Below are positions 1-64,000 of a stretch of DNA of 64,000 nucleotides, in pieces. Where the stretch lies: assembly GCA_016871515.1 (NCBI GenBank), contig VHDE01000011.1, positions 1 to 64,000 of the forward strand, written 5' to 3'. Position 1 is the first letter of the stretch. Each line of letters begins with the position of its first letter. The notes beneath the pieces are model-generated. The model did not search any database, was not told the DNA's origin, and saw only the letters and a program-made list of their open reading frames with translations. The position numbers and the translations under genes were made by a program. The DNA is from Verrucomicrobiota bacterium. GTDB lineage: Bacteria; Verrucomicrobiota; Verrucomicrobiia; Limisphaerales; SIBE01.

Positions 1-992
1 CATCACTCTCAGAGAAGATGAGAGCCGAGTGCGCACTCCCACAGCGGCACGAATCTTAGGAACCATTCGATGCATCGTCCGCAGCTTTGCCAACGCTGCG
101 GTCAATCGCGCGCGAAAGAACAATCCCGAATCCAAATGCAACACCGGCACCTTTCAAAGCCGGTTCAAATCCGCTCATGGCGGACGCGAACGACTCCATG
201 CGCTCATTCACGCCAAATTGCCGAACGTGCTCGACTTATGAAACAGAAAAGACGCGTCCTACCGTGACGTGATAAGAGCTTGACGCATCGAGGCGCTCCG
301 TAGTAGACGGCTTCGCCATGGCCATTACCGCGAAAGCAACCTTCCTTAGGGTGTGGCCGTCCGCTCTTAACAAGCCTTTCACCTGAATTTAGGTCGTGTG
401 GAATGGCGTGGCTATTTCTTCGCACGGCCTTTCTCAACGGCTTTCTTCCATCAGCGCCGTTTGATGTGCTTCAACTAATCCCACGCTGGGTGGTTGACCC
501 ATGCTTTGGGATGCCGTGACACGACGGCAGTATCTTCTTCCGTCGCCTTGGCTTCGATTCTTCCTCGACTCCGACCCGAACTCACAATGTCCAGATGCAA
601 AGATTTGAATTAGCAGTTCACAAAACCACATCGCAACGGAAAACATTCATGCAAAAACCAGACCAACAGGGTATCGAAGCCAAGCGGTTTCGGTCACGAG
701 CACGCCCGTCCAACTCGTCCGTTCAACAGTTGGCCGCTCTGGCCGCCATCAGTTCGTTGGCGGTCCTCGCGCAAGAAAGGCCGATCTCGGTCGAGAAAGA
801 GATCGAGATTCTGGTCCCTGCCTTCATTCGCTCGGAAGATCCGTTTGGTCCGAGTGCTCGCCGAGACTTTGACAGCGAAGCGGTCGGTCTAGATATCACG
901 ATTATGGGAAGGCGCACCCGGCACGAGATGGTTGGATACGGAAGTTGACTTTTCGGCAAGTGAAGCATTAGACCAAGTCGTGTTATGCCATC
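1..992. other. No confident gene
   Basis: I see no recognisable protein family in this stretch. Short open frames exist on both strands but resemble nothing I know and overlap one another. The best is a plus-strand frame starting at ATG 649 and ending at 948, about 99 residues. It has a hydrophobic Ala/Leu-rich patch followed by an acidic segment, and it could be a real small protein or the remnant of one. The interval may hold the upstream region of the TusA gene that begins near 993. Confidence 0.4.
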
Positions 993-1649
993 GTGGAACT
1001 GATGGAGACTCAATCCAGAGCAGATTCTGACATCACAGCAGAAGCACTCATCAAAGAGCTGCAACGGCTGAGAGATGCTCATTGCGGTCAATGTCACACG
1101 CCGATTTGCCATCATCAGGTGCTCATGAGCATGGCGCTCGGTTTCAAGAATGCTCCGCATTGTGCGAATTGCATGGCCCGCAAGCTTGACTCGACTCCTT
1201 CAGATATTCTCGCGCCGTTAATGACCTACTTCGACGTTCGCGACTGCTATCGTGCCGCTTGGGCATGGGCGCACGAGCAGGAGAACGTCGAAGTCCACAA
1301 CGGAGTGCCAGACTGTCTTTCAACATGCGGAGTCGCTGCTTCGCCGCAAGAGTTAAATGCTGAACGCGAGAACGTTCAGAATACAAGTCTTGGAGTTCAC
1401 GCGAAGGAAACACCAAAACCGTTGGATGAGCTCGAAGCTCATTCTGACTGGGATGCGGGCGCGATGTCGTGCGGCGATCTCGTTCTGGAATTGCGCCTGC
1501 GTTTCCAGTCGATGCCACCGAAAACCATTCTCAAACTCTGCGCGTCGGACATCAGCGCCCCGCAAGACTTGCCGGCCTGGTGCCGGCTGACTGGACACAA
1601 GCTGCTCCGCGCGGAACCACCCCATTACTGGATACAACGAAAGGAATAG
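993..1649 (+). CDS. Cys-rich protein with C-terminal TusA-like sulfur-carrier domain
   Basis: This 218-residue protein (GTG start; ATG 1002 is equally possible) has two parts. The N-terminal part carries CGQC at 31-34, C39 and CANC at 57-60, spaced like a zinc- or iron-binding knuckle. A variable linker follows. The last 60 residues have the TusA fold pattern, including the conserved tail DLPAWCRLTGHKLL. TusA proteins carry persulfide sulfur on the Cys of a CPxP motif. Here the equivalent is C160 in MSCGDL, so the Cys is kept but both prolines are lost. The same variant occurs in the fusion protein at 2143-3708. A DsrE-like gene follows after 4 bp, which suggests one operon. The sulfur-carrier role is inferred from fold and context. 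The role of the Cys-rich domain is unknown. Confidence 0.7.
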   Translation: MELMETQSRADSDITAEALIKELQRLRDAHCGQCHTPICHHQVLMSMALGFKNAPHCANCMARKLDSTPSDILAPLMTYFDVRDCYRAAWAWAHEQENVEVHNGVPDCLSTCGVAASPQELNAERENVQNTSLGVHAKETPKPLDELEAHSDWDAGAMSCGDLVLELRLRFQSMPPKTILKLCASDISAPQDLPAWCRLTGHKLLRAEPPHYWIQRKE

Positions 1650-1653
1650 TATT

Positions 1654-2016
1654 ATGCCCGGAAAATTCCGCGTCAGTCTCACGCATGCGAAGGACAACTC
1701 GGACAAAGCCACGGTCGCGTTCGTGGTGCCCAACGCCGCGCTTGGCTCCGGCCAAGACACTCGCGTGTTCCTCAGCGTCGAAGGTGTTCGCCTCTCGCAA
1801 CAAGGGCATGCCGACGATATCCGCGAAGAAGGATTCGCGCCTTTGGCTGAGCTCATGGCTAACTTCGCCAAAGCGGGCGGCAAGATTTACGTCTGTTCGC
1901 CTTGCTTCAAGCGCCGAAAACTCGATGAGAACAATCTTATCGCGGGCGCGACAATTGTGGACGGCGCCAAGCTTGTCGAGTTCCTTGCCGATGGGAGCCG
2001 GTGTATTTCTTATTAA
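1654..2016 (+). CDS. DsrE/DsrF-like family protein
   Basis: This 120-residue protein fits the size and layout of the DsrE/DsrF/YchN fold: a short N-terminal strand, an alpha/beta core, then a loop with a conserved Cys near residue 81. Here the loop reads VCSPCFKRR, giving C81 and C84. It ends in GAKLVEFLADG, the usual last helix. Family members receive or donate persulfide sulfur, often from TusA. The start ATG has an AAAGGAA box about 8 bases upstream. It lies 4 bp after the TusA-like gene and ahead of the TusA/MetE fusion, so transfer of sulfur between these three proteins is a reasonable inference. The substrate is not known. Confidence 0.72.
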   Translation: MPGKFRVSLTHAKDNSDKATVAFVVPNAALGSGQDTRVFLSVEGVRLSQQGHADDIREEGFAPLAELMANFAKAGGKIYVCSPCFKRRKLDENNLIAGATIVDGAKLVEFLADGSRCISY

Positions 2017-2028
2017 TCCCAGTGTCAA

Positions 2029-2128
2029 GTAGCAGCCGAGGTAACGAGGCTCTGATTTGATTGAATAACCAGTTGTAATCTCGGTGCCAAGCACAAGCAT
2101 TTCAGAGCCTCGTTACCTCGGCTGCTAC
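2029..2128. repeat. 27-bp perfect inverted repeat with 46-nt loop
   Basis: Bases 2029-2055 (starting GTAGCAGCCGAGG) are the exact reverse complement of 2102-2128. Only 46 bases separate the arms. It lies just after the stop of the DsrE-like gene and before the TusA/MetE fusion. It could act as a transcript-stabilising hairpin or attenuator, or be a mobile palindromic element. Confidence 0.85.
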
Positions 2129-2142
2129 GACAGGTGATGTGA

Positions 2143-3708
2143 GCCATTCACTTTTGTGGACTTGTCTCGCAACATGCTTACGCTGCCGATGTCAGCTTTG
2201 ACGGCGGTGACCTCGATTGTGGCGGCGGACTCCTCCTCCTGATCCGCCGCCACATCGATCCAATGGACCGTGGTGGACTCTTGGAGATTCGCTCAACAGA
2301 CTCCTCCGTCGAGCAGGACCTTCCCGCGTGGTCCCGACTGACTGGCAACGAAATGGTTTCCTGGACGAAGCAAGGTGCGCAGCGAAGCTATCTCGTCTGC
2401 AAAGGGACACTTGCGGAACGATCGAAGCGTGTGACAGAGACCGTCCGTCTTCCGACGCGAAAGCAGCTCGTCGTCCCCGTCAGCATCTCTAAAAAACTTC
2501 CTGCGCCAATGACCGCGCCGAAGATTGCGCCGCTGTCAGTGATGGGAATTGGCAGTTGGCCACGTCCGCGCTGGATGGTGCAGGCTTTGCACGAGCGGCT
2601 GGAGGGACGGCTTTCTGAAGCGGACTTCCAATCTACGGCGGACGACGCTGTGCGATTGGCCGTCGAGGCGCAACTCCGCGCGGGCGTCGATGTCATAACC
2701 GATGGCGAACAACGCCGCGACAGCTATGCAAGTTTCGTGGGGGCTCTTCTGGATAACTGTCAATTGATCCCGCTCACGGATGTTTCGGCGATGGTGGATG
2801 AACCTGAGAAGTTCGAACGGGAGTTGCGCGCGCTTGACGTTCCGTCGGCCGAGGTGCGGCACCCAGTGGTTTATGGTCCGCTCGGCCGCAGCCGTTCCTT
2901 GTCGTTGCGCGAATTCGAGTTTGCCCGAACGCTGACCGACAAGCCGATCAAAGTCGCTTTGCCGGGACCGTATCTTCTCACGCGGACGATGTGGTTGGAT
3001 TGCCTCACGGATCGACCGTATCTGACGCGCGAGGCGCTGACGGCTGATGTCGTGCGGGTGTTGCGTGAGGAATTGCACGATTTGCTCGCCGCAGGTGTCG
3101 CGCTCGCGCAATTCGACGAACCGGTTTTGACTGAAGTCGTTTACGGAGGCGCCACGCGCCAGCGCTGTTTTATGTGCGGCGCCTTGAGCGAAAAGAAATC
3201 ATCCGAACAGGAACTCGCGTTTGCCGGAGACCTTATTAACGAAGTGGTCAAAGGTTTGCCCGAGGAGCGCGTCGCGCTTCACCTTTGCCGCGGCAACTGG
3301 ACACGCGATGAATCGGCGGCTCTGCGCGGCGATTACCGGCCGTTGCTAAGCCTGCTCAATCGTGTTCGTGTTGGAACGTTCTTCCTTGAACTTTGTACGC
3401 CGCGCGCGGGTGAGTTGGAAATTCTGAAAGGCCTCTCTCATGACCGTCGCATTGGTGTGGGCGTGGTGAACCAAAAGTTGGACAAGATTGAAGCCAAGGA
3501 AGAAATCGCAGCCAAGGTGCGAAGCGCGATTAACTTCTTAGGCCGACAGCGAGTGCTTTTGACTCCCGATTGCGGTTTTGCCACATTTGCGGATAACCCG
3601 GTGAGTTCGGCATCGATTCCGGAAAAGAAGCTGCGCGCGATTACCCAAGCTCGCGAGAGCCTCTCGGTTTCGACGGAGAAAACGGAAACCACTAATAGAC
3701 ACGAATGA
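2143..3708 (+). CDS. TusA-like domain fused to core-MetE (zinc methyltransferase)
   Basis: The reading frame is open from 2143. The first ATG in frame is 2263, but that would cut the TusA domain in half, because coding similarity to the paralogue at 993-1649 begins near 2185 (DVSFDGGDLDCGGG, then DLPAWSRLTGN). No ATG, GTG or TTG occurs in this frame between 2143 and 2263. From about residue 90 (numbered from ATG 2263) the protein is a core MetE barrel: GSWPRP, ITDGEQRR, FDEP, and all four zinc ligands H340 and C342 (HLC), E376 and C437 (DCGF). The N-terminal folate-binding half of classical MetE is absent. Core-MetE proteins transfer methyl groups to thiols such as homocysteine. Fusion to a sulfur carrier suggests that the acceptor thiol is protein-bound; this is inference. 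The C-terminal TETTNRHE is encoded by a dispersed repeat phrase. Confidence 0.8.
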   Translation, partial: AIHFCGLVSQHAYAADVSFDGGDLDCGGGLLLLIRRHIDPMDRGGLLEIRSTDSSVEQDLPAWSRLTGNEMVSWTKQGAQRSYLVCKGTLAERSKRVTETVRLPTRKQLVVPVSISKKLPAPMTAPKIAPLSVMGIGSWPRPRWMVQALHERLEGRLSEADFQSTADDAVRLAVEAQLRAGVDVITDGEQRRDSYASFVGALLDNCQLIPLTDVSAMVDEPEKFERELRALDVPSAEVRHPVVYGPLGRSRSLSLREFEFARTLTDKPIKVALPGPYLLTRTMWLDCLTDRPYLTREALTADVVRVLREELHDLLAAGVALAQFDEPVLTEVVYGGATRQRCFMCGALSEKKSSEQELAFAGDLINEVVKGLPEERVALHLCRGNWTRDESAALRGDYRPLLSLLNRVRVGTFFLELCTPRAGELEILKGLSHDRRIGVGVVNQKLDKIEAKEEIAAKVRSAINFLGRQRVLLTPDCGFATFADNPVSSASIPEKKLRAITQARESLSVSTEKTETTNRHE

Positions 3709-3728
3709 ACACGTTCATTGTCTTCAAC

Positions 3729-4676
3729 TTATCCCGAAGGCGAGTCCATGAGGGCGGCGAAACGAAGTCCGCGTGTGCTGACACGAAGATCACTAAATCC
3801 GAGTTCGCTCATCACCAGGCTGAAAATCGCCGCGCCGGTCAGAATGACGTCGGCTCGGTTCGGAGGCAGACCGACAATCTGGCGCCGTTCGGCCAAAGGC
3901 AAACGCCAAAGCCGTTCTTGTTGGAAGCGCACGTCTTCTTGTCCCAGCCGCACGGCATCGAGGGCGGCGCGGTCGAACGTTGCGAGGTTAAGCTGCATCC
4001 TCGCTAGAATTGTGGCTGTGCCGCCTGTGCCAACCAGTAAGACAGCTTTTGCCCCGAAACGCGCCAACGCAGGTTTCAGCGCAGGACTCAATTCTTTCGT
4101 CAGAAATTCGGTCAGCCAAACTGCGCAGGCGCACCAGTCCTTTTCCGAAGGGGGATCTGAGGGACGCAATTCTTCGAGCAAACGAACCGTTCCCAGTCGA
4201 AAACTTTGGCGAAAATGACAGACGGAGTTCTCACCGACTACAAATTCGCTGCTGCCGCCGCCGACATCGAGAACCACGATCGATTGAGCGGCAAGACTTG
4301 GGTCACTGGTGACTCCGGCGAAAACCCATTCCGCTTCCTGCTCGCCTGAAATGACCTCGGCCTGCAAGTCGGACGCCTGTTGTATCGAAGACATGAGTGC
4401 GCCTTGATTCCGAGCGTCTCGTGCGGCGCTTGTGGCAATCACGCGAATCGAAGCCGGATGCCAGTCCAGGGCTTCGTTCCGAAATTGCGCGACGGCGCGC
4501 GCCGTCTTGGCAATGGCGTCGGATTGCAGTAGATGGGTGTCGTAAAACCCTGCGCCGAGACGCGTTTGTTCGCTCTTCTCCAAGAGCGGCGTCACACAGC
4601 GTCCTGAAACATCCGCGACGAGAAGCTTCACGGAATTTGTGCCAACGTCGATGACAGCGCGGCGGGTTGGGCGCAC
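3729..4676 (-). CDS. Ppx/GppA family phosphatase
   Basis: This protein is related to exopolyphosphatase and pppGpp phosphohydrolase. The first ASKHA phosphate loop is AVIDVGTNSVKLLV at the N-terminus, and the second is VVLDVGGGSSEFV in mid protein, with the conserved GTVRL and GTGGTAT segments between and after. At about 315 residues it covers the two catalytic domains and lacks the C-terminal HD domain of long Ppx. I chose GTG at 4676 because the frame upstream to 4841 is encoded by dispersed repeat DNA and has no family similarity. It would degrade polyphosphate or (p)ppGpp. The neighbouring genes do not decide which. Confidence 0.85.
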   Translation of the reverse strand: MRPTRRAVIDVGTNSVKLLVADVSGRCVTPLLEKSEQTRLGAGFYDTHLLQSDAIAKTARAVAQFRNEALDWHPASIRVIATSAARDARNQGALMSSIQQASDLQAEVISGEQEAEWVFAGVTSDPSLAAQSIVVLDVGGGSSEFVVGENSVCHFRQSFRLGTVRLLEELRPSDPPSEKDWCACAVWLTEFLTKELSPALKPALARFGAKAVLLVGTGGTATILARMQLNLATFDRAALDAVRLGQEDVRFQQERLWRLPLAERRQIVGLPPNRADVILTGAAIFSLVMSELGFSDLRVSTRGLRFAALMDSPSG

Positions 4677-4689
4677 GGCGGGATCGTTC

Positions 4690-4880
4690 AAGAGGGGAAG
4701 GGGATTGAGTCTTTTCCCTCTCTTCGTGCGCGACGAGAAGCTTGGGGAGAGAATTTCTCCGAAACACATTGTCGCGCATTGCATCCATAAACGGTTTGGC
4801 AGGACAGCGCGTCCCGCCTGTCCTGCTTTGGGTGTACGCAAATGCTGGACGGGCGAGACGCCCGTCCTACGACACAGGTT
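4690..4880. repeat. Dispersed palindromic repeat, family A (GGACAGCGCGTCCCGCCTGTCC)
   Basis: A stem-loop is formed by the arms at about 4797-4825 and 4848-4875, around a spacer containing GTACGCAAATGCT. The same arms and spacer recur near 9472-9541 and 50089-50160, and partial copies occur near 57549-57667 and 59577-59650. It lies just upstream of the Ppx/GppA gene and extends that frame artificially at its N-terminus. Confidence 0.75.
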
Positions 4881-4933
4881 CGTGGGGGGGACACAAGCAT
4901 ACTGATGCGTTATCTTGATTGTGTCTGCTTACT

Positions 4934-5908
4934 TCATTTGGTTTCACGTCTGGCCAAAACAGCCGATCCCACAATGCCGGCGTCATCGCCCAGCTTCGAG
5001 GCGATAATCTCGATGCCTTTGGATGTGCCGCCGAGCGCGTAATCGTGGGCTGTCTCTACGATGATAGCCATCATCTCGTCCTCCAAAGCGTCGATAATGC
5101 CGCCGCCCAAAACGATCGTGTCCGGGTTGAGCAAATTAATCAGGTTGGCGACCGCAATGCCGGTGTATTCGGCGGCTTCTTCGACGATGCGTTCGACAAG
5201 TTTATCTCCGCGGCGAATGGCTTTGCGCAAATCCCCACTGCGCATGTCGGTCAGCTCGTCATCGAGCATTTCGGTGAGAATGGTTTTTTGGCCGGCCTTA
5301 ACGGCGGTTTGAATTTTCTGAAAAATGGCCTGCCGCCCGGCGACAGCTTCGAAGCATCCGCGGTTGCCGCAACTGCATTTTGGGCCTCCGACCTCGATGA
5401 TCATGTGGCCGATTTCACCAGCCGTGCGGTTGAATCCCGAATGCAATCTGCCATTGAGGATAAGACCTCCACCAATGCCTGTGCCCAAGAAAACTCCTAC
5501 GAGGTCGCGCGGTTTGGAGTGGAGTTCCGCTTCATAGACGCCCAGAGTGCAGATATTGCCGTCATTCTCGACGAACACCGGGAGATCCAACTGCTTCTCT
5601 AACTCCTTCTTCAGCGGCAGATCTTCCCACGCCAGATTCGGCGCGAAAATCACTTTGCCAGATTCCGGATCAACCGCGCCCGGAGCGCCCAGCCCGATGC
5701 CTTTCACCTTCTTGAGATCAAGATCGCATTCGTCTACGGCATCCTCGATGCAGCGGGCGATGCGTTCGACCACAGCTTCGGGGCCGCGCTGCGGCTTGGT
5801 GCTGATTTTCGTTTTGCCCAAGCACTTGAGTTGCGGAGTGAACACGCCCGCCAAAATCTTCGTGCCGCCGAGGTCAACCCCGACAAAGTGCTCTTTCGCT
5901 TCGGCCAT
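4934..5908 (-). CDS. ROK family sugar kinase (glucokinase-like)
   Basis: This 324-residue protein has the full ROK signature. The ATP phosphate loop is VDLGGTK at 11-17. The catalytic Asp is D116 in ENDGN, followed by the glycine loop GTGIGGG. The zinc site consists of H168 with the CSCGNRGC cluster (C178, C180, C185). The start MAEAKEHFVGVDLGGT gives a normal family length. ROK kinases phosphorylate glucose, N-acetylglucosamine, mannose or similar sugars on C6. Sequence alone does not fix the sugar. The amino-sugar genes nagB and nagA elsewhere in the window make N-acetylglucosamine a possibility, but they are not adjacent. It probably stands alone or forms a short unit with the downstream Ppx/GppA gene. 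Confidence 0.92.
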   Translation of the reverse strand: MAEAKEHFVGVDLGGTKILAGVFTPQLKCLGKTKISTKPQRGPEAVVERIARCIEDAVDECDLDLKKVKGIGLGAPGAVDPESGKVIFAPNLAWEDLPLKKELEKQLDLPVFVENDGNICTLGVYEAELHSKPRDLVGVFLGTGIGGGLILNGRLHSGFNRTAGEIGHMIIEVGGPKCSCGNRGCFEAVAGRQAIFQKIQTAVKAGQKTILTEMLDDELTDMRSGDLRKAIRRGDKLVERIVEEAAEYTGIAVANLINLLNPDTIVLGGGIIDALEDEMMAIIVETAHDYALGGTSKGIEIIASKLGDDAGIVGSAVLARRETK

Positions 5909-6337
5909 AAACGTAACAGTACTCGAGCTGTGGTTGTCGTTCCATCGATTGCCGACTCGCTGATGAAGCAGCTGAATCCGACCGTGAGCATCATCGCGGT
6001 CGCCCTGATTCTGACCCGCTGTTTACACCATAAAGTCGCCCGCTCGGTCAAATGGTTATTCCAGATCATCTCCCCATGAATCTGAAGGCAGGGCTGCGGT
6101 GCTCCGGAGCCTGCGAACAGCAATCGCGGCGTCGCAGCAACGCCGCCCTGCCAACGAAACGGTTCATGGGCAGCCTCTATCGCTTCGCGCACGCAATGGG
6201 ACCGGCACTCATACTACCCTCAGGACCGCAGCCTTTAGGCTGCAGAACGTTTGGAACTGCGAGAACAATCGTCGGCTTCTGCAGCCTAAAGGCTGCGCTC
6301 CTGAGCAAGCGGTTCAGGGGCAGAACTGCTGTGAGAA
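5909..6337. repeat. Intergenic region with two palindromic repeats
   Basis: No gene is seen. At 6071-6170 lies a repeat of family C (CCATGAA...GGGCTGCGGTGCTCCGGAGCC...GCAGCAACGCCGCCCTGCC...TTCATGGG). It recurs inverted at 17549-17645 and in a diverged form at 32661-32763. At about 6224-6310 a second palindrome has arms built on GCAGCCTTTAGGCTGCAGAACG and its reverse complement. The two genes flanking the region are both minus-strand. Confidence 0.75.
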
Positions 6338-7384
6338 TCACGGGTTGAGCCAACGAACAAACCAATCGACGGCCGTTCGGAGAGACTCAACAGTCACTTG
6401 ATGGCCTGTCTTCTCCTGAATCAAGAGATCAAATCGGTCTTTCGCCGCGGCCGATGCGTAAGCCAGCCTGGCCGCTTCCGCGCATTCCTGCACTCCTGGA
6501 AGCGGAGTACGCGCGTCTGAATCTCCATTGATAACAAGCAGCGGCCGAGGAGCGATCAATGGCAGCATCGCCGGGCCATCAAACTCTCCGTAAATGCCAG
6601 GAACAACGCTATCATAGAATTTGCGGACAAACGCTGCATCGATCGCAGTGACGCCCGCGTCCTTCGCCGCCGCATTCACAGCGTTCTGAATGCTTTGGAC
6701 GCGGGATTGCCACGCATTGTTGTCGAGCGCCCAGCGAAAACTCTGCACGCCAATACAAGGCACGGCAACGGCAATGCGGGAATCCACTGCGGCGGCAAGA
6801 TACGTTTCCATGCCGCCTTTCGAGAAGCCGATCACTCCGATCCGTTTCGCGTCCACGTCATCACGCGTTTCCAAATAATCGATTAGGCGCAGCACGTCCC
6901 AGACTGTGTCATAAAGGAATGGCCGCTCTTGCCCGGTTCGGTATCTGCGAACGATTGCTTCGAGATATTCATCATTGCCACGGCCTGAGCGACTGCGTTC
7001 GCCGTGGTATCGCCCATCAATCGAGACCGCGGCAAAGTCCTTCTTCGCCAATTCCTGCAAGTGCGACAACTGCGCCTCTTTATTGCTTCCAGTGCCATGC
7101 AGCACGATCACCACCGGCCGTCGTCCCTGCGACCGGGATCGTTTCAAGAGAAGCCCTGTTACGCGCTCTTGCGACTCCGATGCAAACGTGAAGTGGATTT
7201 GGGTCAGGCCGTTTGTTTCGGGCAAGGTTCGTGTCGTTGGGTTGAGAGGGACTTTAGGACGCTCGATGGCTTTAAGGAACGCTGCGCGCTTAGCTTCGCT
7301 TGCCCCGTGCGCGCCGGGCCAAGAAATGGAGAACATCAAAACTGAAATCAGGATGAAGTTGAGGTTGCGTTTTGAAACTTTCAT
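6338..7384 (-). CDS. Secreted alpha/beta hydrolase (dienelactone-hydrolase / acetyl-xylan-esterase type)
   Basis: The start at ATG 7384 gives MKVSKRNLNFILISVLMF, a clear signal peptide, and a 348-residue protein. Upstream residues of the longer frame show no family similarity. The hydrolase features are VIVLHGTGSNKE (oxyanion region), the nucleophile elbow GFSKGG with S188, an acidic residue in VINGDSDART, and a late His in EKTGHQ. This is a standard Ser-Asp-His set. The presence of a long lid before the Asp is like prolyl-oligopeptidase-type and acetyl-esterase-type members. The likely role is hydrolysis of an ester in the periplasm, for instance on polysaccharide. The substrate is not predictable. 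Confidence 0.8.
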   Translation of the reverse strand: MKVSKRNLNFILISVLMFSISWPGAHGASEAKRAAFLKAIERPKVPLNPTTRTLPETNGLTQIHFTFASESQERVTGLLLKRSRSQGRRPVVIVLHGTGSNKEAQLSHLQELAKKDFAAVSIDGRYHGERSRSGRGNDEYLEAIVRRYRTGQERPFLYDTVWDVLRLIDYLETRDDVDAKRIGVIGFSKGGMETYLAAAVDSRIAVAVPCIGVQSFRWALDNNAWQSRVQSIQNAVNAAAKDAGVTAIDAAFVRKFYDSVVPGIYGEFDGPAMLPLIAPRPLLVINGDSDARTPLPGVQECAEAARLAYASAAAKDRFDLLIQEKTGHQVTVESLRTAVDWFVRWLNP

Positions 7385-7867
7385 TTGTATTGGTTTCCAA
7401 GCAGAGCCCATGAGCCCAGAGCGTGCCGGATTCTGCATCGTAACAACAGCTCTATTTCTTGCTAGCGTCCCTCCGCCATGGATGCTGCCGGGCGGACGCA
7501 GGCTCACATCGAACGGTTAGAGGCTTTGATTCAAAAGAATCACGAATTGCTTCAGAGACTGCGGGCGGTGGTCGGATGTGGACGCGCTCTCCAGCGCGAC
7601 AAAGGATCGTCTTAAGAAAACCAAATTCGCTTCGAAGGAAATGCTACCGCCGAAAGCGCACCCCAAGCCCTCCCGGCGGACATCCGCTGAAAAGGTTCGC
7701 CGGCCAATCTAAATTAGAATTAGTTTCCCTGTGGTAGAGGGCCGGCCAACACGACACTTCAGATCAGACTTTGCCCCATCACGCAAGCACTCCCCCAACG
7801 GCAATGTCCCGACTTCGCCTTTAAGGTCTAAGGTTCTCCGGCGCTCACACGTTTCGGAATGCTCGGC
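7385..7867. other. Intergenic region with one possible small ORF
   Basis: A 45-codon plus-strand frame runs from ATG 7478 to TAA 7613-7615. It starts MDAAGRTQAHIERLEALIQ and continues as a heptad-like, coiled-coil segment. It could be a small protein or a fragment of a larger one, for example the start of an IS66-like transposase, but that is a weak guess. The rest (7616-7867) shows no recognisable feature. The gene on its left runs away and the gene on its right runs toward it on the minus strand, so promoter elements for the hydrolase may be here. Confidence 0.35.
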
Positions 7868-9241
7868 TCAATTTGAATCCACTTCGTATCCGAGTTCTTT
7901 GAAGCGTTGTATTTTGTAGGTCAAAGCGCGGCGGCTGATCCCAAGGACGCGCGCGGTTTCGGTGCGATTAAAATTGTGCTCCCGCAAGGCTTGGATGATG
8001 GCCAATCGTTCAATCTCCTCCAATCTGCTCGCGGAATTTGGAGCATTCACCGCCGATTCCTGAGTGGCTTGACGAATCCGCGCCGGCAGATGCTCTGGAA
8101 GAATCAGTTCGCCGTGTGACATGAGGCTGGCTCGTTCCATCGCATTTCGAAGTTCCCGGACATTGCCTGGCCACGAGTACTGTTCCACCGCAGCGGTGAC
8201 CGTCGCAGAGAATCTGGCTTTGCCATGCGTAAACTCCGCGACGAAATGGCTGGCCAGCGGAATAATATCTGCCTGACGCTCGCGCAACGGAGGAATAAAA
8301 ATTTCCATGACGTTCAGGCGATAGAATAAGTCTTCCCGAAACCGCCCCTGAGCAACCTCTTGTTCCAAGTTGCGATTCGTTGCCGCCAAGATGCGGGCAT
8401 TAGTCTGTATCTCCTTGTTGGATCCGATGCGTTGAAATCTTCCATCTTGCGTCACGCGCAACAGTTTGGCCTGCAGCCCAGGCGACATTTCAGCAATTTC
8501 GTCGAGAAGAATCGTTCCGTGATTCGCTTGTTCGAAACGTCCCACGCGTTGCGCGTACGCGCCCGTGAAGGCGCCTTTTTCATGGCCGAAGAGCTCGCTT
8601 TCCAAGAGCGCCTCGGGTATCGCGGCGCAATTGACTTTTACCAGCGGCCCCGAAGCTCGAGCGCTCCAGGCATGAATGACGTCCGCAACCACTTCTTTGC
8701 CCACACCGCTCTCGCCCGTGATCAAAATGCGGCTTTCCGAGGACGCGACCAACGACACGTCACGAAAGACGGCTTGCATGAGCCGACTGCGCGCGACGAC
8801 AGCGTCCGGCAGTTTTTTGCTTTCCGGAAGCTGTAACGCGTCGCAAGGCTCGATTCCAGTCGCCTTGCGGACGGAATTCAACAGTTCGTCGAGATCAACG
8901 GGCTTGGCCAAATAATTGACGGCCCCGTCTCGCATAGCGCCGACCGCCTCGCGAATGTCCGCATACGCGGTGACCAGCAACACCGGCAGAACCGAATGTT
9001 CCTGTCGAGCCCGCTTAAGGGTCTCCAACCCGGACATCCCCGGCATGCGCACATCCGAGATCATCATATCGATGTTGCCTGCGCGCAGAACTTCCAGCGC
9101 TTCTTCTCCAGATGACGCCGTGACGGTGTCGAACCGTTGGCTTTTAAGGAACGAATTGAGAAGACTGCGTTGACCGGCGTCGTCATCCACAATGAGAATC
9201 CGGGGCGCTTTGGAGGGCTGATGTCCGGCTTTGTGAGGCAT
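7868..9241 (-). CDS. NtrC-family sigma-54-dependent response regulator
   Basis: This protein has about 457 residues from ATG 9241 (MPHKAGHQPSKAPRILIVDD). Upstream residues are repeat-encoded and dropped. The receiver domain has DDD, the phospho-accepting Asp in MMISDVRMPG, T in LLVTAYAD and K in LAKPVD. The AAA+ domain follows, with Walker A GESGVGKE, the sigma-54 contact loop GAFTGA, Walker B TILLDEIAEM and an arginine-finger region. The C-terminal Fis-type helix-turn-helix is NRTETARVLGISRRALTYKI. It activates sigma-54 promoters when phosphorylated. The histidine kinase just upstream at 9668-11149 is its obvious partner. The targets could include the adjacent T2SS operon, which is inference. 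Confidence 0.95.
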   Translation of the reverse strand: MPHKAGHQPSKAPRILIVDDDAGQRSLLNSFLKSQRFDTVTASSGEEALEVLRAGNIDMMISDVRMPGMSGLETLKRARQEHSVLPVLLVTAYADIREAVGAMRDGAVNYLAKPVDLDELLNSVRKATGIEPCDALQLPESKKLPDAVVARSRLMQAVFRDVSLVASSESRILITGESGVGKEVVADVIHAWSARASGPLVKVNCAAIPEALLESELFGHEKGAFTGAYAQRVGRFEQANHGTILLDEIAEMSPGLQAKLLRVTQDGRFQRIGSNKEIQTNARILAATNRNLEQEVAQGRFREDLFYRLNVMEIFIPPLRERQADIIPLASHFVAEFTHGKARFSATVTAAVEQYSWPGNVRELRNAMERASLMSHGELILPEHLPARIRQATQESAVNAPNSASRLEEIERLAIIQALREHNFNRTETARVLGISRRALTYKIQRFKELGYEVDSN

Positions 9242-9667
9242 GGGCGTAACGTCCTGAACTTGCCTTGACTGTTCGCGGGACGCAACCCGTAATCGAACGC
9301 GGATCATCTTGCCATGAACCTGCGGCGGGTAGGGCCCGTCATTCCGTGCGCGCCGCGAAAGACTTGCTTCATGGTGATGCCCGGCGCGCACGGAGTGACG
9401 CTTTAGGTTCATGGGCGCAATGCGCGAAAGTCTGTTTCGGGGAAATCTCTCCCCATGAACTTGGCAGGACGTCCGGCCTGTCTTGCTTTTGATGTGCGAT
9501 GTACGCAGATGCTCGACAGGCGGGACGCACTGTCCTACGAGAGGGTTTCCTGGGGAGGATTAGGGAGAGGGATCCGTGCAGCGGGCTCGCCAACGTCGGG
9601 ATTCACGCCGGGTCGAACGCTCAGCCGACTACAAGTCGGCGATACAGCAGCAGAGTGAAACTCGGCG
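9242..9667. repeat. Repeat-filled gap between kinase and regulator genes
   Basis: This gap holds a short palindrome near 9330-9400 (CCCGTCATTCCGTGCGCGCC and GGCGCGCACGGAGTGACG). It also holds a family A stem-loop at 9472-9541 and a family B repeat at 9625-9675 (CGACTACAAGTCGGCGATACAGC...GCGCTACGACG). No gene is seen. The kinase and regulator are thus separated by three unrelated repeat units. Confidence 0.7.
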
Positions 9668-11149
9668 CTACGACGAACCGGTTCTGCTCGACAGCTTGAG
9701 CCGGCTCAGGCGGAAGATGGCGCCTCGCGGCTCGTTCGGCAGGCATTCGATATCCCAGCCATGCGCCAGCACAATCTGCTGAACGATCGCCAGTCCGAGT
9801 CCGGTGCCTTTTTGATGGGTTGTGAAGTAAGGCTTGAAAATATCGGTGCGATGTTCTGGGGCGACGCCCGGACCGTTATCGCGCACTTCGAGGTAGGCGC
9901 CGGAACCGTTGAGTTTCCCAGCCACGACGCGAATTTCACCTTTGGCATCGGCAGCTTGGATAGCATTGATCAAAAGGTTGAACAGCACTTGCCGCAGCAT
10001 CTGTTCATCGGCCTCGACGCTGAGGCCATTGACGGATGCGCTGAGCTGAATGCTTTTGTCTTCGACATCGCTGGCGAGCGCGCGTGCAACGTCGCTCACG
10101 ATAGCATTGAGGCTCACCGGCGCTCGACGGACTTCTCGAGGTTTGGAGTAGTTGATGAATTCGTTCAATTGGGCGGTGACCCGGTCCACTTCATCGGCAA
10201 TCTCGCGCGATTTCTGGCGAACACTCGAGGAAGCATCCGGCTCCTTCGAAATCATGTGCGCGACGCCGCGAATAATGTTCAACGGGTTTCTCGTCTCGTG
10301 CGCCAAGCCGGCGGCCGCCAAATTCATGTCGCGGAGATGCGAATTCATTTCGCTGGCGCGGAGCAAGCGCATCTGCAATTCAGCCGACGTTTCGAGATTG
10401 CGCCACGCAAAGCCGAGACCTAGCACGGCGACACCGGCAAAGGATGCGATCACCCAACGCAACCAAATATCTTGCACGTTAGCAGCGCGAAATAATTCCG
10501 TCGGAATGACAATTGCGATGTAATGGGCCCCTTTCTCCGCGCGCATGGCTTCCCATTCCTTTTCGTCCATCCATCCTCGTCGGCGTTCGCCGTCGCCGGG
10601 CCCGGGGCGGCGCGGAGAGGGATTCGTTGTCGAAAGCGTGCCGCTGGGAGTGTTGGTTGATCCGGGGTTATTCTGGCGGCGAGGGCCGCGGGGAGGGCCT
10701 GAACTGGGCAGGACGACGGTAGGTTGGCCGGTCTCGCCTTCCCGCGCCAGGTGCGCTCCCAGATCGACAAGATTGACCAGGGTAAGGCTCCGGGCATCCC
10801 ACCGCTCGGTTTGCGCGATTCCTCTGGTGTTGATGTCAATCGGCGCGCCCGCAGAGATGACAACATCCCCAGCTTTGTTGAGCAGCGCTACAGAAGTCAG
10901 CTCGCCTGGCTTGATCAACTCTTTCAAAGCGGATTCAATGGGGTCCTGCGGAACGGTGCCCCACCAACGTCGCTGAGAGCGGATGACCAGTCCAAGCGTC
11001 GTTGTAATGTCGCGGCCGCGGTTAATGAGAGCAGAACGCGCCGCCTCTTTGACGCGGTTGTGCTCGACGGTTTGCCAGCCGACAATCATGACCCAGACGG
11101 CGAAAAGCGATCCATAGACCACGGACTTGGTTTTTACGCCAGTGGGCAT
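9668..11149 (-). CDS. Membrane sensor histidine kinase (NtrB/ZraS-like)
   Basis: This protein has 493 residues. A first membrane helix lies at about 10-25 (VVYGSLFAVWVMIVGW). A periplasmic sensor segment to about 235 includes a Pro/Gly/Arg-rich low-complexity stretch near 150-195. A second membrane helix (WVIASFAGVAVLGLGFAW) follows at about 232-250. The H-box is GLAHETRNPLNIIRG, followed by the N-box LLINAIQAA and the G-boxes DNGPGV and GTGLGLAI. The H-box form HETRNPL is typical of NtrB/ZraS-type kinases that pair with NtrC regulators. The regulator gene lies immediately downstream on the same strand. The ligand is unknown. Confidence 0.93.
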   Translation of the reverse strand: MPTGVKTKSVVYGSLFAVWVMIVGWQTVEHNRVKEAARSALINRGRDITTTLGLVIRSQRRWWGTVPQDPIESALKELIKPGELTSVALLNKAGDVVISAGAPIDINTRGIAQTERWDARSLTLVNLVDLGAHLAREGETGQPTVVLPSSGPPRGPRRQNNPGSTNTPSGTLSTTNPSPRRPGPGDGERRRGWMDEKEWEAMRAEKGAHYIAIVIPTELFRAANVQDIWLRWVIASFAGVAVLGLGFAWRNLETSAELQMRLLRASEMNSHLRDMNLAAAGLAHETRNPLNIIRGVAHMISKEPDASSSVRQKSREIADEVDRVTAQLNEFINYSKPREVRRAPVSLNAIVSDVARALASDVEDKSIQLSASVNGLSVEADEQMLRQVLFNLLINAIQAADAKGEIRVVAGKLNGSGAYLEVRDNGPGVAPEHRTDIFKPYFTTHQKGTGLGLAIVQQIVLAHGWDIECLPNEPRGAIFRLSRLKLSSRTGSS

Positions 11150-11444
11150 GCGGGTCAGTTAGACAAGTTCGGAGAGAGTCGCGATTTCATTGCCGGTAGT
11201 GCGGCGTTGCTGCGCCGCCAACATCGCGGGCTGGAGCATTCGACGTCCCGACAGCGTCTTGGAGTGCGGCAGTCCTCTGCCGCTTTCGAACAGTGCGGAC
11301 CCAAAGCGCCAGAGGACTGGCGCACTCCAAAACCTGGCGGACTTCGGACGTTCCGCTTCCTGAAAACAGCGGCCTGACCATCGATGGGCCAGGGAGAGCG
11401 GCACTCCGGCGGGCTCAACGTTCAATGGAGCTTGCATGACAAGC
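11150..11444. repeat. Repeat-rich gap (family D palindrome)
   Basis: An imperfect palindrome lies at about 11262-11335. Its left arm carries TTGGAGTGCGGCAGTCCTC and its right arm GAGGACTGGCGCACTCCAA. A short GGCGTTGCTGCGCCGCC palindrome sits at 11206-11222. A related family D element lies at about 12745-12900, so the downstream secretin gene (11445-12647) has a family D element on each side. No gene is seen. Confidence 0.65.
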
Positions 11445-12647
11445 TCAACGCCCTTTGCCAGCGGGCGCGCCATTCTTTTTGCCGTTGGATTTGGAACCGT
11501 TTTGAGCTGGAGGCTGGCCTGGCATTGGATTGTCCTTTAAGGGCAGACCGTCCAGAAACTTATTGAGTTCCTGCTCTGAAAAAGCGCCCTTGCGGAGCGA
11601 AGACTTTTCGGTCTCCTTCGACGTCATTTCAGCAAGTTGGCTTGGATCAGCAACCACGTAGGGGGTCAGAAAAATGACGAGTTCGGTTTTGGTATTTTCC
11701 TTGATTTTCCTTTTAAAAAGCGCGCCTAAGAGAGGAATATCTCCCAAGATAGGAATTTTTCGGTCTGTGTCCGTCTTGTTGTTCTCCATCAAACCGCCGA
11801 TCACGACTGTTTGTCCGTGCGGCGTCACAACTACGGTTTCGGCATAGCGCGTGGCAATAACAGGCGATCTCAAGGTTTCTGAGACCTGAACCGTCTGCGC
11901 GGTAAGCGTAGATATTTCGGGCGCCACGATCATTTCGACCAGCCCCTCAGCGCTGATGAAGGGTGTTACTCGCAGAATAATCCCCACATCTTGATAATCG
12001 ATCGCCGTCGTGATCTGGCCATTGGCGCCGATTTGCGAGGTGTTCGGGATCGGAACCCTTTGACCGACCGTAATAAGAGCTTGCTGGTTGTTCCGCGCCA
12101 GAATCGAAGGCCGTGAGAGCACTTCTAATTTCCCGGCCTCGGCCAATGCCCGCAGTGTGACTTGAAAGTCTTGTCCCAAGACCTGATACAAACCGCCAGG
12201 CGAGATCGGCGTTGCGCCCGCCGCGGCCAACCCAAAAACTTGATTGACCAACCCCGTGCTGCTTTGGCTGCCGCCTAGCTTTTTGACGTAGCTGCCCTCG
12301 ACTCCGAAATCCAACGTGTTGCGATAAGTGACTTCGAGGAAGACAACTTTGATCAACACTTGCGGCTTGGGACGATCCAGATTCCTGACGACTTGCTCGA
12401 TGTGCTGATTGGTTTCCTCGTCCGTGATGACGATGATTTGGCGTGTTTCCGGATCGACCGAAATCATTGCTTCGCCGACCATCGTGTTGCCGGTGTAATT
12501 TCCGGCGGCGCCGCCACCGAAGGCGCCGCCGCCGGTGCGGGTCGTTCGGCCAGTTGCTCGCTGGGCTTGCGCTTCAGTTAGACTCCAGCCGCATAAGCAC
12601 AAGAGTAGGATTAGATACCGAACTGACTTAAGAAATGTGTAGGGCAT
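11445..12647 (-). CDS. gspD: Secretin pore domain protein (GspD C-terminal half)
   Basis: This 400-residue protein starts with a signal peptide (MPYTFLKSVRYLILLLCLCG) and a short Gly-rich stretch. One N3-like subdomain follows (IIVITDEETNQHIEQVVRNLD), then the complete secretin barrel: QVLIKVVFLEVTY, LSRPSILARNNQQA, VGQRVPI, DVGIILRVTP and the signature VVIGGLMENNKT...VPLLG-type segment IPILGDIPLLGALF. The C-terminal tail is Lys/Gly/Pro-rich. A normal GspD is 600-750 residues with N0-N1-N2-N3 before the barrel. Here those domains are in the separate gene upstream (12983-14698). Together they would form the outer-membrane channel of the T2SS. Confidence 0.9.
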   Translation of the reverse strand: MPYTFLKSVRYLILLLCLCGWSLTEAQAQRATGRTTRTGGGAFGGGAAGNYTGNTMVGEAMISVDPETRQIIVITDEETNQHIEQVVRNLDRPKPQVLIKVVFLEVTYRNTLDFGVEGSYVKKLGGSQSSTGLVNQVFGLAAAGATPISPGGLYQVLGQDFQVTLRALAEAGKLEVLSRPSILARNNQQALITVGQRVPIPNTSQIGANGQITTAIDYQDVGIILRVTPFISAEGLVEMIVAPEISTLTAQTVQVSETLRSPVIATRYAETVVVTPHGQTVVIGGLMENNKTDTDRKIPILGDIPLLGALFKRKIKENTKTELVIFLTPYVVADPSQLAEMTSKETEKSSLRKGAFSEQELNKFLDGLPLKDNPMPGQPPAQNGSKSNGKKNGAPAGKGR

Positions 12648-12982
12648 GGTTTGGTTCTTTAGTGGTTTAAGCTTTCATGAACTGGCAGGCCAACGTCCAA
12701 CTTGCCGGCCCGCATTAGGACCATGAAGGCTCGCTGGCCGCGGCAGCGTCTTGGACTGCGGTGACGGAGCCTGCGGAGTCACCGCTTTGGCGTCCGCATG
12801 GTTAGCAGGCGCTCTCTGGTTTCGGACGTTTCCGGGCGCTTTTGCGCGAAAGCGGCGATTGCGCAGACTCCATCGCCGCAGTCCAAGACCTGGCGGAATG
12901 ATCCGCGGTCTTCGCAAATGAGGCACGCCAGTGGGGCGAAGCCGGCTGGTAGAGAGAGGAAGGTTCATCACCGAGTTGCGCC
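12648..12982. repeat. Palindromic element separating the two secretin genes
   Basis: This gap has no gene. An inverted repeat is built from CGTCTTGGACTGCGGTGACGG near 12748 and CGCCGCAGTCCAAGACC near 12879. An internal pair, GAGCCTGCGGAGTCACCGC / GCGCAGACTCCATCGC, partly matches. This family D element lies exactly where the secretin is split into an N-domain gene and a pore gene. Confidence 0.65.
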
Positions 12983-14698
12983 TTAGCGTCCCCTCTGGCC
13001 GGCTGTATTTCCGCCGCCGAAACCACCGCCGCCGCCAAAGCCACCTCCGCCTCCGCCGCCTTGATTGAACATATTCCGATTGTTCAGCGGATTATTGTTC
13101 TGATTGTTGAAGCGGTTGTTGTTTTGGAAGCCGCGTGTGTTCTGGCCTTCGAACATCGCGCGAAGGATTTCTTCGATTTGTGTTGGATCCGCGTTCTCCA
13201 GTTTGTAGGTAAAGACTTTTTGCTTGCGCGCGGGATTAGCATCGAGTTGCTCGATCATCTGGGCGATCTGGCCCATCATCTCAGCAGCGGCAGTGACGAT
13301 GATGGATGCCGTGCGTTCGTCGGGAACCGCGATGACGCGCCCCATCTTTTTCATCCGTTCGCTCGTCTGCTGATTGGCTGCACCACCGCGCCCGCCCTCT
13401 CGACCACCGCCGAATCCTCCGCCAAAGAACTGGAATCCTCCTCGACCGCCTTGATTCTGGCTTCGCGTTTCATCCGGAAAGAGCTCCGTCAAAATGTCAG
13501 CCATTTCGATGGGATTAGAATTCTTCAAATGGAACACGCGCAACTCGGTAACGTCGTCCACCGGTTCATCGATCCTCTTAACCAGGTCTTCGATGTGCGG
13601 AACATATTCTTCGGGCGCGCTGACCACGAGAGAGTTGGTTCGTTCATCCGCGACAGCCACGACGCGTGACGCTGCCTGGCGTGCTTCGCTTTGGCCGGTT
13701 GCTCCTCCACCGCGACCACCACCGAAAGCCGCGGCTCGATCCTCTCCTGCGCCGCCACCGCCGCCGAAACCTCCTCCGCCACCTCCGAATAGTCCTCCGC
13801 CACCTCCGCGATTGAAGAGCTGCTGAAATGGATTGGCGCCACCGGTTCCGCCGCGCCCACCTTGATTGCGTTGGTTAGCTGACGTATCGAACAATTCCTT
13901 GACAACGTTCGCCAGTTCCTTGGCGTCGGCATAACGCAGCGGAAAGACGCGAATCGTCGAGATGCTGGAAATGGAAGTGTCGAGGGCGCGGACGATTTCG
14001 GCCATGCGCCGGATGCTTGCTTGAGTATCGGTTAAGACGAGCGCGTTGCCGCTTTCGTTGGCCGTGAGTGTCGCATATTGCGGCAAGAGCGGTTGCAGGT
14101 CGCGCGTCAGTTGCGTGGCGTTCGCGTAACGAACGGGAATGATCTCGGTCACGATCTCGTCGTTCTTTGGAATGACTTCGGTCGGATTTTCATCTCGTTT
14201 GAGAGTTTTCACGGGAATGTCCTTCGTCCGGGCATCCTCCAGCTTCACGATCTCCAGCGTCTTTTCCTTTCGGATCGCGGCATAACCATTCTTATTCAGA
14301 ACCGTGTTCAAGACTTGGACGGCTTCCTCTTTGGTGAGCGGTTGATCGTTCCAGACCGTGACTTTCCCTTCAACCTGAACGGTTGGAAGAATCGTAAAAC
14401 CCGCCGCCTTGCCCAAATACTCCAAAACTGTTTCCAGAGAGACGCCGCGGAAATTCATGCGAATGCCTTTCTCCGAAGCTTCCGTGGCCGCGGCGTTATT
14501 GGCCGTGGTCACTGGCTTTTCGGCAGGCTTCTCGGCCGGCGGGGCGGTTGCGGCGTCCGGAGCGGTGGGCTGGGGCGCGGGCGCAGTTGGAGCCGCTGCA
14601 GGCGGGTTTTGGTTTGTGTTGGCTTGCTCTTGAGCAAACGCGGTGAGCGCGGTTGTGGCCAGAGCAAGAATAGCTGAATGGATTCTTAGAGTTTTCAT
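12983..14698 (-). CDS. T2SS secretin N-domain protein (GspD N0-N1-N2-N3, split)
   Basis: This 571-residue protein has a signal peptide (to about AFAQ, residue 23), a Pro/Ala-rich linker to about 75, then an N0-like STN domain (MNFRGVSLETVLEYLGKAAG). Three or four secretin N-domain repeats follow, each with the pattern VxxLxYADAxELAxVVxELF and a closing strand such as NSLVVSAPEEYVPHIEDLVKRID. Long Gly-rich loops break the repeats at about 280-345 and 415-450, and the C-terminus is Asn/Gly-rich. It lacks any secretin barrel. It overlaps the GspC-like gene by 4 bp (ATGA), so it belongs to the T2SS operon. It probably forms the periplasmic vestibule that docks with the pore protein encoded next. 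Confidence 0.85.
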   Translation of the reverse strand: MKTLRIHSAILALATTALTAFAQEQANTNQNPPAAAPTAPAPQPTAPDAATAPPAEKPAEKPVTTANNAAATEASEKGIRMNFRGVSLETVLEYLGKAAGFTILPTVQVEGKVTVWNDQPLTKEEAVQVLNTVLNKNGYAAIRKEKTLEIVKLEDARTKDIPVKTLKRDENPTEVIPKNDEIVTEIIPVRYANATQLTRDLQPLLPQYATLTANESGNALVLTDTQASIRRMAEIVRALDTSISSISTIRVFPLRYADAKELANVVKELFDTSANQRNQGGRGGTGGANPFQQLFNRGGGGGLFGGGGGGFGGGGGAGEDRAAAFGGGRGGGATGQSEARQAASRVVAVADERTNSLVVSAPEEYVPHIEDLVKRIDEPVDDVTELRVFHLKNSNPIEMADILTELFPDETRSQNQGGRGGFQFFGGGFGGGREGGRGGAANQQTSERMKKMGRVIAVPDERTASIIVTAAAEMMGQIAQMIEQLDANPARKQKVFTYKLENADPTQIEEILRAMFEGQNTRGFQNNNRFNNQNNNPLNNRNMFNQGGGGGGGFGGGGGFGGGNTAGQRGR

Positions 14699-15474
14699 CT
14701 GTTGGTCTCCTGTGCGCGTCTTTGCATCATTCGCTGCAAAATATCATTTGGGCTGCTGCCGCCGGTTGATTCCTCAGCGGGTCTCGCTTCTGTCCCCGGT
14801 CGAGCACTTCGTTCTGAATCTGCACCGGCGCCGCGTCGATCGAAACCGCGGTCTCGGCGGTTGGATTCGGCGCCGCGATCGCGCCGTCCGGTCTCCGAAC
14901 CCCGATCGCGCCGCCCGGAATCTGAACTCGAAGTGAGGGATGAGCCCGAGGACGCAGTCGAGGTGGTGTCGGCGACGACTTGCCACGGTTCGTCCTCGCG
15001 CTTTCGCATTTGCATGCCTCTGGGCAATTCGATGTTGCCCTCTTTGCCTTCGAGCTTCACACCGTTGAGCATGACTTCGATGATTTTGTGGCCAACAATC
15101 ACGTCGCCAGGTTTGAGGATTTTCTCGCCTCGGAACTCGGTTCCTTCAAAGATGGCGTAAAGGCCGTCATGAAGAAAGGTTCCCTTTAAGGTAAACGACT
15201 CGATCCGCGGCGGTCTTTCCGTTCTGGTCGTCGGCGTTGCCGAAAGCAAGCGGCGGTTTGCGTTAAAGATGTTGCGCTCGCTAATGATCTTAAACGCGTC
15301 GAGCGACCGGGCGTTTGGCAATGAGTTTGTAGTTTCAGCGGCCGCACAAGAAAGGGGGTGCCACAATCCGGCTATGAAACATGCGAAAAGCATGATGCGC
15401 ATGAAACGCGTTCCCGTGGTAGGGACAGCGGGCCGCGCTGTCCCCGCCTTAGTATTGCGGTAAAGTGTCTTCAT
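14695..15474 (-). CDS. T2SS GspC-like / PilP-like inner-membrane linker
   Basis: This 259-residue protein has a short N-terminus, a hydrophobic signal or anchor (MRIMLFACFIAGLWHPL, from residue 25) and the segment FKIISERNIFNANRR. A homology-region-like beta domain follows (FTLKGTFLHDGLYAIFEG, ILKPGDVIVGHKIIEVMLNGV), and then a long Arg/Asp/Ser-rich disordered tail. This is the architecture of GspC, which links the inner-membrane platform to GspD. The ATG at 15474 overlaps the GspM-like stop by 4 bp, so it is probably the true start by coupling. Residues 9-22 are encoded by a palindromic repeat (15417-15450). An internal start at 15402 (M25) would avoid it. Confidence 0.7.
   Translation of the reverse strand: MKTLYRNTKAGTARPAVPTTGTRFMRIMLFACFIAGLWHPLSCAAAETTNSLPNARSLDAFKIISERNIFNANRRLLSATPTTRTERPPRIESFTLKGTFLHDGLYAIFEGTEFRGEKILKPGDVIVGHKIIEVMLNGVKLEGKEGNIELPRGMQMRKREDEPWQVVADTTSTASSGSSLTSSSDSGRRDRGSETGRRDRGAESNRRDRGFDRRGAGADSERSARPGTEARPAEESTGGSSPNDILQRMMQRRAQETNR
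15417..15452. repeat. Family E palindrome inside the gspC-like coding start
   Basis: GTAGGGACAGCGGGCCGCGCTGTCCC is a near-perfect palindrome. It is read in frame as a Gly-Thr-Ala-Arg-Pro-Ala-Val-Pro-Thr-like peptide at the N-terminus of the GspC-like protein. Related palindromes occur in gspJ and gspH. Confidence 0.8.
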
Positions 15475-16004
15475 TGTTCACCCCGGCTGAACAAGAGGCC
15501 GCTGAAACGGATGCCGAGCACCAGTTCTCGGCCTTCACTATCGCGCGATGCGAGTTCAAGGTCCTCTACTTTTAGCGCCAGCGGGTCTTTTTCCAACTCA
15601 TAAAGGAACCGCTTCACTGCGCCGATATTGCCGGAGGCATCCACGCGGAACTCGAGCGTGCGAAAGTCTTCGTCGTCCGAGCGATTTTCCTGTGACTTGC
15701 GAGAGCTAAAACCGATTCCGCTGGCTTCTTGCCAGCGCGCGGCCGAGTCCATTACCGCGCCTTCCGCGACGGATTCGCTTGAGGGAAGCGCGTTGGTGCG
15801 CATCATTTCCCAACGGTCTCGAATCGTCTGTTCCCGATCCAGCAAAAGGGCGCCTCGATTCACTTCTTTGGTTAAATCGGCAATCCGTTTCGTGCGGTCT
15901 TTCCAAGCGCGAATGAGCGGGGAGAGAATGAGACGATCGCCGGCAAAGATGGCAATCGCCGCGATGGCCGCGAACGTCAGAAGCCTCTCGCGGTTCTTAG
16001 TCAT
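15471..16004 (-). CDS. T2SS GspM / PilO-like protein
   Basis: This 177-residue protein has an N-terminal membrane helix (LLTFAAIAAIAIFAGDRLI, about 8-27), a coiled-coil segment rich in charged residues to about 80, and a ferredoxin-like domain at the C-terminus (IGAVKRFLYELEKDPLALKVEDLEL). This is the usual build of GspM/PilO inner-membrane assembly proteins. It overlaps the GspL-like gene by 8 bp and the GspC-like gene by 4 bp, so translation is probably coupled. Confidence 0.82.
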   Translation of the reverse strand: MTKNRERLLTFAAIAAIAIFAGDRLILSPLIRAWKDRTKRIADLTKEVNRGALLLDREQTIRDRWEMMRTNALPSSESVAEGAVMDSAARWQEASGIGFSSRKSQENRSDDEDFRTLEFRVDASGNIGAVKRFLYELEKDPLALKVEDLELASRDSEGRELVLGIRFSGLLFSRGEQ

Positions 16005-17445
16005 GGCTGGCTCCTTCCACCCAACGAAAATTAATGGAGAATTGCAACGGCGAATTGCCCTGCAATTGGTCCTGCTTTAAATCGGCTACTTCTTTCACGG
16101 CGCGTAATTGTTCCATCATCTTCTGAAAGGACGCGTAGTCTTTTGCTTTGCCAGTGCAGGTGATCACCGAGAGGTCCTTCACTTCCACGCGGCTGGCGTA
16201 AACGTCGCCATCGACCGGAAACGTTTCCGTCAGCTTCCGCATGATGGTCAAGGTGGGCAGCGAGTCGTCAAACCAGGGCCGGAACTTCCGAATCTGATTT
16301 TGCAAACTTTCGAGTTTGGTCACCTTCGGCTGGATGGCCCGCCACCGTTTCTGAAGCGACGAAAGTTTCAAATGCTGCACAAAAAACATTCCGCCAACCA
16401 AGAGGGCTATGGCTCCGCCAGCCGCACCGGCCGAGAATAACTTCCGCGACGAAAATCGAGCCAGGGTTTTGGGCCACGCGCTGACTGTTGGCGGCAAAAA
16501 CTCGAAGCCGGTTGAATGCCCGAGCAAATGTCGCGCAGCCATGCTCAGCGCCGGCGACACGCTCTTGTCCATCGGCAACGGCAAAGGGAAGCCATTGATT
16601 TGTTGAATTCCGCCAGCCTCGACGGTCAAGCCCATGTTCGCGGCTCGATCGCGAATCTCCTTGACCAAAGGATTAACCATTTCTGGGCGGCCAAAGACTT
16701 GGATTCTCCGGACTGTCTCGCTCAAGACCCGCGGCAATTGGCCCAGCGTGATTTTGATCTCGCGCGCCACAAGATCCGCATCGACCTGTTTTTGGTTGCC
16801 CTCCGTTTCCACCGCTCCTTCGAGAGATCGCAATGCGAGCACGCCCTTGCCCGAAGAGACTTCGAGTTCAACATTATTCTCGCCCACCAACAGCGAAATC
16901 ACTCCGGCGGCATCTTCCTTGTTGGACGTTTGCAAGGCCGAAATGGCGAGGGAAAAACTGAGTGGTTTTAGCTGCGCGGCCTTCAACACGCGCTGCAGCG
17001 CATTCAATTGGTTGAGCGGAATCGCCACAATGGTCGCATGTTGTTCGCCTCCTGGCGCACCGTAGCGCGATGTCGACATCGACAGATCCTCGGGCGAGTA
17101 AGGAAACCCTTTTTCCGCTTCGATGCCGAGAAAACTGCTCACGTCGCCTTCGGGAATTTCCGGAACCTTCGTCTGCAAAGTCAGCGTCCAGCTCAAGGGC
17201 AGGCAAACAGCGCAACGCCGCTCGCGAACACCGGCTTCGTTCAAATGATTCCGAATCTCGCGTCCGACCAGCTCGGGATCGTTGGTCAGCGGATCGAGCG
17301 AAAGTGACGCCTGAAAGGAACGTTGGACTTGAAGCCCGCCGCCATTGCGACGAAGCACAACGCCTTCCAATCGATTGCGCTCCAGTTTTAGGCCAATCAG
17401 CGAATTGGGCGGCCGGTTTTTGGTTAATGACATCATTTCAAACAT
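15997..17445 (-). CDS. T2SS GspL-like protein (PilM-PilN fusion)
   Basis: This 482-residue protein combines an actin-like PilM/GspL cytoplasmic half (about 14-320) with a membrane helix near 340-360 (AGAAGGAIALLVGGMFFV). A periplasmic coiled-coil and PilN-like ferredoxin domain follows (DSLPTLTIMRKLTETFPVDG). The N-terminal half has LIGLKLERNRLEGVVLRR and a late segment matching the second phosphate region of PilM, though the nucleotide motifs are weak. GspL recruits the GspE ATPase to the inner membrane. The downstream GspM-like gene overlaps it. Confidence 0.82.
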   Translation of the reverse strand: MFEMMSLTKNRPPNSLIGLKLERNRLEGVVLRRNGGGLQVQRSFQASLSLDPLTNDPELVGREIRNHLNEAGVRERRCAVCLPLSWTLTLQTKVPEIPEGDVSSFLGIEAEKGFPYSPEDLSMSTSRYGAPGGEQHATIVAIPLNQLNALQRVLKAAQLKPLSFSLAISALQTSNKEDAAGVISLLVGENNVELEVSSGKGVLALRSLEGAVETEGNQKQVDADLVAREIKITLGQLPRVLSETVRRIQVFGRPEMVNPLVKEIRDRAANMGLTVEAGGIQQINGFPLPLPMDKSVSPALSMAARHLLGHSTGFEFLPPTVSAWPKTLARFSSRKLFSAGAAGGAIALLVGGMFFVQHLKLSSLQKRWRAIQPKVTKLESLQNQIRKFRPWFDDSLPTLTIMRKLTETFPVDGDVYASRVEVKDLSVITCTGKAKDYASFQKMMEQLRAVKEVADLKQDQLQGNSPLQFSINFRWVEGASHD

Positions 17446-17791
17446 TCTTTAGGCGCCGCGAAAAGTTGCAGGTTGCACCTCTCCCTAACCCTCTCCCCAT
17501 CCGATGGGGAGAGACTTCTCGGAAACATCGTTTTCGCACATTGCACCCATGAACCTGAACCTGGTAGGGCGGCGTTGCTGCGCCGCCGCGATTGCTGTTC
17601 GCAGGCTGCGGAGCACCGCAGCCCTACCTTCAGGCTCATGGGGAGAGGGGCAACATTCGCCTTCCTACTTGGAAGATCTTCAATCTGCACCGCTCTCGAA
17701 GTGTCGGAGGCTCTGGGCATGGCGAACGCGCCGCCGACTGCAAGTCGGCGATACGGCAGAGTGAAACTCTGCGCTGCGAAGAAGGCGGCTT
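17446..17791. repeat. Three stacked dispersed repeats between gspK and gspL
   Basis: There is no gene here. In order, the gap holds a CCCTAACCCTCTCCCCATCC-type repeat at 17478-17513, a family C element at 17549-17645 (reverse of the copy at 6071-6170) and a family B element at 17731-17780. It interrupts an operon whose other gene junctions mostly overlap, which suggests later insertion of the repeats. Confidence 0.75.
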
Positions 17792-19198
17792 TCATAATCT
17801 GCGGCTCCTTTGCAGTCTGGGATTCTCGGCAAGCACGCTCAATCGTTCGCGGGCTTGCTGTCCCATCGCCCAGCCGAGCCGGGACAAATCGCGTCGATAA
17901 ATAATCTTAGGTTTCTGCTCGCTTGTATCGAACACAAACTGCGTTCGCCGATAACCCCGTCCGTAACGGCCTACCGCCGCAATGTCGGCGGTAAATTGAT
18001 AACTTCGCGAGGTGAGGTAAGGTCCGGCTTGCACGATGCTCTGTTCATCCAACACTTGCGTGACCCACGCAATCGTGGGCAAATCGGCGGCGCTTGGGGT
18101 TGGCCGGCTATTGGCCAGTTGTTGGGCCTTCTCCGCGCCAATTCCAGGAACGCAAGCCAGCACGGCAGCCGAAGCGCTATTGACATTAATCAGTCCTTCC
18201 ACGAAGGGAGCGTTGGTCACTGAAAGATCGCCTTCGATCAAAGCGAACTCGGCTGTGCTCATTTGATTTCCGATCCTGAAATAGAATTCGAGCAGGCTTC
18301 GGGCATTTGCGGCAGCCGTTGTCACTTGTCCTTGCAGTTCGTTTGCGCGCGCCTCGCCTAATTTCTCCTGCAGCAACTGCGTCAATTGCGCAACCGCGTT
18401 GGTGCCGCCGATTACGATGCGTGGCGATCCATCACCGCGAATGTTGGGTTCGAGACTATAAACAGTAACACATTCCAGTATTCCCGGATCAAGCCGGCCA
18501 TCGCGGTTATCGATCGGCGGCGAGACGTCAGCGTCATTCTCGTTCAAGTCCAGGATTCCGTTCCGGTTGTAATCTTCTCCATAAAGAGCGCCTGGATCGG
18601 CTCCGAACACGAACCTCAGCTCTTCGACCGTTTCAAACCGCGCATTCTTGCAAGAGTACGGAGATGGATTGCGGCGTTGGTAAGATTCCGATTCAGCGCC
18701 GTTCGTGGTCACGTCACTGTCCTCATCTCGCCAATCAATGATGGCCGCTGCGAACTGCGGCGTCATGCCCGGCAGCATCTGCAGCATCTCGACTGTTGCC
18801 GTGTTCAGATTCAGTTTGGAACTTTCATCCACGAGCGCGAAGGTCGGAACCTCGGTCCGAGATTCTTGCTCGGAGCGTCCGATCAACCAAAAGGTCGCGT
18901 CGCCCAGAAACACTTCTTCGCGGTCGTAAACCTGGAGGTCCGGCATTAGTCCAGGTTCGACGAGATTGGTGTTGCCTAACACGTAGGAAATATACCGCGA
19001 TGCCCCTTCGATAGCTTGCTCGGCTTCGACGCTGGCGACGTGGTTGTCCGCCGCCCGAAACTCAAAAAACATCGACTGCGCAAAATAAAGGGCGAGGCTG
19101 ACCAACCCAAAGGTGATCCAAAGAACAATAATGAGAACGGAGCCCTGTTTCGCAATGGAGTTGCCCATGGGGAGGCTTAGGGAGAAGGGCAACTTCAT
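17792..19198 (-). CDS. gspK: T2SS minor pseudopilin GspK
   Basis: This 468-residue protein has an N-terminal hydrophobic helix (GSVLIIVLWITFGLVSLALYFAQS), preceded by a short leader. The prepilin cleavage site is not canonical here, as is common for GspK. The large alpha domain has two helix-hairpin-helix-like segments: LNLNTATVEMLQMLPGMTPQFAAAIIDWRDED and INVNSASAAVLACVPGIGAEKAQQL, together with a Ca-binding-like acidic loop (DYNRNGILDLNENDADV). GspK caps the pseudopilus with GspI and GspJ. It starts with ATGA overlapping the gspJ stop by 4 bp. Confidence 0.9.
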   Translation of the reverse strand: MKLPFSLSLPMGNSIAKQGSVLIIVLWITFGLVSLALYFAQSMFFEFRAADNHVASVEAEQAIEGASRYISYVLGNTNLVEPGLMPDLQVYDREEVFLGDATFWLIGRSEQESRTEVPTFALVDESSKLNLNTATVEMLQMLPGMTPQFAAAIIDWRDEDSDVTTNGAESESYQRRNPSPYSCKNARFETVEELRFVFGADPGALYGEDYNRNGILDLNENDADVSPPIDNRDGRLDPGILECVTVYSLEPNIRGDGSPRIVIGGTNAVAQLTQLLQEKLGEARANELQGQVTTAAANARSLLEFYFRIGNQMSTAEFALIEGDLSVTNAPFVEGLINVNSASAAVLACVPGIGAEKAQQLANSRPTPSAADLPTIAWVTQVLDEQSIVQAGPYLTSRSYQFTADIAAVGRYGRGYRRTQFVFDTSEQKPKIIYRRDLSRLGWAMGQQARERLSVLAENPRLQRSRRL

Positions 19199-20430
19199 CG
19201 GCCACCTCCTCCTCTTTGACCGCCGGTGGAGCCTCGACTTGGTTGCTGGGGCGTGGTGGGTTGACCTCCGCCTCGCCCGCTCGAATTATTGTTATTATTG
19301 CCGCCTGCGCTTGGGGCGCTGTTACCCCCGCCTGTGGTATTTGAACTGTTGGCCTGAGCTTGGCTGTTTGTGTTGCCGCTGGTGATTTGATTCGTCCGCG
19401 CTTCAGTCACCACCGGGACGACTAACTCAAGGGGCGGCTTCCGGACGCGGGACACGCGATCTTCGGCTGCGAATTCGATCAAGACTCTGATCGCCTGAGG
19501 AACGCCAGTTTGAGTTGCGCTGGTCTGGGAGTTGGCGCCACCGGTCGTTTGCGTGCCTGAAGAGGTGCTCGTTTGCGAAAGCGTTGATTGGTCTTGACTG
19601 CTCGAGTCCCACGAATTTCGCCACATCATTCCGTCATAGAAGAGAAACTCGATATTCTCGATGCCATCCAAAAGTGGTTCCTCGACCGGATATTCTTCAA
19701 CCGTCGCCAATAGATTGCGCGTGACGGAGCGCACGAGTTCCTGGCCCATCAGGTTGGTGGAATAAATGGGTGGCCGCAGATAGTAAGTGATTCGTTGTGC
19801 TTCCGGCCACGGCTGAGGTTCGACGATCAACCGAGTCTGGACGCTGTGCATGACTGAAGCATCGTCGGTCGCACCTGTTGTGGTGTAGAATTGCAACGTC
19901 GCGGGTTGGTTTCTTCCTCCACCGCCCATCGCACTACGGCTCTGTAAGTCGTTGTTCAAACCAGACTGGATGCCGCCGACGATTGGGCCAGCCAACGTTG
20001 CGCCAGGAGGCAAAATGGAACGCAGGTCTGCTTTGATGACAGAGAGTGCGTGGTTGATCGGAATCGATTCTTCCACAATGCGCGACGTTGTCTTGCGCAG
20101 CCGCAAGGCGCCGTGAAACACAGTGTTCATCGCTATCAACACCGTGGCGAAGATCGCTGTGGCGATGAGAATCTCGATGAGCGTGAATGCGGCCTGAGTG
20201 CGAACGCTGCACGCATTTAGTATGGTAGGGACGGCGCGCTGCGCCGTCCGCGCCCGCATTGCAAGCGGGCGAAGCGGTTGCATGCAGCGCGGCACTTCCG
20301 GATAGACGAGTGCGCTTCCTAGAGCAGTAAAGGTGCACGTCGTTGTGCCGCGCTCGAACTTGGCTCGCGCGAAGACGGCGCAGCGCGCCGTCCCTACCAT
20401 TACTTTCGCTGGCGTGTGCAGTTTCATCAA
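19195..20430 (-). CDS. gspJ: T2SS minor pseudopilin GspJ, with repeat-encoded long leader
   Basis: The mature part begins at QAAFTLIEILIATAIFATVLIAMN, a class III prepilin cleavage site with Ala at -1. About 85 residues precede this site, where a normal leader has 6-20. Most of the extra leader is encoded by a nested palindromic element at 20222-20400. After the helix comes a GspJ-type beta-rich domain (IEFLFYDGMMWRNSWDS). The C-terminal third is Asn/Gly/Ser-rich low complexity. The ATG at 20430 overlaps the gspI stop by 4 bp. Alternative starts inside the element would shorten the leader; none looks clearly better. Confidence 0.85.
   Translation of the reverse strand: MMKLHTPAKVMVGTARCAVFARAKFERGTTTCTFTALGSALVYPEVPRCMQPLRPLAMRARTAQRAVPTILNACSVRTQAAFTLIEILIATAIFATVLIAMNTVFHGALRLRKTTSRIVEESIPINHALSVIKADLRSILPPGATLAGPIVGGIQSGLNNDLQSRSAMGGGGRNQPATLQFYTTTGATDDASVMHSVQTRLIVEPQPWPEAQRITYYLRPPIYSTNLMGQELVRSVTRNLLATVEEYPVEEPLLDGIENIEFLFYDGMMWRNSWDSSSQDQSTLSQTSTSSGTQTTGGANSQTSATQTGVPQAIRVLIEFAAEDRVSRVRKPPLELVVPVVTEARTNQITSGNTNSQAQANSSNTTGGGNSAPSAGGNNNNNSSGRGGGQPTTPQQPSRGSTGGQRGGGGR
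20222..20400. repeat. Nested 179-bp palindromic element inside gspJ
   Basis: The outer arms are GGTAGGGACGGCGCGCTGCG near 20224 and its reverse complement ending near 20399. The inner arms are GCGCGGCAC near 20287 and GTGCCGCGC near 20345. The element keeps the gspJ frame open throughout. It resembles a small non-autonomous mobile element or a REP-like doublet. Confidence 0.75.
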
Positions 20431-20843
20431 TTCGTTGTCGGCGGCACAACCGTGCTTAACAGAACGCTATACTCGCGATTTTGAACTTCGTACGTCACTT
20501 CGATGGAAATCAAGCGCATGACATCTTGGCCCCAGTTTTCGTTCAGCAACTTCCAGCGATAGCCGGGCCAATCTTCACCAAACGTTCCGCTGCGTTGCGC
20601 GTACTGCCAATTGCCGGTCACGATCAAATCGTTCAGTTGATTCTCAGCCAGCCGCACCGCGACGCTTTTGCGCTGCGCAACTACGCCGGCACGGTTGGCA
20701 ATCCGCATCCCCTCAATCGCGACCGGGATGACGATGGCCATGACCACGAGCGCGGCGAGCACTTCAGCGAATGTAAAACCCGCCTTGCATCTCCGTCCGC
20801 GGGTTAAGCCGTTCCCACGCGTTGGTCTGGTCCACAATTTCAT
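20427..20843 (-). CDS. gspI: T2SS minor pseudopilin GspI
   Basis: From ATG 20843 the leader is Arg/Lys-rich and ends in KAGFTFAEVLAALVVMAIVI, a standard G^F prepilin site with Glu at +5. The protein is about 138 residues, with the typical GspI C-terminal domain (ENQLNDLIVTGN, WPGYRW). The start lies inside gspH, giving an overlap of about 80 bp. No start codon exists closer to the cleavage site. GspI forms the tip complex of the pseudopilus with GspJ and GspK. Confidence 0.88.
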   Translation of the reverse strand: MKLWTRPTRGNGLTRGRRCKAGFTFAEVLAALVVMAIVIPVAIEGMRIANRAGVVAQRKSVAVRLAENQLNDLIVTGNWQYAQRSGTFGEDWPGYRWKLLNENWGQDVMRLISIEVTYEVQNREYSVLLSTVVPPTTN

Positions 20844-21435
20844 ATCTTGATCGGGTGCGCGATTGGGTAATCCAAATCGGCTCCCATTTTCGCGCGTCAT
20901 TCCGGTCCTGCTGCTGGATCTGCAAAACCGTCAAACTCGTTTCATCGATCGTGCCATCGGGCAAAAACCGGATCGTCACGTATTGGCTGTTCGTTCGTCC
21001 CAAAACCTCGACGTCGAAACGCAAACTCTCGGCGAGGCGAAATTCCGGTTCTTTAGACTTAATCGCTCCGGGCTCCCGAACATTTCGCACCAGTGTCGAG
21101 CCAAGCGGCTGGTTTCTCAGCGCGTAAGCGTCCTCCGCTCGCAGCCCGTACTTTCGCTGAGCTCGATCGATCCACAGCAACATCGGCAAACCTTCCGAAA
21201 CCGCTTGGCTTTGGCCGAATCTCGTCAAGGCCACAAACCGCTTCGCTTCCGAGTCCAGCGTGCGGGCCCGGAAGAAATTCGAGAGCGACGGCGCGGCTAC
21301 TGCCATCACGACGGCCAGCAAAGCCATCACGAGGATGAACTCGACCAGCGTGAAGGCGCTTAACAGGGTAGGGACAGCGCAGCGCGCTGTCCCTACCCTG
21401 CCAAAGCCGACGTTCGTTGTCCGGAACAGGTCCAT
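20764..21435 (-). CDS. gspH: T2SS pseudopilin GspH, with repeat-encoded leader
   Basis: From ATG 21435, 11 bp after the gspG stop, the leader is about 31 residues. It includes the peptide VGTARCAVPT, encoded by a palindrome at 21364-21400. The cleavage region is SAFTLVEFILVMALLAVVMAV, with Ala at -1. The mature domain is GspH-like (LDSEAKRFVALTRFGQSQAVSEGLPMLLW). The protein is about 223 residues. The downstream end overlaps gspI. A longer frame reaches 21513 but would overlap gspG. Confidence 0.87.
   Translation of the reverse strand: MDLFRTTNVGFGRVGTARCAVPTLLSAFTLVEFILVMALLAVVMAVAAPSLSNFFRARTLDSEAKRFVALTRFGQSQAVSEGLPMLLWIDRAQRKYGLRAEDAYALRNQPLGSTLVRNVREPGAIKSKEPEFRLAESLRFDVEVLGRTNSQYVTIRFLPDGTIDETSLTVLQIQQQDRNDARKWEPIWITQSRTRSRYEIVDQTNAWERLNPRTEMQGGFYIR
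21364..21400. repeat. Family E palindrome inside the gspH leader
   Basis: The arms CAGGGTAGGGACAGCGC and CGCTGTCCCTACCCTG are perfectly complementary apart from a few central bases. They are read in frame in the GspH leader, ahead of the predicted prepilin-peptidase site. Confidence 0.85.
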
Positions 21436-21445
21436 CGCTGGCGTT

Positions 21446-21907
21446 CTATTTCTCTTTTTTATTGTTTGCGTTTTCCCAATTGGTGATGTCATCACCACCA
21501 CCGGGGCGACCATCCGGTCCCATCGACATCAAGTCATAATCGGCGTTGTACTTCCCGGGGCACTCATAGACGTAGGGATTCTTCCACGGGTCCATTGGGA
21601 GTTCGGTCACCTTGAGATAAGGCCCGCGCCAACTCTGAGCGTCGCGCGGCTTCTCGATCAAATCCATCAAACCATCCTTCCCTTTCGGATAATAGCCGTT
21701 GTCCACCTCAAAAGCATCGAGGACCGTCTCGAAGTTTTTGATTTGGGTTTCAGCGGCGGTGATCCTCGCTTGCTCAGTCCGCCCGGCGAATTTGGGGACG
21801 ACGATGGCGGCCAAGGTTGCGAGAATGACCAGCACCAAAAGAAGCTCGACGAGGGTGAAGGCATGTCTGCGGTGCGCTTTGCGGTAGACGTTCGTTTGTA
21901 TTCTCAT
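21446..21907 (-). CDS. gspG: T2SS major pseudopilin GspG
   Basis: This 153-residue protein has a leader of about 15 residues ending HA before FTLVELLLVLVILATLAAIVVP. The usual GspG C-terminal domain follows, with the calcium-loop region (YYPKGKDGLMDLIEKP, WRGPYL, DPWKNPYVY, YDLMSMGPDGRPGGGDD). It is the main subunit of the pseudopilus. No repeat is inserted in its leader. Confidence 0.95.
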   Translation of the reverse strand: MRIQTNVYRKAHRRHAFTLVELLLVLVILATLAAIVVPKFAGRTEQARITAAETQIKNFETVLDAFEVDNGYYPKGKDGLMDLIEKPRDAQSWRGPYLKVTELPMDPWKNPYVYECPGKYNADYDLMSMGPDGRPGGGDDITNWENANNKKEK

Positions 21908-21942
21908 AGCGTCGGGGTTTGATTTCTCTCTCTGTCTGATGG

Positions 21943-23190
21943 TTATTTAATGTAATCCTGCATTGTGAAGATTGGGATGACCATGCCGATGAAGATCGTT
22001 CCGATAAAGGCTGCGATCAAAAAGAGCATGAGCGGCTCCGCAAAGGCCACGGCCGTCTTCAATTGCCGGTCTAAATCGCCCTCTGTAACGTTCGCGATGC
22101 GGACCAATTCCTGATCGAGCCGCCCGCTTTCCTCTGCCACGGAAACCATTTCCAAAACGGAGCCCGGAAAGAGATCTTTGCAATCGGAAAGACTTGGCCC
22201 GAGCGCATCGCCTTGTTTGACGCGTTCAATCGAATTCGCCACCGCATCGACCAGAATCTGGTTGCCGATCGATTTGCGCGCCACGTTAAGGCCATTGATC
22301 AAAGGAACGCCGGCGCCGAGCAACGTGCCGAGCATCCGGCAAAAGCGCGACATCGCGAAACGGGCGATCAATGGCCCCACCACCGGAAGCCGCAAGATAA
22401 TCTTTTCCCAAGTGCGCCGGCCTTGTTCAGACACAAGCCAATTGCGAACAAAATAAATCGTCAACCCAACCCCGGCGGCAACGTACAATCCATAATGCCG
22501 GATGAGTTCGCTCGCCCCGACGATTACTTGAGTCAGCAACGGCAGAGTCGCGCCAAAGCCAGTAAAAATCTCCTGAAAGCGAGGGATGAAGAAAACCAGC
22601 AGATAAATCAGCACGCCCAACGCGAGAAACAGCAGCACCGCTGGGTAAAGCATGGCGGTCATCACTTTCGAGCGCAGCTCCTTTTCGCGCGCTTGAAAGT
22701 CGGCGATTTGATTCAGGACCACGTCGAGAAATCCGCCCGTCTCGCCGGCTTGCACCATCGCGACATAAACCCGAGGAAACGTGTCGGGCGACTTGGCCAT
22801 CGCGTCGGCCAGGGACATGCCGTCGATGACTAAGTCGTGAATCTCCTTCCACTTATCCTTCGCCGCGGGCGTTGATGCTTCCTTGGTCAGGATGACTAAC
22901 GCGCGGCTCAACGGGACGCCAGCGGCAAGCAAGCTCGAAAGCAAGCGCGTGAAATTCTCGAGCATCCGCGGAGTTACCTTGCGAGACTTCCAGGGAAGTT
23001 CCAAGGAACCCGCCTTTTGCTCTGTGGCCTGGGCTGGCGCCGGTGATGATCCACCCGATTCCTTCAAGCTGATCGGGCGCAACCCGCGTCCCTCGATCTG
23101 ACGAAATGCATCCTGGCGTCCGCCCGCTTCAATGCGGCCTTCGGCCATAGTGCCGTCCATCTGCAATGCTTTGAATTGAAAGGAGGGCAT
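21943..23190 (-). CDS. gspF: T2SS inner-membrane platform protein GspF
   Basis: This 415-residue protein has the classical two-copy GspF layout. The N-terminal strand segment is MPSFQFKALQMDGTMAEG. Each GspF domain starts FTRLLSSLLAAGVPL and FCRMLGTLLGAGVPL. Membrane helices lie near 195-220, about 250 and 390-410. The GETGG and EESGR loops are conserved. It organises the pseudopilus assembly platform and contacts GspE. Confidence 0.95.
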   Translation of the reverse strand: MPSFQFKALQMDGTMAEGRIEAGGRQDAFRQIEGRGLRPISLKESGGSSPAPAQATEQKAGSLELPWKSRKVTPRMLENFTRLLSSLLAAGVPLSRALVILTKEASTPAAKDKWKEIHDLVIDGMSLADAMAKSPDTFPRVYVAMVQAGETGGFLDVVLNQIADFQAREKELRSKVMTAMLYPAVLLFLALGVLIYLLVFFIPRFQEIFTGFGATLPLLTQVIVGASELIRHYGLYVAAGVGLTIYFVRNWLVSEQGRRTWEKIILRLPVVGPLIARFAMSRFCRMLGTLLGAGVPLINGLNVARKSIGNQILVDAVANSIERVKQGDALGPSLSDCKDLFPGSVLEMVSVAEESGRLDQELVRIANVTEGDLDRQLKTAVAFAEPLMLFLIAAFIGTIFIGMVIPIFTMQDYIK

Positions 23191-23270
23191 CTCGTAGGTG
23201 CGACAGGCTAAACTGTTGTTCTGTTGTGCGAGCGTCCCTCGGCGCTACGAGGGCGAAACTCAACCGCATA

Positions 23271-25037
23271 CTAAGCTACCGCCGCTGCCCGATGCGGTTC
23301 GACCGATTCTTCTTCTGCTTCCACTCTGGCGGCATCAGCCAACGTGTGGTCTTTGGTGACGCGCATGACTTCCTCGGGCGTCGTGATCCCTTTACGAACG
23401 AGCCGCCAACCGTCCTCGCTCAACGTCCTCATGCCTTGCCGGCGCGCGACCTCCGCGATTTGACCGCTCGAACAGGCTTTCAGAATCATTTGCCGCACTT
23501 CGTAATTCATCTCCATCATTTCGAAAATGCCATGCCGGCCGTGATAACCGGTCTGACGGCAAGCCCGGCATCCGACGGCCTTGAAGAACGGAACCGACTC
23601 CGGCACTTCCAATTGATCCTTCAGAGCATGAACGGTGGGGGAGCGATCTTCTTGTTTGCAATGCGGACAGAGCACGCGCACGAGCCGTTGCGCCAGGACC
23701 GCTTCGAGTGACGACGCCACCAAGTAAGGCTCCACGCCCATATCGACGAGGCGTGTCAGAGCGCCCGGCGCATCGTTCGTGTGCAGCGTTGAAAAGACTA
23801 AATGCCCGGTCAGTGAGGCTTGCACGGCGATCTGCGCCGTTTCCCGGTCTCGAATTTCACCGATTAGAATCACATCCGGATCGTGGCGCAGAATCGAGCG
23901 AAGCCCGCGTGCGAAAGTCAGCCCAGACTTTTCCGAAACCTGAATCTGGTTGATGCCCTTCAACTGATATTCAATCGGATCTTCAATGGTAATGATCTTG
24001 CGGATCGAATCGTTAATGGAACTCAGCGCCGTATAAAGAGTCGTCGTTTTGCCGCTTCCGGTGGGGCCGGTAACCAAAATGATTCCATGCGGCAGTCCCA
24101 GGACGTTGTTGAAAATCTTGAGTTCGCGGTTGTCCATGCCAATTTCGGCGAGACCGAGAAGCGTCGAATTCTGGCGCAGCAAACGCATCACGACCGCTTC
24201 GCCGTGCAACATCGGGATCACGGACACACGAATGTCCACTTCGGCATTATCGAGCCGAATCTTGATGCGGCCATCCTGGGGCAAACGCTTCTCCGCAATA
24301 TTCAAATGGCTGAGGATTTTCACGCGCGAGACAATCGCCGGCTGAAATCGTTTGACCTGCGACGGCACGGGCACTTCCTGGAGAACTCCGTCAATCCGGT
24401 AGCGAATGCGAAGTTCATCTTCGAACGGTTCAAGGTGGATGTCTGAAGCGCGGAGATCAATGGCGTCACGCAGGACTTGATTGACGAAGCGAATGATCGA
24501 AGCGTCTTCAGCGGCGTTGTCGAGATTCGTATCATCGTCACCGCCTTCTTCGACCACCTGGAACGCGGTCTCTTCGCCGAGCGTATCGATCGTATCGGCG
24601 CCGACGCCGAGTTGTTTCTTCATCTCCCGTTGAATGGCTTCTTTGGGAGCGAGAATCGGCTTGAGTTTAAGACCCGTCAGTGTTTTGAGGGTGTCGAGTC
24701 CTTGCGTGGCAAACAACCGGCTGGTTGCGATCTCAACCGACCCATTGGAACGCTTGAGAGGAAGGACCTCCTCTTTCAGGAGGATGCGCGCAGGGAAAAG
24801 GGACAACAGCTCGCGATCCAGTTGGATATTTTCCAAATTGGTATAACCGACATCGTATTCGTCGGCCAGCCAGCGCAGCACATCTTCTTCGGTTTGCAAG
24901 CGCCCATCTTGGGATTGCCTGGTCAGGGTCTCGGCGTCCATGAAGGACAATTGCTTGGCCTCAACCATTTTATCGAGCATCTCTTTCATGTTGTCTGGCG
25001 CTGGCATCTTCTCAATCGCTTTCCATGGGAGATTCAC
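23271..25037 (-). CDS. gspE: T2SS assembly ATPase GspE
   Basis: This 588-residue protein (GTG start 25037; ATG 25007 is also possible) has a GspE N1E domain, then the secretion ATPase core. Walker A is GPTGSGKTTTLY, the Asp box is TIEDPIEYQL, Walker B is VILIGEIRDRETA, and the His box follows in STLHTNDAPGALTRL. A tetracysteine zinc site follows (CPHC, then CRAC about 30 residues later). It powers pseudopilus assembly and heads the operon read E to D on this strand. Confidence 0.96.
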   Translation of the reverse strand: MNLPWKAIEKMPAPDNMKEMLDKMVEAKQLSFMDAETLTRQSQDGRLQTEEDVLRWLADEYDVGYTNLENIQLDRELLSLFPARILLKEEVLPLKRSNGSVEIATSRLFATQGLDTLKTLTGLKLKPILAPKEAIQREMKKQLGVGADTIDTLGEETAFQVVEEGGDDDTNLDNAAEDASIIRFVNQVLRDAIDLRASDIHLEPFEDELRIRYRIDGVLQEVPVPSQVKRFQPAIVSRVKILSHLNIAEKRLPQDGRIKIRLDNAEVDIRVSVIPMLHGEAVVMRLLRQNSTLLGLAEIGMDNRELKIFNNVLGLPHGIILVTGPTGSGKTTTLYTALSSINDSIRKIITIEDPIEYQLKGINQIQVSEKSGLTFARGLRSILRHDPDVILIGEIRDRETAQIAVQASLTGHLVFSTLHTNDAPGALTRLVDMGVEPYLVASSLEAVLAQRLVRVLCPHCKQEDRSPTVHALKDQLEVPESVPFFKAVGCRACRQTGYHGRHGIFEMMEMNYEVRQMILKACSSGQIAEVARRQGMRTLSEDGWRLVRKGITTPEEVMRVTKDHTLADAARVEAEEESVEPHRAAAVA

Positions 25038-25145
25038 CTCTCACCGAACTCCGGCCCGTTGTGACGAGCCGGAGATTGGCGTGAGAGGCTTTCCCAATGG
25101 CATTTGTATTTACCGTAACCATTTAACCATAACCGAACCGCACCG

Positions 25146-25697
25146 CTAATTGAGAGTACCCATGAGAACCAATTGGGCTTCTTGTTTCGCCGTCAAAACT
25201 TTGCGGAGATTGTCGCGGGCGGTTTGAAGTTCGGCTTCCTTTTTCTTGCGGGAGGCGCGATAGGATTCGAGCTTGGCCTTGATCTCAGCGGCATCGCCGG
25301 AATCGACAGCTTTTTGCAAGGCTTCTGCTTCAGGCGAAGGAGTGCCGCCAAAGCCGCGACCTCGTCCACCACCGCCACCCGCGCCCCCGCCCTGATCACC
25401 GCCTCGGCCACCTCCACCGCCTCGGCCAAAGCCACCGAAACCGCCAAAAGCACCGGCAATCGCCTCGAGCTGCTTCGTTTGCACGGCTTCAAAAAGTGGT
25501 TGAACGGCCTTCCATTCATCGGCGCTCATGCCCAACCTTTCCTGGTACATCTCGTTCATGCGTTGGCGCGCCTCTTCGCGATCGAAGTTTCCTCGGCCTT
25601 GTCCTCCGCCTTGACCCTGCGCCATCAAATTGGTTGATCCAGCCAACAGGGCGGCAGTGATACCCGCTAACATGAACGGCTTAGCTAATCTTTTCAT
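25146..25697 (-). CDS. Gly-rich exported protein with helical C-terminus
   Basis: From ATG 25697 this is a 183-residue protein with a signal peptide (to about LMAQG). A helical segment follows (NFDREEARQRMNEMYQERLGM, SADEWKAVQPLFEAVQTKQL). A Gly/Arg/Phe-rich run then lies at about 85-120, and a second charged coiled-coil ends the protein. The helical parts resemble Spy/CpxP-like periplasmic proteins, but the match is weak. It lies upstream of gspE on the same strand, and may be co-regulated with the T2SS or be exported by it. I cannot assign a function. Confidence 0.65.
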   Translation of the reverse strand: MKRLAKPFMLAGITAALLAGSTNLMAQGQGGGQGRGNFDREEARQRMNEMYQERLGMSADEWKAVQPLFEAVQTKQLEAIAGAFGGFGGFGRGGGGGRGGDQGGGAGGGGGRGRGFGGTPSPEAEALQKAVDSGDAAEIKAKLESYRASRKKKEAELQTARDNLRKVLTAKQEAQLVLMGTLN

Positions 25698-25709
25698 TTT
25701 ATCTGACAA

Positions 25710-25979
25710 TACGGTTTAGTTTGTTTTGTGTAATGGCAGCGGACACACCTGACCCCTGCCGGATTTTGTGTTCAACCCGTTCTTTAAGCACCTGAAGTGC
25801 CAACGCGTAATATGGCCTGTTTCAAGGCCCTGCAAATGGATATGCGCATATTCTGCTCAATTCGGATCAACGGCACGTGCGCATTTTTTGCGCAGGTCGT
25901 AACGCAGACTGGCAGTCTGGGCTACGCAATAGGCCAGTTGAAAACGAAGTGGCAAAGACGCGACTGCGCAGCGGCGAGA
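25710..25979. other. Intergenic, one short family B repeat
   Basis: A GTAACGCAGACTGGCAGTCTGGGCTAC palindrome sits at about 25907-25934. A short GCGCATATTCTGC / GTGCGCATTTTTTGCGC pair lies at 25851-25893. Nothing else is recognised. Confidence 0.6.
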
Positions 25980-27812
25980 TTAGAAAAGTCTCGTCGTTGG
26001 CGGGCGCGGATACGCCGAAGTTGCGCAATGGATCGCGCCATGATTGCGCTGAAGGGTGGCACAAGGCACGGGGATAATCCTGACTAACGGGCCTAACGCG
26101 TGCTGAAAGGATTCCGCGGCGGCTTGATCGAGCATCGTATAAAATCCACCGTAAGCAGGCATCACGTAGCGCGTCCGATCATGAATCCCGTTGAGATAAT
26201 TGATGCTCCGATACAAGTCGGGCATGCTGGGTACGGCCGTTACCTGCCAACCCAGTTTCTTAAGAAGGTCAGCCTGGTTCCGCAGCGCCAGGCCAATGGC
26301 TCTAAGCGCTCGGAAGTATTCTTGAGCGCCCGGGTGGTGTGGGAGTTCATTTTCCGTGAGGATCGCGCTGGCCAACATATCGAGATCCATCAGGAAGCAA
26401 TGCAAGTTTGCCCCGGCAGAGTCGAGATGATGTGACGCCATCGGCATTACCACGGAAGTATCCACTCCAAATTCTATGCGGAACGCTTCCAAGACTTGGT
26501 CCCGAGACAATCCCAAGGCAACATTGCGATAAAGCTCGGCCTCGCCGATCAGCAGCGTCCGCTGGCTCGTGGCCGGATCGTGAACGACCATCAAATTTCC
26601 ACCTTGGAAAAGCAGCGGTGAATGGATCACCGGATGCCCCGCCGCGCGCAATCCATCCATCAGATACGATTCCGCAGGCATAAAGACGGACCCATTTTCT
26701 CCCTGCGAAGCGTACCGCGGCGTTAAGGTGGCTGGCAGACTTTCGGCATCGCTTTCGCCGCCAAGCATCCCCGCCTTCCCGTTGTCCTGCGCCCATGCTT
26801 TGGTTATGGAAGGTCCGGCGATGATAGTGACGTGATTCGATCTCGTTAACGGCCAGCAATGCTGGGCGAGCCAGCGCATGTTCTGCGCGTATTCGTCGGG
26901 GACTGTTATCAAAAAATTCACGTCTGGCAGGATGGCTGCAAGATACGCGGCCACATCCAGACTATCGCCGGGAACAATCCCGTTGTCATAACCTTCGCCG
27001 CCCACCTGCGCACGAAGCATCCCCAGCGCGTGTTGACCGCTTTCCGCCACTGCTTCGAAATCTGGCTGGCTCTTGGAAAAACGGAAAACAGCCCGTCCCA
27101 AGCGAGGTTCCAATGACTCTACAGACTCGCCTTTGAACAATTTGTCGCCGATGGCGCGCGGAATTTGTTCCGAGCTCCGAGCACCCAGTTCATCAATTCG
27201 GAAATGGTCCAGCAAATCCACGGGAAACCCGACCGCCCACAATTCCGGAATAACCGCTGCGGCATTCGTGCTGAACCGGGCGGGACCGAGGGCTTCGATT
27301 ACCCGAGTGAGAGTTTTGAGCAAACCATCTCGAGCCAGCCGCTCGGCAATGAGTGCGGCGGCATCGCGCTGGCCCTTTGTGGCCAACGCTGCCTGGAAAA
27401 CAGCCGGTCGCATCGTGTCGGATTCGGTTAGAATGGAGGCTCGAAATCCCGGCAGCGGAATGTCGACTCTCTGGCACGTTCGATAGCCCAGGATCGCTTC
27501 GGTAAAATCTGGCAGAACCAGCCTCACATACTCATCCCTCACCTTGGTACGGGGGGTCGGTCGAACGGCCCCCGGTCCTGGCGTTTCTTCCACGAGGCGG
27601 GTCTTGCGAAAGTAATCGTCAATGAGAGTTCGCTCGGCCACCATCCGCACGAAGTTCGTCGGGAAATTGAAGTCTACCGCGAATCGATTGACTCGAGGCG
27701 AGGAATTCGAGGGCGCCAGTGTGGAGCCCGAAACGGTGGCGCCAAAGAAAGCCGCGAAATAAAGGAAAGCCGCCAGCCTTATTGCCGCCTGACGCGATGT
27801 CGTCTGACTCAT
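25980..27812 (-). CDS. Secreted PAD-like (guanidino-modifying) enzyme
   Basis: This protein has about 610 residues, with a signal peptide (MSQTTSRQAAIRLAAFLYFA...). The C-terminal 300 residues carry motifs of the protein-arginine-deiminase / agmatine-deiminase fold: WAQD (catalytic Asp context, as WMQD in animal PAD4), FQGGNLMV, the His-x-Asp region ASHHLDS, and the nucleophile Cys in NHGAIHC near the C-terminus. All residues needed for a deiminase thus appear present. The N-terminal 250 residues are unassigned. It would convert arginine groups to citrulline in the periplasm or outside. Substrate and N-terminal role are unknown. The assignment rests on motif spacing only. Confidence 0.55.
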   Translation of the reverse strand: MSQTTSRQAAIRLAAFLYFAAFFGATVSGSTLAPSNSSPRVNRFAVDFNFPTNFVRMVAERTLIDDYFRKTRLVEETPGPGAVRPTPRTKVRDEYVRLVLPDFTEAILGYRTCQRVDIPLPGFRASILTESDTMRPAVFQAALATKGQRDAAALIAERLARDGLLKTLTRVIEALGPARFSTNAAAVIPELWAVGFPVDLLDHFRIDELGARSSEQIPRAIGDKLFKGESVESLEPRLGRAVFRFSKSQPDFEAVAESGQHALGMLRAQVGGEGYDNGIVPGDSLDVAAYLAAILPDVNFLITVPDEYAQNMRWLAQHCWPLTRSNHVTIIAGPSITKAWAQDNGKAGMLGGESDAESLPATLTPRYASQGENGSVFMPAESYLMDGLRAAGHPVIHSPLLFQGGNLMVVHDPATSQRTLLIGEAELYRNVALGLSRDQVLEAFRIEFGVDTSVVMPMASHHLDSAGANLHCFLMDLDMLASAILTENELPHHPGAQEYFRALRAIGLALRNQADLLKKLGWQVTAVPSMPDLYRSINYLNGIHDRTRYVMPAYGGFYTMLDQAAAESFQHALGPLVRIIPVPCATLQRNHGAIHCATSAYPRPPTTRLF

Positions 27813-27896
27813 CGGGCGCAAATTGCCCGCGGCAGTTGCGAATTTCTCGAACTCGGTTGCTCAGCGCGAAACTTTCTTGCGCTTATTTTCCTTTTC

Positions 27897-28829
27897 TTAA
27901 AAGACGCTTGCTTCCTGAGTGAGAATCTTGCGTGTGCTCATTTCACGCAGGAATTTTTTCGGCGTGACCCCGTAAACGCGTTTGAAGTGCAGCGCGAGAT
28001 GGCTTTGATCGCAGAAGCCAAGGCGAACGGCGATGTCCGCGATGCTCGCATCGGAGCCGACAAGCATCCGTCGCGCTCGTTGGACGCGGCAGCGAAGTAG
28101 ATACTGATGCGGGGCGAGGCCTGTCGATTGTTTGAACAGGCGCGCAAAATGGAACGGACTGATGCCGACTGCGGAGGCGAGGACGTTGAGCGAAATATCC
28201 TTTTCCAAGTTATCGTGAATAAAATCGATGGCGCGGCGCAACTGATACTTCGCCAATCCTCCCTGAACGTCCTTCAAGCCGGACTGTTGGACGGAGTAAT
28301 TCTGCACTAAATGCGCGGCCAGAGCGGTTCCTAATGCGTCACTGTAGAGCCGGCCACCGGGCGCGCCGGCGTGCGCTTCGGCTTGCAGCGCCGAACAAAT
28401 TCCTTCGATGAGCGCGTCATTTCCGCCTTGAACCGGCATCAGTTCCAACCGATCTGGGTCAACATGCTCTGACGCCGCGTAAGCCAGAAAGCGCTGTTCC
28501 AACGAAACGAGAACAAACTCTCCTCTTGAATCGGATGTCCGCGCGGAGTGGGCCATTTGCGCAGGCACGATGGTTACCTGGTTGGGCAAGATTCGAATTT
28601 GCCGAAAGGGCCCATCCTCTTTCCATTCGAGGGTCAGGGAAGCCGCCAAATGAAGAACAACGATGTTATTCAGGGTGCAAACATCCTTGTTTTCGAACGG
28701 GAGCACGCGGTGGTGCTCGAGCAGAATGCCCTGCCATTTCGTGTTGGCGCTGCTCAGTAACGGGTCCCGTGCGACCGCCGGGCGGTTCTTGCCGGTCTTC
28801 AGCTCAATAATCAGTTCTCGTTTATCCAT
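27897..28829 (-). CDS. AraC family transcriptional regulator
   Basis: This 310-residue protein from ATG 28829 has an N-terminal cupin-like sensing domain (HHRVLPFENKDVCTLNN, PNQVTIVPAQMAHSART). The C-terminal double helix-turn-helix is typical: DISLNVLASAVGISPFHFARLF, then ASIADIAVRLGFCDQSHLALHFKRVYGVTPKKF. It may control the amidase gene at 29114, which is divergent from it. The ligand is unknown. Confidence 0.9.
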   Translation of the reverse strand: MDKRELIIELKTGKNRPAVARDPLLSSANTKWQGILLEHHRVLPFENKDVCTLNNIVVLHLAASLTLEWKEDGPFRQIRILPNQVTIVPAQMAHSARTSDSRGEFVLVSLEQRFLAYAASEHVDPDRLELMPVQGGNDALIEGICSALQAEAHAGAPGGRLYSDALGTALAAHLVQNYSVQQSGLKDVQGGLAKYQLRRAIDFIHDNLEKDISLNVLASAVGISPFHFARLFKQSTGLAPHQYLLRCRVQRARRMLVGSDASIADIAVRLGFCDQSHLALHFKRVYGVTPKKFLREMSTRKILTQEASVF

Positions 28830-29113
28830 GAGATTCCCGCGACAAACCAGGACAATGAGGCTGCTCCATTGTCTTTCCATCCAGCTGATCGTTCGCCTGC
28901 CGGTTGGAAAGAAACAAGGCTAGATTCGTTCGTTATTGGAACTTTCCTCGTCATCGTGTTCCCGTCCTTGACGGGTCTGATGAAGTTGTGGTTACACAAA
29001 GTGTGCTTTGTTTGGACACCATTTGCAAATCGGCGATACAGCAGACTGAAAGTCTGCGTTACGACAAAAATCCGCGCTCGCTCTGACGGTTGCCCAAATG
29101 ATAATCTCCGGAC
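28830..29113. promoter_or_regulatory. Divergent intergenic region (AraC regulator / amidase)
   Basis: The 284-bp gap between two divergent genes must hold both promoters. It contains a family B repeat at about 29022-29065. I cannot point to a clear -35/-10 pair or a palindromic AraC site. Confidence 0.5.
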
Positions 29114-30076
29114 ATGCAGCGCATCTCACGTGAACAGGCGCGAAAATACGCTTTCGATTGGCAAGATGAACCGCTTTTGCGCGTGCAACGCGGGGAAGCT
29201 TTCGAAATCGAAACGTACGACGCGAGCACCGGCTACTTCAAATCGTCCTCCGATAAAGCTATTCCGTCGCGCCGGCCCGGTTTTGACCGGACGCCGCCGC
29301 AGGCGAATCCCATTGGCGGTCCAGTGTTTCTCGAAGGCGCCGAGCGCGGGGATACGCTCGTGGTCTCGATCGAGGAGATCCTGGTGGACAATTACTCGTG
29401 GATTGCGATTGGCCCGAGGCGAGGGCCACTAGGTGAATCGACGCGCTGGCCCGAGCTTTCCAGCGATTACACGACCAAGATTCTGCAGCACACTCCAGGT
29501 CCAAGCGGAACCAATCGTGATGGCACAGTGCATTTCAACGAAAAGATTTCATGGCCGATCACTCCTTTCATCGGCACGTTGGGCGTTGCTCCTGACCGCG
29601 AAGTCACCACGAGCATCGATGGCCAAGGCGAGTGGGGAGGGAATTTGGATATTCGCGATGTTGCTCCAGGCAATCGGATCCTGCTTCCTATCTTCCATCC
29701 CGGTGCGCTTTTCTATTTGGGTGATGTCCACGCGAGCCAAGGTGACACCGAGTTCACCGGCACGGCAGCCGAAACAAAGGCCACGGTGCGCTTGCGCCTC
29801 GATCTGATCAAAAACAAACGGATACCATGGATGCGCGTCGAAAAGCGGGAATCGATCGTGTCGGTGTTCGCTGCGAAACCGTTGGAAGTGGCGGTTGAAA
29901 CAGCAACCGTCAATCTGATCGATTGGCTGGTTAACGAGCATCACTTTACGCCGACGGATGCTTATTGCCTGGTCAGCACTTGCCCGGACTTTCGCATCAA
30001 CGTATATCAGATGTGCAAGATCGCGAAGCTGAGTTACGTGGCCGGAGCGGAGATTCCGAAGAAGTATTTGATCTAG
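29114..30076 (+). CDS. Acetamidase/formamidase family protein
   Basis: This 320-residue protein matches the FmdA/AmdA family. It has the early segment GEAFEIETYDASTGYF, then NPIGGPVFLEGAERGDTLVVSI, the central GTLGVAPDREVTTS, GNLDIRDVAPGN and LPIFHPGALFYLGDVHASQGDTEF (the metal-site region), and the late segment AYCLVSTCPDFRI. The length is in the normal family range. It hydrolyses short amides such as formamide or acetamide to ammonia and acid. It is divergent from the AraC regulator. Confidence 0.92.
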   Translation: MQRISREQARKYAFDWQDEPLLRVQRGEAFEIETYDASTGYFKSSSDKAIPSRRPGFDRTPPQANPIGGPVFLEGAERGDTLVVSIEEILVDNYSWIAIGPRRGPLGESTRWPELSSDYTTKILQHTPGPSGTNRDGTVHFNEKISWPITPFIGTLGVAPDREVTTSIDGQGEWGGNLDIRDVAPGNRILLPIFHPGALFYLGDVHASQGDTEFTGTAAETKATVRLRLDLIKNKRIPWMRVEKRESIVSVFAAKPLEVAVETATVNLIDWLVNEHHFTPTDAYCLVSTCPDFRINVYQMCKIAKLSYVAGAEIPKKYLI

Positions 30077-30083
30077 GTCAGAT

Positions 30084-30164
30084 AGGAGCGCGGACCGCCG
30101 AGTCCGCGCGCGAAGGGACCCAATGACGCGGAGCGCGCGCGCGGACTCGGCGGTCCCCGCTCCT
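30084..30164. repeat. Long stem-loop between amidase and cstA
   Basis: The left arm 30084-30111 (AGGAGCGCGGACCGCCGAGTC) and the right arm 30135-30164 (GACTCGGCGGTCCCCGCTCCT) form a GC-rich hairpin about 28 bp long. It follows the amidase stop by about 8 bp. It could terminate transcription, although no T-run follows, or it could be a dispersed palindrome. Confidence 0.75.
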
Positions 30165-30228
30165 GTCGCCAAGGAAATTTCTAGGATTCGGAAATCGCCT
30201 TCGCTATACACTTCTTCGTGTCCACGAT

Positions 30229-32631
30229 ATGAAGAAAACGCTTAGCCATTTGATCTGGGTTGCTGTCTCGGTGGTAGGAGCCTGGGCTTACGCGACATTG
30301 GCCTTGCATCGAGGCGAACCGTTAAGCTCTGCCTACGTTCTCATCGCAGCGCTTTGTACTTATGCGATCGGCTTCCGCTTTTATTCGAAGTGGATTGCCA
30401 CGCGGATTCTTGTGCTCAACGATCGTCGAGCCACTCCGAGCGAAGTCCACGATGATGGCAAGGACTTCGTGAAGACCAACAAGTGGATAGTGTTTGGTCA
30501 TCATTTTGCGGCGATCTCGGGTCCGGGTCCTTTGGTCGGTCCAGTCTTAGCAGCACAGTTCGGTTACTTGCCCAGTTCGCTTTGGATATTGATCGGCGTG
30601 GTGTTGGGGGGCGCGGTGCAGGACTTTGTGATTTTGTTTTGTTCGCTCCGGCGCAATGGGAAGTCGCTCGGTCAAATGGTCAAGGAGGAATTGAACACGA
30701 CGGCGGGCTACATAGGGTTGCTGGCCATTCTCGCCATCATGGTGATTTTGCTCGCGGTTTTGGGGCTGGTGGTTGTGAAAGCTCTGGCCGAAAGCCCGTG
30801 GGGCGTGTTCACGGTCGGCGCGACAATTCCCATTGCGATGTTCATGGGCGGGTATCTCCGCTATTGGCGCGTTGCCAAGGTCATGGAAGCCTCCGTAATC
30901 GGCATCATTCTGCTGCTCCTGGCTGTTTGGGGTGGGCAATTCGTGCATGGCCACGCGGAGTGGTCGAAGTTTTTCACGTTGAAAGAGGAGCCTCTGGCTT
31001 GGGCGATTATTCTTTACGGACTCGCCGCAAGCGTGCTGCCAGTTTGGCTATTGTTAGCGCCTCGGGACTACCTGAGCACGTTCATGAAGTTGGGGACGAT
31101 CTTTGCTCTCGTGCTCGGTGTTTTTCTAGTTCTGCCCGATTTGAAGATGCCCGCGCTGAGCCAATTCATTGATGGCTCCGGTCCGGTAGTGGCGGGAAAG
31201 CTCTTTCCATTTTGTTTTATCACGATCGCTTGCGGAGCGATCTCGGGATTTCACTCGCTGATCTCAAGTGGAACGACGCCGAAATTGGTGACACGCGAAA
31301 CGTACGTTCGGCCAATTGGCTACGGCGCGATGTGTCTGGAATCGTTGGTTGCGATCATGGCTCTCGTGGCCGCGTGCACATTGGAACCTGGTGTCTATTT
31401 GAGCATGAACATGAAGGGCGCGCCCGCCGAGACTGTTGCGAAAGTGACGGAGCTGGGATTTCCAGTCACCGAGACCGAGATGAATCAGCTGGCTGATACG
31501 ATTGGAGAAAAAACGCTTTTCGGACGCACCGGCGGCGCTGCCACGTTAGCCGTCGGGATGGCGCATATCTTCTCCAAAGCCGTGAGCGGACGTTGGCTGG
31601 ACCTTTGGTATCACTTCGCCATCATGTTTGAAGCGCTTTTCATTCTAACGACGCTGGATGCCGGGACGCGGGTCGGGCGTTATTTGCTGCAGGATTTTTT
31701 GGGGCACATCTGGAAACCGCTCGGTGACACGCGCCAAGTTTCCGCCAATGTCCTGGCCAGCGTCTTGACGGTTGCGGCGTGGGGTTATTTTTTGATTCAA
31801 GGCGTGCGCGATCCTCTGGGCGGGATTAACTCGCTTTGGCCGCTTTTTGGCATTGCCAATCAATTGCTGGCCTCCATCGCTCTTTGCCTCGCCACGACCG
31901 TCATTTTAAAGATGCAGCTGGCGCCAGCTCCGAACAAAAGCGCCCCTGAGGAAAGGCCCCGCGTGGGACGGCCCATATTTGCGCTGGTCACCCTGATCCC
32001 GTTGGTCTGGCTATTGTCGGTGACGATGACCGCGGGAATCCAAAAGATTTTTCATGCGGACCCCCGGATCGGATTTCTGGCTCAGGCCAAAGCGCTCGAT
32101 GCCAAAGCGCCTTCACTCCAACAAGCGTTAGAAGCCGCGCGGAATGCTGGGAATGCGGCCGCCATCGTCGCGGCCGAGAAAGCCTTTCGAGATAATCGGA
32201 CCTTGCGCTTTAACCAAATGCTCGACGCCGTCGTCGCCGGAATTTTTCTGAGTCTGGTCGTGTTGATCGTGTTTCTATGCACGCGCGAGTGGATTCTTCT
32301 GATTGCTCGGCGGCGATTGGCCGTGTTGCACGAGACTGAACCTGTCTGGCTTCCCGACTATGCGATTGTGGAAGGCAAGCCACTGCACCTTTTCAGTCTG
32401 CTGGCGTTGGGATTCGCGTTAGCCAAGGAGCTTTCCGGTGAAGCGGCCATCGAGCGTGCGCAACAGCAGGCATCCCACTGCCAAGGCGCCTGCGGCCGGC
32501 CAGAGTTGGACGCTCGCGCGGAACAATTGGATGGGAATGTAAAGGCAAAGGAGAGCGATCAAAAGCGGCGCCGAGAAGCTTTTGCGCAACTGACGGAGCA
32601 ACGCTTTAGCCGGATCAACCGGTGCTGTTAG
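30229..32631 (+). CDS. cstA: Carbon starvation protein A (CstA), peptide/pyruvate transporter
   Basis: This 800-residue multi-spanning membrane protein has about 16 hydrophobic helices. Family segments include FGHHFAAISGPGPLVGPVLAA, GAVQDFVILFCSLRRNGKSLG, WLLLAPRDYLSTFMK, FCFITIACGAISGFHSLI-type and ALFILTTLDAGTRVGRY. CstA-type transporters import peptides or pyruvate. The C-terminal 60 residues are hydrophilic and unlike most CstA tails (QQQASHCQGACGRPEL). An opposite-strand frame in the same place encodes a hydrophobic peptide; I consider it a shadow. Confidence 0.94.
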   Translation: MKKTLSHLIWVAVSVVGAWAYATLALHRGEPLSSAYVLIAALCTYAIGFRFYSKWIATRILVLNDRRATPSEVHDDGKDFVKTNKWIVFGHHFAAISGPGPLVGPVLAAQFGYLPSSLWILIGVVLGGAVQDFVILFCSLRRNGKSLGQMVKEELNTTAGYIGLLAILAIMVILLAVLGLVVVKALAESPWGVFTVGATIPIAMFMGGYLRYWRVAKVMEASVIGIILLLLAVWGGQFVHGHAEWSKFFTLKEEPLAWAIILYGLAASVLPVWLLLAPRDYLSTFMKLGTIFALVLGVFLVLPDLKMPALSQFIDGSGPVVAGKLFPFCFITIACGAISGFHSLISSGTTPKLVTRETYVRPIGYGAMCLESLVAIMALVAACTLEPGVYLSMNMKGAPAETVAKVTELGFPVTETEMNQLADTIGEKTLFGRTGGAATLAVGMAHIFSKAVSGRWLDLWYHFAIMFEALFILTTLDAGTRVGRYLLQDFLGHIWKPLGDTRQVSANVLASVLTVAAWGYFLIQGVRDPLGGINSLWPLFGIANQLLASIALCLATTVILKMQLAPAPNKSAPEERPRVGRPIFALVTLIPLVWLLSVTMTAGIQKIFHADPRIGFLAQAKALDAKAPSLQQALEAARNAGNAAAIVAAEKAFRDNRTLRFNQMLDAVVAGIFLSLVVLIVFLCTREWILLIARRRLAVLHETEPVWLPDYAIVEGKPLHLFSLLALGFALAKELSGEAAIERAQQQASHCQGACGRPELDARAEQLDGNVKAKESDQKRRREAFAQLTEQRFSRINRCC

Positions 32632-32660
32632 AGTGGCTATTCAAAATGAATGTGCTCCTC

Positions 32661-32763
32661 CCCATGAACCTGACCGCAGCCGGGCGGAGTTGCCGCGCCG
32701 CCTTGTCAAACCTGCGATGTCGGCGGCGCAGTAACGGCGCTCTGCCAGCCAATGGGTTCATGG
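32661..32763. repeat. Diverged family C palindrome
   Basis: CCCATGAACCTGACCGCAGCC...GCCAATGGGTTCATGGG has the same outer arms (CCATGAA/TTCATGG) and GCGCCGCC core as the copies at 6071-6170 and 17549-17645. It sits between cstA and nadD. Confidence 0.65.
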
Positions 32764-32800
32764 GGCTTGGGCGGGCGGATTCACCTTCACCTTCGCTGTC

Positions 32801-33376
32801 ATGTCGCAACTAGGATTGTTTGGCGGCTCCTTTAACCCGGTGCATCTGGGGCATCTATTGGTTGCCCAAGCCGCTCGTGAAGAGTGTCAGCTCGACCGCC
32901 TCTTTTTCATACCCGTTGCCCAATCGCCGTTTAAGCCGGACTTGCCGCTCGCGCCGGCTTTAGAGCGCTTGCGGCTCTTGAGACTTGCCTTGGCCGGACA
33001 AAGCCGTTGCGAGCTGGATGATCAGGAGATCGTTCGCGGAGGAATTTCCTATTCCATCGACACGGTTCGCGATTATGTCCGCCGATTCCCGGGAGACGAA
33101 ATCTTTTACCTGATCGGGGCCGATCACGTTCGGCAGCTTCCCAAATGGCGCGAGGCTGATGAACTCGCGGGTCTTGTCCAGTTCCTGATCATTCCGCGGC
33201 CTGGAGAAGTTCATTCACCATTGCCGAAACCGTTTCGAGGCCGGCCGCTGGAGGGATTCCCGCTGGCAGTCTCGGCTTCCGAGATTCGCGAACGAGTGCG
33301 GAGCGGTTTGCCTATTGAGCTGTTGGTTCCCGCAGCGGTCGCGGAGGCGATTCGCAACAATCGACTTTATCTTTGA
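32801..33376 (+). CDS. nadD: Nicotinate-nucleotide adenylyltransferase
   Basis: This 191-residue protein makes deamido-NAD from nicotinate mononucleotide and ATP. The nucleotidyltransferase motif GGSFNPVHLGHLLVA is at residues 8-22, the middle motif is FYLIGADHVRQLPKW and the C-terminal motif is VSASEIRERV. The length is typical. It is followed directly by the ribosome silencing factor gene, the usual bacterial pairing. Confidence 0.96.
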   Translation: MSQLGLFGGSFNPVHLGHLLVAQAAREECQLDRLFFIPVAQSPFKPDLPLAPALERLRLLRLALAGQSRCELDDQEIVRGGISYSIDTVRDYVRRFPGDEIFYLIGADHVRQLPKWREADELAGLVQFLIIPRPGEVHSPLPKPFRGRPLEGFPLAVSASEIRERVRSGLPIELLVPAAVAEAIRNNRLYL

Positions 33377-33402
33377 ATCCTGTTGCGCCATCTTTTGAAG
33401 GA

Positions 33403-33783
33403 ATGGATTCGAGGAAGCTGGCTCTAAAATGCCGAGAATTGGCGGATAACAAGAAGGCGGAAAACATTGTTATCCTGGACGTGAGCAAGGTCTCATCAAT
33501 CACCGACTACTTCGTCATTGCCACTGGGACGAGTGAACCGCATCTGCGCGCGATTGTTGATGAAATCATGGAGACGCTCCGAGAGGACTACGGAGTGAAG
33601 CCGCGCGCCATGGACGGAACGCTGGAAACATCGTGGGTGGTTCTTGATTACTTCGATGTGATCGTTCATGTCATGCGCGCCGATGTGCGGGAAAACTACA
33701 ACCTGGAAGGGTTATGGGGAGACGTTCCCAGACTAAAAGTGCGAAAAAGGAAGTCTCCTCTCCAACAGGCCATCAAAGGCTAG
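33403..33783 (+). CDS. rsfS: Ribosome silencing factor RsfS
   Basis: The 126-residue core starts MDSRKLALKCRELADNKKAE and continues with the family hallmarks SSITDYFVIATGTS, WVVLDYFDVIVHVM and YNLEGLWGD. It binds ribosomal protein uL14 and blocks subunit joining in starvation. A TTG at 33373 overlapping the nadD stop is a second possible start, but homology begins at ATG 33403. Confidence 0.95.
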   Translation: MDSRKLALKCRELADNKKAENIVILDVSKVSSITDYFVIATGTSEPHLRAIVDEIMETLREDYGVKPRAMDGTLETSWVVLDYFDVIVHVMRADVRENYNLEGLWGDVPRLKVRKRKSPLQQAIKG

Positions 33784-33823
33784 GCTAGGCTAAGCCTCCA
33801 AGACGCGCAGCCGAGCGCCCATT

Positions 33824-34135
33824 TTATTCGCCAAGGTTTTTCGCGGGAGCATCTACCGATGTCTTGAGCATGTCATCGAAAAGCCGCTTAAAGTCCTCCA
33901 AACCAGTGGCCGGAATAATAATAGTATCGCGCCGCCCGTTGACGTCTTCTGTAATCCGCAGGAACCGTCCCCGTGGGTTTTCCTTTAACGTGAAGACAAA
34001 AGTCTTTCGCTCAATTTGAATTTTGTCAGATTTGATCGTTTCCTCAATCAGAGGCGGTTTTGAACCGATGCTGGAATGGGAACGATGGCCGTAAGGCGAT
34101 GGACGTTCGTTCGAGATCATACAACTATTTTCCAC
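33824..34135 (-). CDS. Bacterial PUR-domain nucleic-acid-binding protein (DUF3276-like)
   Basis: This protein has 103 residues (GTG start 34135; ATG 34120 also possible). After a polar N-terminus there is a single PUR repeat: IKSDKIQIERKTFVFTLKEN, then PRGRFLRITEDVNGRRDTII, then a helix LEDFKRLFDDML. Bacterial PUR proteins such as Borrelia BpuR bind single-stranded DNA or RNA and form dimers. It probably regulates transcript or replication events. Targets are unknown. It is convergent with rsfS. Confidence 0.85.
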   Translation of the reverse strand: MENSCMISNERPSPYGHRSHSSIGSKPPLIEETIKSDKIQIERKTFVFTLKENPRGRFLRITEDVNGRRDTIIIPATGLEDFKRLFDDMLKTSVDAPAKNLGE

Positions 34136-34198
34136 ATTGGCGCCGTATCACGCCGCGTTGCTACTATGCTATTACAGACACTTACGATACAGGGTTTG

Positions 34199-34759
34199 TC
34201 AACCCCTGAATTTGCCTGCGGCGAGAAATCGTGGCGAAGCTGGCGACGAAGTCACCTGGATAAGGTAAGCAAGAAGACCAAATGTCATGAAAAGGTTGGT
34301 TGTCTGCGCCACAGCATGCCAGATTCGAAACGACTTGGCTGCTTGCCGGCTTTGCTGAGGCGTCGAACGGACTCCGTAGATTTCCAGATGAAGCCGTTTA
34401 AGCCTCGGCTGCAGTCCCAGGCCGCCGCTCAAGCTCAAAGCAAATAAGATCAACAGGAGGCAAAGCACCCAGCGCCGGAGAGGCCGGCCGGCGTAAAGCC
34501 ATTCCGCCAGCAAGTGAGCTAACGCAATCCCGGCACAGCAGTAATGTAAAACAAAATAGCGCTCCAAAATGACCTGCGCCGCGGCGCCCGCATGGGAGCG
34601 TGGCAATATTTGCAGCATTCCGGGCGAAAAGAAAGCTGGTCCAACTCCGAATGTCAAAAAGATCGCGGCCCCAAACCAAATGGCAGCATTTGTGACCCCA
34701 ACCAGTCTGAGAAACGTCAACACGGCCCGCAGCGTAGAAAAGAATTGCGCCAGTGCCAA
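34199..34759 (-). CDS. DUF4149-like integral membrane protein
   Basis: This protein has about 186 residues, with four hydrophobic helices: at the N-terminus (LRLVGVTNAAIWFGAAIFL), at 70-88, at 93-112 and near 158-172. It has the family-like segment FGVGPAFFS after the first helix. The predicted start is a TTG, so the true N-terminus is uncertain. Function is unknown in bacteria. Confidence 0.6.
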   Translation of the reverse strand: MALAQFFSTLRAVLTFLRLVGVTNAAIWFGAAIFLTFGVGPAFFSPGMLQILPRSHAGAAAQVILERYFVLHYCCAGIALAHLLAEWLYAGRPLRRWVLCLLLILFALSLSGGLGLQPRLKRLHLEIYGVRSTPQQSRQAAKSFRIWHAVAQTTNLFMTFGLLAYLIQVTSSPASPRFLAAGKFRG

Positions 34760-34996
34760 GCCTCATCACGAACCGGTCGGCAAACAAAGGCCTTCCACAA
34801 GCATCGGTGGCAGAAATAGCGCGCGGCGGCACTACCTTTGAATTAAGCACTGCGAGCGTGATTCTTACTCCTAATCGTGATCCTGATCTTGATCTTGCTC
34901 CTCAAAAGGCTGCCACCAACGAGATCATGATCAAGAGCTAGGACCAAGATGATGAAACCATCGATGCCAAAGTGGAGCTTAGTGCCCGTGCTGTCG
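34760..34996. other. Intergenic, low-complexity tract
   Basis: A tract of near-repeats of GATCNTGATC-like hexamers lies at 34872-34940 (ATCGTGATCCTGATCTTGATC). No gene is recognised. Confidence 0.4.
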
Positions 34997-36502
34997 CTAG
35001 CCGGCTTTCACGGCTGCTTCGGCCGCGTTGGCCCGTTCCACGATCGCTTGCAAGGACAAAGCGGCTGCGACCTCTTTTTCCGCCTCGTAAATCGACTCGA
35101 ACTGGCCTCGAACCATCGTCTGCATGGAATCGTCGCGCGTTGACAGTTCCTGGCCCTGTCCAGCGCGCAATGCGTGCAAAATATCGTGAGCGCTAATTCG
35201 ATCCAACGGGCGTCCAGGGGCATAACACGTCTCCCTCCCGAGAACCTCCACTAAAAGCTTGGTCTCGACGAGCACAGCCAAAACCTGACCAGCCAGCCGC
35301 AAAGGCACGCAAAGGTCCTTGGCAGTTTCCGCAGCGCTGGGCGGTTTCTCGCCTGCATAAAACCGCTTGCCGATGTAAGTCATTAACCGCAACGCAATGA
35401 ATTCGCGGCCGCGCTGGTTGATCCTCTCAGCCTGTCGTTCCTGATTGTAGGCGCGCCGATTTTGAAATCCGTACGCGGTCTGAGCGCCGAAAAGGAGAAT
35501 GATCCAGGAAAAATAAAGAGCGAGAAGGAACAAGGGCACTAACGCCAGGCTTCCGTAAATCTGCTTGTACGTCACCACGCGCAAGACATAGAGGAAATTC
35601 AAGTTGCTGTTTAAGTGCAAGAATCCGCCAGCGACCATTCCGCCGACTAACGCCGCCCGCCAGTCAACCTTCGTATTCGGCATCAACAAGTAAAATAACG
35701 CAAAGGCAAAGCTCAACACGGCGAACGGCGCCAGGTGCGAAAAAACGAAGTCGCCCAGCAGCGGAACTTCTTTGATAAATGCTTGCCCGGCTTCGAAACG
35801 GGTCCAGGAACTCAACCCGCCCGCCAGCAAAAGCAGAAGAGGTCCAAGTGTGATCGCCGCCCAGTATTGCACCGTCCGGGAAAACCACCCTCGTCCCTGC
35901 GTAACGCCCCACATATCGTTCAACGTCGCTTCAATTGTAGCCAGCAAGGAGATCGCCACAAAAACCAACGCTAGAATCGCCGTCACTCCCAGAGCACCGC
36001 TTTGAAAATTCCGCACAAAGTCCATGATTCTCGAAACGAGTTCTTCTTGTTCATCCAAGTCTTGCTGTTCGACGGCGCCGGCCACTTGATCGAGCTGGTT
36101 TGTGCCAGTTACGGTTGAAATCTGGTTGGTGGCCACAACACGTTGAATCTGGTTGGTCGTTGTCACTTTAGGCAGCAGACCGACCATCGGCGCAATTTTG
36201 TCGGTCGCCATCCTCACCCAGCTTCGAATTCGTTGTTCTCCCTCCTCTTTCTTCAGGAAACCGGTCGAGACGCTCACCACGACCGCCAGGAGTGGCACCA
36301 GGGCCAACAATGTAGTATAAGCGAGCGCAGCTGCGCGAACTGGACAGCGATTGCGCATGAAACTCTTCCCCACCAAAACCCAGAAATGGAGGAACTTTTG
36401 GGTCCGCGATAAGTTCTCGTGAAACTCGATATCCTTTGCGGTTAGCAAGGCCTGCGCTTCCGCTTGAAGTTTTCGCAGCTTGGAAAACGATGGATGCGCC
36501 AT
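34997..36502 (-). CDS. YihY/BrkB family inner-membrane protein
   Basis: From ATG 36502 the protein has about 501 residues. The family core has six helices with the hallmarks RNRCPVRAAALAYTTLLALVPLLAV, ATLNDMWGVTQGRGWF, LYFSWIILLFGAQTAYGFQN and YLLMPNTKVDWRAALVGGMVA. The C-terminal part from about 360 is a winged-helix-like region (LRLAGQVLAVLVETKLLVEVL), often seen in the long form of this family. An insert with repeated ATNQI/GTNQL units lies near 120-150. Once called ribonuclease BN, the family is not a nuclease; its cellular role is unclear. Confidence 0.9.
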   Translation of the reverse strand: MAHPSFSKLRKLQAEAQALLTAKDIEFHENLSRTQKFLHFWVLVGKSFMRNRCPVRAAALAYTTLLALVPLLAVVVSVSTGFLKKEEGEQRIRSWVRMATDKIAPMVGLLPKVTTTNQIQRVVATNQISTVTGTNQLDQVAGAVEQQDLDEQEELVSRIMDFVRNFQSGALGVTAILALVFVAISLLATIEATLNDMWGVTQGRGWFSRTVQYWAAITLGPLLLLLAGGLSSWTRFEAGQAFIKEVPLLGDFVFSHLAPFAVLSFAFALFYLLMPNTKVDWRAALVGGMVAGGFLHLNSNLNFLYVLRVVTYKQIYGSLALVPLFLLALYFSWIILLFGAQTAYGFQNRRAYNQERQAERINQRGREFIALRLMTYIGKRFYAGEKPPSAAETAKDLCVPLRLAGQVLAVLVETKLLVEVLGRETCYAPGRPLDRISAHDILHALRAGQGQELSTRDDSMQTMVRGQFESIYEAEKEVAAALSLQAIVERANAAEAAVKAG

Positions 36503-36762
36503 ATTCTCCAGCAAAAGCTAACAAAGTCACCGGTTAAGTCAAACGACCGCCTGTACCGCCTCTCCTGCTCTCGGTGCGCGCAAATGCTGACTTATGCCTT
36601 TGGCAACAAGCGTCAAGCTGAGGCGGTGAGCGGTCGGACGGTGAATCTGGCGGTGGGGGCTTTGCGGGGCCGCTTGGCGTCCTTGACCTTCTCGTAAAGG
36701 CGAAGTAATCCCGGACGCAACCTCGAATTTAGGCGACCGCTTGAAAGTCTGCGATACGCACG
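36503..36762. other. Intergenic, partial repeats
   Basis: The spacer word of family A (GTGCGCGCAAATGCTGAC) lies near 36566-36583. A family B fragment (CTTGAAAGTCTGCGATACGC) lies near 36741-36760. No gene is recognised. Confidence 0.4.
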
Positions 36763-37548
36763 CTACCGAAATTCGGCCCATTCAGGTTCGTTGGCGAAAA
36801 TCCAGCGATAGTAATCGGCGCCTTGCAATTGGCGGGCGGCATCTTCATCGACAACTACGGTGCAGCGCGGGTGCAACTGCAGCGCCGTCGCCGAAATGAG
36901 GGCAGTGATCGCACCTTCGACTGCTTTGCTAATGATAGAAGCCTTCTCGCTGCCGGTCGCCAGCAGCAGGCAGCGTCGCGCGTCCAGGATCGTGCCGACG
37001 CCCATCGTGATTGCTCGCCTCGGGACTTTTTCTTCACTTCCGAAAAGCGGCGCGTTTTGTTCGATGGTTGTCGGAGTGAGCGCTTTCACCCGGGTTCGCG
37101 ACCGCAGAGCCGAGAGCGGCTCGTTAAAGCCGATGTGGCCCGCCTGTCCGAGGCCGAGCAGTTGCAGATCGATTCCGCCAAACTTGGCAATGGAAGCCTC
37201 GTAGTTCCGGCATTCGGCATCCAGATCCGGAGCGAGTCCGTTTGGCAGGTGTGTGTTTCGCAAGTCGATATTCACGCGCCCGAACAGATGCTCGTTCATG
37301 TAATGCCGGTAGGAGTGAGGATCATCCGGAGACAAACCCACGTACTCGTCCAGGTTAAATGTGCTGCAGAGAGAAAAGTCGAGGCCCTGCCTCTTGTGCA
37401 TCTCAACCAACATTCGATATGCGGACTCCATCGTGCGTCCCGTAGCCAATCCTAAGACCAAGTGCGCGTTTGCCCGCAATTCCTTTGCGATCATGCGAGC
37501 CACGAGCGACGCGGCAGCCTCGGCATCCGATTGAATGATTACTTCCAC
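36763..37548 (-). CDS. nagB: Glucosamine-6-phosphate deaminase
   Basis: This 261-residue protein converts glucosamine-6-phosphate to fructose-6-phosphate and ammonia. Motifs include LGLATGRTMESAY (phosphate loop), FNLDEYVGL (catalytic Asp and Glu), the HSYRHYMNEHLF segment, LLGLGQAGHIGFNEP (catalytic His), ITMGVGTILDAR and a late phosphate-binding TGSEKA. The length matches NagB. In this window nagA lies at 40915-42072 on the opposite strand, so the pathway genes are near but not in one operon. Confidence 0.95.
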   Translation of the reverse strand: MEVIIQSDAEAAASLVARMIAKELRANAHLVLGLATGRTMESAYRMLVEMHKRQGLDFSLCSTFNLDEYVGLSPDDPHSYRHYMNEHLFGRVNIDLRNTHLPNGLAPDLDAECRNYEASIAKFGGIDLQLLGLGQAGHIGFNEPLSALRSRTRVKALTPTTIEQNAPLFGSEEKVPRRAITMGVGTILDARRCLLLATGSEKASIISKAVEGAITALISATALQLHPRCTVVVDEDAARQLQGADYYRWIFANEPEWAEFR

Positions 37549-37647
37549 GGCGCGGAGTTAACCACGAATGGACACGAATGGACACGAAGAAAACGAAACG
37601 GATCTCTCGTAACCTTGCTTGTCGCCAGTTACGTATCGTGCCATGAT

Positions 37648-37929
37648 ATGGATATGAAATCTCACCATGTTACTCTTGCCGAGCCCGTCAGCGCGATGAT
37701 TGAAACGCAAATCGCATGCGGCCGGTTCAAGGATTTTTCGGCCGCAATTCAGGAAGCCGCCTGGAATTACTTCTTTGGCACGGCATCGCCCTATCAGGAG
37801 TATGGAGTGACGCCGGAGGAGGTTGAACGAGCCTACGAGAAATGCTCCGCCGAAACAGCCCGTCTTCGGAGAGCCGGCAAACTAAAGGAATGGAGAACTC
37901 GTTTGGGACCATCATTTTGTCCTTCATGA
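37648..37929 (+). CDS. ParD-like antitoxin (orphan)
   Basis: This is a 93-residue protein starting MDMKSHHVTLAEPVSAMIET. It has a ribbon-helix-helix pattern like ParD/CopG antitoxins (AMIETQIACGRFKDFSAAIQEA), followed by a longer C-terminus with VTPEEVERAYEKC. ParE-type toxins normally follow directly. Here the next 180 bases contain no toxin-like gene. It may be a remnant or act as a stand-alone repressor. Confidence 0.6.
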   Translation: MDMKSHHVTLAEPVSAMIETQIACGRFKDFSAAIQEAAWNYFFGTASPYQEYGVTPEEVERAYEKCSAETARLRRAGKLKEWRTRLGPSFCPS

Positions 37930-38111
37930 TTTTGTCCCGCCTCCTCTGATTGAGGTCTCGCGGGCCGACTGGCTCCCATCGGGACCTGAGCTTGAGAGAC
38001 AAAATCATCAGAAGAGGGCTGGAACTGAACTTTGCCAGAGTCATCGAACTCGCTGCAATGAGGATTGAAGTTCAGGATGGCAGATGATCAAGCCCGGGTA
38101 AGGTCACTTGC

Positions 38112-39185
38112 TCAAGCGAGTCCAAACTCTTTTCGATTCTGCTCGCACGAGACGAGCACGGGACGATCGGCGACTCGCGCTTTGAGCAGGGCCTGTTCAT
38201 CCGCACCGGCGGTCAGCGGCAACGACACTTGGCCGCCTTCGGCCGCCGAGCGTTGCAATGCCAACATGATTTCGGCGCCTTGGCAGGCGTGCTCGAAATT
38301 GCATTGATGCACGCGCTTGTCGTCGTCGAGCCAGTCGGCCATTTCCTGAATGTAAGGCGGCATATCAAGTTCGTAATTCATAGCGCCTTCACCGTTCTGA
38401 GCTCCGCCGTTTTTGGTTACCGCGCGCCAGCCGCCGTTCGTGAGCACTTCCGCAAAACCTTCCGTGCCTTGCGCGCCGAGGCGGTTCTTGCCCCACCATT
38501 TGGCGACGTCCGGCTGGTCCGGTGCGCCAGCCCCGCATTCATAGATGCCACGCACACCATTGGCGAATTGAACAAAGCCGCCAATATAATCGGGCGATGG
38601 ATGATTGTCGGTGACCTTTGAACGTCCCGCCGCTTGCGCCATCACCCATGTCGCTGCGGCGTTGTTATTGTACCACGATGTGTAGTCGATCATGTGCGAC
38701 AACATGTGCGTCATCCAGCCGGTCGCAGTCGCATAAACCGTGTGAACTCGCCCAAGCGCTCCGCTGGCAATAATCTCCTTCACCTTGCGGTAATGAACCC
38801 CGTACCGATGCTGATGGCTAACGACGGCTTTGGCGCGAGCATTGCGAATGAGGTCGCGCATTGTGGAAAGCTCCGCACTCGTGAGCGCCACAGGCTTCTC
38901 GAAGGCGATCAATTTCGCACCGGACTCGAGGCCGAGCTTGATCATGTCGATGCGCACATTCGGTGGCGTGCAAAAACAGAAAACGTCGGGTTTCGCGGAA
39001 AGTGCAAGGGAACGCGCGTCGTTGCTGCTTGGCACTTGACCGAGCTTGCCGAGAGCGGCCTGCAAGCGCGCCTGATCGCGGCTCGCGACCCCGACCAATT
39101 CGAAACGATTATTTGCTTTGAAGAACGTGGCGTGGTGCAGACCTCGTTTGCCCATGCCGACGACAACGACGCGATATTTACTCAT
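38112..39185 (-). CDS. Gfo/Idh/MocA family oxidoreductase
   Basis: From ATG 39185 (MSKYRVVVVGMGKRGLHHAT), 357 residues. It has a Rossmann fold at the N-terminus (GMGKRG), the AKPDVFCFCTPPN strand, the catalytic EKP in LIAFEKPVALT, and the C-terminal substrate sheet domain. The upstream longer frame (to 39281) has no family similarity. It is read after the DegT aminotransferase. The pair resembles WbpB/WbpE-type steps, in which a sugar-nucleotide is oxidised and then transaminated. The exact sugar is unknown. Confidence 0.9.
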   Translation of the reverse strand: MSKYRVVVVGMGKRGLHHATFFKANNRFELVGVASRDQARLQAALGKLGQVPSSNDARSLALSAKPDVFCFCTPPNVRIDMIKLGLESGAKLIAFEKPVALTSAELSTMRDLIRNARAKAVVSHQHRYGVHYRKVKEIIASGALGRVHTVYATATGWMTHMLSHMIDYTSWYNNNAAATWVMAQAAGRSKVTDNHPSPDYIGGFVQFANGVRGIYECGAGAPDQPDVAKWWGKNRLGAQGTEGFAEVLTNGGWRAVTKNGGAQNGEGAMNYELDMPPYIQEMADWLDDDKRVHQCNFEHACQGAEIMLALQRSAAEGGQVSLPLTAGADEQALLKARVADRPVLVSCEQNRKEFGLA

Positions 39186-39294
39186 AAGAAATGGAGTGAT
39201 GAGGTAATGGAGTATTGGAATAATGGACAATTGTAATTCGGGCAGCCAAGTAGAAGCCGCCCCAATACTCCAATACTCCAACCTCCCGTTATCT

Positions 39295-40419
39295 TCATCC
39301 CTGCGCCTTGTCCCATTGCATCACTTTCTCGATCACGTAATCAGCTTCCTTTTCGGTCAATTCCGGATACATCGGAAGCGAAATGCAACAAGCGGCGTTG
39401 CGTTCGGAATTCGTGAGTGGCTCAACAATGCGCGCGTCTTTGCCCCACGGATAACCTTCCTGTTTATGAATGGCGATCGAGTAATGGGTCTTCGCATCGA
39501 CACCACCGTCGTTGAGAAATTTCAGGAACACATCGCGGTCGGCGGGTTTCTTCGTTTCGATAATATAGAGATGGTAGACATGTCGATAGCCCGGAACCTC
39601 GTAGGGCAATGTAAAACTTCGTGCCTCTTTTAGTCCCGCCGTGTATCGCGCCGACCATTTGCGCCGGAGGTCATTCCACGCGTCAATGTTTTTCAACTTG
39701 GCGCTCAGCACGCCGGCGTGAAGGTCGTCGAGCCGGCTGTTGAAACCGAAGCTGTGGACGTTGCGTTTGTCCGAACCGTGATTGCGCAACTTGCGGATGC
39801 GCTTGTCCATATCCGAATTGTTCGTCACAACTGCGCCGCCGTCGCCGAAAGTGCCGAGGTTTTTCTGAATGATGAAGCTGACGGTGGCGGCGTCGCTGAG
39901 TTCGCCGATCTTGAAACCGTCGCCGTGCGCCCCGATGGCTTGGGCATTATCTTCGATGACGAAGAGCTTGTGTTTGTCCGCGATTTTGCGAATCGCCTTC
40001 ATATCGGCGCATTGACCGTAGAGATGCACGGGGACAATCGCTTTGGTCTTCGGTGTGATCGCCGCCTCAATTTTCGCCGGATCGATGCAGTTCGTGCGCG
40101 GATCAGTATCGACGAAGACAGCCGTGGCGCCGGCGACCCAAATGGCTTCCGCGGTGGCAAAGAATGTGTTGGCAGTCGTGATGCACTCGTCGCCCGGACC
40201 GATACCCAGAGCCATAAAAGCCAGCCAAATCGCGTCTGTGCCGTTGCCGACGCCGACGGCATGTTTCATTCCGTGGTAACGGGCCAATTCTTCCTCGAAA
40301 CGCTTGAGCATGGGACCCATGACATACTGACTGCTCTCGAGAACTTCGCGGATGTTTGCGTCGATCTCGGACTTGATGTTGTGGTACTGGCGAACGTGGC
40401 CGTAAAATTCAACTTTCAT
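39295..40419 (-). CDS. DegT/DnrJ/EryC1/StrS family sugar aminotransferase
   Basis: This 374-residue PLP enzyme has the opening FYGHVRQYHNIKSEIDANI, GVGNGTDAIWLAFMALGI (cofactor phosphate region), DTDPRTNCIDPAKIEAAI, VPVHLYGQCADM, VIEDNAQAIGA (Asp binding PLP nitrogen) and QKNLGTFGDGGAVVT with the Schiff-base Lys. The C-terminus is typical (PMYPELTEKEADYVIEKV). It transfers an amino group to a keto-sugar nucleotide. The Gfo/Idh/MocA gene follows it at 39185. Confidence 0.94.
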   Translation of the reverse strand: MKVEFYGHVRQYHNIKSEIDANIREVLESSQYVMGPMLKRFEEELARYHGMKHAVGVGNGTDAIWLAFMALGIGPGDECITTANTFFATAEAIWVAGATAVFVDTDPRTNCIDPAKIEAAITPKTKAIVPVHLYGQCADMKAIRKIADKHKLFVIEDNAQAIGAHGDGFKIGELSDAATVSFIIQKNLGTFGDGGAVVTNNSDMDKRIRKLRNHGSDKRNVHSFGFNSRLDDLHAGVLSAKLKNIDAWNDLRRKWSARYTAGLKEARSFTLPYEVPGYRHVYHLYIIETKKPADRDVFLKFLNDGGVDAKTHYSIAIHKQEGYPWGKDARIVEPLTNSERNAACCISLPMYPELTEKEADYVIEKVMQWDKAQG

Positions 40420-40899
40420 AAGCGGGCAAGCTAAGCGAGTGTTTTACGGGATGACAAGGACTTTTCGCGAGAACGCACGCTGTTCAACGCTGTTCCTCTA
40501 TTCTGTTCGCTTTCGGTAATTCAAAGCCCTGTGGCAAATAGTTGCCCCAGAGGGACTGCATGAGAATAGCCTGGCGTTTCAACGCCAGGAATCGGATCGC
40601 TAAATGATCGAGCCCCGAAGGGACGGTTGAAAATACATTTGAGAATCGAGCGTTTCAGTCGTGCCTTCGGGGCTTGCGCGCCCTGCGTCATGTTCCCGGC
40701 AGTGAACTGCCGGGCTATTCTCATGCAGTCCCTCCGGGACAAACGCCCTTTTGAATTACCGAAGGCATCAGAAAGGGAATCGGTCCTTACAGCTGGATGG
40801 GCGAGTCGGATCGAGTCGCCATGTTCGACAAACACCTGAATTTCCTCGTGTTAGGGAACAGGCCAAGTTACGAATCAGTTCAAGTAACAGATCGGCGAA
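40420..40899. repeat. Large imperfect inverted repeat (40514-40761)
   Basis: The outer arms are CGGTAATTCAAA near 40514 and TTTGAATTACCG near 40750-40761. Inside are GGGACTGCATGAGAATAGCC near 40552 with its complement GGCTATTCTCATGCAGTCCC, and GAGCCCCGAAGGGACGG with a partner near 40662. The element spans about 248 bp and has several stacked hairpins. A related TCTCATGCAATCCCTCC word occurs near 63924, so this is a dispersed family. No gene is seen in the rest of the gap. Confidence 0.8.
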
Positions 40900-40914
40900 T
40901 TGATTGATGGAGTT

Positions 40915-42072
40915 ATGAGCGACGGCGAGATTCAAGCCTGGCACTATTCGACGCGGCAAACAGTATGTTTGCGTTGGCGTGCTGGTCGCATCACCGCTTT
41001 AGAACGCGTGTCCACGGAACCACCGCCCGCATTGTGGCTCGCGCCTCCGCTGTTTGATGCGCAAGTCAACGGTTACGCAGGAGTCGATTTTCAGCGGGAT
41101 GGTCTAACCGAGCAGGAATTATTGTTAGCAGCGCGTCAATTGCGGCTGGCTGGATGCACTCGCTTTTTGCTAACTCTGATTACAGACGAATGGGGAAAGC
41201 TGATGGCGCGCTTGGGGCATTTGCGTGCAATTCGTTCGCGCTCGGCGGAGCTTCAATCCGCGATTGCTGGCTGGCATATCGAGGGACCATTCTTGTCCGC
41301 CGAGCCTGGCTTCCGAGGCGCGCATAATCCCGACGTGATGGTCGATCCTTCGCCGCAGCATATGCGCGAGCTTCGCGAGATTACGCAGGATGACCCGGTG
41401 CTTTTGACCGTGGCTCCAGAACGGCAAGGAGCAATTGAAGCCATCGCGCTCGCGGTTTCTTTGGGTATTAAGGTGAGCGTCGGCCATTCCAACGCGTCAG
41501 CGGAAGTTCTGCGGCAGGCCGTTCAGGCTGGGGTGGCAGGCTTCACTCATCTTGGCAATGCCTGTCCGCAACAACTCGATCGGCACGATAATATCCTGTG
41601 GCGTGTGTTGGACACCTCGGAGTTGACGGTTGGTGTGATTCCCGATCGTATCCATGTCTCGCCCGCATTGTTTCGCTTAATACACCGCGTGCGGCCAGCC
41701 TCGTCGATTTATTACACGACCGATGCGATGTCAGCTGCGGGGGCAGCACCAGGACGTTATACGATTGGGGCTCTTACGCTCGAGGTCGGTGAAGACCAAA
41801 TCGTGCGGCAACCCGGCAAGACGAATTTCGCCGGTTCAGCCTTGCGGCCAATTGATGGCGTCTTTCGCGCGGCACGCATGCTTGACCGCTCGTGGCGTGA
41901 GGTTTGGGATGCGTTTTCCTGGCATCCTGCTCGATTCATCGCTTTGCCGCGCGGAATCGAAATCGGTGCGCCGGCCGATTTCTGCCTGGTGAAAGTGAAC
42001 GAGCAAAACGAATTTCAAGAACTTCGCGTTTGGATCAATGGTGTGCTGCAAAACTCAGGCCTCGGAAAATAA
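40915..42072 (+). CDS. nagA: N-acetylglucosamine-6-phosphate deacetylase
   Basis: This amidohydrolase has 385 residues from ATG 40915. Motifs are DAQVNGYAGVDF near the start, GWHIEGPFLSAEPGFRGAH (catalytic/metal-site Glu), VSVGHSNASAEVL (metal His), FTHLGNACPQ (second metal His), GVIPDRIHVSPALF and YTTDAMSAAGAAPGRY (catalytic Asp). It removes acetate from GlcNAc-6-P, the step before NagB. A TTG at 40900 is another possible start. Confidence 0.94.
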   Translation: MSDGEIQAWHYSTRQTVCLRWRAGRITALERVSTEPPPALWLAPPLFDAQVNGYAGVDFQRDGLTEQELLLAARQLRLAGCTRFLLTLITDEWGKLMARLGHLRAIRSRSAELQSAIAGWHIEGPFLSAEPGFRGAHNPDVMVDPSPQHMRELREITQDDPVLLTVAPERQGAIEAIALAVSLGIKVSVGHSNASAEVLRQAVQAGVAGFTHLGNACPQQLDRHDNILWRVLDTSELTVGVIPDRIHVSPALFRLIHRVRPASSIYYTTDAMSAAGAAPGRYTIGALTLEVGEDQIVRQPGKTNFAGSALRPIDGVFRAARMLDRSWREVWDAFSWHPARFIALPRGIEIGAPADFCLVKVNEQNEFQELRVWINGVLQNSGLGK

Positions 42073-42087
42073 GCTGCTTGGGAAGCA

Positions 42088-42186
42088 GTATTCTGCGGAT
42101 CGCCCGCAAGTTCGAGTGTCCCGGAATGTGCGGACGGTATGCCGATTGCAAATCGGCGATACGGCAGACTGAAAGTCTGCGCTACG
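42088..42186. repeat. 99-bp dispersed element, copy 1
   Basis: This element begins GTATTCTGCGGATCGCCCGC and ends with a family B palindrome (AAATCGGCGATACGGCAGAC...). It lies 15 bp after the nagA stop. A copy of about 90% identity in inverse orientation lies at 63755-63852, directly after the rnc stop. Confidence 0.85.
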
Positions 42187-42252
42187 CCAACAACGCGCAT
42201 CAAGGCCAGGCAATCTCTTCCAGGACAATGGTCCGTTACTGCTAACCGCTCC

Positions 42253-43855
42253 TTACGTTTGATTGTTGTGAGCGAGCGGCAACTCCAGCCAAAACCGGCT
42301 CCCCTGACCGGGACTTGATTCGACTCCGACACGGCCGCCCATGCGTTCCGCGCCCTTGCGAACAATGGCCAAGCCAATGCCGGTTCCGGGATAAATATCG
42401 ACTCCATGCAACCGTTCAAATAGGCGAAAAATCCGCGTATGATATTCAGAAGCAATTCCAATTCCATTGTCTTCAACCCACAGGCGTCCCCACTCACCGT
42501 TTGCCTGCAAATGGACCCGGACTTGCGGTTTCACTCCGCTGGGCACAAACTTCACGGCGTTCGAGAGCAGGTTGCAAAGCACTTGCACCAAGGTTCCATG
42601 GTGCCCGACCACGCCCTCGAGCGGTTCCTGGACCTGGATGGCAGCGTTCCCAGCTTGAAGAGGCGCTTCCAATTGCCCCATCGCTTCCGTCACAACTTTG
42701 GCGAGATCGACCGGCTGCAATTGCAAGGCGGCGTGGCTCAGGCGGCTGTACAAAAGGAGGTCTTGAATTAGCGCATCCATTCGCCCGGCCGCGGCGATGA
42801 TGCGCGTGGCGTAATCGCGTCCGACTTCACCCAACTCATTGGCGCAATCCTCAATCAACGCCTCGGCGAAGCCCTGCATCGCTCGCAGCGGAGCGCGCAG
42901 ATCGTGGGATGCCGAGTAGGAGAACGATTCCAGTTCGGCATTCGTTTCGCGCAACGCTTCTTCGGCCCGTTTGCGCACGGCAATCTCCTTTTCTAATTCC
43001 TGATTGGCATGTTCCAGGTCAGCCGCCCGCGAACGCAAGGCTCTGTTCAACTGCCGGATTTCCTCCTCCGTCTGTTTTCGCTCGGTAATATCGCGGGCGA
43101 AGAGGTAAATCAGCTCTTCGGCAATAAATGGCGAAGCGGTCCAAGCCAGCCAGCGATACCCGCCATCCTTGCACGCGTAACGGTTCTCGAAATAGATCGA
43201 CGTTTCATTTGACTTCAACTTTTCGAGGCACTCTCGTGTGGCGCTCTGGTCTTCGGGATGGACGAATTCGAGCAATCGCCGCGCTTTGAGTTCATCGTCG
43301 CTGAATCCAAGCACTGTTTTCCAGGTCGGATTCAATTGCTTGAAATAGCCATCAAACCCGGCGATAGAAAGCATGTCGATCGAGAGGAGGAAGAAACGAT
43401 TTCGTCTCGTCTCATACTCGATCCGCTGCGCCGCCTCGCTGAGAGAGCGTTGGTGTTCTTCCTTTTCGACCTGGCGAAGCCGCTCCGCTTGCCGTTTGAT
43501 CTCCTGGGTTTTTTTTGAGCAACTTGACGAACACCGTCACTTTCGTCCTGAGCACGTCCGGAATGACGGGAGCAGCAATGTAATCGACGGCGCCGAGCGC
43601 GTAACCTTTCGCCGAATGCATCTCCGCCGTGCTGATCGCGCTCAAAAAAATGATTGGCGTATGTTCCGAGCTCTTGCGCTGCCGAATCAAAGCGGCCGTT
43701 TCGAACCCATTAATCTCCGGCATATTTACGTCGAGCACGATCACGGCGAAGTCCTGGCGCAGCAGGCAGCGCAAGGCTTCCCGGCCGGAATTGGCCTTGA
43801 CCAGGTTCTGGTCCAGGTCGCCTAGAATAGCTTCCAACGCGACGAGATTCTCGGG
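42253..43855 (-). pseudogene. Response regulator - PAS - histidine kinase, frameshifted
   Basis: Read 5' to 3' from 43855: a receiver domain without its first strand (starts PENLVALEAILGDL; phospho-Asp in VIVLDVNMPEINGF near 43732), then a coiled coil, a PAS domain (MLSIAGFDGYFKQLNPTWK, LGFSDDELKARRLLEFVHPED), a second coiled coil and a histidine kinase with an intact H-box (SYSASHDLRAPLRAMQGFAE), N-box and G-boxes. The frame breaks at an A8 run (43509-43516, T8 on the plus strand). With one A less, the coding continues smoothly as KKTQEIKRQAERLRQVEKEE. The kinase part alone (42253-43374) could still be made from an internal start. The joint and missing start indicate decay, although an assembly error cannot be excluded at A8. 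Confidence 0.75.
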
Positions 43856-44230
43856 CGTGTAGAAGTCAGAAAAGGACCCTTTGCCTCCGGAGTGCTTGTA
43901 AATATTGGAAAATGCGGAGGCCGATTCTACGGGAAACATGCCATCTTCGGCGCGTTGCAACGTGACGGCGTTCATGTCGGTCGCATAAATCTGGCATTTC
44001 TCATAAATGCCTTCCTCATGCAGCAAGATCGCCATGGAATAAACCTCCATCAAGGAGGAACAACCGGCATGCCAAAGGCGAACAAATGGGTAAGTCCGCA
44101 AGAGTGGAACTATCTCGGGCCGAAAGTCCGCGAAGAAGCTCTTGTCGCGAGCCGCCAGGTCCGTCTGAAAGGAGAGCGCCGAGAGCTTTTGCAAATGGTC
44201 GAGGCCCAATGGCCGAACGCGTCCAACGCC
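43856..44230 (-). pseudogene. CheR methyltransferase remnant fused to receiver domain
   Basis: The frame that continues into the receiver domain begins with an internal CheR piece: RDKSFFADFRPEIVPLL, YPFVRLWHAGCS, YSMAILLHEEGIYEKCQIYAT and a SGGKGSFSDFYT segment. A usual CheR then continues with the second half of the SAM domain and an LCRNVLIYF motif. These are missing, and the frame jumps directly to PENLVALEAIL of the receiver. The SAM-binding GCSTGEE of the family is here GCSSLME. A deletion probably removed the CheR end, any CheB gene and the start of the receiver gene. The N-terminus is also lost, with a CCCTAACCCTCTCC-type repeat at its edge (44243-44275). Confidence 0.7.
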
Positions 44231-44429
44231 CAGGTCTCTTCCCTCGCCCCATCGGATGAGGAGAGGGTTAGGGAGAGGGGCCAGCGCGCGACCGTATCGC
44301 CGATTCCTGACCAGTCCGGCATCGATAGGACGAAGGCGCCTGGGTTCATCTGTGCCTTTCCAGTCTAGACTCGGCGATACAGTGCCTCTTCCAGCAAATG
44401 CCCGCAAGGTCCTCACGATGATTCGGGTT

Positions 44430-46380
44430 CTACCGATGCAGCCACACACGAAGCATGGAAATCAATTGTTCCAAGGTGCTCCCATGCCCGGGCGCGCTTT
44501 CGAGACGAATTTCTCCGCCCAGCAACTTCGCCAGCTCACGGCTGATGGCCAATCCCAAGCCGGTGCCGCCGAATCTTCGATTGGTGCTTCCTTCGGCTTG
44601 CTGAAACGCCTCGAAGATGATCTGTTGCTTGTCCGAGGGAATGCCAATCCCGGTGTCGCGCACCGAAAAGGCAATGACCGACGGCGCCCGGTTGAGGTTT
44701 TCATTCTCGCGGTTCCAGCCTTCCGCAGCCGGACGAATGGCAAACTCGACTTTCCCGCGTTCCGTAAATTTGAAGGCGTTCGACAACAGGTTTTTCATCA
44801 CTTGCTGGAGACGTTTCGCGTCCGTCTGCATCGTCGCCGGCAGGTTGTCGTCCAGACGAATGTCGAAGTCCAAGCCCTTGGCTTCGGCCACGTGACGGAA
44901 GGTGCGGTTGACATGATCCTGCAATTGTTCGAACGGCAGCTCGGAAACGTCGATCGTGACGGTGCCCGATTCGATCTTGGAGAGATCGAGAATGTCGTTG
45001 ATGAGCGTGAGCAGGTCGATGCCGGCGCTGTGGATGGTCCGCGCGAATTCGACTTGTTTGGCGGTGAGGTTCTTCTCCGTATTGTCGGCCAATTGATTGG
45101 CCAGAATGAGCAAACTGTTGAACTTGTTGCTTGCGTTTTTGCGCTCGCGATAGGCATAGCTGGCCAATAACTTCAGATAAATATCTTCTTTTTCGGGAGC
45201 ATCAATGATGTAGAACACACCTTGCTGCGCGGCCACGACGGGGGCCAGTTCGGACAGGATCAGTTTGCCGACGGTCAACAGATCCTTCTGCCCTTGCAAC
45301 ATGCGTGAGAACTCCGCCAGGTTCGTCTTCAGCCAGTCCTGTTCGCTGTTCTTCAGGTTCGCATCCTTCAGGTTGCGGATCATCTGGTTGATGTTGTCCT
45401 TCAGCGCGGCGACTTCGCCCTTGGCTTCGACTTTAATGGAACGTGTCAGATCACCTTTCGTCACAGCGGTCGCGACGTCGGCGATGGAACGGATTTGCGT
45501 GGTCAGGTTCGCGGCAAGCTGATTGACATTGTCGGTGAGGTCCTTCCAGGTGCCGGCGGCGCCAGGCACGCTCGCTTGTCCGCCGAGCTGTCCTTCCACA
45601 CCAACTTCGCGCGCGGTGGTGGTGACCTGGTCGGCGAAAGTCGCCAGCGTATCGATCATGTTATTGATCGTATCCGCGAGGGCTGCGATCTCACCTTTGG
45701 CTTCGACCGTCAGATTCTGCTTTAAGTCGCCGTTGGCCACGGCCGTTGTGACCGCAGCGATGTTACGCACTTGAGCTGTCAAGTTACCTGCCATCGAATT
45801 CACGCTGTCAGTCAAATCCTTCCATGTGCCGGAAACACCCTCGGCTCACGCCTGGCCACCGAGTCTTCCTTCCGTACCGACTTCGCGAGCCACGCGAGTC
45901 ACTTCAGAAGCGAACGACCCGAGCTGCGTCACCATCGTGTTGACCGTCGTCGCGGTCCGCTTGAATTCACCGCGCAACGCCCGGCCATTAATTTCCATTG
46001 CCATCGATTGCGAGAGACCGCCGTTGGCCACGGCGCCGATGACGCGCGCGGTTTCACTGGTCGGCCAGACGAGGTCACCGACGAGTGTGTTGATCGACTC
46101 GACCCACCCTTCCCACGCGCCCCGGACATCGCCGAGCGAAGCGCGCTCGCTTATGCGGCCTTCCTTGCCCACCACGCGGCTGATGCGTTCCAATTCCTTC
46201 GACGTCTTTTGGTTGAGCGTGACCACGGAATTGAACGCGTCGGCGATCTTCGCGTCGGCCCCCTCCCAATCCGCCGGCAAGCGAACGGCAAAGTTTCCTC
46301 GTTGCAAGGCGCGGAGAGCCGTGAGCAATGAGCAATGTTTTCTTGTCGAATGTTTCTCCTGAGAGTTCTTTCGTGGGCAT
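44430..46380 (-). pseudogene. HAMP-array hybrid histidine kinase, degenerate
   Basis: The original ATG is at 46380 ([17 protein letters not shown]). A 7-bp tandem duplication (TGAGCAA at 46322-46328 and 46329-46335) shifts the frame at codon 17. The true frame continues from 46328 through several HAMP repeats ([43 protein letters not shown]). An in-frame TGA lies at 45846-45848. The frame then runs on to a truncated GAF domain ([16 protein letters not shown]) and jumps at about 45124 to [14 protein letters not shown], skipping the H-box that normally reads SHELRTPLNSLLIL. The N- and G-boxes are intact, but the phospho-accepting His is lost. The C-terminus stops after GHGST with no receiver domains. 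Confidence 0.8.
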
Positions 46381-46976
46381 TTGATCTCCTGTTTTGTTCC
46401 AGTCGTGTTACAAACTGCGTCTAAGGCAAGGGATCTGTGAACAGAACGGCATTGCAGCGATTCGCTTAAGTCGCTCTGTTAGCAATAATCGATTCTTTTC
46501 TTCGTCCGCTGGATGCTATGAAGACATCCCTGAACTAGCAATTAGGGTTCAGCATGATTCCTCAATGAGATTTTCTCATGAGATCGGCTTCGGGGAAAAC
46601 CTGATGCACATGCGGGCCGGTCGGGCCCTGTCCTTAAGTCCAAAGGGACAGCCCCCTTTGGGCTGATGCAGCGCTGATCCACGGCCGAAGGAACTAACTG
46701 GCTAATAGGCTCAGGCCGATACGGCCTTTTCGGGTTTGGCCTCAGTCAGCCATTGGACGTTGAGCGTTTTGCCGAGCCCCAAGCGACGTCTTGCCCGAGT
46801 TTCTCATTAACACCCTGCTTTAGCTGGGTGGTTTGCAACCGCAGGACGATCGGAACCGTTTCGACCTCAAAGATGCGTGAACAATTTTCACGAATACAGA
46901 AACGCTTTCACGCTTTTTTCAGGTTGAAACGGTTCTTATGGCTTAGGCCTCCTGGCGCCCAGCTAAAGCAGGGTGT
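46381..46976. repeat. Gap with multi-arm inverted repeat (46809-46977)
   Basis: The arms AACACCCTGCTTTAGCTGGG (46809-46828) and CCCAGCTAAAGCAGGGTGTT (46958-46977) are exact complements. Inside lies a second imperfect pair, GAACCGTTTCGACCT near 46855 and AGGTTGAAACGGTTC near 46921. The right arm ends at the stop codon of dinG, so the structure may also shape the 3' end of its transcript. From 46381 to 46808 I recognise no gene. Confidence 0.75.
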
Positions 46977-49106
46977 TTACACGACTTCCAACGGACACTT
47001 TGACAGCGCGTCGATGAAGGCTTGTCCGTATCGTTTAGTCAGAATCCGATTATCGAGCACGACCACGATGCCTCGATCCGTTTTTGTTCGGATCAATCGG
47101 CCCACTCCTTGGCGAAATTTGAGAATCGCTTCAGGCAACGAAAACTCGGCGAACGAATTACCCCCGCTCGCTTCAATGTTCTCAATGCGCGCCTCAATTA
47201 AGGGATGATCGGGAACCGCAAACGGCAGCCGCGTGATAATGACGTTGGACAGCGCTTCTCCGGGCACATCCACACCCTGCCAGAAACTGTCCGTGCCGAA
47301 TAAGACCGAATCGACGTCTGCTTTGAATTTCTCCAGCATTACCGTCCGAGGCGTGCCTGTCCCTTGCACGAAACATTCCACTCCGAGTTTATCGAAAAAT
47401 GGCGCCATGCGCTCGCCCACCTCTTGCATCAGCTTAAAATTGGTGAACAACACGAAAGCCTTGCCATGGGTCATGCGGATAAAATGCTCGACCCAATGGA
47501 CAAGCGCGTCGCGGTAGCCATTGTCGCGAGGATCGGGCATCTTTCCGGCGACAAACATCTTCATTTGCCGTTCGTAATCGAAAGGGGAACCCACTTGAAC
47601 CAATTCGGAATCTTCGCCGCCGACGCGGCGGGCGAAATAATCCAGGCCGCCCGCAGGCTTGGAAGTTCGAACTTTGGAGTTTGCGCCTTGATTCGCCGAC
47701 ACCGCCAAAGTCGCGCTCGTCATAATGACCGAAGTGCTGCTATTGAAGAGACGTTGCCGGAGAAATTCAGACACTTCGACCGGGGCCGCGTTGAGCGCGA
47801 CATTTCTTTGGGCCTTTCCGGAGCGCTCGACCCAATACACATAATTCTCGAGGTTCTGGCTCAAAAACATTGCCACACCATCCCGCAATTCGGCGAGGCG
47901 CCGGTTACATTCTAAAAGCTCCTGACCCGTGTCTTTGTCATTGGTCATCTTGATCAGGTCACTGATCGCATCGTGCAAGCGCTGGATCGGCAAAGTGACG
48001 CTGTCCTGGACCAAGTCGGGACGGCGAATGCGCAGTTCGGTCCAGTTCCGTTCGGCGACGGAGGAACTTGGCGCCGACGACCGCGCCGCTGCGCCCGGCG
48101 GCTTCCGAACCTCCATCGAGCGAGCCAGTTCGTCACACGCCGCTTCAACGCCATGAAAAAACTGGTCGGCTTCCCTCAAGAGATCGCTGACCAGAGTGAC
48201 CGATTTGCCCTGGCGAAGAAGGGCGAGCAGCCCTTTCTCGGTGCGTGGATTCCAGAGACGATGCAATGAATAGCGCATTTGAGCATTGGAAACGCTCAAG
48301 CCGATATGTTTCGAGGCGACATGCTCGACGGTGTGCGCTTCGTCGAAAATGACAAAATCGTTTTTGAAAAGGATTCCCCCCTTGTTGTCGTCCTCCAACC
48401 CGCCAAGGAGCGTGAAGAAGAGCGTGTGATTGAGAACCAATAGATCGGCGGCGAGAATGCGGCCACGGGCGCGTTGAAAAAAGCAGGCGTCATGCGCCTG
48501 GGCAAATTCCGACTGGGGGCCGCACAGTTTGGGCGAACAAAGCCCGCGTTCGGAACAGACCTGCTGCCAAACTTTCGGATCGGGCTCGGTCTGAAAACCG
48601 GAAAGGCTCCCGTCAGCGGTTTGCTTGGACCATTCGTAAATCCGTTTTAATTCCTCGACTTCCGGCGATGTGAAAAGACTGTCCGCCTGCTGCATCGCCT
48701 TGGCCAGCCGCCGTGTGCAAAGATAATTCGCCCGGCCTTTCAGCATCGTGAACTTGAATTTGACCGGCAGGATTTGCGAGAGCATCGGCAAATCCTTTTC
48801 CGTGAGTTGCTCTTGCAAATTGATCGTGTGCGTCGAAACGACAGCCTTCTTTTGCTTGGCTGCCGCAAACAAGATCGCCGGAATCAGGTAGGCCAAGCTC
48901 TTTCCAACGCCTGTGCCCGCTTCGACCACGAGATGTTCGCCCGTTTCCAGAGCCTTGGCGACGGCGACGGCCATTTGCTGCTGTTGCGGCCGGTACTCGA
49001 AGTTCTTGGCCTTCGACAGAATGCCGGAGGGCGAAAAGATCTGTTCGACCTGCGCGACCAGGTTGCCACACGCGCCGGAAGGTTGATGTTCGATTAAGCC
49101 GATCAC
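46977..49106 (-). CDS. dinG: DinG-family ATP-dependent helicase
   Basis: This 709-residue XPD/DinG-type superfamily 2 helicase (GTG start) has Walker A VEAGTGVGKS (K69), STHTINLQEQL, four Cys consistent with an iron-sulfur cluster (YLCTRR, RGLC, KLC and DACFF), the DEAH box FDEAHTVEHV, VIMTSATL (motif III), LFGTDSFWQGVDVPGE and the final FRQGVGRLIRTKTDRG (motif VI). It unwinds DNA damage or replication intermediates, including R-loops, 5' to 3'. It has no exonuclease domain. Confidence 0.95.
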   Translation of the reverse strand: MIGLIEHQPSGACGNLVAQVEQIFSPSGILSKAKNFEYRPQQQQMAVAVAKALETGEHLVVEAGTGVGKSLAYLIPAILFAAAKQKKAVVSTHTINLQEQLTEKDLPMLSQILPVKFKFTMLKGRANYLCTRRLAKAMQQADSLFTSPEVEELKRIYEWSKQTADGSLSGFQTEPDPKVWQQVCSERGLCSPKLCGPQSEFAQAHDACFFQRARGRILAADLLVLNHTLFFTLLGGLEDDNKGGILFKNDFVIFDEAHTVEHVASKHIGLSVSNAQMRYSLHRLWNPRTEKGLLALLRQGKSVTLVSDLLREADQFFHGVEAACDELARSMEVRKPPGAAARSSAPSSSVAERNWTELRIRRPDLVQDSVTLPIQRLHDAISDLIKMTNDKDTGQELLECNRRLAELRDGVAMFLSQNLENYVYWVERSGKAQRNVALNAAPVEVSEFLRQRLFNSSTSVIMTSATLAVSANQGANSKVRTSKPAGGLDYFARRVGGEDSELVQVGSPFDYERQMKMFVAGKMPDPRDNGYRDALVHWVEHFIRMTHGKAFVLFTNFKLMQEVGERMAPFFDKLGVECFVQGTGTPRTVMLEKFKADVDSVLFGTDSFWQGVDVPGEALSNVIITRLPFAVPDHPLIEARIENIEASGGNSFAEFSLPEAILKFRQGVGRLIRTKTDRGIVVVLDNRILTKRYGQAFIDALSKCPLEVV

Positions 49107-49335
49107 GTTTTTAGTGATAGATAACAGAAGTTCGCCAAGAATGCGAAGAGATGAATCCTGAGCCTATTAGCAGGGAATCCAACCGGTTGCCGGATCGTTC
49201 GTCCCAATCCGATGCCTTGCAACCCTTGCCTCCTTTCTCTGTGCTACGACTCATGAGGGCCCGCAATCGTCGCCGACATATGCGATACATGCACGATTTA
49301 ACCATTTAACCATCTAACCATCTAACCACAGTTGG
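49107..49335. other. Intergenic, short tandem phrase
   Basis: CATTTAACCATCTAACCATCTAACCAC occurs near 49300-49328 (three imperfect units). A related phrase ACCATTTAACCATAACC occurs near 25118. No gene is recognised. Confidence 0.4.
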
Positions 49336-50022
49336 TTACTGCCCGCCCGTCCGTCGCGCGACCACGTCTACAGGGGCTTTGTTTTTGGCAATATGGTTCG
49401 CAGGCAACACTCCTCGCCAGGATGTATTCGGATAAATAATCGAGCCGCGTCCAATAATGCTCCCCGGATTCAGCACGGAGTTGCAACCAATGTCGGTGTG
49501 ATCGCCCAAGAGGGCGCCAAACTTGCGAAGACCGGTATCCACTAGTTTGCCGTCAACCTCCACCGTGACGTTGGCAACAACCAATTTGACGTTCGAGATT
49601 TTCACACCAGCTCCGACATGCGCTTTGTAACCAAAAATCGAATCCCCCACGTAACTGAAGTGCGGCACCTGACAATTATTGAAGAGCAGCACATTCTTGA
49701 ATTCGCAGGAATTACCGAGCACGCAATTGTCACCCACAATGACATTTTCACGAATGTAAGCATTGTGACGAATCTGGCAGTTTTGGCCGATAATCGCCGG
49801 CCCCCTGATCATCGCGCCATCCTCGACGACCGTCCCCGAACCGATGAACACATCCTTGCCAATGTAAGCGACGCCATCGCAGTTGTTGTGCAGGCCAGGC
49901 CGCAAATGCGCTTTAAGGTATGCCTTGATGTTCTTGAGCGCTTCCCAGGCGAACGCGCATCCGTCGAAAATGGCGGCATGTTCTGACTGGCTTAGATCAA
50001 AAAGCTCCGTTGGCTTAAACAT
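49336..50022 (-). CDS. Left-handed beta-helix acyltransferase (GlmU C-domain-like)
   Basis: This 228-residue protein starts with a helical cap (TELFDLSQSEHAAIFDG...WEALKNIKAYL). Hexapeptide repeats follow from about residue 53 (IGKDVFIGSGTVVEDGAMIRGP, IRHNAYIRENVIVGDNCVLGN), interrupted by a loop PHFSYVGDSIFG. The loop and repeat spacing resemble the C-terminal acetyltransferase part of GlmU-type enzymes, but the uridylyltransferase half is absent. It probably acetylates a sugar or sugar nucleotide. Substrate unknown. Confidence 0.82.
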   Translation of the reverse strand: MFKPTELFDLSQSEHAAIFDGCAFAWEALKNIKAYLKAHLRPGLHNNCDGVAYIGKDVFIGSGTVVEDGAMIRGPAIIGQNCQIRHNAYIRENVIVGDNCVLGNSCEFKNVLLFNNCQVPHFSYVGDSIFGYKAHVGAGVKISNVKLVVANVTVEVDGKLVDTGLRKFGALLGDHTDIGCNSVLNPGSIIGRGSIIYPNTSWRGVLPANHIAKNKAPVDVVARRTGGQ

Positions 50023-50079
50023 GGGTGCAGGTTAAGACAAGCCAGCGGTACCGCAAATCAATTTGTATTGTTGCGCCGA

Positions 50080-50170
50080 TGAACTGCGCAGGACAGCGCG
50101 TCTCGCCTGTCCCGCTTTTGGTGCACGCAAATGCTGACAGGCGGGACGCCTGTCCTACGACCGCGTTCAG
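50080..50170. repeat. Family A palindrome, clean copy
   Basis: Arms CAGGACAGCGCGTCTCGCCTGTC (50090) and GACAGGCGGGACGCCTGTCCT (50138) flank the spacer TTTTGGTGCACGCAAATGCT. It lies in the divergent gap between the acyltransferase and the phosphotriesterase-family gene. Confidence 0.8.
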
Positions 50171-50225
50171 GGAGACGAGAACATAATCCTTCCCTTCCGC
50201 ACCGACGAGCGCAATATCCGACGCC

Positions 50226-51266
50226 ATGCAAATAACCCCGCGAGAATTTGCCCAGCGCGCATTGATCGGGGCCAGCGCCCTCTCTTTCTTTTCCTCAGGC
50301 TGCGGGACCTTGAGCAATCGCCCGGCCGCCCGATCGATCAGGACCGTGACCGGAACGATCCGCGCGGACGACTTAGGAATCACTTTGCCGCACGAACATG
50401 TTCTCGTCGATTTCATCGGCGCGGCTAAGACAACGCCCAACCGCTATAACCCGGACGAGGTTTTCGAAATAGCATTGCCGCACTTGCGCAGAGTCAAGGA
50501 ACTCGGATGCCAAAGTCTGGCAGAATGCACTCCTGCGTACATCGGGCGCGATCCGGCCCTTCTCGCGCGCCTTGCCCAAGCGGCGAACCTAAATCTCCTG
50601 ACTAACACCGGTTATTACGGCGCGGGTCAAAATAAGTATCTCCCCGCACACGCGCTTGCGGAATCGGCCGATCAACTCGCCGAGCGTTGGATCCGCGAAG
50701 CCAAAGAAGGGATTGCCGGGGCCGGAATTCGACCCGGCTTCATCAAGATCGGCGTGGATGCCGGACCGCTCTCAGACGTTCATCGCAAACTCGTCCAAGC
50801 CGCAGCGCGAACGCATTGGGCGACAGGTCTGACCATCGCTGCACACACGGGCAACGGGACTGCCGCGCTGGCCGAGATTCAAACTTTGACCGACGCCGGC
50901 CTCGATCCGAGCGCTTTCATCTGGGTTCACGCCCAGAGCGAGCCAAACCAGGAAGCGCACGCGCGCGCCGCTCAACTCGGCGCGTGGGTCGAGTTCGACG
51001 GCATCGGCCCGCGGAGCATCGAACAACATCTGAAATTCGTGAAAATGCTCCGGGACCGCGGTTTCCTCAATCGGATTTTAATCTCGCACGACGCCGGGTG
51101 GTCCAACGTCGGCGAACCGCGGGGCGGCAGTTTTCGTCCGTTCGACACGCTCTTCACTGAATTCATTCCCGCGCTCAAAACCGCGCAGTTCACCGATGCC
51201 GAAATCAATCAGTTAATCGTCCGGAACCCCCGCGAAGCGTTCACCATTCGGGTGCGCGGACGGTAG
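50226..51266 (+). CDS. Phosphotriesterase-family metal hydrolase, exported
   Basis: This 346-residue protein has an N-terminal signal with a lipoprotein-like end (ALIGASALSFFSSGC). The PTE/amidohydrolase motifs are GITLPHEHV (HxH metal ligands), GFIKIGVD (carbamylated Lys position), IAAHTGNG and IWVHAQSE (metal His pair), and ISHDAGW (catalytic Asp). All expected metal ligands are present. Members hydrolyse organophosphates or lactones; the native substrate here is unknown. Confidence 0.9.
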   Translation: MQITPREFAQRALIGASALSFFSSGCGTLSNRPAARSIRTVTGTIRADDLGITLPHEHVLVDFIGAAKTTPNRYNPDEVFEIALPHLRRVKELGCQSLAECTPAYIGRDPALLARLAQAANLNLLTNTGYYGAGQNKYLPAHALAESADQLAERWIREAKEGIAGAGIRPGFIKIGVDAGPLSDVHRKLVQAAARTHWATGLTIAAHTGNGTAALAEIQTLTDAGLDPSAFIWVHAQSEPNQEAHARAAQLGAWVEFDGIGPRSIEQHLKFVKMLRDRGFLNRILISHDAGWSNVGEPRGGSFRPFDTLFTEFIPALKTAQFTDAEINQLIVRNPREAFTIRVRGR

Positions 51267-51332
51267 CGCCCAGTCTGCGTTACGACGCATTTTCTGGTTT
51301 TGCGGTCGATGTCTCGTTAAGATCGACGCGAC

Positions 51333-52322
51333 ATGAATACCGGCATTAGTGCGATTAACGACGAAGTGCAGCGGGCGGGCGCCTTTGTGCAGCCGCTGTT
51401 CAACGAGATCAACAAAATCATCATCGGCCAAAAATATTTGATCGACCGGCTCTTTATCGGCCTGCTCGCGAACGGCCATGTTCTTCTCGAAGGCGTCCCC
51501 GGCCTCGCGAAAACCCTTTCTGTCAAATCTCTGGCGGCGTGTATGAACGTGAAATTCGCGCGCCTCCAATTCACGCCTGACATGCTCCCCGCCGACGTCA
51601 TCGGCACCCAAATTTACAATCCGCAATCCGGTTCCTTCACAACACGCAAGGGACCGATCTTTGCCAATTTGGTTTTGGCCGACGAAATCAACCGCGCGCC
51701 CGCCAAAGTCCAGAGCGCTCTGCTCGAAGCCATGCAGGAAAAGCAAGTCACCATTGGCGAGCAGACCTTCCGTTTGGAGGAACCATTCCTAGTTTTGGCC
51801 ACGCAGAACCCGATCGAGCAGGAAGGAACGTATCCATTGCCCGAAGCGCAGGTCGATCGGTTCATGTTGAAGTTGAAGATCGTTTATCCGTCCCGTGCTG
51901 AGGAACGGCAAATCCTCGATTTGATGGCGCGCACGACGAACCTACCAGAGGTAACTGCGGTTGTTGATCCGAAACAGATTCTGGCGGCCCGCAAGGTGAT
52001 TAACGACATCTACGTGGACGAGAAAGTGAAGGATTACATTGTCGATGTCGTGTGCGCGACGCGCGAGCCGCAGCAGTATAAAATTGACCTGAAGGACCTG
52101 ATTCAAATGGGAGCGTCACCGCGCGCCACGATCGCTTTGACTCTCGGTGCCAAGGCCTACGCTTTCTTGCGCGGCCGCGGCTATGTCACGCCGCAAGACG
52201 TGAAGAGCATCGGCATGGACGTGCTCCGCCATCGCGTGACGATCACCTACGAAGCTGAGGCCGAGGAGAAGACGAGCGAGACAGTCATTCAGAAGATCTT
52301 CGATGAGCTGCCGGTGCCATGA
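51333..52322 (+). CDS. MoxR-family AAA+ ATPase
   Basis: This 329-residue protein has Walker A LEGVPGLAKTL, Walker B LVLADEINRAPAKVQSALLEAMQE, the sensor-1 VLATQNPIEQEGTYPLPEAQ and sensor-2 region GASPRATIALTLGAKAYAFLRGRGYV. MoxR ATPases act as chaperones with DUF58 and VWA proteins. Its stop overlaps the start of the HEAT-repeat gene by 4 bp (ATGA), so the operon MoxR-HEAT-DUF58-DUF4381-like is probably coupled. Confidence 0.95.
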   Translation: MNTGISAINDEVQRAGAFVQPLFNEINKIIIGQKYLIDRLFIGLLANGHVLLEGVPGLAKTLSVKSLAACMNVKFARLQFTPDMLPADVIGTQIYNPQSGSFTTRKGPIFANLVLADEINRAPAKVQSALLEAMQEKQVTIGEQTFRLEEPFLVLATQNPIEQEGTYPLPEAQVDRFMLKLKIVYPSRAEERQILDLMARTTNLPEVTAVVDPKQILAARKVINDIYVDEKVKDYIVDVVCATREPQQYKIDLKDLIQMGASPRATIALTLGAKAYAFLRGRGYVTPQDVKSIGMDVLRHRVTITYEAEAEEKTSETVIQKIFDELPVP

Positions 52323-53482
52323 GCGCAAGGAAGACAGATGTGTCGCAGTCAGACGTTGCCAAGCACAAGCGGTCTATCAATCGGCTTTGGGTCATTCCTC
52401 TGGCAGGTCTCGCTGTGGTAATGTTTCTCGTAATTGACGAATGGTTGCAGCCTTCGTACCAAGCCAAGGCGGCGCGCGAGTGGTTTGAGGAGGTCGTGGC
52501 TTCCTCCTCCGCATTCTATGAGCGCTCAGAAGTTTTGAACGCTTTCTGCCACTTGGAAGGCTACGCTGTTCCGCACTTGATTCGGTATGTTAATGGCCAC
52601 ACCTCTCGGCTTGACAAGGCCTATGGTGCTTTCCTCAGCATGTTGCCCAACCGATTGCGAGCAGCGCTGCCGGCGCCTCGAGATGATTCTTACTACTATT
52701 CTCGCCGGTTTCCTGCGCTGGAATTACTCGGGTATATCGGGCGTTTGCAACGCTTCAAATTGGAAACGGGAGAGCCGATTGTGAAAACTTCAGTGGCCAG
52801 TGCCGTGCCCAGCCTTCGGATCGCTCTGAAAGATGGGAACGCTGACATTCGGGTCTTCGCTGTGCAAACACTGTGGTTTATTGGCCCACCCGCAGGGCCG
52901 GTGGTGCCGGATCTGATCAAGCTTGCTGAAAATCCAAACGAAAGAGGAGCGCTTGAGGCTGTTCAAGCTTTCGGAACGGTCGGACCAGCAGCCAGCAATG
53001 CTGTCGAACTGTTGACCAAGATTGCGATCAGCGGCCGAGCGGACGCTGGGGCGGCGGTCGAGTCGATTGTCAGTCTTGGCCAGACTGCGCGTTCCGCTGC
53101 GCCAGCACTTGTCCCATTGCTTAGTCACGCGGATGAGAGGATGCGGACGCGGGCAGCTCGTGCGTTGGCGCACTTTGGCATCACTCCCGATGACGCAGTG
53201 CCCGCACTAGTGCAGCTAAGGCAAAGCACCAACACCTGGCTTAAAACAGTCGCTACGTTAGCGCTTTGGAATCGAAATCTGAGTGACAATGATTTCAAAG
53301 CGGAACTGACTTCCGCGCTTGAATCCGAAATGGCCGGTCCGCTTGCTTGGTCTATCGGTCATCTCCCCGGCAAGGCCACGGCATTCTTGCCAGAGATCCA
53401 AAGGCTGTCGAACCATACCAATGCCGATGTTCGACGTATTGCCACAAATGCCTTGCGCAAGATTTTACTGAATCACCCATGA
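52319..53482 (+). CDS. Membrane-anchored HEAT-repeat protein in MoxR operon
   Basis: This 387-residue protein has an N-terminal membrane anchor (RLWVIPLAGLAVVMFLVI, about 22-40). Its HEAT/ARM-type helical repeats are visible by the pattern VPSLRIALKDGNADIRVFAVQTL, VPDLIKLAENPNERGALEAV and APALVPLLSHADERMRTRAARAL. Both ends overlap the neighbours by 4 bp, so it is firmly part of the operon. MoxR operons usually run straight from MoxR to DUF58. HEAT repeats bind proteins or peptides; its role as an adaptor is inference. Confidence 0.75.
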   Translation: MSARKTDVSQSDVAKHKRSINRLWVIPLAGLAVVMFLVIDEWLQPSYQAKAAREWFEEVVASSSAFYERSEVLNAFCHLEGYAVPHLIRYVNGHTSRLDKAYGAFLSMLPNRLRAALPAPRDDSYYYSRRFPALELLGYIGRLQRFKLETGEPIVKTSVASAVPSLRIALKDGNADIRVFAVQTLWFIGPPAGPVVPDLIKLAENPNERGALEAVQAFGTVGPAASNAVELLTKIAISGRADAGAAVESIVSLGQTARSAAPALVPLLSHADERMRTRAARALAHFGITPDDAVPALVQLRQSTNTWLKTVATLALWNRNLSDNDFKAELTSALESEMAGPLAWSIGHLPGKATAFLPEIQRLSNHTNADVRRIATNALRKILLNHP

Positions 53483-54435
53483 TCCCGCGCGAAATCCTCA
53501 AGAAGATCCGCCAAATCGAACTGCGTTCGATTCGGTTGGTGAATGAGACATTGGCCGGGCAGTACCATAGCGTCTTTAAAGGGCAGGGGATGAACTTCGA
53601 CGAAGTGCGCGAGTACCAGCCGGGCGACGAAGTGCGTTCCATTGATTGGAACGTAACGGCGCGGATGAATCATCCGTTCGTGAAGAAATTCGTCGAAGAG
53701 CGCGAGTTGACTGTCATGTTGGTGGTGGATTTGAGCGGGTCCGGGCTGTTCGGTTCGGGCGAACAATCGAAACGCGAGCTGGCTGCCGAGATTGCCTCGG
53801 TGCTCGCGTTTTCTGCGACGCGAAACAACGACAAGGTTGGGCTGATTCTCTTTTCCGAAGGCGTTGAGAAATTTATTCCTCCACGCAAAGGCCGCCGGCA
53901 TGTGCTGCGAGTGATTCGTGAGATTCTTTGTTATGAACCGCAGCGGCAAGGCACTGATCTGAATAGCGCTTTGGAATTTCTCAGCCGGGTGACGACGCAT
54001 CGCGCGATTGCGATTGTTCTTTCCGACTTTCTCGGCCAAACCAGCCCGAGCCGCTCGGAGATCGCCGCGCATTTGCGCCGGCAGGTGGTGCTTTCCGAGG
54101 CGCTCGCTCAAGCCTCGGCCACAGCGCTTCGTCAGGCGAATCGAAAGCACGACGTTGTGGCTGTGCAAATCACGGATCGCTTCGAACTCGAATTGCCTTC
54201 CCTCGGTTACCTGGTCTTGAAGGACGCGGAGACTGGCGAAGTCGTCGAGGTCAACACCGGCGACGAACGAAAACGGCGCGCCTTTAAGGAGCGTCAGATG
54301 AAGGCGCAAACGGAACTGCGCCGTCTCTTTCTTTCTGCGGGCATCGATTCGATTCAGTTGCGGACCAATGAACCTTACGCGGCCGCTCTCGGACGATTCT
54401 TTGAAACGCGCGAACGACGGCGGCGTCACGGATGA
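53479..54435 (+). CDS. DUF58 family protein (VWA-like)
   Basis: This 318-residue protein has the DUF58 core HSVFKGQGMNFDEVREYQPGDEVRSIDWN-type region and a VWA-like metal-site pattern (MLVVDLSGSG). The N-terminal start MIPREILKKIRQIELRS overlaps the HEAT gene stop by 1 bp. DUF58 proteins work with MoxR ATPases, often in cell-envelope stress or metal-enzyme maturation. Confidence 0.92.
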   Translation: MIPREILKKIRQIELRSIRLVNETLAGQYHSVFKGQGMNFDEVREYQPGDEVRSIDWNVTARMNHPFVKKFVEERELTVMLVVDLSGSGLFGSGEQSKRELAAEIASVLAFSATRNNDKVGLILFSEGVEKFIPPRKGRRHVLRVIREILCYEPQRQGTDLNSALEFLSRVTTHRAIAIVLSDFLGQTSPSRSEIAAHLRRQVVLSEALAQASATALRQANRKHDVVAVQITDRFELELPSLGYLVLKDAETGEVVEVNTGDERKRRAFKERQMKAQTELRRLFLSAGIDSIQLRTNEPYAAALGRFFETRERRRRHG

Positions 54436-55022
54436 AAACAAACCCCGTCATAGCGAATCTTGGAACGAACGCAACGCCTTCGGCGGGTGACGACATTCGG
54501 GCCATCAAAGCGCCGATCGAGATTCCAAGTGGATGGACTTGGGTTTGGTGGACGTTGATCGCGCTGGCGCTTGGATTGCTGGGCTGGCGGGCTTGGCGAC
54601 GCTGGCGCACAAAGGCTCCGGCCACTGTGTCTCAACCGGTAGTGCCGTCCCACGAGCGAGCTCGAGAAAGACTTCGGGAAGCACTGGCGCTCATTACCCA
54701 GCCGCGGCCATTTTGCATCTCTGTTTCCGATGCGATTCGGACCTATTTGGAAGAATGCTTCGACTTTCGCGCTCCGGAACGGACAACGGAAGAGTTTTTG
54801 GATGAATTGCGTGCGAGCGCTCTCCTGACGTTGGATCAGAAACAGACATTAGGCGAATTCCTGGCGCGTTGCGACTTGGTCAAGTTCGCACGCTATGAGC
54901 CGGGTGAGGCCGAACTGAGGAACCTTTACGACGCGGCAGTCCGACTTGTGGACGAGACGGAGCCGTCACCGCAAACGAACCAGCCGGTCGCAGCAAGCGT
55001 TCCAATTGAAACGAGCACGTAG
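54432..55022 (+). CDS. DUF4381-like membrane protein
   Basis: This 196-residue protein has one membrane helix (WVWWTLIALALGLLGWRAW) after a short N-terminus, then a helical cytoplasmic domain (ERARERLREALALITQ, EFLDELRASALLTLDQKQTLGEFL, LVKFARYEPGEAELRNLYDAA). It matches the small membrane protein usual after DUF58 in such operons. Canonical operons continue with two VWA proteins (BatA/BatB-like); these are absent here. Confidence 0.8.
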   Translation: MKTNPVIANLGTNATPSAGDDIRAIKAPIEIPSGWTWVWWTLIALALGLLGWRAWRRWRTKAPATVSQPVVPSHERARERLREALALITQPRPFCISVSDAIRTYLEECFDFRAPERTTEEFLDELRASALLTLDQKQTLGEFLARCDLVKFARYEPGEAELRNLYDAAVRLVDETEPSPQTNQPVAASVPIETST

Positions 55023-55296
55023 GGTCTTCCTTGTAACGCATAGTTTCACTCTATCAGCATCGATTCGAAATCCTCGCAGGTCGCGCAGATTGGAAATTCG
55101 AAATCTGAAATTTGAAATTCGGATTTCGGATTTTGACTCGCGAGGTTCCACATTGGCGGCGCTCTGCCGAGACGCCGCTACGGGAAGCTGGTTCATGGGA
55201 CGGAGCTGCTGGCTGTGGCGGCGTTGGCTTGCGGCGGCTTGGGCAAATGGCTAATCTCCGTCCGAAATTCATTAGCTTACCAAGCTGAGGGCCATT
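55023..55296. other. Gap with AT-rich tandem and repeat remnant
   Basis: A tandem of GAAATTTGAAATTCGGATTTC-like words lies at 55088-55134, followed by a GCGCTCTGCCGAGACGCCGC remnant with GGTTCATGGG. No gene is recognised. Confidence 0.45.
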
Positions 55297-56685
55297 ATGA
55301 GTGCGGTCGCTGCATTCGCAGGTCGAAGCCTCCGGACCGCAGTGAGGCTATTCGTACGTTTGTACTATCCCCGGATTGAAGTGGCCGGGCGCGAGCACAT
55401 TCCACGGTCTGGCCCGATTTTGTTGGTCGCCAATCACGCGAACTCGCTGATTGATCCTGTGATGATCGGAATTGCTGCCCAACGCCCAGTTCGATTTCTG
55501 GCCAAGGCGCCTTTGTTTGATGTTCCGGTGCTTGGGCCAACCATGCGCGCTTTGGGAATGCTTCCCGCGTTTCGCGGCATGGACGATCCTTCCCAAATCA
55601 AACGCAACCTCGACACCTTAACAGCAGGCGCAGAATACATGGTGAAAGGCGACGCGGTCGGGCTTTTCCCCGAAGGCAAAAGCCATGATTCACTCAAAAT
55701 CGAAATGATCCGGTCGGGAGCTGCTCGGATGGCGCTTCAGGCGGTTAAGTACGGAGCAGCCGATTTGCAGATTGTCCCTCTAGGGATCAATTACGAGCGA
55801 AAGGAGCGTTTTCAAAGCGCGGTTTGGATTCGTGTGGGCGAACCGGTTCACGCGAACCAAGTGATTGCCGAGCACGGCGATCAGGAACGCCGCGCGTTAC
55901 GCGGGTTGACTCAGGAAATCGAGCGGCGGCTTAAAGAGGTTGTCATTCACTTGGCTCAAGGCGATTGGGCGCCGTTTCTTGACTATCTCGAAGTCATTTT
56001 TCCACCGCCGTCCAATGAAAACGGCGGCTCAATCGCGGCGTTGCGTCAGCGCAAGCGCGTTGCCGATGCCATGAATCACTTTTTGGCTACAGACCCGTCG
56101 CGAGCGGAGTCCTTGGCGGGCGCGCTCGATCGGCATTGCCAAAGATTGGCCGGTGTCGGACTACAGATGGATTCGCCAATTGTGAGATTCAGTGGATGGC
56201 GGCTTTGGTGGCGCATGGCCTGGACCGGCCTCAGCCTGGCCTTTGGAGTTGTGCCAGTTCTCCTCGCGACCGTTCATCATCTGATTCCGTTTTTGGTCGT
56301 CCGCGGGCTCAGTTGGAAGTTTCAAGCTCCAGGGAAAGCTACCACTTCACTGACGCGTCTCTCATTGGGATTACCGATCTACGCCGTCTGGTATGTCTGG
56401 GTGTGGTTCTGGATAAGCGCGCGCGCGGGAACCGGGCTTGCGTGGATCTGGGTCTTGGCCATGCCGTTCGCTGGAGTCTTTGCATTGAGCTATTGGCGTC
56501 GGGCCTGCGAGGTGGCATTGCTTTGGTGGCGCGAAATTCGATTGATCCTGTCCGGCGCTGACCTCGAAACATTTCGACAGGATCAGGCAGCGCTTTGCGG
56601 ACAACTTCGAGAATTGGCCGAGGAATACCGCCGTGTTTGCCCGCGTCCGGAGTCTGCGGCATCGGCGGGGGGAGCTTCCGGATGA
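55297..56685 (+). CDS. PlsC-like 1-acylglycerol-3-phosphate acyltransferase, long form
   Basis: This 462-residue protein has a GAGGG ribosome site 5 bases before ATG. Acyltransferase motifs are VANHANSLID (HX4D), AFRGMDDPSQIKRN, FPEGKSHD and IVPLGINY. From about 310 the protein has membrane helices (WRMAWTGLSLAFGVVPVLLATVHHL, then IYAVWYVWVWFWISARAG, LAWIWVLAMPFAGVFAL). The long C-terminal membrane part is like proteins related to glycerol-3-phosphate acyltransferases, beyond minimal PlsC. It may acylate lipids other than phosphatidate. Confidence 0.85.
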   Translation: MSAVAAFAGRSLRTAVRLFVRLYYPRIEVAGREHIPRSGPILLVANHANSLIDPVMIGIAAQRPVRFLAKAPLFDVPVLGPTMRALGMLPAFRGMDDPSQIKRNLDTLTAGAEYMVKGDAVGLFPEGKSHDSLKIEMIRSGAARMALQAVKYGAADLQIVPLGINYERKERFQSAVWIRVGEPVHANQVIAEHGDQERRALRGLTQEIERRLKEVVIHLAQGDWAPFLDYLEVIFPPPSNENGGSIAALRQRKRVADAMNHFLATDPSRAESLAGALDRHCQRLAGVGLQMDSPIVRFSGWRLWWRMAWTGLSLAFGVVPVLLATVHHLIPFLVVRGLSWKFQAPGKATTSLTRLSLGLPIYAVWYVWVWFWISARAGTGLAWIWVLAMPFAGVFALSYWRRACEVALLWWREIRLILSGADLETFRQDQAALCGQLRELAEEYRRVCPRPESAASAGGASG

Positions 56686-56860
56686 GGCTTATTTGTGGCA
56701 ATTGGAGCGGCTGTGGGTGGTTGAATTGATTTAGATCGAGACTTGCGACATTGGTACATTTCGCCTTTGGGTTGAACCAGGCAGTTTCAGGTTCGCCCTG
56801 CCAGCCGCGGACTGTGCCAATGTTGTGTGTTGATTAGTTGTTCGAGTGCTTGGGAAGTTT

Positions 56861-57547
56861 ATGAGCTTTTTCGGATTGGATAGTGAGAAGACCATCGCGC
56901 GCATCAATGCCGCGGCGGTGACGCCCCACATCCCAAGCTTCGTTCGATCGCTCTCTGTTAGCGCGCTTGGGTTCTGTTTAGTCAGCTTGGCTTCGTTTTC
57001 GGCCTGGGCCTTTGGAGGGAGATTCTTTTATGCCCACATTGGGGAGGTGGGGCTTTACGCTGTCTGCGCGCTGCTTTTTGTCGGGTTAACAGGGTATGTT
57101 TTGCACAGGCTCGTGATCGGCCCCGGATCGTTGGGGCGATTCTACAAATTGTTTACGGTCGCGTTTGGAGCTTACGCGGTGGCTTGGTGCGTCGCCTGGT
57201 TTAGCTTGCGTGGCAAGCAAGGCGAATGGATGGGATCGCTGGCGGGGACGCTTTTGATGGCCGTTGTGCTGGCCAATGCGTTCTCGGCGCCGCGGGCCGC
57301 ATTCCATGTCGCGACGGTCCTGTTTATTACTCATTCGGCTGGATACTTCACCGGCGGCTATCTTTACGAACTTTGCAAAAGTCCTGCGGCTCTTGAATCG
57401 TTCGGGCATCTGCTGGGTAAAGGGGCTCTGGCGCGAACAGGAATGATGCTGTGGGGAGCGGCTTATGGGTTTGGTTTTGGCGCTGGCCTAGGCTGCGCGC
57501 TTTATTTCTGTCAAGAGCCCATTCGATTGAAACTGCAGCGCGAGTGA
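56861..57547 (+). CDS. Multi-pass membrane protein, unknown
   Basis: From ATG 56861 (preceded by GGGAAG) the protein has 228 residues and about six membrane helices (SALGFCLVSLASFSAWAF, VGLYAVCALLFVGLTGYVL, FTVAFGAYAVAWCVAWF, GTLLMAVVLANAF, HVATVLFITHSAGYFTGGYL, MMLWGAAYGFGFGAGLGCAL). I do not recognise the family. It stands alone between PlsC-like and TMK-like genes. Confidence 0.6.
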   Translation: MSFFGLDSEKTIARINAAAVTPHIPSFVRSLSVSALGFCLVSLASFSAWAFGGRFFYAHIGEVGLYAVCALLFVGLTGYVLHRLVIGPGSLGRFYKLFTVAFGAYAVAWCVAWFSLRGKQGEWMGSLAGTLLMAVVLANAFSAPRAAFHVATVLFITHSAGYFTGGYLYELCKSPAALESFGHLLGKGALARTGMMLWGAAYGFGFGAGLGCALYFCQEPIRLKLQRE

Positions 57548-57733
57548 TCTGGCAGGACAGCGTGTCTGAGGCGCTGCGCAAGGTCTTCCGCCAAGCATCG
57601 CTGCAGCCAAGCAGAATGGTGATCGCGTACCGAACATGCTGAGACAGGCGAGACGCGCTGTCCTACTCAGCGTCCGGAGCTGAAATAGAGTTGTTTTCCG
57701 TTGCGTAGTTCTTAGCTTCTGTTGCGCATTGTG

Positions 57734-58432
57734 ATGAAGACATTCAGTGAGATGAACTTTCCTGGAAGGCTGATCGCCGTTGAGGGATTGGATGGCTCCG
57801 GGAAATCCACGCAGATTCACCTGTTAAAGCGCTGGCTGGAATTGCAGGGCGCCAAAGTCTTTTTCAGTGAATGGAACTCGTCGACGCTGGTGAAGAATGC
57901 GACGAGCAAGGGAAAGAAACGAGAGCTGCTTACCCCAACGACGTTTAGCCTCATTCATGCGACCGATTTTGCCGACCGTTACGAACGCCAATTGGTGCCT
58001 CTCTTGAAAGCTGGCTATATCGTCCTGTGCGATCGATATATTTTTACAGCATTCGCGCGTGATACGGTGCGTGGCTGCCCGCCAGAATGGGTGCGGGGCA
58101 TTTACAATTTCGCGGCGCTGCCCGACCTTGTTTTTTTCTTCAAGGCGAGGCTCGAAGTTTCGCTCCAGAGGATTCTGGAAGGGCGGCCTGAGTTGAAGTA
58201 CTTTGAAGCTGGAATGGATTTGAAGTTATCACCCGACCCGTACGAAAGTTTCCGCATCTTTCAGGGGCGAATTCTGGAACAATACCTAGCCATGAGCACC
58301 GAATTCAGCTTCCTTGTGATTGATGCGAATCAACCTGTCGAGGCGCAGCAAAGCGTGGTGCGGCAGCTTGTCGCCGCCAAGATTGATTTGTCGCAGTTTT
58401 ATTTCAAACACCTCGAATTGCGCACCGCCTAA
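57734..58432 (+). CDS. Thymidylate-kinase-like protein, copy 1
   Basis: This 232-residue P-loop kinase resembles dTMP kinases. It has the P-loop AVEGLDGSGKSTQIHLL (intact Lys), CDRYIFTAFARD (DRX motif), and a LID-like segment ILEGRPELKYFEAGMDL. It is shorter than most TMKs in the LID-and-helix region after DRY and ends with TEFSFLVIDANQPVE. Its tandem neighbour (58749-59501) shares Y[FW]E[AS]GMDLxLS.. and DRYI. Phosphorylation of dTMP or another nucleotide is the inferred role. Confidence 0.78.
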   Translation: MKTFSEMNFPGRLIAVEGLDGSGKSTQIHLLKRWLELQGAKVFFSEWNSSTLVKNATSKGKKRELLTPTTFSLIHATDFADRYERQLVPLLKAGYIVLCDRYIFTAFARDTVRGCPPEWVRGIYNFAALPDLVFFFKARLEVSLQRILEGRPELKYFEAGMDLKLSPDPYESFRIFQGRILEQYLAMSTEFSFLVIDANQPVEAQQSVVRQLVAAKIDLSQFYFKHLELRTA

Positions 58433-58504
58433 GTGGAAATATGTGGTTGTTGCCCCTCCCCATGGACCTGCTTGTGAACTGCCCCTGGCGAAGGCAAAAA
58501 GCAG

Positions 58505-58646
58505 CCTCTCTCCCTAACCCTCTCCCCATCGGATGGGGCGAGGGAAAGTTTTTGGGCAATCGAATCGATGCAAACTTACCCAAGGCATACGCGCCCGCAT
58601 CTATTCCCTCGCCCCATCCGATGGGGAGAGGGTTAGGAAGAGAGGC
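58505..58646. repeat. Inverted pair of CCCTAACCCTCTCCCC repeats
   Basis: Arms 58505-58545 (CCTCTCTCCCTAACCCTCTC...) and 58604-58646 (CCCTCGCCCCATCCGATGGGG...) are largely complementary. The pair lies between the two thymidylate-kinase-like genes. Related copies are at 17478-17513 and 44243-44275. Confidence 0.75.
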
Positions 58647-58748
58647 TTTATGCACCAGGTTCATGGTCTCAATGTGTGCGCAAAAGGAGCGCCGCCATTC
58701 CTAAACATCCCGGGTTTGCGGCGCTCTTACGATACGCCGCTACAGCCA

Positions 58749-59501
58749 ATGAAACGAAACCGTAACACCACACCCACAGCTCGCCCTCAACGTCGCATTG
58801 TTGTCCCTCAGCCTTCGCCGAAGCGTTTTTACGGCCATGGCATACCGGGCGTGGACGTGGAGAAACTTTCCGGAAAACTTATTGTGGTCGAGGGCGCGGA
58901 CGGCTCCGGACGTTCGACACAGATCGCGCGGTTGGTCCAGTGGCTTGAGGGAGGTGGGCACGCGACGGTCCAAGTCGGCTTGAAACGGTCCACTCTCGTC
59001 AGCGAGGAGCTCGATCACGCGCAAGAAGGGAATATTCTGAGCCGAATAACGCTGAGCCTGTTTTACGCGACCGACTTTGCGGACCAATTGGAGAACATCA
59101 TTCTGCCAGCGCTCAAGGCAGGATTCATGGTGCTTGCCGACCGCTACATTTACACGCTGATGGTTCGTGATATGGTTCGTGGGATGGATGAGCGCTGGTT
59201 GAAAAACGTTTACGGCATCGCTTTGGTGCCAGACGCCGTTTTTTATTTGAATGTTGCGCCCGAGCAACTGATCCAGCGCAACTTTGCCAAGAATTTCTCC
59301 CTTGATTACTGGGAAAGCGGGATGGACCTTGGGCTTTCGCGCGACATGTTCGACAGCTTCCTTAAATACCAAGCCTTGGTGGAACGGCAATTCAAGCGGC
59401 TGCAAGCCACGTACGGGTTCACCATTCTCGATGGCCACTGTTCGATCGACGAGATCAGCGAAGAACTGCGCAAGAAAATCGAATCGGTCCTGGCAGAGTG
59501 A
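58749..59501 (+). CDS. Thymidylate-kinase-like protein, copy 2, P-loop Lys to Arg
   Basis: From ATG 58749 this is a 250-residue protein with a basic 40-residue N-terminus. The P-loop is VVEGADGSGRSTQIARL: the essential Lys of GxDGSGKST is Arg. The DRX motif ADRYIYTLMVRD and the helix pattern WESGMDLGLSRDMFDSFLKYQ match copy 1. Arg at this site usually lowers or abolishes ATP hydrolysis, so this may be a regulatory or partner subunit, or a kinase with changed chemistry. Confidence 0.78.
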   Translation: MKRNRNTTPTARPQRRIVVPQPSPKRFYGHGIPGVDVEKLSGKLIVVEGADGSGRSTQIARLVQWLEGGGHATVQVGLKRSTLVSEELDHAQEGNILSRITLSLFYATDFADQLENIILPALKAGFMVLADRYIYTLMVRDMVRGMDERWLKNVYGIALVPDAVFYLNVAPEQLIQRNFAKNFSLDYWESGMDLGLSRDMFDSFLKYQALVERQFKRLQATYGFTILDGHCSIDEISEELRKKIESVLAE

Positions 59502-59606
59502 TTCGACACGACCGCATTTAACCTGTTCGCCTCAGCTGTTACTGTGCAGCCGACCTTTTCCCTATCGATGAATCGACTGGTAGGACAGGCGTCCCGCCTG
59601 TTCAAA

Positions 59607-62237
59607 ATGTTTGAGTGCACGGAGACAGGCGAGACGCGCTGTCCTGCCAAGGGGCTCGGTTCCGGGACTTTCGTCTGCTTCTTGCTTTTGTTTTTCTGCC
59701 TTCATTTCGAAAGCGCGGCTTTCAATTTCGACCGCCAGACCGATCTGCTTTGGCAACATCAATTGGACGGCTCGGTCGGGGCGTGGATGCTGATTAATGG
59801 CTTCGTTTATCAAAACAGCGCTCCGATTCAACCGGCATCATCCAAAGACTGGCGGGTTGCGGCCACTGGTGATTTCGATCATGACGGCGAAACTGATTTG
59901 TTGTGGCGTGATCACTCGGGACAGATTGCGGTTTGGCTAATGTGGGGCCGGACACCGACGAGGTTCATCACACTCAAACAGACTGCCGCACCCGTCTGGA
60001 AAGTGGTGGGAAGCGGAGATTTTAACGGCGATGGCCATACGGATATTGTTTGGCGCCACACCGTCTCAAACTCCACGGAGGTATGGTGCATGGAAGGGGC
60101 GGAGAGCACCAACTTCGTTGCCAGCATTCCCATTCAACGCCGCGTGGCCGACACAAATTGGGTCGCCGTTGCAACAGAAGATTTCAATCATGACTCCCAC
60201 ACCGACGTCGTTTGGCGCGACGCGCGCAGTGGCAATGTGAGGATCGGCTTCATGCGTGGCACAACCGAAACTTCCAGCGGACCAATTGAGCCGCCGCCCG
60301 GCCGCGATTACCAACTCTCCGCGACGGGACCATTCAATCGGCTCGGCAAGATCGATCTCGTCTGGCGTCACACCGGAAATCCTCCTGGTCCGGACAAACT
60401 TTGGTTTATGGATGGAGGGCGCCACTTGAGTACGACGAACTTCATCTACACAAACGGCGTCGAGGTGGTTGTCGCCGACACTAACTATGTGATGATTGGG
60501 ACTGGGGATTTTAACACCGAAAGAATCCTTAGTGCGACGAATCTATCGGATGCAGAGATTCTGTTGACCTGGCGGTACGGCAACACTGAACCGGTCACGC
60601 TTGAACGCAGCAAAGTGAGCCAGCCCGACTGGAGCACTCTGGCGAGGAAATACCGTCCGCTACGCTTCACCAATGCTGTCGATGTGGCGCCGGGCGAACG
60701 TTACGAATTCCGGCTTCACTCCGGGTTGCGAGCGAGCAAGGACTATATTCTCGTCGGCAACAAAGCGCACGCTATCGAAAAGCGCGGCCGAGTGTTGCTG
60801 TTGGTTGATGAAACTCTCTCGTCGAATTCTGGTTTGCGCAGCCAGTTGGCTATTCTCGAACAAGACTTGGCTGGAGACGGCTATCAAGTCGTTCAGAATT
60901 ATCGCGCGCAACGCCATGATGAAGCCCTCAACGCAGCCAATCCGCGCTCCTGGGGCCGCAATCCCAGCCGGATTGCCTTCAACAAGCGAATCATTACAGA
61001 TTTTTACAACGAGGCGAAAACCGAAACCAATTTCGTCTTGCTCATCGGTCACGCTGCCATTCCCCACTCCGGAGCGGCCTGTTCAGACGGCCACCCCGAC
61101 CATATGGGAGCGTGGGTTGCGGATAGCTATTACGCCGACATCGATAGCCATCTTTGGCGAGATAGTTCGAGCACTGATTATGTCGATCGGACCTTTCCAG
61201 GAAAATCCAATTGCAGCTTCGATGGCAGATTTGACAACGATGACCTGCCATCGAACCTCGAATTGGCCGTGGGCCGAATTGATTTTGCCCGATTGCCCGC
61301 TTTCAAGTTGAAAGGCGAAACCGAAACTCAAGCTGAAATCCGGCTCTTGATTCAATACCTAAAGAAGAATCATCGCTACAGGCATAACATTGCGCCCTTT
61401 CCTCTCCCGCAGAAAGCCATCGTCGAATCATCCTTTGCCGATAGTTTCGGCCCACATTCAATTTTCGACAACGCGCTGCGCCTCAGTTCGCGATCGTTTG
61501 GCCTTGATCCTTCGCATGTCATGAAGGGTGACCTGTTCGCATCGCGCGGCGCCGGACATCTGTGGGGCCTCTTCTCCGGGGCAGGCCTTCATAACCGCAT
61601 CCTCCGCGGGTATGTTTCAGCGACTGGGCAGCCCATTGTTCGCACGGCCGAAGAACTGGCCATCGCGGCCAACGAACCTCGCATTGGATTTTACATGCTT
61701 CACGGTTCCTACTTCGCAAATTGGAATCTCGTCCCCAATAATCTCCTGCGCGCAGTTCTGGCCACACCCGATTACGGGCTGGCGGCCGTTGGATCGTCAT
61801 CAGGATCGGGTTCGTTTTGGCGTTTCGAACCTCTTGCCCTCGGTGAGCCAATCGGCATTGGTATTCTCCACACCGTTCGAGTTACTCGTGAAACCATTTC
61901 TGTGGATCGATGGACATCCTTGCTGGGCGATCCAACGCTCCGGCTTCAAGTCACATCGCCGCCTTCCGATCCGCGTTGGGGCAACTCAACGTTGTCTTGG
62001 ACGCCCCCGCCCGAGGATGGTCCTGCTGCGGGGGATGTCGATTACCTCGTGGAATGGTCGAGCGATGGTTTGACGGGAACCTGGCATCGTCTGGCGCTCA
62101 CACCCAAGGTATCGATCAAACATGAGATGGCCGGTTCACGAACTTATCGCGTTCGAGCGCGAAGGCTGGTCTTCACCGGCAGTGGATCATACTACAATCT
62201 CAGTCAGGCGATCTTTTACACCGTGCGCAAGCCGTAG
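59607..62237 (+). CDS. Large exported FG-GAP / C25-peptidase-like protein
   Basis: This protein has about 876 residues. Starting at ATG 59607, the N-terminus is repeat-encoded (MFECTETGETRCPAK), then a signal-like hydrophobic run (TFVCFLLLFFCLHF). FG-GAP/VCBS-like repeats follow (ATGDFDHDGETDLLWRD, GSGDFNGDGHTDIVWRH, ATEDFNHDSHTDVVWRD). The second half resembles C25-like peptidases: NFVLLIGHAAIPHSG, NLELAVGRIDF, YMLHGSYFANW and the LLGDPTLRLQV tail. A catalytic Cys is not obvious, so peptidase activity is uncertain. Upstream starts at 59544 and 59568 are possible. Confidence 0.7.
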   Translation: MFECTETGETRCPAKGLGSGTFVCFLLLFFCLHFESAAFNFDRQTDLLWQHQLDGSVGAWMLINGFVYQNSAPIQPASSKDWRVAATGDFDHDGETDLLWRDHSGQIAVWLMWGRTPTRFITLKQTAAPVWKVVGSGDFNGDGHTDIVWRHTVSNSTEVWCMEGAESTNFVASIPIQRRVADTNWVAVATEDFNHDSHTDVVWRDARSGNVRIGFMRGTTETSSGPIEPPPGRDYQLSATGPFNRLGKIDLVWRHTGNPPGPDKLWFMDGGRHLSTTNFIYTNGVEVVVADTNYVMIGTGDFNTERILSATNLSDAEILLTWRYGNTEPVTLERSKVSQPDWSTLARKYRPLRFTNAVDVAPGERYEFRLHSGLRASKDYILVGNKAHAIEKRGRVLLLVDETLSSNSGLRSQLAILEQDLAGDGYQVVQNYRAQRHDEALNAANPRSWGRNPSRIAFNKRIITDFYNEAKTETNFVLLIGHAAIPHSGAACSDGHPDHMGAWVADSYYADIDSHLWRDSSSTDYVDRTFPGKSNCSFDGRFDNDDLPSNLELAVGRIDFARLPAFKLKGETETQAEIRLLIQYLKKNHRYRHNIAPFPLPQKAIVESSFADSFGPHSIFDNALRLSSRSFGLDPSHVMKGDLFASRGAGHLWGLFSGAGLHNRILRGYVSATGQPIVRTAEELAIAANEPRIGFYMLHGSYFANWNLVPNNLLRAVLATPDYGLAAVGSSSGSGSFWRFEPLALGEPIGIGILHTVRVTRETISVDRWTSLLGDPTLRLQVTSPPSDPRWGNSTLSWTPPPEDGPAAGDVDYLVEWSSDGLTGTWHRLALTPKVSIKHEMAGSRTYRVRARRLVFTGSGSYYNLSQAIFYTVRKP

Positions 62238-62420
62238 CTACGCTCTGCTGGGGAACACAGCCAAACGGGTTTAACAAAGCGATACGAGATTACGCGATTG
62301 GCTGCGAGTGGGATTAGGAGCGCAGTGTTCAGACTTTCAGAAACGTTCGCAGCGTCGAAATGAGATTGCAGGCGGCCTTTGGTTAATGATAAGTAGGTGC
62401 GAATTGCTGCAAATCTTTTC

Positions 62421-63044
62421 ATGATTGAGTGGAACATTCAGTCGCGCGCACACGCGTGTCAGGCTTGCCATAAACCGTTTTCGGACAAGGAAGCATTCTG
62501 GACTCTGCTCTTTGATCAGAGACATTCGTACGAACGATTGGATGTGTGCGGTAGTTGCTGGACCGCCCAATATAGCCAAGGCGCGACTGATCGGAAGGGC
62601 TTCGTCTCTTTTTGGCAAAGTGTTTATGCCGCTCCACGGCCGGCTGCGCCTGATCCAATTCAGAAGGAGACGGCCGAGTCGTTGCTCCGCAAACTAGTCG
62701 AGCAGAATGATCCGAGTCACATCGGCGCCCGCTTCATCCTGGCCGCCATGTTGGAAAGAAAGCGCCTGTTAAAAGTCAAAGCTCAACTGTCTCTGGAACA
62801 CCAGCGCATCTTCGTCTATGAACATGTCCGCAGCGGCGATTTGTTCCATATCCTCGATCCCAATTTGCAACTCGATCAACTGGAAGAAGTGCAGCGGGAC
62901 GTAGCACAACTGCTCGAACACGGATTGAATCCGCCCGCGCCGCCTCAGCCCGCTACTGCTTCCGAAAGAGACAACAACCGCGGGAGTGAGTCACAACCTT
63001 CGGAGGGTGAAGCGGCGCCGGCCAATTCAACTTCCATGGAATAA
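62421..63044 (+). CDS. Zinc-ribbon protein next to RNase III
   Basis: From ATG 62421 this is 207 residues. A zinc-ribbon CQACHKPF...CGSCW (two CxxC pairs, spacing about 30) is at the N-terminus. A helical middle (LLRKLVEQNDPSHIGARFILAAMLERKRLL) and a motif VYEHVRSGDLFHILDPNL follow. The C-terminus is Pro/Ser/Glu-rich and probably disordered. It ends 9 bp before rnc, so the two are probably co-transcribed. Function unknown; an RNA-linked role is only suggested by context. Confidence 0.65.
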   Translation: MIEWNIQSRAHACQACHKPFSDKEAFWTLLFDQRHSYERLDVCGSCWTAQYSQGATDRKGFVSFWQSVYAAPRPAAPDPIQKETAESLLRKLVEQNDPSHIGARFILAAMLERKRLLKVKAQLSLEHQRIFVYEHVRSGDLFHILDPNLQLDQLEEVQRDVAQLLEHGLNPPAPPQPATASERDNNRGSESQPSEGEAAPANSTSME

Positions 63045-63053
63045 TTCTGGTTT

Positions 63054-63752
63054 GTGTCAGACCTCGACGCTCTTCAAGCTAGATTGGGGTATGATTTTCA
63101 AGACGAGGCTTTGCTGCGTTTGGCCTTGACCCATCCATCAGTAGCGCACGAACAAGGAACCGTTGTGCAGCACAATCAGCGCCTCGAATTTCTCGGTGAT
63201 GCCGTCTTGGAACTGGTTTTGACGCGTGTCTTGTACGAGAGATTCCCTGCGTTCGGCGAAGGTCCTCTGACCAAAGCCCGCGCTCAATTGGTTAACCGCC
63301 GCACGCTGGCCGAGCAGGGGAAACGTTTGGGATTGGGCCAGCATCTCGTGTTGAGCCGAGGGGAAGAGCTGAATCGCGGCCGCGAGCGGCCCTCGACGCT
63401 GGCGGATGCCTTCGAAGCGCTGGTGGGAGCGATCTTTATGGATGGAGGCTTTCCGGAGGCCGAGAGATTCTTGCTCTCGCAGTTCCGCGATGTCTTTGGT
63501 GAATTGGATGTTATCCCTAACCTGGAAAATCCGAAAGGCGAGTTGCAGGAAGTCTTGCAAGCCAATTCGCCCCAATCGCCCCAGTACCAACTGGTCGCCG
63601 TGACAGGGCCGGACCATGACCGGCTTTTTGAATGCGCTGTCTTCTATCGTGGAGAGGAGCTTGGCCGCGGCACTGGCAAGAGCAAGAAGGAAGCAGAAAG
63701 CCGAGCGGCCTGCCACGCCTTGATCAGCTTGCGCGAGCGGCGAGCGAAATAA
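63054..63752 (+). CDS. rnc: Ribonuclease III
   Basis: This 232-residue protein (GTG start) has the RNase III signature QRLEFLGDAVLELVLTRVLY near 43-62 and DAFEALVGAIFMDGGF (second metal region). The dsRNA-binding domain ends the protein (NPKGELQEVLQAN, GRGTGKSKKEAESRAACHAL). It cleaves double-stranded RNA in rRNA processing. Metal-binding acids are present. Downstream lies the inverse copy of the 99-bp element. Confidence 0.96.
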   Translation: MSDLDALQARLGYDFQDEALLRLALTHPSVAHEQGTVVQHNQRLEFLGDAVLELVLTRVLYERFPAFGEGPLTKARAQLVNRRTLAEQGKRLGLGQHLVLSRGEELNRGRERPSTLADAFEALVGAIFMDGGFPEAERFLLSQFRDVFGELDVIPNLENPKGELQEVLQANSPQSPQYQLVAVTGPDHDRLFECAVFYRGEELGRGTGKSKKEAESRAACHALISLRERRAK

Positions 63753-63754
63753 CC

Positions 63755-63852
63755 GTAACGCAGACTTTCAGTCTGCCGTATCGCCGATTTGTAATCGGCA
63801 TGCCGTCCGCATCTTCCCGGACGCTCGAACTTGCGGGCGATCCGCAGAATAC
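63755..63852. repeat. 99-bp dispersed element, copy 2 (inverse)
   Basis: This is the reverse complement of the element at 42088-42186 with about 90% identity. It begins 3 bp after the rnc stop. A further family B arm continues to about 63890. Confidence 0.85.
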
Positions 63853-64000
63853 AATTCCGCGATACAGCAGACTGAAAGTCCGCGCTGCGAGGAAAGGCAA
63901 GCGCGGCAAACGCGGTCCGCTACTCTCATGCAATCCCTCCGTGACAACCATTTGCTGCCGGGACCTTAAACCACGAAAGACGCAGGAATGCACGGCAGGT
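63853..64000. other. Repeat tail, no gene
   Basis: The stretch holds a partial family B palindrome (63861-63890), the word TCTCATGCAATCCCTCC near 63924 (as in the 40514-40761 element), and CCACGAAAGACGCAGG, a phrase resembling those near 3690 and 37560. No gene is recognised. Confidence 0.5.

Follow-up and report, generated by a model that had tools for sequence, protein, structure and literature searches.

A gene cluster for two carrier-like proteins and a fused methyltransferase

Within the window, a 64,000-nucleotide stretch of DNA from a Verrucomicrobiota bacterium, the initial annotation placed three adjacent plus-strand genes between positions 993 and 3708, and we find there a tusA-like gene, a dsrE-like gene and a gene encoding a TusA domain fused to core MetE. 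The tusA-like gene (993..1649, plus strand) encodes a protein of 218 amino acids that scores above the Pfam TusA cut-off (29.7 bits vs 28.6) and has a Cys-rich N-terminal domain (about 1035-1316, plus strand), limited to 7 loci, and a TusA domain (about 1446-1643, plus strand) with one cysteine in the motif MSCGD and another in PAWCR. The dsrE-like gene (1654..2016, plus strand; 120 amino acids; Pfam DsrE 57.8 bits) carries the CxxC motif CSPC within YVCSPCFKRRKL, and the two cysteines are conserved in 80/80 and 79/80 relatives. Between dsrE and the fusion gene lies a 100-bp inverted-repeat (REP-like) element (2029..2128) with 35-nt arms that are 91% complementary; related copies are found elsewhere in the window's genome, with 36 partial or full matches in G000. 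No in-frame UGA stands at a Cys position of TusA, DsrE or the fusion across 84 loci, which rules out these proteins as selenoproteins.

The fusion occupies an open frame of 521 codons (2143..3708, plus strand) with matches to Pfam Meth_synt_2 (107.3 bits) and TusA (24.2 bits, E 3e-5, just below the cut-off of 28.6). Its TusA domain (2188..2406, plus strand) has the key Cys codon at 2218-2220 in the motif DCGGG, where most relatives have DCGNG. Both TusA domains of the cluster had been described as keeping one Cys and having CG[DG] in place of CPxP. The replacement is correct, as both domains fail the CPxP test, the Cys being followed by G(D/E) or G(N/G)G, and the key Cys is indeed kept (84/84 relatives of the first TusA, 77/77 for the fusion), but a second conserved Cys, in the motif WCR, is normal in both (83/84 and 76/77, the window's fusion alone having Ser). 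The first ATG of the fusion is at 2263, downstream of the TusA Cys codon, and in the window the stretch from the TGA at 2140 to the TusA domain has no in-frame ATG, GTG or TTG; the relatives have an ATG or TTG exactly 33 nt before the TusA domain (codon 2188). Comparison of codons 1-25 of the TusA domain with the copy in genome G037 gives dN 0.085 and dS 1.26; judged from the sequences, the window's domain is under purifying selection despite the missing standard start codon. The AlphaFold model of the fusion has low confidence for the N-terminal 14 residues. The window's copy is thus odd in its lack of a standard start before TusA, in the repeat inserted upstream and in its unique Cys-to-Ser exchange.

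The core MetE (zinc methyltransferase) domain (2533..3627, plus strand) retains the zinc and homocysteine ligands of MetE. In MetE, S433 binds the carboxylate of homocysteine, and E484 and D599 bind the amino group (PMC7857596). The equivalents of these E. coli residues, numbered as in alignment A5 (55 sequences), are the Ser of IGS (S123, 2554..2556), the Glu of DGE (E174, 2707..2709) and the Asp of DEP (D310, 3115..3117), all invariant. The zinc ligands named in the initial annotation and numbered from the ATG at 2263 (H340, C342, E376 and C437; H365, C367, E401 and C462 in A5) were correctly assigned and are invariant in the 55 sequences; they correspond to the His and Cys of HLC (3280..3288), a Glu (3388..3390) and the Cys of PDCG (3571..3573), all on the plus strand like the homocysteine ligands. 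By alignment A5 the fusion has both the zinc-ligand (H, C, E/D, C) and the homocysteine-ligand (S/E/D) signatures of core methionine synthase. It misses the curated methionine-synthase equivalog cut-off (best NCBIfam score 156.7 vs 406 for PRK04326). The best PDB match of its model is 3RPD, a core methionine synthase (MesD) with selenomethionine (E 1.9e-22).

Distribution and gene neighbourhood

The fusion, which might have been found only once, is present at 80 loci in about ten phyla, with matches up to 73% identical, the value reached by the same fusion in G037; a mis-assembly or chimera is ruled out by the number of independent loci (80) and by the copy in G037. The order tusA–dsrE–fusion is kept in 76 of the 80 loci having all three genes. 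In about half of the loci an apparent uptake cassette lies between dsrE and the fusion, in one of two alternative forms, a PhnD-type ABC transporter or a pair of one membrane and one secreted protein (22 loci with one, 17 with the other and 2 with both). With neighbourhood genes called by codon-position GC scoring, a procedure that missed some genes, the recurrent neighbours of the fusion are TusA, DsrE, PhnDEC-like subunits, c5/c3 and a transglutaminase only. No corrinoid protein or MtaA-like methyltransferase is among them, and tRNA-thiolation or sulfur-oxidation genes do not recur around the operon. Many of the hosts are aerobic genera (Duganella, Bordetella, Azospirillum). The view of a real, recurrent carrier–methyltransferase system is supported, and we found no description of it in the literature searched.

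Association with selenium use

SelD scores above the cut-off in 48 and SelB is present in 43 of 50 fusion-bearing genomes (raw counts that ignore kinship). Of the seven fusion genomes without SelB, five have the selenouridine synthase MnmH, indicating that the fusion goes with SelD-dependent use of whatever kind, which is what one would expect if it supplied a step ahead of SelD. Among 250 genomes of the Burkholderiaceae, ten have the fusion. SelD alone does not discriminate there (base rate 78%, P 0.075, not significant), and SelB was therefore chosen: it occurs in 10/10 fusion genomes vs 112/250 overall (Fisher P 2.6e-4, kinship ignored). In the window's taxonomic order SelD is found in 3/3 fusion genomes vs 18/40 overall, a difference that is not significant (P 0.083), and the SelD genes of these three genomes, the window's own included, contain an in-frame TGA.

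Physical linkage to sel genes is seen in a minority of cases, and most fusion loci have no sel gene within 8 kb. At locus L062 the fusion is followed by selD, selB and selA; in Paracoccus the order is selB, a UGSC selenoprotein gene (with in-frame TGA), a Cys desulfurase gene, tusA, dsrE, fusion, selA and trxB; and at L079 selB lies 3 kb from the fusion. On this comparative genomic evidence, co-occurrence and linkage together, a tie between the fusion operon and selenium is well supported. The initial annotation had taken sulfur to be the element handled; this is not supported as stated, since the SelD/SelB co-occurrence and the selA, selB or selD neighbourhood point to selenium.

Proposed role in selenium supply

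Because the fusion is found almost only in selenium-using bacteria, its probable role is in a selenium-collecting route and not in everyday sulfur or methionine chemistry. Going by gene content and distribution, the operon is rather likely to be a module for selenium acquisition that works ahead of SelD. The TusA-like and DsrE-like proteins would carry selenium, not sulfur, as protein-bound selenide or perselenide, and we have good, if incomplete, confidence in selenium as the cargo. The fusion would act as a zinc methyltransferase, with the chalcogen substrate offered to it by the TusA domain of the same protein: a methylated selenium compound would be held on the TusA Cys as Cys-S-Se-CH3, the methyl group would be taken off by zinc-activated homocysteine to give methionine, and the leftover Cys-S-Se(-) would be relayed via TusA/DsrE to SelD, which would make the selenophosphate needed for selenocysteine or selenouridine. 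Where a cassette is present, in about half of the loci, the PhnD-type ABC transporter or the membrane and secreted pair would serve as importer. The chances of homocysteine being the methyl acceptor seem to us evenly balanced, a transport role of the cassettes may or may not be borne out with about equal probability, and demethylation is a tentative choice of direction that stands at rather less than an even chance. Taken as a whole, an undescribed, corrinoid-independent assimilation of methyl-selenium in aerobic and anaerobic lineages, by way of a dedicated importer, TusA-bound Cys-S-Se-CH3 and MetE/homocysteine demethylation to methionine and carrier-bound perselenide for SelD, is a speculative scheme, and somewhat unlikely to be right in every part. 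Its elements have precedents: YedF is a selenium protein made of TusA and DsrE (PMC5322559), DsrE-like selenoproteins exist (PMC13188914), and enzymes of the UroD/MetE superfamily take part in methyl transfer on selenide and in the use of dimethylselenide (PMC10418091, PMC11097638).

The same genes could be read as a sulfur system, with persulfide as the cargo of TusA and DsrE and with a thiol or persulfide held on a protein as the group that the fusion methylates or demethylates, for instance in a methanethiol-type salvage; the selenium link would then be a by-product of how the hosts live. Both carrier families, TusA and DsrE, are known for carrying sulfur, MetE works on sulfur, and a stand-alone relative of the fusion's MetE part (G274, 40% identical) lies beside PhnD-like and acyl-CoA-dehydrogenase-like genes; within 16 kb of it we saw neither a TusA gene nor a selenium gene, so that part of the fusion chemistry may concern methylated sulfur. 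The frequencies of SelD and SelB and the selA, selD and selB linkage in separate lineages are, however, hard to explain by sulfur alone, and we regard this reading as unlikely.

Selenium as cargo leaves the direction of the reaction to be weighed, since TusA-bound selenide might instead be methylated to a volatile or less toxic methyl-selenium compound, in detoxification or overflow control. The residues and carriers would be identical to those of demethylation, and an Mlp enzyme methylates selenide from methylcobalamin in vitro (PMC10418091). Detoxification should not need SelD, though, and the import-type cassettes and the retained homocysteine/methionine ligands do not fit it; we hold it to be distinctly improbable. 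Methyl transfer to homocysteine is moreover the favoured direction in the MetE enzyme family, which counts against methylation of selenide. Least probable, and to us scarcely credible, is a fifth 'Mes' family, that is, a folate-independent methionine synthase with an ordinary donor (e.g. a methyl-corrinoid protein) and TusA as a mere docking module: MesD is the closest fold and the zinc and homocysteine ligands are conserved, but the recurrent neighbours include no such donor protein, docking would not need an invariant Cys, and the window's genome already has two further core-MetE paralogues.

Comparison with known systems

The fusion shares with the core methionine synthases MesA-MesD (Price et al., 2021, PMC7857596; core-MetE, PMC7005905) the zinc ligands H-C-E-C, the homocysteine ligands S/E/D, the missing folate-binding N-terminal half and, for MesD, the best structural match. 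It differs in its TusA domain with invariant Cys, its tusA/dsrE operon and its tight selenium association, features that the available part of that literature does not mention for the Mes families. The methyl-selenide methyltransferases of type I mlp clusters and SdmABC (PMC10418091, PMC11097638) likewise belong to a superfamily of zinc methyltransferases and are linked to SelD/Sec genomes and to the use of methylated selenium, a use that for the fusion is proposed, but they have corrinoid proteins, zinc ligands H-C-C and mostly anaerobic hosts, whereas the fusion operon has a TusA/DsrE carrier, no corrinoid protein that we could see and many hosts of aerobic genera. YedF (TIGR03527), found with YedE (PMC5322559), also ties TusA and DsrE modules to SelD-dependent selenium use; unlike the operon, with its separate genes, CG(D/E) or CG(N/G)G and added methyltransferase, it is one fused protein with CPxP, and TIGR03527 is not among the NCBIfam matches of the window's three proteins. 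The persulfide relay of TusA and DsrE (TusBCD) resembles the operon in having carrier domains with a conserved Cys but differs from it in keeping CPxP.

According to recent reviews, a selenium uptake system that is both specific and of high affinity has yet to be identified in prokaryotes (PMC9312934, PMC13188914), and the known methyl-selenide route is corrinoid-dependent and reported mainly from anaerobes (PMC10418091, PMC11097638). An operon that spans about ten phyla, tracks SelD and brings a methyltransferase together with candidate importers and selenium carriers would open both gaps, in uptake and in a corrinoid-independent route, to testing. If the proposed role is true, prokaryotes would have their first known importer specific for selenium, a carrier domain would be seen fused to an enzyme acting on the carrier's cargo, and the present annotation of the fusion genes as methionine synthases would be corrected.

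As to the candidate importers, the recurring PhnD-, PhnE- and PhnC-like subunits resemble the PhnCDE phosphonate and the TIGR04553 putative selenate ABC transporters, but the PhnD-like protein reaches neither the TIGR04553 nor the PhnD equivalog cut-off and is rejected as a TIGR04553 member (79.9 bits vs 250). The secreted c3 protein of the alternative pair has one weak fold match, with a low TM-score, to an S-layer domain (DUF1608).

A recurrent TusA–DsrE–MetE operon

A sulfur-carrier to methyltransferase system had been proposed at 993-3708 in the initial annotation, and the three-gene cluster is confirmed there, all on the plus strand, in a window that opens contig C11 of a 5.7-Mb metagenome-derived genome, placed in Verrucomicrobiota by its closest named match, from Pedosphaera. 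It consists of a tusA-like gene (993-1649; 218 aa, Cys-rich at the N-terminus and ending in a TusA domain), a dsrE gene (1654-2016; 120 aa, whose DsrE product contains CSPC) and, at 2143-3708, an open frame joining a TusA-like domain to core MetE. The minus-strand genes 3' of the operon (3729-11149; Ppx/GppA phosphatase, ROK kinase, alpha/beta hydrolase, NtrC-type regulator and histidine kinase) look unrelated to it.

The fusion is genuine. Pattern-based retrieval from GTDB species genomes, biased toward the conserved TusA motif, returned at least 80 fusion loci, and the order tusA–dsrE–fusion is kept in 76 of the 80 loci with all three genes among the matches listed. Among these matches, record titles name Verrucomicrobiota, Pseudomonadota (alpha and beta), Chloroflexota, Planctomycetota, Latescibacterota, Gemmatimonadota, Armatimonadota, Actinomycetota, Rokuibacteriota, Eisenbacteria and 'Deltaproteobacteria'. 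G037, a relative from the same taxonomic order, has the matching gene arrangement, with identities to the window of 73% (fusion), 79% (DsrE) and 43% (first TusA). The Cys-rich N-terminal domain of the first TusA (993-1445), which has no Pfam family match, occurs in 7/84 loci among the matches listed (Verrucomicrobiota, Planctomycetota and a deltaproteobacterium). One locus, L031, carries a second copy of this domain downstream of the fusion.

All 77 fusion sequences compared keep the TusA Cys of DVSFDGGDLDCGNG; 76 also have a second TusA Cys (WCR), the sole exception being the window copy, which has Ser. The zinc ligands assigned initially (H340, C342, E376 and C437, numbered from ATG 2263) are correct; in the alignment the H-C-E-C set is invariant, as are the equivalents of E. 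coli MetE S433, E484 and D599, which contact the carboxyl and amino groups of homocysteine/methionine (PMC7857596). An AlphaFold model of the fusion (mean pLDDT 82, pTM 0.78) matches best 3RPD, a selenomethionine-bound MesD core methionine synthase, and next full MetE, from which the fusion differs in lacking the folate-binding half and carrying an attached carrier domain. Given these invariant residues and the 3RPD match, homocysteine or methionine is probably still used at the zinc. The proposal of a new carrier–methyltransferase system is supported.

The window's copy is itself anomalous. In relatives the fusion starts with ATG (TTG in G037) exactly 33 nt 5' of DV in the TusA domain; the window has TGT at this position and no in-frame ATG, GTG or TTG between TGA 2140 and 2263, and the first in-frame start, 2263, falls 3' of the TusA Cys codon. 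The anomaly (2143-2262) may reflect a near-cognate start, a small assembly indel or recent decay; the fusion's TusA domain is nonetheless under strong purifying selection here. Between dsrE and the fusion lies a 100-bp inverted-repeat (REP-like) element (2029-2128), with 36 full or partial matches on many contigs of the same genome.

Association with selenium genes

The first hint of selenium came from a Paracoccus plasmid locus, where selB, a UGSC-family selenoprotein gene, a SufS-type cysteine desulfurase gene, tusA, dsrE, c5, c3 (a membrane and secreted protein pair), the fusion, selA and trxB are clustered. The UGSC-family gene (L116 8508-9077, Paracoccus ferrooxidans plasmid pFER4) is split at UGA and was deposited as two hypothetical proteins because UGA was taken for a stop. 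In a Bradyrhizobiaceae locus (L062) selD lies immediately 3' of the fusion, followed by selB and selA, and in a betaproteobacterium (L079) selB is 3 kb from it.

Among 50 fusion-bearing genomes, many of them incomplete metagenome genomes, raw counts not corrected for phylogeny give SelD (the selenophosphate maker) above cut-off in 48 and SelB in 43. Seven genomes have no SelB above cut-off: five of these have MnmH, the selenouridine synthase, G445 has SelD only (no MnmH), and G433 has, at a contig end, a fragment of SelB. SelD is not above cut-off in G433 or in G435, the latter having SelB and MnmH. In Burkholderiaceae, where the fusion occurs in 10/250 genomes, SelB is found in 10/10 fusion genomes versus 112/250 overall (P = 2.6e-4, not phylogeny-corrected), whereas SelD is too frequent (194/250) to discriminate (P = 0.075). 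In the window's order SelD is present in 3/3 fusion genomes (the window's own, G037 and G003, the last with the fusion seen only as a fragment at a contig end) versus 18/40 overall; SelD of the window's genome has TGA at the active-site position (SSCAG-TGA-ASKL). The fusion appears to track selenocysteine and selenouridine users alike, the pattern expected if it belongs to a supply route ahead of SelD and is not a selenoprotein-specific factor. The element handled is thus probably selenium, and not sulfur as first proposed.

A possible route for selenium

Operon, residues, co-occurrence and linkage are all shown at the sequence level; a role in selenium supply is more likely than not. YedF, in which TusA and DsrE are fused, is already accepted as a candidate selenium protein (PMC5322559), and selenoproteins that resemble DsrE and carry UxxC are known (PMC13188914). 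For methyl-selenide use, SdmABC of Methanococcus gives a genetic precedent, and type I mlp clusters give a biochemical one: one of their zinc methyltransferases, which share a superfamily with the fusion's MetE part, methylates selenide in vitro, and 87% of species with these clusters also make selenocysteine (PMC11097638, PMC10418091).

TusA and DsrE would carry selenium, and by analogy the Cys in the fusion's TusA domain could be loaded as Cys-S-Se-CH3. This adduct is the expected product of a thiol with methylseleninate or methylselenol. Its methyl group would pass to zinc-bound homocysteine, leaving Cys-S-Se(-) for transfer to SelD; such a demethylation is a tentative assignment that may well prove wrong. 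A relative suggests that the wider family may also act on methylated sulfur: a separate operon in G274:C14 (L127 5711-8849) encodes an acyl-CoA-dehydrogenase-like protein, a PhnD-like protein that has no clear signal peptide, and a stand-alone core MetE sharing 40% identity with the core of the fusion, and no TusA or sel genes were seen within 16 kb. That three-gene operon may serve the use of methylated sulfur or methylated selenium.

Variable cassettes and recurrent neighbors

The gap between dsrE and the fusion comes in three sizes, below about 0.4 kb, 2.1-2.7 kb and about 5 kb. What is inserted is one of two cassettes, c5 and c3 or a PhnD/E/C-like ABC transporter (c5 and c3 in 22 loci, PhnD in 17, both in 2 and neither in 43 among the matches listed). 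The c5 protein (about 180 aa, membrane, with paired Cys and a conserved CxxCLAP motif) is MerT-like by eye, and c3 (about 510-550 aa) has a signal peptide, a beta-rich body and a C-terminal anchor; neither has a Pfam or NCBIfam match, and the pair travels with the operon in 24 loci among the matches listed (for example L107 5904-7968, L064 5878-7972 and similar). The PhnD-like protein scores outside TIGR04553 in a profile search, and small oxyanions, selenite or methylseleninate for instance, would suit this transporter as cargo. A gene for a transglutaminase-like secreted protein recurs directly 5' of the operon in Verrucomicrobiota, Planctomycetota, a deltaproteobacterium and Paracoccus (L025 9111-10190; L116 9481-10587; also L038, L040, L041 and L058).
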